Virus record (IMG/VR): IMGVR_UViG_3300025141_000777
Span: 1-23,563 of that record
Origin: a virus
Direction: 5' to 3' (one strand)
DNA: 23,563 nucleotides
The notes beneath the pieces are model-generated. The model did not search any database. It had not been told where the DNA came from and saw nothing but the letters and a program-made list of their open reading frames with translations. A program made the translations under genes and the position numbers. Position 1 is the first letter of the stretch. Each line of letters begins with the position of its first letter. Shown one piece after another: positions 1 through 23,563 of this stretch.

Positions 1-5
1 AACCT

Positions 6-16
6 CATAAGAAAGA
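6..16 (+). repeat. Leader repeat copy 1 (CATAAGAAAGA)
   Basis: The 11-base string CATAAGAAAGA ends 5 bases before the ATG at 22. It occurs again at 414-424, 6 bases before the ATG at 431. It contains the only purine-rich ribosome-binding candidate of each gene, so it probably marks a duplicated translation leader. Confidence 0.5.
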
Positions 17-21
17 GAACA

Positions 22-411
22 ATGAAAAAATCGGAACTCAAAAATATTATTAAAGAATGCGTGAAGGAGGTCATCTTTGAAGAGGGCGTCTTATCGGGCA
101 TTATTACGGAGGTGGTCGGAGGGCTCAGTACCGCTGCTCCATTATCTGAACAGCCCCGAAAAACTGCCCCTCCCCACTCACCAGGACGTGAAAAAATCAG
201 AGAAGCTTTAATGGGGAAAAACGCCCACGATCAATATGAAGCTGCGAAGAAGAGATTTCAGGACCCCGCACTTTTTGAAGGAACTTCTCCTATTCCCAAC
301 ACCGACGGACACAACCCCATGGCGGGAGTAGATCCTGGCGATCGAGGCGTAGATATCTCAAACATCCCAGGGTTCGGTAACTGGGGCACCGTCGCCAATA
401 ACTTAAAATAA
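22..411 (+). CDS. Small protein with prohead-core-like N-terminal helix, function unknown
   Basis: 129 aa. The first ~35 residues are a charged amphipathic helix (MKKSELKNIIKECVKEV, then a hydrophobic stretch LSGIITEVV). The rest is low-complexity, rich in Pro, Gly and Asn, and ends in GFGNWGTVANNLK. Helical starts of this type occur in small proteins encoded near portal, protease and scaffold genes of environmental T4-like phages. A role as a minor prohead core protein (like T4 gp67/gp68) is therefore possible, but it is inferred only from position and the N-terminal helix. The start ATG follows a weak purine-rich AAGAAAGAG leader. The same leader is repeated before the next gene. No catalytic motif is seen. 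Confidence 0.6.
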   Translation: MKKSELKNIIKECVKEVIFEEGVLSGIITEVVGGLSTAAPLSEQPRKTAPPHSPGREKIREALMGKNAHDQYEAAKKRFQDPALFEGTSPIPNTDGHNPMAGVDPGDRGVDISNIPGFGNWGTVANNLK

Positions 412-413
412 AA

Positions 414-424
414 CATAAGAAAGA
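414..424 (+). repeat. Leader repeat copy 2 (CATAAGAAAGA)
   Basis: Second exact copy of the 11-base leader at 6-16, placed just upstream of the bS21-like gene start at 431. It begins 3 bases after the stop codon of the preceding gene. Confidence 0.5.
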
Positions 425-430
425 AAATCC

Positions 431-718
431 ATGTATAAAAACAATAAAAAACAAAGAGAGATTTGTGGAGTCGTGAAGGTTACTGCGGAAGAGTGCGGCG
501 GCAATGCCGATAAAATGGTCCGACGTTTTCTTAAAAAGGTAAAAAAAGAGAAAATAATGGAGGAAGTAAAGGACCGAGCATACTTTACACAGAAAACAAT
601 TATTCGAAGAGAGGCAAAAAGAAACAAACAAAGACTAATTAATAAAGTTAACCAAAAAAGAGAAATGCTCTCCAAGCCCGCCTCTTTTGGAAAACGCAAG
701 GGAAACAATAGACGATGA
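431..718 (+). CDS. rpsU: Phage-encoded small ribosomal subunit protein bS21-like
   Basis: 95 aa, strongly basic. Residues ~14-70 follow the bS21 pattern: a short strand VVKV, then a helix with RRFLKKVKKEKI, then EEVKDRAYF, then a Lys/Arg-rich helix with RREAKRNKQR. E. coli S21 has VIKV, ALRRFKRSCEKAGVL, EVRRREFYEK and RKRAKASAV at the same spacing. bS21 sits on the 30S platform near the anti-Shine-Dalgarno end of 16S rRNA and affects initiation. bS21 homologues are known in marine and very large phages. A basic C-terminal tail extends past the usual ~70 residues. Its stop overlaps the next start (ATGA), so it is co-translated with virion genes and is probably made late. The alternative is an unrelated basic coiled-coil virion protein. 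The identification rests on pattern only. Confidence 0.68.
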   Translation: MYKNNKKQREICGVVKVTAEECGGNADKMVRRFLKKVKKEKIMEEVKDRAYFTQKTIIRREAKRNKQRLINKVNQKREMLSKPASFGKRKGNNRR

Positions 719-1173
719 GTTCTTCAGACAACACCAATTATTTTAAAGGGTATTACAACCAACCTCCCGGCATTGCCGACGTTGGGTCCTATCAAGTTGC
801 GGGACTTCCTTTTATATCCACCGGGGACGTTGCTGCCAATGGCACTGCCGATACAGTTATCTCTTTTCCTAGCGTTACTAAGTCATTAATCATCGAAAAC
901 ATGGAAAGTTCTGCCACTACACTTCTACAACTCCACTTTGGATCCAGTGCCAATAGTGCAGTATCTAACGGTCTGATTATTACATTGCCGGGAGGTGCAG
1001 GCGTCCTTTCTCGTATTGAGTTGGATGTTAAGTGCAAGGAGCTTTTTCTTACTACTCCTGCCGCACAGGGAGCCACGGCGGCGTATCAGGTGTTTGCTGA
1101 ATTAACAGGTATTGATACTGCTCAAATGATTAAGATAAATGTGGCAGACTGGCCCGGCGTAACAACCACCTAA
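715..1173 (+). CDS. Probable capsid-associated structural protein
   Basis: 152 aa, rich in Ser, Thr, Ala and Gly, with alternating hydrophobic residues that suggest an all-beta fold. The N-terminus (YFKGYYNQPP, then VGSYQVAG) and the segment IELDVKCKELFLTT resemble small structural proteins encoded beside the scaffold and capsid genes of environmental T4-like phages. A capsid decoration or head-associated role fits its position just before gp22 and gp23, but is inferred. There is no signal peptide or membrane segment. The ATG at 715 overlaps the stop of the bS21-like gene by 4 bases (ATGA). The best purine run (AAGGGA) is rather far upstream, so translational coupling is likely. Confidence 0.55.
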   Translation: MSSSDNTNYFKGYYNQPPGIADVGSYQVAGLPFISTGDVAANGTADTVISFPSVTKSLIIENMESSATTLLQLHFGSSANSAVSNGLIITLPGGAGVLSRIELDVKCKELFLTTPAAQGATAAYQVFAELTGIDTAQMIKINVADWPGVTTT

Positions 1174-1205
1174 TCAGAAAACTGGTCAATTGGTGCGTCA
1201 CATAA

Positions 1206-1212
1206 CTATTTA
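1206..1212 (+). promoter_or_regulatory. Candidate late promoter motif CTATTTA (site 1)
   Basis: CTATTTA lies in the 77-base gap before the scaffold gene, 38 bases ahead of its ATG. The same 7-mer occurs in three other gaps (6912, 12267, 22884). T4-like late promoters are a single A/T-rich element read by a phage sigma factor (T4: TATAAATA), so a diverged late element is plausible. No -35 box is seen. Confidence 0.4.
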
Positions 1213-1250
1213 TTTTTGATATATTGTCTTATCTTCAAGGGGAAAATCCT

Positions 1251-2219
1251 ATGTCCAGCATGTTAGAGCAAGCAATAGTAGATGCCAAGTCGTTAAGAGA
1301 GGCAGCTATTCAAAATGCCGAAGCAGCTATTGTAGAAAAATACACCGACGAAGTAAAGGGTGTTGTTGAGCGCCTTCTTGAACAAGACGATACAGAAATA
1401 GGCGAGCCGGCTGAAGCCGAAGTTGATACTACGTTCATCGAAGATGTGCCCATGGCACATGTGGACGACGAAGAAGACGATATTGTCGTCGTTGATCTTG
1501 ATGATATCATAGCCGCTGCCGAAGGCGAAGACGGACCCGAAGAACAAGAGGCCGCCAGCCTAGACCGTGAAGAAATAGCGGATGAGGTCGGTATTGAAAT
1601 TGACGATGACGCCCCTCCGGCTAACCGCCCCGATGATCTTGAAATTAGCGAGGAGGAGCTAGTGAACATGTTCAAGGAAATGCTCGTGGTTGATGTACCC
1701 GAACCTGCCTTGGAACAATCCCTAGAACAACTCGATCAAGATGAAAAAGAAGAAGATGAAAAGGTCGAGACCATCCGTACTGATGGCATGGATGAAGACG
1801 ATATTGAGGAATATGAAAAAACCATGGCTAAGAACGAAGCCTTGATCCGAGAAAATAAAAGCCTTAAGAAAATTTTAAAAGAATTTAGAAACAAATTAGA
1901 AGAAACGAACTTGCATAACGCAAGGTTGTTATATGCGAATCGTGTATACTCTGACACCTCCCTGAATGAGCAGCAAAAAAATAAGATTGCTGATATGGTG
2001 GCCAGCGCACGCTCCGTTGAAGAAGCAAAGACTATCTTCGAAACTCTTCAAAAGACAGTGACCAGTGTTCGGACGAACAAGGTGCAATCATTGTCTGAAG
2101 TCGTGACGAGAAGGTCTTCTGTAGTTTTGACGGGCAATCGGCGTGAAGATCAATCTTCCGACGACAGCGACCCAACATATAATCGATGGGCAACACTCGC
2201 AGGTATGAAAAATAACTGA
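1251..2219 (+). CDS. Prohead core scaffold protein, T4 gp22-like
   Basis: 322 aa. The N-terminal helix (MLEQAIVDAKSLREAA, then AIVEKYTDEVKGVVERLLEQ) is typical of gp22 homologues in environmental T4-like phages. A very acidic middle section (residues ~45-200, many Asp/Glu runs) and a coiled coil (~200-240, MAKNEALIRENKSLKKILKE) follow, as expected for a scaffold that fills the prohead and is later digested by the prohead protease. The start at 1251 was chosen because AAGGGG at 1237-1242 is spaced 8 bases from it; an in-frame TTG at 1224 has no ribosome site. The major capsid gene follows 21 bases downstream. The protease (gp21) and portal (gp20) genes are not in the window and are presumably upstream. 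Confidence 0.8.
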   Translation: MSSMLEQAIVDAKSLREAAIQNAEAAIVEKYTDEVKGVVERLLEQDDTEIGEPAEAEVDTTFIEDVPMAHVDDEEDDIVVVDLDDIIAAAEGEDGPEEQEAASLDREEIADEVGIEIDDDAPPANRPDDLEISEEELVNMFKEMLVVDVPEPALEQSLEQLDQDEKEEDEKVETIRTDGMDEDDIEEYEKTMAKNEALIRENKSLKKILKEFRNKLEETNLHNARLLYANRVYSDTSLNEQQKNKIADMVASARSVEEAKTIFETLQKTVTSVRTNKVQSLSEVVTRRSSVVLTGNRREDQSSDDSDPTYNRWATLAGMKNN

Positions 2220-2240
2220 TTAAACAAGGAGATTTTAAAA

Positions 2241-4049
2241 ATGTCAGTAATTGAAACCCTAACAGAGGGCATCAGAGCACGTTCTCTGGCCCATGAGGGC
2301 GAAGCACTTCTTACGAAGTGGGAAAGAACGGGGCTCCTCGAAGGGCTTAGTGATCACGATAGTGGAACTATGGCTCGCCTCTTGGAAAACCAAGCAGCCC
2401 AACTTCTTAAAGAAACCAGCACGATGGGTGGTGGTGACGTAGAAGGCTTTGCCGCAGTTGCATTCCCAATTGTTCGCCGTGTATTCGGCAACCTTTTGGC
2501 ACAAAAATTGGTATCGGTCCAACCGATGAGTCTTCCCAGTGGGCTTATCTTTTTCCTAGACTTTACGTTTAGTAATACAGATGCTCCCGTGATGCCTCGC
2601 CTTGCGCAGCAAGCCGATACATCGTTGTATGGCGGCGCAGTCGTTGCTGCTGGTTTGGTCAACGGTGTTGATCTTGCTGGAAACAACAGCCAGTTGAGCT
2701 TTTACAACCTTAATAATGGTTACTCTAGCCCGACCGGTTCGAATAACACCCTCCCTGGTGCAATCGCCAAGGCTGCTGCAACAGCAGGAACCATTACGAT
2801 TGCCGATTCGGGAACGTTCTACACAGCCGCTCAGGATAGTCCCGGTGGTGAGTTCTGGAACACCTTGTCTCGTGACGCTGCTTTGGTAAGTGGCACTTCG
2901 ACATACGTTATTATGGACATCTCTCGTGCTATTTTGAGAGGTATGCCCACAGGTAGTGAAGATTTGTCTGCCCTTGTCTTCTCTGGTAGTGATGGCGCTG
3001 GCGGATTGCTTGATGGCAAAAACGCTGGTACATCCCCCGCTTCGAGCAGCTACTACTCTCGTGTAACGGGTCACTTCTCGGGCTCGGCCACGGACTTTGT
3101 GCGTATGGCTGCTGTTTCGACAGACGGCTCGCTTCCTGTTGCGACGCTTGGTTTGCAGGTAATCCAGTCCTCGACAGTAGTTACTTATCCCGTAGAGGAT
3201 AACTTTGTCAACGGTGGCGCTCTCGGCTCTATCATTGGATCTGGTGGTAACGCCATTCCGGGCTGGGGACTTGAAAATAACCCCGCTATCCCCGAGATCG
3301 ACATCAAGGTGGATAGTAGCGCCGTTACAGCTTTGACCAAGAAGATGAAGGCCAAATGGAGCCCTGAACTGGCTCAGGATTTGAATGCTTATCATAACCT
3401 CGATGCCGAGGTTGAGTTGACAAGCATTCTCTCTGAGCAGATCGCTCTTGAAATTGACCAAGAAATCCTTAATGACTTGGTTGTCGGTGCTAAGGAAGTC
3501 CTTTACTGGAGCCGTATGCCCGGTAAGTTCGTGGATCGTGAAAACGGAACAGTTGTTTCGACTTCGCTCTTCCCAGCCTTTACCGGTACTGTGAGTGAGT
3601 GGTACGAAACACTTCTTGAGACAATCAATGAAGTAAGTGCTCGTATTCACCGGAAGACGCTCCGAGGCGGAGCAAACTTCGTTGTTTGTTCTCCAGAAGT
3701 GGCTAACATCCTTGAATTCACCAGTGGCTTCCGTGCGGCAGCGGCTGTTGACGAAGAGGGTGGAAGTTGGGGTGTCAAGCAGGTTGGCTCGATCAGCCGC
3801 AAGATGGACATCCATGTTGATCCTTACTTCCCACGAGCAGTTATCCTCGTAGGACGCAAGGGTAACAGCTTCCTTGAAAGCGGGTATGTTTACGCTCCGT
3901 ATGTTCCGCTGCAAGTCACGCCTACCATTTTTGGTACAGAGGATTTCGTGCCCCGTAAGGGTGTCATGACTCGCTATGCCAAGAAGATGGTACGTCCTGA
4001 CATGTTCGGACTTGTTATTTGCATGGATCTGGTTAACCAGAGTGCGTAA
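2241..4049 (+). CDS. Major capsid protein, T4 gp23-like
   Basis: 602 aa, longer than T4 gp23 (521). The N-terminus carries the conserved run MARLLENQAAQLLKE, then VEGFAAVAFPIVRRVFGNL and VSVQPMSLPSGLIFFLDF, a strong match to the gp23 family (HK97 fold). LKE at residues 56-58 fits the L/I-x-E cleavage preference of T4-type prohead proteases, so the first ~58 residues may be removed on maturation. Residues ~130-340 are rich in Gly, Ser, Thr and Asn and look like an enlarged insertion domain. The C-terminal part (KMKAKWSPELAQDL, then LNAYHNLDAEVELTS) is again typical. SD AAGGAG at 2226-2231 is 9 bases from the ATG. A terminator follows the gene. Confidence 0.95.
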   Translation: MSVIETLTEGIRARSLAHEGEALLTKWERTGLLEGLSDHDSGTMARLLENQAAQLLKETSTMGGGDVEGFAAVAFPIVRRVFGNLLAQKLVSVQPMSLPSGLIFFLDFTFSNTDAPVMPRLAQQADTSLYGGAVVAAGLVNGVDLAGNNSQLSFYNLNNGYSSPTGSNNTLPGAIAKAAATAGTITIADSGTFYTAAQDSPGGEFWNTLSRDAALVSGTSTYVIMDISRAILRGMPTGSEDLSALVFSGSDGAGGLLDGKNAGTSPASSSYYSRVTGHFSGSATDFVRMAAVSTDGSLPVATLGLQVIQSSTVVTYPVEDNFVNGGALGSIIGSGGNAIPGWGLENNPAIPEIDIKVDSSAVTALTKKMKAKWSPELAQDLNAYHNLDAEVELTSILSEQIALEIDQEILNDLVVGAKEVLYWSRMPGKFVDRENGTVVSTSLFPAFTGTVSEWYETLLETINEVSARIHRKTLRGGANFVVCSPEVANILEFTSGFRAAAAVDEEGGSWGVKQVGSISRKMDIHVDPYFPRAVILVGRKGNSFLESGYVYAPYVPLQVTPTIFGTEDFVPRKGVMTRYAKKMVRPDMFGLVICMDLVNQSA

Positions 4050-4058
4050 TAGCTAGAG

Positions 4059-4074
4059 AGTTGTGAATACAACT
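4059..4074 (+). other. Small hairpin between capsid stop and terminator
   Basis: AGTTGT (4059-4064) and ACAACT (4069-4074) form a perfect 6-bp stem with loop GAAT. It lies 9 bases after the capsid stop and 5 bases before the terminator stem. It could protect the 3' end of the capsid mRNA or assist termination; that role is inferred. Confidence 0.5.
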
Positions 4075-4079
4075 GAGAG

Positions 4080-4111
4080 AACCCCGTCCTAGTGGCGGGG
4101 TTTTCTTTTTT
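4080..4111 (+). terminator. Rho-independent terminator after major capsid gene
   Basis: AACCCCG (4080-4086) pairs with CGGGGTT (4096-4102) around a 9-base loop, and is followed by TTCTTTTTT. This is the only canonical intrinsic terminator seen in the window. It probably lets the capsid message outnumber the neck and tail messages. Confidence 0.88.
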
Positions 4112-4173
4112 AGTTACAAGATTTGCCCAGACAAAAACTAATTACTCTAGAAATTTTAAGGAGCACGCTATAA

Positions 4174-5442
4174 ATGCCAACTAATCTCCAGCCTGCAAGT
4201 GTCCTGAGTGCGGTTGTTTTACCCGCTAGTGGAACTCATACTGAAGTTGCCGGAGTTTTAGCCTACGGCATTTACTCCGCTTCTAATTCTTTTATAAGTG
4301 GCGCAGTCGATCAGGTAGCTTACACCTATAATAAATTGGGTGGCAACGTATTGGATATTGAACTTACTACTCGTAATGTGTACAATGCCTACGAAGAAGC
4401 TTGCCTAGAGTATTCTTATTTAATAAACACGCACCAAGCTAAGAATGTATTGTCCGATATGTTGGGCAACACTACGGGGTCGTTTAATCAAGACGGCGAA
4501 TTTACCGCCGGAGGGTATGCGAATGGTGATGATGTAAAACCAAACCTCAAATTTCCACGTTTTCAGCTAGGATATGCTACCCATGTGGGTCGAGGGGCTT
4601 CTTTACATGCAGGAGTGGGAGCAAGTCAAACGATCTACTCAGCTTCATTTGCGACAGTTCCAGATCAGCAAGACTATGATTTGCAAGACATAATCTATAG
4701 CGCCTCCGTAGGGACTGCTAACGAAGGTAGTCCTTTCTATAATAAAGTGGGGAAGAACGCCATTACAATTCAGCGGGTCTACTTTAAGACGCCAATGGTG
4801 ATGTGGAACTTCTTCGGCGGCAATGCTATTGGGACAGTGGGCAATCTTTCTACTTACGGCATGTATGCTGACGACAGCACTTTTCAATTAGTTCCAGCTT
4901 GGCAAAATGTTCTGCAAGCTTATACGTTTGAAGAAGATATGAATGTTCGAGCTTCTCACTATTCTTTTCGAATTAATAACAATAAGTTGAGAATTTTTCC
5001 CACGCCGGATATCAGCACTCCTACAAGCTTCTGGGTAGATTTTAGGACTTCCGAAGATGCGTTTACCGAAGAGAGCGATCGGATGTACGGTGCCGATGGG
5101 GTCAATAACATGAACACCCTTCCTTTTCCAAATGTGCCCTATGCTAATATTAACAGCATTGGCAAACAATGGATTCGGCGTTTCTCCCTTGCTCTGGCTA
5201 AAGAGACTTTGGGGCAAGTGCGGTCAAAGCTCGCTTCCATTCCAATCCCTGGCAACGAAGTAACCTTGAACGGGCCCGCTCTGATTTCGGAGGCCAAGGA
5301 CGAGCAAAACAGCCTTCGAGAAGAACTTAAGACAGTTCTCGACGAATTAGCTTATGGCGCATTAGCAGAGGGGGATGCAGCCCTGCAAAATAGTATCGCC
5401 GAGGTGGTGAGCAAGATCCCCACCGGTATATATGTAGGGTAA
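4174..5442 (+). CDS. Neck protein, T4 gp13-like
   Basis: 422 aa. The N-terminal half contains NVYNAYEEACLEYSYLIN, and the C-terminus contains WIRRFSLALAKETLGQVRSK, IPIPGNEVTLNGPALISEAK and EQNSLREELKTVLDELAYG. This ending matches the helical tail of the gp13 neck family (short Trp/Ala/Lys-Glu helix, then a loop with GxxVTLNG, then an EAKxE helix). gp13 completes the head by joining the portal to the tail. It is longer than T4 gp13 (309 aa) because of a central Gly/Ser/Tyr-rich part. SD AAGGAG at 4158-4163 is 10 bases from the ATG. The gene comes directly after the capsid terminator, so it depends on readthrough or an unseen promoter. Confidence 0.75.
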   Translation: MPTNLQPASVLSAVVLPASGTHTEVAGVLAYGIYSASNSFISGAVDQVAYTYNKLGGNVLDIELTTRNVYNAYEEACLEYSYLINTHQAKNVLSDMLGNTTGSFNQDGEFTAGGYANGDDVKPNLKFPRFQLGYATHVGRGASLHAGVGASQTIYSASFATVPDQQDYDLQDIIYSASVGTANEGSPFYNKVGKNAITIQRVYFKTPMVMWNFFGGNAIGTVGNLSTYGMYADDSTFQLVPAWQNVLQAYTFEEDMNVRASHYSFRINNNKLRIFPTPDISTPTSFWVDFRTSEDAFTEESDRMYGADGVNNMNTLPFPNVPYANINSIGKQWIRRFSLALAKETLGQVRSKLASIPIPGNEVTLNGPALISEAKDEQNSLREELKTVLDELAYGALAEGDAALQNSIAEVVSKIPTGIYVG

Positions 5443-5445
5443 TAA

Positions 5446-5991
5446 ATGGCCAACGATCCCCGAACTAATAAGTGGACTCAACCTGCGCAACCACCACCCC
5501 CACTGTTTGTAGGACAAGCAGAGCGTAATTTTGTCAAGCAAATAAATGATGAAGTTATAGAGAAGATTGTTGGGCAGCAGGTACTCTATTTTCCCATTGA
5601 CATGGCTCTGACCAATTATAATATTTACGGAGAAGCCATTAATAAAACATTCTTACCCCCCGTCCGAGTATATTGTTTAGTAGAGTTTAATGGTTCAGAT
5701 AGAACACAGACACAGTTCGGGTTTGATAACCGATATAATATTACGGCACACTTCCACAAAAGACGGCTCGTCCAAGATCAGAACTTGTTTGCCCGCCTAG
5801 GCGACTTTGTGCAGTACGATCAAATATATTTTGAAATTGTAGATATATTTGAGCCTCGTTACCTTTTCGGGCAAGAGAGTGGCTTCGCTGACGGCAACTC
5901 TTTCGAAGTAACGACCGTATGCAAGGAGGCTCGTCGAGGGCTATTTAACGCTTCGGATAAGGTCGGAACTGCTAACAGGAGGAAGAACTAG
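5446..5991 (+). CDS. Neck protein, T4 gp14-like
   Basis: 181 aa. It contains ERNFVKQINDEVIEKIVGQQ, then VLYFPID, YGEAINKTFLPPVRVY and GDFVQYDQIYFEI, then EPRYLFGQE, and ends with a Tyr/Thr-rich strand. The pattern of a YFP strand, a GD..Y...IYFEI turn and an F.LGQ-like segment resembles gp14 homologues, which sit at the head-tail neck with gp13. T4 gp14 is longer (256 aa). The ATG is 3 bases after the gp13-like stop with no good SD, which suggests coupling. The assignment relies on position as well as sequence. Confidence 0.62.
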   Translation: MANDPRTNKWTQPAQPPPPLFVGQAERNFVKQINDEVIEKIVGQQVLYFPIDMALTNYNIYGEAINKTFLPPVRVYCLVEFNGSDRTQTQFGFDNRYNITAHFHKRRLVQDQNLFARLGDFVQYDQIYFEIVDIFEPRYLFGQESGFADGNSFEVTTVCKEARRGLFNASDKVGTANRRKN

Positions 5992-6872
5992 TGCCCATCC
6001 GCACCCCGGTAAACATTCAGCCAACTGGCTCCTATTCTCTTGCTGCCTCAACGCATGAAACTATTGATACGGCTCTTATGAATTTTCTTGACCATGAATT
6101 GGACATCTTTTGCACGACTAACGACGGCTTCGTCAAGGTGCCCGTGTTGTTTGCAATTCCAGAAAGAGCCTACCAGATCAAGAACGACCAACTGTTGCGT
6201 CCCAATGGTCGTACTTTGAACTACCCCTTGATTTCGGTCGCCAAGGTTGGTATGAACCGAAACCCCCAAAACCGGGGAAAATATGGGGTAGACGTATTTC
6301 CATACTATGGATTTTATAAGCGTGGTGGGTCTATAGACATCGCCCGAGTGGTGCAGCAAGAAAAAACCCAGCAGTTCGCCAATTCTAGCGCCATCCGGAG
6401 ATCAGCTTCTGGGGTTGACAAGAACCACCAAACCTTTCCGGAAGTAAATAAGGAAATTGTTTACCAAACCTTAAGTGTACCGATGCCTAAATTTGTAGAG
6501 GTTACATACACAATTTCAGCCATCGCTGATTATCAGCAACAGATGAATGAAATATTACAAGTATTCCAAACATTTGCCGGAACGCCGGCCATGTTTCATG
6601 TGAACCACGAGGGAAATTCGTATGAAGCTATTATCTCCCCTGACTTTTCTATAGAGAACAATTCATCGGGACTTGACATTAATGAAAGGCTTTTTAAAGC
6701 GGACATCTCAGTTACTGTATTTGGTTACTTGATAGGGGAAAATGAAAACCAAGAAACTCCAAAAGTTGTAGTGCGAGAAAGTGCCGTCAAAGTGCAGATT
6801 GGAAGAGAGCGTGTGGTTGTTGGGGATGAGATACCCTTCCATCATGGTTTAAAGCCAAAGTACCGCCCTTAG
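5991..6872 (+). CDS. Proximal tail sheath stabiliser / tail completion protein, T4 gp15-like
   Basis: 293 aa. Shared layout with T4 gp15: an early helix (TIDTALMNFLDHELDIF), a short strand pair FVKVPVLFAIPERA (T4: FIRVPITYASKEH), a segment LISVAKVGMNRNPQ, a later strand-helix FVEVTYTISAIADYQQQMNE (T4: YELSIFTRYEDDMFQI) and a final strand ISVTVFGYLIGE. gp15 caps the completed tail and joins it to the head. The start is GTG at 5991, overlapping the previous stop by one base (TAGTG), with a strong AGGAGG at 5977-5982. Nothing is missing compared with the family length (272 aa in T4). Confidence 0.75.
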   Translation: MPIRTPVNIQPTGSYSLAASTHETIDTALMNFLDHELDIFCTTNDGFVKVPVLFAIPERAYQIKNDQLLRPNGRTLNYPLISVAKVGMNRNPQNRGKYGVDVFPYYGFYKRGGSIDIARVVQQEKTQQFANSSAIRRSASGVDKNHQTFPEVNKEIVYQTLSVPMPKFVEVTYTISAIADYQQQMNEILQVFQTFAGTPAMFHVNHEGNSYEAIISPDFSIENNSSGLDINERLFKADISVTVFGYLIGENENQETPKVVVRESAVKVQIGRERVVVGDEIPFHHGLKPKYRP

Positions 6873-6911
6873 TAGCTTTTTAAATACAAAGGAGTTTCAC
6901 CTTCTCCCTTA

Positions 6912-6918
6912 CTATTTA
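6912..6918 (+). promoter_or_regulatory. Candidate late promoter motif CTATTTA (site 2)
   Basis: CTATTTA in the 114-base gap before the sheath gene, 68 bases ahead of its ATG. It sits inside the near-palindrome TACTATTTATTAGTA (5-bp arms). The gap also has an SD-like AAAGGAG at 6888-6894 with no start codon after it. Confidence 0.4.
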
Positions 6919-6959
6919 TTAGTAGTGTAAATCCACCTTCAGAGGTAAGCACCATCAAG

Positions 6960-6987
6960 TTTTGATATGAGGAGACAGTAATCAAAA
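6960..6987 (+). promoter_or_regulatory. Stem-loop presenting the sheath SD
   Basis: TTTTGAT (6960-6966) pairs with ATCAAAA (6981-6987) around a 14-base loop that holds GAGGAG (6969-6974). The first base of the sheath ATG closes the stem. The SD-to-ATG gap is long (12 bases) in the linear sequence, so the fold may set the working distance. Confidence 0.45.
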
Positions 6988-9900
6988 TGGCTGACGACGT
7001 AAGAAAATTTAAATTTATTTCTCCTGGCGTTTTCGTCAATGAAATTGATCAATCAGAGTTACCTGCAACACCCTCGGCTATAGGACCGCTTCTGATAGGC
7101 ACCGCCCAAGCCGGTCCCCTGATGCGCCCCGTAACGGTAAATTCATTTAACGATTTTGTCACTATGTTCGGCAGCCCGCTTCCTGGCGGAATTGGGGGTG
7201 ATGTTTGGAGAAACGGTAACAAAACAGCTCCAACTTATGCCCCTTACGCTGCGCAGGCATACCTAGACACGATCGGCGGACCCATTACGTTTATCCGTGC
7301 TGGTGGTCTCCAGAGTGCTGACGCCACAGCGGCTGGTCGAGCAGGATGGACCGGCGGAACGCTGAGTGCTACTGACTCTGAAGGCGGTGCGTTCGGCATC
7401 GTTGTTTTCCCCTCAAGTTCTTTAGACGAAGTAGCGGGAACCGATGCAACAGTGGTTCTCGTGAGCAATGGTGTCCCGTCTAACCCCGCCAACACAGGAC
7501 AGACCATTATTATTAACAACTATACCGGGTTCACTCCTGCTTCTCATCCCATTGTATTCACCAATGGTGCGGGACCGACAGATGCCGACCAAATTGACCT
7601 TGGGTCAATTGCGAACGAAGAGGATTTTGCTAATGAACTAAGAGCATCACTGGAAGCCGCCCGTGCCGCCGCACAGATTGCGGTCAGCAACGTTTCGGTT
7701 GTAAAAAACGATGGCGGTGGCGTCCCACAGGCTCGATTGCTTGATATGACATCAAGTGCTCCAGAAGACATTCAAGTCCTCGGCAACACGGTAATTGGCG
7801 GCACTTTTATAAGTAGTGCTCCGGCGCTGTTGAGCATTAATCCGGTTGACAATGACGGTGGAAATGGAACCACCACCGCAGCCTTTGAGGGCGGTATAAG
7901 CACCGAGTTCGTCAGCCCCGTTACTGGCGCTTTGGCAGGTGTTGTTTATTGCACCTCTGGACGTGTTCTTCTTTCGGGAACGCTTCCAGCTAATAGTAGC
8001 GTTGTATCAGCGTCGGCTTGCGAACTAATTGAATCCGATGCCAATGGCAACCTCTCACTAGTGGTTAGTGCAGACGGCACTGATGCTGCTGAGCAGCTTC
8101 ATACCGTTAAATTTAATTTTGATGAGAGTAGCAAGAACTTTATTCGCAGCGTCTTAAATACAGACCCGACTGTGACTAACCCCACTATCACTACAACGGA
8201 CACTCGCACTTCCAACCAGGGCGGCAACTACTGGCTCGGCGAAACATACGAAAATGTTCTCTCCCAGAAATCCAGTTCTGGCATGGGCGTTCTTGGTCGT
8301 TGGGATGATGGCGCATCCATTCTAAATACAAAGTTCTTGGCAGCAGTTCTTCCTTTAGAGAACCACGCCTCCACTACTGAGCAGTTGAACGACCGTCAAT
8401 ATGGGGCACAAAAAGCCACTACTGGCTGGTTCATTTCGCAGGATACCAATCTGGATAGCTCTGCTTATGTTTCTACAAGCATGAAGAAGCTCTTCCGCTT
8501 TGAGGCCCTCGACGCTGGCGAGAGCCTTCAAAGAAAGGTAAAGATATCCCTTTCCAGAATTCAATATCCTCAAGGAGATTTTGAAGAGTATGGATCCTTC
8601 AGTGTTCTGGTTCGCAGCTTGACCGACTCGGATAGCCGAATGGACATTCTAGAAAGATATGACCAAGTAAATCTTAATCCCTCTTCAGCCAACTATATCG
8701 GACGGGTCATTGGGGATAAATATGTGGAATATAACGAATCTCAAGAAAGACTAGTTGAATACGGATCCCACGCCAACCTCTCGGCTTATGTCCGAGTAGT
8801 TGTGTCAGATGCTGTGGAAAGCGGCGGCGAAGACCCTAGTCTTATCCCGTTTGGTGTTTATGGTCCGGTGTCGTATCGCCCCTTCAGCGTCATTAGTGGC
8901 TCTGGAGCACCAACTGAGTTCGGGTCCTACTTAAATGTTTCTACGTCTTTCGGAGCGGGTACAGCACCCGCTGTTCAAACCCTTCTCGCCGGTGGCGGCA
9001 CCGATAGGTTTGGGACCTTAGGTGGCTCTACGCTTTCAGGCGCTCCGTGTGCTGGTCTCATTAACCTCACCTCAAGTCCCACCGATGCTCCTAATATGTC
9101 TTTCTCGGGTTCGGTGGTCTTCCCATCGGTTCCCCTACGAGGGCAGAACACATGGGGAAGTCCTAAAAATCTGCGAAGCACTTTTTGGGGCGCATGGACA
9201 GGTAAATCTACTTCCAACGTTAACTTTAACCACGCCCTTGTAGACATGGTACGCAACCAGCCCCGAGGGCTTCAAGGTAACCAAACCGCTACCACCTTGT
9301 CTGTCGCTGTAAGTGGGAACTTAGTGGACGCCCTGACTTCACCTTTGGCGACCTCTTGGGTCTTTAGTTTAGATGATATCGTCTCCGTGGATGGAGTGAA
9401 TTATACCTATACTTCTGGCTCTCGTGCTGCGGGCACAAGTCTCTCGGCTGATAGCGGTTCTTATACCTATACTATTGACGCCGGCTTGGACCGTTTCACT
9501 GCCGTAATGTTCGGTGGTACCGATGGCTTAGACTTGACTGAAAAAAATGCTTTCCGCAATGCTCTTATGGATGACAAGACGGAAGAAACGAGCTATGAAC
9601 TCTACAGCCTCAAATCTGCGATCAATATGGTCTCCGACGCTGACGACTATCAGTATAACATTATTTCAGTTCCTGGAGTGACGCAGCCTTTAGTCACGGA
9701 CTATCTCATCGAGATGGCTGAGGACCGAGCAGATACGCTGGCCCTTATTGATATCCCGAACGTTTATATGCCGGCCTCGGACAGCAATGCCCCGGAGCAA
9801 ACTCGCCGTAACTATACGGTGTCCCAGATGACAAGCAACCTCCGGGGAAGAAACATTAACAACAGCTATGCAGCTACATACACTCCCTGGGTTATGATCC

Positions 9901-10508
9901 GAGATACACGCACCAACCGACTGGTGTGGGTACCCCCGACGGTGCCGGCGCTGGGAGCATTGGCTACTACTGACAAGACTTCTGCACCGTGGTTTGCCCC
10001 CGCTGGATTTAACCGAGGTGGGCTGTCTGATGGCGACGGGGGACTGCCGGTTCTTGATGTTAGCAAGAAGCTCAACTCGGATGATCGAGATGACCTTTAT
10101 GAGGCCAACATTAATCCCATTGCAAAGTTCCCAGCCGAAGGCATTGTCATCTTTGGGCAGAAAACACTTCAGCAAACAGCTTCTGCGCTGGATCGCATTA
10201 ATGTTCGCCGCCTGATGATCTACCTTAAGCGGGAAATATCATTTATTGCTTCGAGAATACTGTTCGAGCAAAATGTTCCCGCCACATGGTCAAATTTTAC
10301 ATCGCAAGCCCTCCCGGTACTGGAAAGTGTCCGGTCCCAGTTTGGCATCGATGCTTTTAAATTGGTTTTGGATGACAGCACTACTACTCCTGATTTGATA
10401 GATCGGAATATTATTTACGCCAAGCTGTTCATTAAGCCCGCTCGGGCGGTAGAATTCTTTGCCATTGATTTTATTGTCACTCGCAGCGGCGCTAGTTTCG
10501 AGGACTAA
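6987..10508 (+). CDS. Tail sheath protein, T4 gp18-like, greatly enlarged
   Basis: 1173 aa against 659 in T4. The N-terminus has the sheath signature FISPGVFVNEID, followed by IGPLLIGTAQAGP and FNDFVTMFGSP, then AYLDTIGGPITFIRAGG. The conserved C-terminal domain starts near residue 860 and includes NIISVPGVTQPLVTDYLIE, ALIDIPNVY, VNRRLMIYLKREISF-like text (INVRRLMIYLKREISF) and FAIDFIVTR at the end. This domain forms the contractile lattice. Residues ~125-410 and ~540-850 are Gly/Ser/Thr-rich beta-type insertions that likely form outward-facing protrusions. No frameshift is seen. The protein assembles around the gp19-like tube and contracts on infection. Confidence 0.93.
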   Translation: MADDVRKFKFISPGVFVNEIDQSELPATPSAIGPLLIGTAQAGPLMRPVTVNSFNDFVTMFGSPLPGGIGGDVWRNGNKTAPTYAPYAAQAYLDTIGGPITFIRAGGLQSADATAAGRAGWTGGTLSATDSEGGAFGIVVFPSSSLDEVAGTDATVVLVSNGVPSNPANTGQTIIINNYTGFTPASHPIVFTNGAGPTDADQIDLGSIANEEDFANELRASLEAARAAAQIAVSNVSVVKNDGGGVPQARLLDMTSSAPEDIQVLGNTVIGGTFISSAPALLSINPVDNDGGNGTTTAAFEGGISTEFVSPVTGALAGVVYCTSGRVLLSGTLPANSSVVSASACELIESDANGNLSLVVSADGTDAAEQLHTVKFNFDESSKNFIRSVLNTDPTVTNPTITTTDTRTSNQGGNYWLGETYENVLSQKSSSGMGVLGRWDDGASILNTKFLAAVLPLENHASTTEQLNDRQYGAQKATTGWFISQDTNLDSSAYVSTSMKKLFRFEALDAGESLQRKVKISLSRIQYPQGDFEEYGSFSVLVRSLTDSDSRMDILERYDQVNLNPSSANYIGRVIGDKYVEYNESQERLVEYGSHANLSAYVRVVVSDAVESGGEDPSLIPFGVYGPVSYRPFSVISGSGAPTEFGSYLNVSTSFGAGTAPAVQTLLAGGGTDRFGTLGGSTLSGAPCAGLINLTSSPTDAPNMSFSGSVVFPSVPLRGQNTWGSPKNLRSTFWGAWTGKSTSNVNFNHALVDMVRNQPRGLQGNQTATTLSVAVSGNLVDALTSPLATSWVFSLDDIVSVDGVNYTYTSGSRAAGTSLSADSGSYTYTIDAGLDRFTAVMFGGTDGLDLTEKNAFRNALMDDKTEETSYELYSLKSAINMVSDADDYQYNIISVPGVTQPLVTDYLIEMAEDRADTLALIDIPNVYMPASDSNAPEQTRRNYTVSQMTSNLRGRNINNSYAATYTPWVMIRDTRTNRLVWVPPTVPALGALATTDKTSAPWFAPAGFNRGGLSDGDGGLPVLDVSKKLNSDDRDDLYEANINPIAKFPAEGIVIFGQKTLQQTASALDRINVRRLMIYLKREISFIASRILFEQNVPATWSNFTSQALPVLESVRSQFGIDAFKLVLDDSTTTPDLIDRNIIYAKLFIKPARAVEFFAIDFIVTRSGASFED

Positions 10509-10550
10509 AAAATGTTTCACGAGCTATATAATATAATAGGAGAGAAATAG

Positions 10551-11126
10551 ATGTCAATTTTCTGGAACCAAGTGAATATGGACCCGAAACGCCAGTTTCG
10601 GTTCGTCTTACGCTTCCCAACAGCCGTCAAGGGCATGAAGATCCCTGAATATGTTATCAAAACTGTAACCAAGCCAAAGATTACCATATCTTCTATTCCT
10701 CACAGCTATATTGACCATGAATTTAAATTCCCTGGCCGTGTAACTTGGGACCCCATTTCTCTAACGCTGGTGGATCCCGGCGGCAAAGATGCAGCTAATG
10801 ATATGGCAGTTTCTATAATGAACAAGTTGGGTTGGTCGGGATATCAGTATCCTGTGGGACCGGAAGTAGCGAAAATAACCCTCTCCAAGGAACAGGCATC
10901 CACCGCAGTTGGAGAAGTCGAGATTGTTCAGTTGGATTCTGGTGGCAAGGAGACGGAGGTATGGACGCTAAAGAGCCCTTTTCTTACGTCCATTGATTTC
11001 GGCTCGCTGGACTATTCTTCCGACGAATTGTCGGAAATCACCCTCGAATTAACATATGATTGGGCAACGCTGAATGACACGCCCTCGCAGCAGCCCGCTA
11101 TGAGTAAGCCAACACACGCTATTTGA
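10551..11126 (+). CDS. Tail tube protein, T4 gp19-like
   Basis: 191 aa. It opens MSIFWNQVNMDPKRQFRFVL and contains YVIKTVTKPKITISS, HEFKFPGRVTWDPISLTLVDP and a C-terminal SIDFGSLDYSSDELSEITLELTYDW split over two strands. These are hallmarks of T4-type tube subunits (also related to Hcp/VgrG-like tube folds). Slightly longer than T4 gp19 (163 aa). It polymerises into the inner tube for DNA passage, around the tape measure. SD AGGAG at 10538-10542 is 8 bases from the ATG. Standard order sheath then tube. Confidence 0.9.
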   Translation: MSIFWNQVNMDPKRQFRFVLRFPTAVKGMKIPEYVIKTVTKPKITISSIPHSYIDHEFKFPGRVTWDPISLTLVDPGGKDAANDMAVSIMNKLGWSGYQYPVGPEVAKITLSKEQASTAVGEVEIVQLDSGGKETEVWTLKSPFLTSIDFGSLDYSSDELSEITLELTYDWATLNDTPSQQPAMSKPTHAI

Positions 11127-11162
11127 GTTTAAAGTTTCTATAAAGAAAGGTTATAATAAAAC

Positions 11163-12044
11163 ATGAGCAGAAATGAGAGCCGGACAGGGCTAGAAAACAC
11201 CCATGTCCCCCAAGACACAGATATTACAGCCCCCGTTGCGGCGAGCGTTCCAACCGAGGAACCTCGCCTCAACTGGGCTATGCCTACAGAGATAGTGGAG
11301 CTTCCCTCCCGAGGACGTTTTTATGGACCCGACCACCCTCTGCATGGCAAAACCAGCCTAGAGATTCGATATATGACGGCGAAAGAGGAGGACATAATCA
11401 CCTCCCAGGCTCTCATCAGAGAAGGCGTTGCCGTTGATCGCATGATACAAAGCCTTTTGGTCGATCGCACCGTGGACGTGAATACATTGCTTCTGGGCGA
11501 CAAGAACGCTCTGATTGTTGCATCTCGTATTACAGGATATGGACCCGAATATAACACGACAGTTTCATGCCCAGCTTGTACCCAAACTACCCGCCATACG
11601 TTTGATCTCACTGAGCAATCTCACATTGAATTCGAAGAGGCAATCGCCAGTGGGGACTGCTTTTTAGACGAAAACAATCATCTAGTTGTGGCGCTGCCTT
11701 TTTCTCAGGTGGAGGTTCGGTGTCGATTTATGACCGGCAAAGATGAGTTAGAGCAGTTTAAGCGTGCAAAAAGAAAAAGTAAAACAAAGAGGGATCAAAA
11801 CAACCTGACCGATGCCTTTAAGAATTATATTGTTTCAGTCAATGGCAGCAGCGACGGTCTCGATATTAGAACTTTTGTAGAGGCAATGCCGGCACGAGAT
11901 TCTTTCTATCTCCGTAGTCTGTATGGTGCAGCTACCCCAAATGTAAATATGACTCAAAACTTCGAGTGCGAAAATTGTGGACACGAAGCGGACATGGAGG
12001 TTCCGCTTACCGTGGACTTTCTATGGCCTCGACGACAAGTATAA
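11163..12044 (+). CDS. T4-type baseplate protein (gp26 family), possible tail assembly chaperone
   Basis: 293 aa. After a disordered N-terminus (~1-40) comes the family core: EIVELPSRGRFYGPDHPLHG, then LEIRYMTAKEEDIITSQ, VDRMIQSLLVDRTVD and ASRITGYGPEY. This is the pattern of the T4 bacteriophage base plate protein family (gp26-like). Two CxxC pairs, C136/C139 (CPAC) and C269/C272 (CENC), suggest one zinc site. Position between tube and tape measure is where tail assembly chaperones lie in other phages. The 3' end overlaps a +1-frame ORF that stays open to 12225. The best purine run (AAAGG) is 12 bases upstream of the ATG, so initiation may be modest. Confidence 0.78.
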   Translation: MSRNESRTGLENTHVPQDTDITAPVAASVPTEEPRLNWAMPTEIVELPSRGRFYGPDHPLHGKTSLEIRYMTAKEEDIITSQALIREGVAVDRMIQSLLVDRTVDVNTLLLGDKNALIVASRITGYGPEYNTTVSCPACTQTTRHTFDLTEQSHIEFEEAIASGDCFLDENNHLVVALPFSQVEVRCRFMTGKDELEQFKRAKRKSKTKRDQNNLTDAFKNYIVSVNGSSDGLDIRTFVEAMPARDSFYLRSLYGAATPNVNMTQNFECENCGHEADMEVPLTVDFLWPRRQV

Positions 12045-12225
12045 GCTAGGCATTTACGAAGAGTTTTTTCAGCTAAAATATTATGGCGGATGGAGCTTTT
12101 TTGAAGCCTATAACCTTCCGGTGTTGATGCGACGATGGTTCCTCAGAAGGCTTTCGGACCAAAAGAAAGAAGAAGCCGAACAAATGCAACAGGCGCAAAG
12201 AAAGTCCAACTCCTCACGCCGGTGA
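11977..12225 (+). CDS. Overlapping small baseplate-assembly protein, or +1 frameshift extension
   Basis: The frame is open from 11953 to 12225 and overlaps the preceding gene by 68 bases from the only in-frame start, GTG at 11977, which has no SD. The conserved-looking part starts inside the overlap: YGLDDKYKLGIYEEFFQLKY, then GGWSFFEAYNLPVLMRRWFLRRL, then a charged Gln/Lys-rich tail. Short proteins with an LKYHGG..F.E.YNLP..LRRW pattern follow the gp26-like gene in environmental T4-like phages. Two expression modes fit: independent start at GTG 11977 (82 aa), or a +1 ribosomal frameshift at TTTC 12018-12021, giving a fusion of about 353 aa. The frameshift option matches G/GT-type chaperones but is inference. 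Confidence 0.6.
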   Translation: MDTKRTWRFRLPWTFYGLDDKYKLGIYEEFFQLKYYGGWSFFEAYNLPVLMRRWFLRRLSDQKKEEAEQMQQAQRKSNSSRR

Positions 12226-12231
12226 CGAACT

Positions 12232-12285
12232 TTGCCCCTCAAATCAAAGAAAAGTATTAGAAGCATCTATTTACTGAAGGGGCAA
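12232..12285 (+). promoter_or_regulatory. 8-bp inverted repeat around late motif site 3
   Basis: TTGCCCCT (12232-12239) and AGGGGCAA (12278-12285) are perfect reverse complements separated by 38 bases. The spacer holds CTATTTA (12267-12273). A transcript from upstream would contain both arms; one starting at the motif would contain only the right arm. There is no T-run, so it is not a terminator. Confidence 0.45.
12267..12273 (+). promoter_or_regulatory. Candidate late promoter motif CTATTTA (site 3)
   Basis: CTATTTA in the 76-base gap before the 114-aa gene, 28 bases ahead of its ATG, the same distance as at site 4. Confidence 0.4.
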
Positions 12286-12301
12286 TACGGGGGGTAACTT
12301 A

Positions 12302-12646
12302 ATGCAACAACTTAATGAGGAACAGCTAGAGGAACTAGTGTTTGATTTAGGGGTGGCCCGTAAGGGAGCCCTTAACGAGAACATCCTTCATGTTTTCGCA
12401 GCATGGATTCAGTACTTGCTGTCCAAGATGTTTAAGGGGCGTAAAGTCCCGGTCAAAGTGCGTGGCAGCCGCATTGAGATTTCTGCGTTTACTGACGCCT
12501 TGGTCAACGAGAAGCGATACATGACCTATATTAAAAAGTATGGGCTGGACGACCCCATGACATATCAGCAAAAGGGGAAACTGGATTTAGCTATCCGGAA
12601 GTTTGAACGAGAGGCAAAGATTAATTGGCCAATCCGAGGTCACTAG
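12302..12646 (+). CDS. Conserved-type small protein upstream of tape measure, function unknown
   Basis: 114 aa, basic and helical. An N-terminal acidic helix (LNEEQLEELVFDLGV) is followed by an amphipathic helix (FAAWIQYLLSKMFKGRK), a short strand pair (VPVKVRGSRIEI) and a C-terminal part with DALVNEKRYMTYIKKYGLDD and AIRKFEREAKINWPIRG. The pattern of EKRYM..I.KYGLDDP followed by a FE..T/K.I.WP ending is reminiscent of unassigned proteins near the tape measure gene in environmental T4-like phages. A structural or tail-assembly role is inferred from position only. GGGGGG at 12289-12294 is 7 bases from the ATG. It stands just downstream of motif site 3 and the inverted repeat. Confidence 0.6.
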   Translation: MQQLNEEQLEELVFDLGVARKGALNENILHVFAAWIQYLLSKMFKGRKVPVKVRGSRIEISAFTDALVNEKRYMTYIKKYGLDDPMTYQQKGKLDLAIRKFEREAKINWPIRGH

Positions 12647-12657
12647 AGGACCGCTAG

Positions 12658-15144
12658 ATGGCAATTGATTTTCAAGAATTTAAAGAATTTCTCGAACAAC
12701 TGGACGACGGTAGCCTCGCCAAGCTTGCTCCTATATTTGACGCAGCCAACAAGAGTGCGACGGACCTTACAGAGACATTGGGAGCCCAATCTCGGTGGCT
12801 TGACGCCATCAAGGGGCAAGAAGCGGACCTCAAGGCACTTCTCCGTGAGAAAGAGGAGATGGAAAAACGGGGGATTGAGATTTCCGAGGAGCACCGGAAA
12901 AAGATTGCTGAACTTGAGCAGGCGACCGGGGCATACGCTGCCCGCCAACGAGTATTAAATGAACTTCAGAAAACTGGACAAGTCTTATTAGATAAGTACG
13001 GGGCTGGACTAGACAAAGCTTTCGGCTCTTTGAGTGGGTTTACTAGCAAGTTTACCGAACTTGTAGACCAGTTCGACGCCGCCGGCACCGACTTAGGCAA
13101 AACAACCGGTTATGTTCATGCCTTTGAGGATGCCATGACCTCTGCCGCTAGTGGCACAAATGGAATGTCGGTATCTATGGCTGAAGCTGGCGCAGCTATC
13201 GGATCTCTGTCTACCAACATGACACTGTTTAATACGCTAAGTGCTACTAATGTTCAGCAAATCACCGATCTTACTGTGGCTATGGGTAAATTAGGAGTAG
13301 ACGCTGCTTCCACAGCACAGGCGCTGGATACTATGACCAGGGGCATGGGGATGAGTATAGAATCGGCTGGCGCAGCCGCCCGAAGCTTTGATCAGCTAGC
13401 GCAGAGCGTTGGTCTTCCTACGTCGGAGGTTATCGACGGCTTCAATACAATTAGCGGTGATCTTGCAAGGTTCGGGAAAGAAGGTAAAAAGGTTTTTGGC
13501 GGACTAGTAAAAGAGGCTCGCTCTATGGGCATGTCAATCCAAGAAGCCTTTGACATTGCAGAGGCGTTTGATACGTTTGAATCGGCGGCTGAGTTAGCCG
13601 GCAAGTTAAACGCCCAGATTGGTCTCCAATTGAATTCTGTTGATATGATGAACGCATCTCACGAAGATCGAATTAAGATGCTGAGAGACGAGTTTAAATT
13701 GAGAGGAAAGAACTTTGATGACATGTCTCGCCGCCAACGACAAGCTATTGCCGAAGTCATGGGCGTTGATGTAGATATGGCATCCCGTCTGTTTGGCGAT
13801 CCTGTTGCATTGCGGAAATACCAAAAGGAACAAAAGTCTCTGGAAGAAAGAGCAAAAGCCGTTACCACAGTAACTGAAGACCTTAAAAATATATTTGAAG
13901 ATTTAATGTTGATGCTAGGTCCAGTAGTCAAAGGGTTTCGCAACCTTGTCAAGCTTATGACGGGCAACTGGATCGGCAAGACTATATTGATCACGGCGGT
14001 GGTGGCTAAGTTGGCCGGGGGTTTTGGAACCCTTGCTACTAGCATCGTCTCCGTGGCTAAAGCCCCTATGAAAACTATCACGGGGGCTTTTAGTAAATTC
14101 TTTTCTGCGGGAGACAAAGCAACTGAAGCAGCCGACAACATGTCAAAAGGGCTGGACAAGACTGGAAAGGCTGCCAAAGGCAGTTTTGCCCAAATGGCAG
14201 GGATGGCATTGGTGATCGTGGCGATCGGCGCAGGTATTGGAATGGCAGCAGCAGGCGTTGGCTATCTTGTTCAGTCCTTCAAGGATCTGGGAGATAATGC
14301 GCCCTATGCTGTATTGGGCATTTTAGCGTTCGGCGCTGCGGTAGCTGGTATTCTATTCGTTTTGGGCGGAATGGGCCCCGTGGGTTACGCCGCCGCTGCG
14401 GTGATTGGCGTTATCGGAGCCGCCGCAGTCGGAATGGGTTTTGGGGTAAAGCTGGCCGCCGAAGGGATCAAGCTTATGGTTGACAGTCTAAAAGGGCTCT
14501 CGGATGGACAAGGATGGGAAATAGGGAAAGCACTGCTCTCCATTTCCTTAGGGGTCACCGCTTTGGGGATCGCCGGAAGCGTGGGCGCTATTCCCATTCT
14601 GGCCTTAAGCGTGGCTATTCTTGCTTTAGGGGCAGCCCTCCGGGTGGCTGGCCCCGTTCTCTCAAAGTTTGCCAACATTTTCGTCTCTGGGCTTTCATCT
14701 TTGGCAGAGGTCGCCAAGGGAATTGGCACCATGTTTTCTACATTGGGAAGTCTTGGGGCCATAGAGCTTATCAAGATTGCCGGCGGTTTTGGGAAGCTGA
14801 CCTCTTCCCTGGTAGAAATGATGGAAAGTGTCGATGTCGATAAATCGAAAGCCCTCAGTAATCTTATGGCAGCGATCGGCGAAGCGGGGATAGGAATTGA
14901 AAAAATCAAAGCATCTGCGGACTCTCTGGGCGCTCTCGAAAAAGTAATCAAGGTGTCGTCGGAGTTAGACGTGGGCGCTGGAGACCAAGTGAGGGCATCC
15001 ACTCAGCGCACTCTCGCCACCGCCGGACCTTCAGTGGCACCCAACTATACCATACCTATCACTTTCAAGGTAGGTAATACCGATATGGAAAAATATGTAA
15101 TTAAAATAGTTGATAAGAAATTTGATGTGACGAGGATCGACTAG
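12658..15144 (+). CDS. Tail tape measure protein (T4 gp29 role)
   Basis: 828 aa. A coiled-coil region lies at ~45-110 (EADLKALLREKEEMEKRG, then an ISEEHRKKIAELEQ stretch). Middle repeats are rich in Ala/Gly/Met (TNGMSVSMAEAGAAIGSL, MTRGMGMSIESAGAAARSFD). A block with NAQIGLQLNSVDMM and RRQRQAIAEVMGVDVDMA is typical of tape measures of this group. Hydrophobic segments lie at ~440-460, 515-535, 549-600 and 623-669. The C-terminus has TIPITFKVGNTDMEKYVIK. Tape measures set tail length and are expelled through the tube. At ~0.15 nm per residue it predicts roughly 120 nm, longer than T4. ATG at 12658, SD AGAGGA at 12645-12650. Confidence 0.85.
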   Translation: MAIDFQEFKEFLEQLDDGSLAKLAPIFDAANKSATDLTETLGAQSRWLDAIKGQEADLKALLREKEEMEKRGIEISEEHRKKIAELEQATGAYAARQRVLNELQKTGQVLLDKYGAGLDKAFGSLSGFTSKFTELVDQFDAAGTDLGKTTGYVHAFEDAMTSAASGTNGMSVSMAEAGAAIGSLSTNMTLFNTLSATNVQQITDLTVAMGKLGVDAASTAQALDTMTRGMGMSIESAGAAARSFDQLAQSVGLPTSEVIDGFNTISGDLARFGKEGKKVFGGLVKEARSMGMSIQEAFDIAEAFDTFESAAELAGKLNAQIGLQLNSVDMMNASHEDRIKMLRDEFKLRGKNFDDMSRRQRQAIAEVMGVDVDMASRLFGDPVALRKYQKEQKSLEERAKAVTTVTEDLKNIFEDLMLMLGPVVKGFRNLVKLMTGNWIGKTILITAVVAKLAGGFGTLATSIVSVAKAPMKTITGAFSKFFSAGDKATEAADNMSKGLDKTGKAAKGSFAQMAGMALVIVAIGAGIGMAAAGVGYLVQSFKDLGDNAPYAVLGILAFGAAVAGILFVLGGMGPVGYAAAAVIGVIGAAAVGMGFGVKLAAEGIKLMVDSLKGLSDGQGWEIGKALLSISLGVTALGIAGSVGAIPILALSVAILALGAALRVAGPVLSKFANIFVSGLSSLAEVAKGIGTMFSTLGSLGAIELIKIAGGFGKLTSSLVEMMESVDVDKSKALSNLMAAIGEAGIGIEKIKASADSLGALEKVIKVSSELDVGAGDQVRASTQRTLATAGPSVAPNYTIPITFKVGNTDMEKYVIKIVDKKFDVTRID

Positions 15145-16181
15145 TGGCAAAAAACCCTAAAAATACAGGTTGGTTTACAATGCCCATGGGACCAGGGGTT
15201 TCGAACCTCTATAACAAAGGTTTTACCTTACACATTACCCATGTGCCTACTGGACATGAAATAGAATTTCCTGCGTTTGTCACGGACCAATCGGATGCAT
15301 ATACCAGCGTCTGGACCGAAGAAACAGTTTTCGGACGTATGGATCCTATTGCCACGTTTGAATCTACCAAGCGTGTAGTGAGCCTGGGGTTTGCGGTCCC
15401 TTCAAGATCTCGCCACGATGCGCTGCATAACTTGGGCAAAATTAATACTTTGCTTAGTTTTTTGTACCCCACTTACGCTTCCGTTCCGGGTGCGACCGTA
15501 ATGAACATGGGTCCGTTAGTGAGGGTAAAATATGCCAACTTGATTTGCAGCAGCGAGAACCCCTCTCAAGGGTTGCTGGGGTATATCACGACAGGTATTA
15601 CTCTCACTCCTGACTTAGAGGCGGGTGTATTGGCTCGATCGAGCGGAGGCCCTTCAGCCGACGAAAAGTCAGTGGCTGGAGGACTGAGAGCGAACAGAAA
15701 CAATAATACGAGCGACAGCTTCAAGCGTCAGCGGCTGGATGCAAACCTCTTAGAGCACGGCAGCGGGATTGAGGGTCCTGAAATTCTTTATAAGGCGTAT
15801 AATCTAAATTTTGAATTGAGTGTCCTTCATGAGCACTCTCTGGGCTTTGAAAAGAGGCAGATAAAAGGAAAAGAGGTCTATGTCTTTCGGAATAAGACCG
15901 GGCGTTTTCCCTACAACACCGGACATCACACCAGCCCGAATCAGATTTTGAACAGGGGCGACAGCGAGGCTTTGCAGCCGGTTCAGTCAGCCCCCGCTCC
16001 GACTACCGGAACCCCCCAAGACGCTGATACTAGGGCTGAGTATCTAGCTCAAATACGCAACAATGCACAGCTTAATTCTCAGGTTGCGACGATATTGAGC
16101 CAGTTAGGAAAAACCATAGACACAGCTACCGACGATGAGCTAGGCGAAGCCTACAACCAAGCGGTCGCTAGGTCACAATAG
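15144..16181 (+). CDS. Tube-like baseplate protein (tail tube cap/initiator, T4 gp48/gp54-like)
   Basis: 345 aa. The N-terminal ~200 residues hold FTLHITHVPTGHEIEFPAFV, then SVWTEETVFGRMDPIATFES, VVSLGFAVPSRSRHDALHN and LVRVKYANLI. The VFGRMDPI..F..T.R..SL.F pattern is characteristic of tube-like baseplate proteins that start the tail tube on the hub in environmental T4-like phages. The C-terminal third is low-complexity and then helical (AQLNSQVATILSQLGKTID). Which of gp48 and gp54 it matches cannot be decided by eye. The start is GTG at 15144, overlapping the tape measure stop by one base, with GAGGA at 15132-15136. Confidence 0.68.
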   Translation: MAKNPKNTGWFTMPMGPGVSNLYNKGFTLHITHVPTGHEIEFPAFVTDQSDAYTSVWTEETVFGRMDPIATFESTKRVVSLGFAVPSRSRHDALHNLGKINTLLSFLYPTYASVPGATVMNMGPLVRVKYANLICSSENPSQGLLGYITTGITLTPDLEAGVLARSSGGPSADEKSVAGGLRANRNNNTSDSFKRQRLDANLLEHGSGIEGPEILYKAYNLNFELSVLHEHSLGFEKRQIKGKEVYVFRNKTGRFPYNTGHHTSPNQILNRGDSEALQPVQSAPAPTTGTPQDADTRAEYLAQIRNNAQLNSQVATILSQLGKTIDTATDDELGEAYNQAVARSQ

Positions 16182-16193
16182 GAGGACATTTAA

Positions 16194-16538
16194 GTGGCTT
16201 ATTCTCGAATGAACAGCCGTGCTATTTTCATTAATGCAGACAAAAACTACCAGAAAGAGTTTTTTGAAGGACGAGGGGTCGATCAAGTACCCCAATATCG
16301 CACCGGAAGGTTTAAGGCTCTGACGCCCCGCCAAAGAGCAGAACTTAATGTTAACAGCATAACTTGGACGGCCACCAGCAATTTGACAAAAATAGCTTTT
16401 GAAACCTATGGAAGCCCACAGTATTGGTGGGTAATCGCTCTTTTTAATAATCGTCCTCTTGAATCAGATTTTAAATTAGGGGAAGTGGTTTACATTCCCA
16501 CGCCGCTCCAAAAGATACTGAGTTGTTATGGGGTCTAA
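16194..16538 (+). CDS. Baseplate wedge subunit, T4 gp53-like
   Basis: 114 aa. The second half carries a wedge signature: WTATSNLTKIAFETYGSPQY, then WWVIALFNNRPL and FKLGEVVYIPTPLQKILS. The YG.P..WWVI...N helix-turn with a LysM-like G..VYIP ending is shared by gp53 and other small baseplate wedge or LysM tail proteins. gp53 links wedges into the sixfold baseplate. The protein is shorter than T4 gp53 (196 aa) but includes the conserved core. Start GTG at 16194, with GGAGG at 16181-16185. The next gene begins 3 bases after its stop. Confidence 0.78.
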   Translation: MAYSRMNSRAIFINADKNYQKEFFEGRGVDQVPQYRTGRFKALTPRQRAELNVNSITWTATSNLTKIAFETYGSPQYWWVIALFNNRPLESDFKLGEVVYIPTPLQKILSCYGV

Positions 16539-16541
16539 GGC

Positions 16542-19304
16542 ATGACTACGGACCCGGTATCCCAACAGGAGCTAGCAGCCCTGGGCAGAGAAAATGCCCA
16601 GTGCCTTTTGGTGAATAACTTCGGTGTTATCCTCTCGAATTCGGATATTCGGCTCCCGCATAACGGGGTGCGTTCCTCCATAGGCAGTGCTCGGGATATG
16701 CTCAGTTCCCAAAATAGCTCAACGCCGGAACGGATCCCGTTGACCTCTCTTCAGACTTGCGCCACATATCTCGGAAAGCCTGACGAACTGGTCAATAACT
16801 TAACTATGGATACTCCCGATACCACCCCCCCTACGGCTTTCATTAATGCTACCCCCGCTCAACTCTCCCTCCTGCAACCCCGCTTGGACTTTTGGATTCG
16901 TACAAACATCACTGACCCTAATGACCCGAAACATATTTTGCCAAAAGACCGGCCGATTCTTTTTAGCGATCATGTTCTCGCCTCGACGCAAAAAAAACTT
17001 GCTGGCTTCCGTGCCGGCGAAGAGTCTGGCGCTATTTTGCGAGGAGCAGATGGGTACAATGTAGGCATAAAAGAGTTTGTGTGGGATTATGATAATAAAC
17101 ATGAGGGTGATCGTATCATCAAGGCTAAGTTAACCTTGTATTTTGGGTCCATGGCGGAACTAACTAATCAGTATTATCTGGATTTTCTCTTTGCAGACGG
17201 GAAGAGAAATGTTAACCAACGGACAGCCTCAGAACATCAAACTCAAAGACAGAAGATAGCCGAACTTCAGGCCAGCCTAAATGCACGGCAAGCTGCGGTG
17301 CGTAACGGCTCTTATAATGCCCGCACACAGTCTAATGTACTGAGAGACTCTCAACAATTGAAAGTAATAGTAGGCTGGGAAACGCCTGCGCAAGTCGTCT
17401 CTAGTTTGTTTGAATCAGAGGCAGAGCAAAAACAGTTTTACGAAGCCGTTAGTAATTCACAGCGCACTCTACTGCTCAATATCACGCAGTACGATATAAA
17501 CTTTAATCAAAATGGTTCATGCGAGGTGACTATAGAGTATATTGCTAGCACTGATTCTTATATAGGCAGCCCCTCGGCAGATATCTTTTCTGGGCGCAAC
17601 TGGGGCTCTTCGGGCCGGGATAACCGTGATAAGGCAGAGATCGTCGCTGACCAAGGGACGTTTGATCACGCCGGAATTTCGAATGAGGTCTGGAAAGAAG
17701 GATACCTACATAAAGAATATACAGATCACGACAAGGAAAAAGGAGGAAAAGCGTTCAAGAGGAAGAATGGAATGTACTATATGGAAGTATATCTGGACGC
17801 CCTGATAGCGGAAGTGGAGTGGCTGGAAGAAAAACTCCAACTTTTAGACCTCCAGGGAGCTAATAATCCGGGCGCTTCTGAGTCGGAGGCAGCGAAATCG
17901 CACATAGAATTTAAGGCTTATTACGATCGTGCTACTGAACTTTTGCAAACCGCCTACTCTTCAGCTAAAGCTACCAAGTATCGAGAGTTTTTAAATCGTA
18001 TGCTGGAGGATAATCGAGTATTTTTTGTGGACGCCAAGCTCGACGACGTGCGCCCCAAGCATGGACGTCAAGGTCCCCCTCCCAAATATATACGGGTGGT
18101 AAAGCCCAACACTAGTGAAGCTCAAGACCTGATGCTCAAGGAGTTTATGGAGGAGCGTTTTGCGAGCCTTGCCAATGTACAAACCGAGGCAGCGAATGCA
18201 AAAAAAACAGAGAGAGAAACACTCGACGAACGTGGGGGCGCTTTGCTCGCCGGCACCAACACCTTCCGCAAACTGCCCAGCGGCAGGTATTCGGTCAAAC
18301 GAGATCACTTGCGTCTTTACTATCTGCGGTTAGGGGACATTATTCAGGCAGCTTCTGATGCGGCAGGGCTGAGTGTTGAGAACCAAATCATGTTGGGGAC
18401 CTTCCTTCCACGTCTCTCTAAATTTAGGTATGGGGCGTGGGCCTCCGACCCCAACACCAGGGGCAAAGGGTTGGCGGACATTCCAGAATCACTTGCCAAT
18501 CTTCCCATCTCCATTGAATATTTTGGAGAGTGGTTCTATCAGCATGTAATCTCTAAAGATCGAGAACAATATCCTTTTCGAAGGTTTTTAGACGACTTGC
18601 TTAACGGCTTGGTGCAGCCCATTTTAACCACGCTCTGCGGAGACCAAAAAGACTTAAGAATAGGGTACACTCTTCACACCGTGGCTTCCGATTGGCTTGC
18701 TATGACACTTAAGTTGGCGAACACTGTAGCCAACACGCCTCAATCTTCAGAAATGCCCTCTAGGGATGGCAACCCTTATGCTCTTCAAGTTAAAGGAAGG
18801 GAATTCTTAACGATAATACGGAAGGCTGCACATCGTGCAGCGCAAGCGGGGGTAGACCTTCCCCTATCTACACTAATCCTTATCCATGCCGAGCAGGTGA
18901 ATGATAACCGATCCGGCGACTTGTCCCAGGATGAAGCTGACGGTATTTTTCATTTTTTCTTGGCATCTGACCGGGGGTTAGTGAAAGAATTTAATTTTTC
19001 AAAGAAACAAATGCCTCAACTGAGGGCTATGAATATCGAAAGGGTAAACAAAGGGGCGACCAAGGCGGGAATTTTGGTGCTTCCAATGGATGTGTCGCTG
19101 ACGATGGTAGGCAATGGTCTTTTGCGTAACGGGAGCATGATATTTGTTAATGCGGATTTTGGTCTCGGAACCCGTGTCGCCGACCAACTTGCGCTTGGCG
19201 GATATTATAGGGTATATAAGTGCTCCCACACTATCAGACCCGGCTTTTATGAAACGACGGTAGATTGTATTTTCGAAAGACCGAGGAACTTCCCAGATGG
19301 TTAA
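16542..19304 (+). CDS. Large baseplate hub protein
   Basis: 920 aa. An N-terminal section has LLQPRLDFWIRTN, then GYNVGIKEFVWDYDNKHEGD and IIKAKLTLYFGSMAELT, as in large hub-like proteins of environmental T4-like phages. Residues ~405-480 are helical (YLDALIAEVEWLEEKLQLLD). The C-terminal ~120 residues have LVLPMDVSLTMVGNGLLRNG, FVNADFG and LGGYYRVYKCSHTIRPGFYE. The latter resembles the gp27/late-control-D hub domain ending (glycine-rich turn, GYYRV, H.I..G...T). No lysozyme-like active site was seen, so it is not an obvious gp5 fusion. T4 gp27 is only 391 aa. The gene overlaps the next by 8 bases. Confidence 0.68.
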   Translation: MTTDPVSQQELAALGRENAQCLLVNNFGVILSNSDIRLPHNGVRSSIGSARDMLSSQNSSTPERIPLTSLQTCATYLGKPDELVNNLTMDTPDTTPPTAFINATPAQLSLLQPRLDFWIRTNITDPNDPKHILPKDRPILFSDHVLASTQKKLAGFRAGEESGAILRGADGYNVGIKEFVWDYDNKHEGDRIIKAKLTLYFGSMAELTNQYYLDFLFADGKRNVNQRTASEHQTQRQKIAELQASLNARQAAVRNGSYNARTQSNVLRDSQQLKVIVGWETPAQVVSSLFESEAEQKQFYEAVSNSQRTLLLNITQYDINFNQNGSCEVTIEYIASTDSYIGSPSADIFSGRNWGSSGRDNRDKAEIVADQGTFDHAGISNEVWKEGYLHKEYTDHDKEKGGKAFKRKNGMYYMEVYLDALIAEVEWLEEKLQLLDLQGANNPGASESEAAKSHIEFKAYYDRATELLQTAYSSAKATKYREFLNRMLEDNRVFFVDAKLDDVRPKHGRQGPPPKYIRVVKPNTSEAQDLMLKEFMEERFASLANVQTEAANAKKTERETLDERGGALLAGTNTFRKLPSGRYSVKRDHLRLYYLRLGDIIQAASDAAGLSVENQIMLGTFLPRLSKFRYGAWASDPNTRGKGLADIPESLANLPISIEYFGEWFYQHVISKDREQYPFRRFLDDLLNGLVQPILTTLCGDQKDLRIGYTLHTVASDWLAMTLKLANTVANTPQSSEMPSRDGNPYALQVKGREFLTIIRKAAHRAAQAGVDLPLSTLILIHAEQVNDNRSGDLSQDEADGIFHFFLASDRGLVKEFNFSKKQMPQLRAMNIERVNKGATKAGILVLPMDVSLTMVGNGLLRNGSMIFVNADFGLGTRVADQLALGGYYRVYKCSHTIRPGFYETTVDCIFERPRNFPDG

Positions 19305-20841
19305 ACGACCACCAAATGCAGTAGTCCCATTTTTTGTTAGCGGCGTTGGTGCGACCAACGCTACCAGCACTAAGGTCAGCTTTGAGAACCGGAAGCTTTA
19401 TCGTACCAGTGTTTTTGGCGACGATCTAATCTCGAACGTGGCGCATACCTGGGGAAGGGATAGGTTTTACGGAAAAATAAATACCTTAGGTGAAGCTGTG
19501 ATCCCCATTGCATCTTTTTTAAAGCCTTTGAAATATACCGCTGAAAGCCAAAGCCACTTCGCTATGAATTTTGTGGCAGATGCGTGGCGTGACTTTGCCG
19601 AAAAACTCAGAGAACTGACCGAGCAGAGAGTTATCTATGCTGACAGCGCCTGGGCATCACCGGTCATTTACGCAGCCTACCGAGATCCTGCTGTCACCTA
19701 CAGCACATATATGAAAGAGCAGGCATTTAGCACTTTCGTTAATACTTTTCTGGCTCGATCAACCGCCGCCCGGAAAAGGGTAAGGAACTTTGATACTTTC
19801 CTCCAAGAGTTGGGACCCTTTTTTGATACAGTTGTGTCCCAGGCTGGATTTCTAACTCAGTCAGGAATGATTGAAAGTGGGTGGACAACCCCTCTCATGT
19901 CCGGGCTCGTAATAGAGATTGCTCAGGAATCTTATGATAATGATTCAGAGAAAACAGCCAAATTTGGGGACTTTAATTTTGGACTGGTCTCCAATTTGGC
20001 AGCGCAATATGGATTTATGATAGACCGTAATATACCTTGGCGCTTGGTGGCAGACTTGTCTAGCCGGGCAATGCAGGAATATATGATCGGAGTCCCTATT
20101 GCCGGGATTGAGGGGGATTTCAAAAATCTTATTGGGGACTGTGGAGAGTTGATGGAACGTGACCCTGGTTATATGCCGGATTTTTATGGTTATTCCCAAA
20201 TTCCTGGGTTTGAGACGGTAAAACGTCACATCGCCGCTTATGTGGGTCCCGGACGAGAACTCATCCCTGGCTATTATATCTATCAGGGAATAAAAAATCT
20301 CTCGGACCAGCAAGCTATAGCCGCTACCGTATTCAGTAATGCCTACAGTCCAAGCTGGACTCAAGATATGGCTCTCCTAACCCCGTATTTACGGAGCATC
20401 TACAACTCTTACGTCGCCACTAACCCCGTGGTTACCGAATATCGCCCCGCCCCCGCCTCCTCCTATCGATCCCCGTCGGGGATTGTGTGCCCTCCTCGCA
20501 CCGTCTCTTACCGCCAATATCCAATTGGCGGTGAAACTATTGGGTCATCTGGCTCTCGATATCACTACCGATGGGCCTATAAATGCTTTTATACGGTGCG
20601 GCTAAAGGAACGTAATTTAGTTTACGATCGAGATGAAGTGTATCGGCATATTAGAGAAGCAACCAATCGATATGACTTCGGAGGAGGGTCTCGTTTCCAG
20701 TGCTATGCTTCGACTATTCAGTATATTCATGAAAATTATGTGGGACCATTTCAAACAAAGTTCTTAAACTTAGAGAAGATATCTGATATTCTAGCAGAAA
20801 GGAATAACAGTGATCTTTCAAACTCTAGACGACAAGACTGA
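19297..20841 (+). CDS. Virion structural protein, probably tail/baseplate, role unknown
   Basis: 514 aa. N-terminal text includes RDRFYGKINTLGEAVIPIAS and MNFVADAWRDFAEKLREL. The middle is helical (FDTVVSQAGFLTQSGMIESG, then GLVSNLAAQYGFMIDRNIPW). A Pro/Ser/Tyr-rich segment (~375-420) holds two strong DNA/RNA hairpins at 20467-20485 and 20508-20534. Proteins with the RDRFYGKINTLGE opening occur near hub genes of environmental T4-like phages and are annotated only as structural. Function is inferred from being in the baseplate run. ATG at 19297 overlaps the hub stop by 8 bases. Its own 3' end overlaps the polymerase-like gene by 32 bases. Confidence 0.6.
   Translation: MVKRPPNAVVPFFVSGVGATNATSTKVSFENRKLYRTSVFGDDLISNVAHTWGRDRFYGKINTLGEAVIPIASFLKPLKYTAESQSHFAMNFVADAWRDFAEKLRELTEQRVIYADSAWASPVIYAAYRDPAVTYSTYMKEQAFSTFVNTFLARSTAARKRVRNFDTFLQELGPFFDTVVSQAGFLTQSGMIESGWTTPLMSGLVIEIAQESYDNDSEKTAKFGDFNFGLVSNLAAQYGFMIDRNIPWRLVADLSSRAMQEYMIGVPIAGIEGDFKNLIGDCGELMERDPGYMPDFYGYSQIPGFETVKRHIAAYVGPGRELIPGYYIYQGIKNLSDQQAIAATVFSNAYSPSWTQDMALLTPYLRSIYNSYVATNPVVTEYRPAPASSYRSPSGIVCPPRTVSYRQYPIGGETIGSSGSRYHYRWAYKCFYTVRLKERNLVYDRDEVYRHIREATNRYDFGGGSRFQCYASTIQYIHENYVGPFQTKFLNLEKISDILAERNNSDLSNSRRQD
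20467..20485 (+). other. Intragenic hairpin 1
   Basis: ATCCCC (20469-20474) pairs with GGGGAT (20478-20483) over a 3-base loop (GTC). It extends by a G-U and a C-G pair to 20467-20485. It lies inside the 514-aa structural gene and is not followed by a T-run. Confidence 0.5.
20508..20534 (+). other. Intragenic hairpin 2
   Basis: ACCGCCAAT (20510-20518) pairs with ATTGGCGGT (20524-20532) around loop ATCCA. It extends through a T-G wobble and a T-A pair to 20508-20534. It lies 22 bases after hairpin 1, in coding sequence, with no T-run, so it is not an intrinsic terminator. Confidence 0.55.
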
Positions 20842-22024
20842 ATGTGTCGGGCTTTACGCTAATCAGCGTCTTCATTTTAGTCCTGGGGATTTCCCTCCTA
20901 ATCTTACAGCGACCTGGAACTACGTTCCTTACTTGGACGCTCAGGATATTGAGTATGCCTCTTTATATTTGGAGGGCAAGCCCGTGGAGGATGTTATCCC
21001 GGAATATCTTAGGGATGACTGGGAGGACGTCAATGGGCGGATCCGCTCTTTCAAACGATCTCTTCGGCTTGCTCAAGTGGATATGAACCAAAATTGTTTT
21101 TTTGATTTGGTCCCCAACCGATTTTTATGTGACTGGTGTGAGGTTAAAAACAGCATCACCGAACATGTTTTAGCTACAGTTCCACGTCCGGAGCGTTATA
21201 CGTTTTATAAAGAAGTCTCCAAAATGATTAGTGAAATAGCTCATCGAGAGGTGAAAATAGATCGCCGTCTTGTTTCGTCTTTTGGGACTAGCCCCAAGTT
21301 TTCCAACCAAGCCGCTCGTATCCTAGCCTCGGCTCCTCGTGTTTGTTACAACCAGTTCGGCACAAAAACTGGACGCCTGACTACTCGCCCTGCGACCTTT
21401 CCTGTCTTAACTCTTCCCAAAGTTTTCCGCCAAGCGATTGCGCCCCAAAATGACTATTTCTTAGAGCTGGATTTCAATGGGGCGGAAGTGCGCACCCTGT
21501 TGGGGGTGCTGGAAAAAGATCAGCCCTCCGACGACATTCACACCTTCCACTTGACGCAGATATTTAAAGACTTGTCTACTCGCAGCCAAGCGAAAGAGGT
21601 CTTCTTTGCGTGGCTTTATGGAGCCAAGAATGTGGCCTCCTCCCATCAACTGTCTCAGTTAGACGCTTACTACCAAAAGGCGTCCGTGCTCAGTCAATGT
21701 TATCACGACGGCGTGGTAACCACACCTTTCAAGAAGAAGATCTGCGACGTTACCCCGCACCATGCTTTAAATTATATTATTCAATCGACAACGGCTGAAT
21801 TGTGTTTGAAACAATTTTTGAAACTTAACTGCCTCCTCTCTCGAACCGCCTTTTCCCGAGTAGCGTTTCTGATTCATGATGCGATCGTAATAGACATGAA
21901 AAAAGAGGACGACCATCTGCTGGATGATTTGTTGTATCTTATGTCGTCAACCACTTTTGGAAACTTTCAGGTAAACGTTAAAAAAGGAACTAACTTAGGG
22001 GAGATGATACCGTGGACAAAGTAA
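20810..22024 (+). CDS. Compact family-A DNA polymerase-like protein
   Basis: 404 aa. Residues ~183-404 carry the Pol I palm/finger signature in order: TKTGRLTT (185-192; Pol I TATGRLSS), motif A DFNGAEVR (221-228; Pol I DYSQIELR, catalytic D221 and steric-gate E226), motif B RSQAKEVFFAWLYG (258-271; R258, K262, F266, Y270 and G271 at canonical spacing), N321/Q325 in NYIIQ, and motif C IHDAIV (H356, D357; the usual Glu of HDE is Ala358). So both metal-binding aspartates remain. The N-terminal ~180 residues match no motif I know; a trace of a thumb or lost exonuclease is possible. T4-like phages normally replicate with family-B gp43, so this is an extra polymerase-like protein. Start GTG at 20810, AAAGGA 6 bases upstream. 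Confidence 0.82.
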   Translation: MIFQTLDDKTECVGLYANQRLHFSPGDFPPNLTATWNYVPYLDAQDIEYASLYLEGKPVEDVIPEYLRDDWEDVNGRIRSFKRSLRLAQVDMNQNCFFDLVPNRFLCDWCEVKNSITEHVLATVPRPERYTFYKEVSKMISEIAHREVKIDRRLVSSFGTSPKFSNQAARILASAPRVCYNQFGTKTGRLTTRPATFPVLTLPKVFRQAIAPQNDYFLELDFNGAEVRTLLGVLEKDQPSDDIHTFHLTQIFKDLSTRSQAKEVFFAWLYGAKNVASSHQLSQLDAYYQKASVLSQCYHDGVVTTPFKKKICDVTPHHALNYIIQSTTAELCLKQFLKLNCLLSRTAFSRVAFLIHDAIVIDMKKEDDHLLDDLLYLMSSTTFGNFQVNVKKGTNLGEMIPWTK

Positions 22025-22872
22025 TAGGATTGGGACGCCTGGGTTGTGCCGTCGCCGACGAACTTAGCGCCCATCCCGAATATCGGATATATAAAATCGC
22101 TCCCGAGATCGATGAGCGGGCCTCCCTATCTTTAGGGTCTTTTTCTTCTATGGACGAGTACGAGAGCCGCATTGACCAAGACGAGATATCTATTTATTTG
22201 CGGAGTATTAAGCCCGAGGATGATGTGCTGTTGATTGTAGAGGGGGGAGATCCCATCGCTGGGGCAACGCTGAAAATCTTAGAATGTATTCAGGATAGTG
22301 CGATTCACCTTCTGTATATTTGCCCGGAACGAGATATGATATCTCAAGTTAACAAAAGGGACGACAAGATTGCTTTCAATATATTTCAGGAATACGCCCG
22401 GAGCGGCGTCTTTGAGAGGCTTTTTTTAGTAAATAAAATAAATGTAGAAAACTTAATGGGAGATGTTTCGGTTCAAGAATATGAAAAAAGTATTGGACAT
22501 TTTATTTCTTATGTGGTAGCCATGATTAATTACTTCAATCATACCCGCCCAAAGATATCTAACAAAATCAAATCTCTTCCGTATTGCCGTATCGCCACCT
22601 ATGGGGTCTCTTCTCTGGATAGTGAAGACGAAGATACCCATTTGCTTTTCCCGTTGGATGAAGTTACAGATATCCATTTTTATTATGGGATCCCGGCCAC
22701 GGACGTCGAGGGCGACGCCACCTTAATGAAAAAAATAAAAAATCATGTTAAACGATATACCTCACCCGGACAATCGGTCAGTTTTTCAGTGTACGAGACC
22801 TCTTTTGACCGGATGATGGTTCTTTGTACAGCCTTTTCTCACAAAATCCAAAGCCTAACAATCGACGTTTAA
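22012..22872 (+). CDS. Rossmann-type nucleotide-binding protein, possibly FtsZ/tubulin-like
   Basis: 286 aa. It opens with a strand and glycine-rich loop, VIGLGRLGCAVADEL (4-18). A strand then leads to a second loop, VEGGDPIAGATLKILECI (76-93), where FtsZ/tubulin carry GGGTGTG. After this come helix AFNIFQEYARSGVFERLFLV (121-140), a strand-loop-helix NKINVENLMG and SIGHFISYVVAMINYF. The helix-strand-N-helix order resembles FtsZ after its signature loop. The signature itself is not conserved, so a tubulin fold is a hypothesis; GxGxxG at 6-11 would equally suit a dinucleotide-binding fold. It overlaps the polymerase-like gene by 13 bases, so the two are co-translated. Start GTG at 22012, AGGGGAG at 21997-22003. 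Confidence 0.5.
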   Translation: MDKVIGLGRLGCAVADELSAHPEYRIYKIAPEIDERASLSLGSFSSMDEYESRIDQDEISIYLRSIKPEDDVLLIVEGGDPIAGATLKILECIQDSAIHLLYICPERDMISQVNKRDDKIAFNIFQEYARSGVFERLFLVNKINVENLMGDVSVQEYEKSIGHFISYVVAMINYFNHTRPKISNKIKSLPYCRIATYGVSSLDSEDEDTHLLFPLDEVTDIHFYYGIPATDVEGDATLMKKIKNHVKRYTSPGQSVSFSVYETSFDRMMVLCTAFSHKIQSLTIDV

Positions 22873-22883
22873 CTGCGTGTTAA

Positions 22884-22890
22884 CTATTTA
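22884..22890 (+). promoter_or_regulatory. Candidate late promoter motif CTATTTA (site 4)
   Basis: CTATTTA in the 46-base gap before the 145-aa gene, 28 bases ahead of its ATG. The motif forms most of the left arm of the hairpin at 22884-22922. Confidence 0.45.
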
Positions 22891-22922
22891 CTATATCTTG
22901 GAGAGAGGAGCATAGTAAATGG
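22884..22922 (+). promoter_or_regulatory. Hairpin that could bury the SD and start of the 145-aa gene
   Basis: Bases 22884-22894 (CTATTTACTAT) pair with 22912-22922 (ATAGTAAATGG): 11 pairs with one T-G wobble, loop of 17 bases. The loop holds the SD (AGAGGAG, 22904-22910). The right arm includes the ATG (22919-22921). Only a transcript that begins upstream would have both arms. Confidence 0.5.
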
Positions 22923-23356
22923 GTGATAATCGTCGAGGTTTTTTATTGGCATCTTTTTTGACAACGGAGGATGACGACCTCATCATGGAGGAAGTTGATT
23001 TTGTTGTTAACAACCTTAATTTGACCAACAAACATATTTTTCTTTTTCGTCTTATTGAGGAGCCGACTAAGAAGGTGCTGACCTATAATGCGATCCCAGC
23101 ACCGGGCAAGCATTATAACCCGAGACTTTTTACGATGCGAGTTCACCGAAAAAAGCAAACTAATACGCTTTATACCATCAATGCCCTTAACGCCGCCGTA
23201 GCTTCGCAGCACGACGGTGCCACTGGGAAAAACTTGAGGCTTGACTGGGAGGAGTACAATAACTGCCTTCTTCTTACCGAGGGTAAAAAACTTCAGGTTC
23301 ATCCCGTTGAAGTTGTGAAGATTTTTAAAATAGAAGACCCCCCCGAAGAAAATTAG
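22919..23356 (+). CDS. Unknown 145-aa protein before gp32-like gene
   Basis: 145 aa, mixed alpha/beta. The N-terminus has FLLASFLTTEDDDLIMEEVD, then KHIFLFRLIEEPTKKVLTYN. A central RLFTMRVHRKKQTNTLYTIN and a C-terminal LRLDWEEYNNCLLLTEGKKL follow, then a strand with an acidic tail. I do not recognise a family with known function. There is no signal peptide, membrane segment or metal motif. It has its own candidate late promoter and a hairpin over its translation start, and the gp32-like gene lies 64 bases downstream. That placement may mean a role linked to DNA metabolism or late transcription, but this is only context. Confidence 0.7.
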   Translation: MGDNRRGFLLASFLTTEDDDLIMEEVDFVVNNLNLTNKHIFLFRLIEEPTKKVLTYNAIPAPGKHYNPRLFTMRVHRKKQTNTLYTINALNAAVASQHDGATGKNLRLDWEEYNNCLLLTEGKKLQVHPVEVVKIFKIEDPPEEN

Positions 23357-23357
23357 C

Positions 23358-23385
23358 TTTACACCCTCTCGTGATGTGGTATAGT
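23358..23385 (+). promoter_or_regulatory. Sigma70-like promoter for gp32-like gene
   Basis: TTTACA (23358-23363), a 16-base spacer, then TATAGT (23380-23385); each box has one mismatch to consensus. It lies in the 64-base gap just ahead of the gp32-like gene and would be read by unmodified host RNA polymerase, as expected for a DNA replication gene made early. Confidence 0.6.
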
Positions 23386-23420
23386 AGATTACGGTCAACT
23401 AACCAGTAAAGGAGAAAAAC

Positions 23421-23563
23421 ATGGGTATTGATCTTGCAAAGATGCGGCAAAAGCACGCTGCTCTTACGACCCGAGGAGGAGACTCTTCAGACAACTTTTG
23501 GAAGCCAGAGGAAGGCACGCACCAGTTGCGACTTGTCTGTCCGCCGAATGGCGACCCTTTCTT
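23421..23563 (+). CDS. ssDNA-binding protein, T4 gp32-like (partial, 3' end outside window)
   Basis: The first ~47 residues are visible: MGIDLAKMRQKHAAL, a Gly/Ser linker (TTRGGDSSDN), then FWKPEEGTHQLRLVCPPNGDP. The FWKP.EG...LR.V...GDPF pattern begins the OB-fold core of gp32-type proteins in environmental T4-like phages. The basic N-terminal helix corresponds to the cooperativity domain. gp32 coats single-stranded DNA in replication, recombination and repair. SD AAAGGAG at 23408-23414 is well placed. The zinc-binding region cannot be checked because the gene runs off the window. Confidence 0.78.
   Translation, partial: MGIDLAKMRQKHAALTTRGGDSSDNFWKPEEGTHQLRLVCPPNGDPF

Follow-up and report, generated by a model that had tools for sequence, protein, structure and literature searches.

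A minimal family-A DNA polymerase of the divPolA1 type heads the replication module of a T4-like phage lineage

Introduction

In bacteria, a family-C replicase works alongside DNA polymerase I (Pol I), whose 5'-3' nuclease (FEN) domain removes primers and whose polymerase fills the gap. Where Pol I has lost its FEN domain, the loss is complemented by stand-alone FENs (PMC12926913). Among phages, Yutin et al. (2024; PMC11348598) have described divPolA1, a divergent family-A polymerase (PolA) found in 14 phages, including Flavobacterium phage immuto (gp001). The genomes that encode divPolA1 also encode a regular polymerase, of family A, B or C, and replication genes are conserved downstream. The thumb of divPolA1 is truncated and its exonuclease inactive, polymerase activity is probably retained, and an involvement in replication has been suggested (PMC11348598). 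A literature search on the function of divPolA1 returned nothing beyond this paper and its preprint.

Several other polymerases resemble this type in part. For instance, divPolA2 of the barbaviruses is likewise an extra, divergent PolA that lacks an exonuclease and stands beside a regular polymerase; however, its variable neighbourhood and unrelated N-terminal domain set it apart, according to the description in that paper (PMC11348598). APEX/PolA2 of Actinobacteria is also a family-A polymerase with an accessory role, and its proofreading domain is dead, but as described it is cellular and has a reported clamp-binding motif (PMC12926913). The short PolA of cyanopodovirus S-SBP1 (421 aa) is similar in length to the protein described below and consists of the polymerase domain alone. 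On the other hand, its motif C is HDE, it groups with the T7/HTVC041P polymerases, and it adjoins a separate gene for a DnaQ-like exonuclease (MT424636.1, 8273-10014). A split of exonuclease and polymerase as in phage RM378 was considered as a further parallel and set aside: judged by eye, the RM378 ORF labelled 'similar to DNA polymerase I' is a nuclease of the 5'-3' type, and the remaining polymerase ORFs of that phage resemble a family-B exonuclease and polymerase.

Here, a minimal PolA is analysed in a window of 23,563 nt, the whole of the stretch studied (IMG/VR virus record IMGVR_UViG_3300025141_000777), together with its relatives in IMG/VR and in named phage genomes.

Structure and conservation of the minimal polymerase

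The gene (Table 1) encodes a stripped-down relative of bacterial Pol I. Pfam DNA_pol_A matches its 404-aa product at 7.7e-13 (48.6 bits against a cut-off of 34.3 bits), and a profile built from 65 relatives matches Pol I chains of the PDB at ~1e-14. The AlphaFold model (pLDDT 94.2, pTM 0.90) has the palm/fingers fold of Pol I; it matches the Bst and Klenow large fragments with E-values down to 9e-14 and a TMq of ~0.6-0.7, and Pol I large fragments are its top Foldseek matches (Bst, 1xwl, 8.8e-14). Characteristic of family A, the protein has the catalytic aspartates of motifs A and C and the motif B pattern R-x3-K-x3-F-x3-Y-G. An initial annotation, made from the DNA sequence alone, had read a family-A polymerase-like ORF from such signature residues and had proposed a structure prediction as a check; every residue lies where it had been placed, and the predicted fold agrees with the reading.

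Table 1. Features of the polymerase locus, with positions in the window
Feature	Position	Strand	Evidence and remarks
Last structural-side gene, 514 aa	19297..20841	+	Overlaps the polymerase gene; homologue upstream in 62/62 marine and 67/67 immuto loci
Shine-Dalgarno-like GAAAGGA	20797..20803	+	Sequence; 6 nt 5' of the GTG of the polymerase gene
Minimal family-A DNA polymerase (divPolA1 type), 404 aa	20810..22024	+	ORF, Pfam, profile, AlphaFold/Foldseek; GTG start
TGRL, T187-G188-R189-L190 (E. coli R668 region)	21368..21379	+	Alignment; no variation at T or R in the family
Motif A, D221/E226/R228 (E. coli D705/E710/R712)	21470..21493	+	Alignment, census
Motif B/O-helix, R258/K262/F266/Y270-G271 (E. 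coli R754/K758/F762/Y766-G767)	21581..21622	+	Alignment, census
N321/Q325 (E. coli N845/Q849)	21770..21784	+	Alignment, census
Motif C, H356-D357-A358, HDA (E. coli H881-D882-E883)	21875..21883	+	Alignment, census
286-aa protein	22012..22872	+	Overlaps the end of the polymerase gene; downstream in 64/68 marine-type and 0/53 immuto-type loci
145-aa companion with the motif HRKK.TNTLYTINALN	22919..23356	+	Conserved; common to marine-type, immuto, Mel-JY01 and LR756508

Compared with Pol I of E. coli and the Bst large fragment, with which it shares the fold and these residues, the phage type has shorter fingers, HDA or HDS in place of HDE as motif C, and no detectable proofreading domain; its FEN is a separate gene, which in relatives of the window lies in the same operon. 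As the initial annotation had noted for 3'-5' exonucleases, the Pfam scan detected no such family in the 404-aa protein (PF01612 is absent), nor a 5'-3' exonuclease fused at its N-terminus, and a profile search found PF01612 absent from the genomes of the marine-type branch, to which the window belongs. A vestigial exonuclease in the N-terminus was considered and dropped: profile comparison with exo+ PolAs aligned the polymerase part only. In a model of the immuto protein, the strand order resembles that of an exonuclease, as judged by eye. The gene is under strong purifying selection, with dN/dS mostly 0.06-0.15 among unsaturated pairs of close relatives. The T4 late-promoter motif TATAAATA was rejected as a signal, as it gave 23 matches with one mismatch allowed against 20.7 by chance.

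Similar proteins had seemed, in the initial annotation, to recur in environmental T4-like phages, and they do recur widely: searches of IMG/VR returned 356 loci with a seed profile and 312 with the immuto protein, two possibly overlapping sets that extend the 14 published phages by several hundred further loci. The best 80 of each set were kept, and full-length sequences were dereplicated at 90% into 71 lineages, 44 of the marine type and 27 of the immuto type. The initial annotation had held that variation at D221 or D357 would count against a polymerase; Asp is present at the former in 156/156 full-length homologues and at the latter in all 155 that have a residue at that position. Together with R189, R228, K262, Y270 and Q325, these two are invariant in all 71 dereplicated lineages. 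D221, E226, R228, R258, K262, Y270, Q325, H356 and D357 are each kept in 44/44 marine-type lineages. The immuto branch differs at the equivalents of E. coli E710, R754 and H881, with E226 replaced by His, R258 by Ala, Thr or Val, and H356 by Tyr in 27/27 lineages; the first of these positions is also His in Microcystis phage Mel-JY01. Motif C had been read correctly as HDA rather than HDE, but this is not peculiar to the window protein: the Asp of motif C is followed by Ser, Ala, Asn or Cys, and Glu occurs in none of the 71 lineages. The residue pattern and the selection on the gene fit a protein that would be a working polymerase.

The window protein and divPolA1 are homologous in the polymerase domain and in part of the N-terminus, and the gene order is the same. 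In both, the exonuclease is lost and the palm aspartates are kept; a regular PolA, B or C co-occurs with divPolA1 and is present in the relatives of the window. The N-terminus of the window protein is shorter, the whole protein having 404 aa against 441 aa in immuto. In a tree, the branch of the window and the immuto branch form one clade with a support of 99/99. Long branches are present in this tree, whose outgroup comprised six rows (E. coli, T7, HTVC041P, DirtyDunning, S-SBP1 and immuto gp199), so it is moderate evidence for this grouping. The statement that such proteins had no assigned function was correct, though the family had already been named (PMC11348598).

The family also occurs in Mel-JY01 and in LR756508, a phage of 484 kb, both of them absent from the 14 genomes in the figure legend of Yutin et al. 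(PMC11348598). The minimal PolA of Mel-JY01 (408 aa, WWT39333.1, record positions 50397-51623) was identified from its position, and both a profile match (2.9e-33) and tblastn confirmed it; this real PolA-like gene of the cluster is annotated as hypothetical. Elsewhere in that record (PP395634.1, 55792-56832), a gene annotated 'DNA polymerase I' has 5'-3' exonuclease domains and no polymerase domain in Pfam, and is a misnamed FEN. LR756508 has the same module with a minimal PolA of 452 aa.

Gene neighbourhood

The minimal PolA is the first gene of a replication/recombination module directly after the structural genes. The window (23.5 kb) ends 5' of its own gene for the single-stranded DNA-binding protein (SSB), and the composition of the module is read from relatives, in which the order is minimal PolA, a small conserved protein, a gp32-type SSB, RecA/UvsX, a Pol I-type 5'-3' exonuclease (FEN) and DnaB; it is the same in Mel-JY01 and LR756508. 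Downstream and on the same strand, SSB is found in 35/35 marine-type and 34/34 immuto-type loci, RecA in 34/34 and 32/32, FEN in 29/29 and 26/26 (55/55 together) and DnaB in 22/23 and 25/25, counted over loci with enough sequence and with near-identical loci included, so that these are not independent events. Because the constant partners lie downstream, the gene opens the replication module. The initial annotation had placed it at the end of the structural operon; it does adjoin the end of the structural genes, but its fixed company of SSB, RecA, FEN and DnaB lies on the other side, and this company also speaks against the role in packaging-end repair that had been offered.

The 286-aa protein that follows the polymerase has no Pfam match; by eye alone, its N-terminus appears FtsZ/tubulin-like. 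In one large relative (G001), a TubZ-type tubulin homologue (L199:9974-11110; Pfam 1.8e-9) is encoded separately from the gene adjoining the polymerase. The same genome has, at 95.6-100 kb (L203:15569-18068 and onward), adjoining DUF444 and SpoVR homologues and then a 647-aa ORF that is PrkA-kinase-like by eye, the arrangement of a bacterial stress operon in a phage.

Each of 13 large divPolA1 genomes searched (13/13) has exactly one FEN, of the Pol I type (101-127 bits, vs 55 for that of T4), and for the FEN of G001, the N-terminal domain of E. coli Pol I gives an alignment (27%, 1e-21). In the relatives, this FEN is a separate gene a few genes from the exonuclease-less polymerase.

Replicases of the relatives

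The initial annotation assumed the family-B replicase of T4-like phages and proposed a search for gp43 elsewhere in the genome. That premise fails for this lineage, because six near genome-size relatives (G001-G006, 162-204 kb) lack PolB and each carry a DnaE-type (family C) polymerase frame of ~1140-1160 aa, with the minimal PolA as their sole family-A gene. An overlooked gp43 was ruled out, as the T4 positive control was found at 3e-17. More widely, the window's relatives differ from the gp43 replisome of T4 in that PolB was found in 0/14 and a T4-style gp45 clamp in 0/11, T4 being positive in both searches, though a gene missing from a profile search of a contig labelled linear may still be present in the virus. 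The domains of the G001 DnaE are PHP, alpha, finger and HHH; a further relative, G009, and 5/12 shorter contigs carry DnaE too. Immuto-type genomes have instead a second PolA (780 aa, exo+), with no DnaE found; PolB is present in Mel-JY01, along with an annotated clamp loader, and LR756508 has PolB and DnaE-like matches. These data indicate that the lineage of the window phage does not use gp43, and that its own replicase would probably be DnaE-type like that of its relatives. The view that the minimal PolA needs a job other than replicase is supported as probable, with repair or gap synthesis a likely one: the protein apparently lacks proofreading, and its relatives keep a separate replicase.

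Discussion

The constant pairing of the minimal PolA with a separate 5'-3' nuclease suggests that the phage carries a split bacterial repair/Okazaki-fragment polymerase. We give about an even chance to the two proteins acting jointly in primer removal and gap filling behind a separate replicase. A separate replicase (DnaE-type in the closest large relatives of the window) would synthesise at the fork, RNA primers or 5' flaps would be taken off by the FEN, and the gaps left behind, probably along with recombination/repair gaps, would be filled by the minimal polymerase before ligation. Among the matches listed for a scan of 46 conserved proteins of G001 there is no DNA ligase family, and sealing would therefore depend on a host or unrecognised ligase. 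A job apart from fork synthesis, as proposed, would let the gene stay in place although the branches use replicases of different families (C, A or B). Against this split-Pol I reading, the linkage to FEN suits recombination-coupled synthesis equally, because RecA and SSB are just as constant. Moreover, in an ordinary Pol I the immuto replacements at E226, R258 and H356 should impair function, though both aspartates and the lysine stay.

A broader form of the proposal is offered tentatively. It holds that the exonuclease-less polymerase and FEN may form a replicase-independent Okazaki/gap unit in T4-like phages, kept across replicase swaps among families A, B and C, and that in the immuto branch the polymerase half may have a rebuilt nucleotide site (E710H, R754A/T/V and H881Y equivalents) and a different substrate preference.

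The strongest rival is a dedicated recombination/repair or lesion-bypass polymerase, which would extend D-loops made by RecA/UvsX or fill damaged gaps independently of primer removal. Low fidelity would be compatible with the absence of a proofreading domain and of the motif C Glu, and repair has been raised for divPolA2, another divergent PolA (PMC11348598). RecA and SSB match FEN in constancy, but repair alone leaves the one-to-one pairing with a Pol I-type FEN and DnaB unexplained, and we consider it rather unlikely; in practice it overlaps with the split Pol I, and the two readings may describe one activity in different settings.

It is less likely still that the minimal PolA is the main fork polymerase, with the 'regular' DnaE, PolA or PolB of each genome doing another job. 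It is the minimal PolA that is grouped with SSB, RecA, FEN and the helicase, while the gene neighbourhood of the regular polymerases is less informative (Yutin et al., PMC11348598). However, the minimal PolA has compact fingers and no proofreading domain, a full-size replicase of some family is present in every genome-size relative searched, and immuto members are substituted at three substrate-binding positions.

A catalytically dead replisome scaffold that retains the fold could be read from the substituted nucleotide-binding positions of the immuto branch and the absence of the motif C Glu throughout, but it is quite improbable, given that both metal-binding aspartates and the equivalents of R668, K758, Y766 and Q849 are invariant in 71 lineages, a pattern that would be expected of retained catalysis. 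Least probable is a primer- or RNA-synthesising enzyme, for although PolA-fold RNA polymerases exist (T7, N4) and His in place of the sugar-selecting Glu in 27/27 immuto lineages and Mel-JY01 might permit ribonucleotides, the branch of the window keeps this Glu in 44/44 lineages, its protein model matches DNA polymerases, and most of these genomes (four marine-type and five immuto-type, the latter being all of that type) have matches to DnaG-type zinc ribbons, though mostly weak ones.

Since the family was published in 2024, what is new here is confined to its breadth with the two further hosts, the invariant FEN linkage, the residue census with its branch differences, and the functional proposal. 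In marine and freshwater phages, a minimal PolA is found at several hundred loci, and the identity of the replicase varies around it. The protein itself is predicted to be a small natural polymerase without proofreading, of use for biochemistry. If the split-Pol I reading is true, phages, like bacteria, separate fork synthesis from primer and gap processing, which would help to explain how replicases can be exchanged while the other genes of the module stay as they are.
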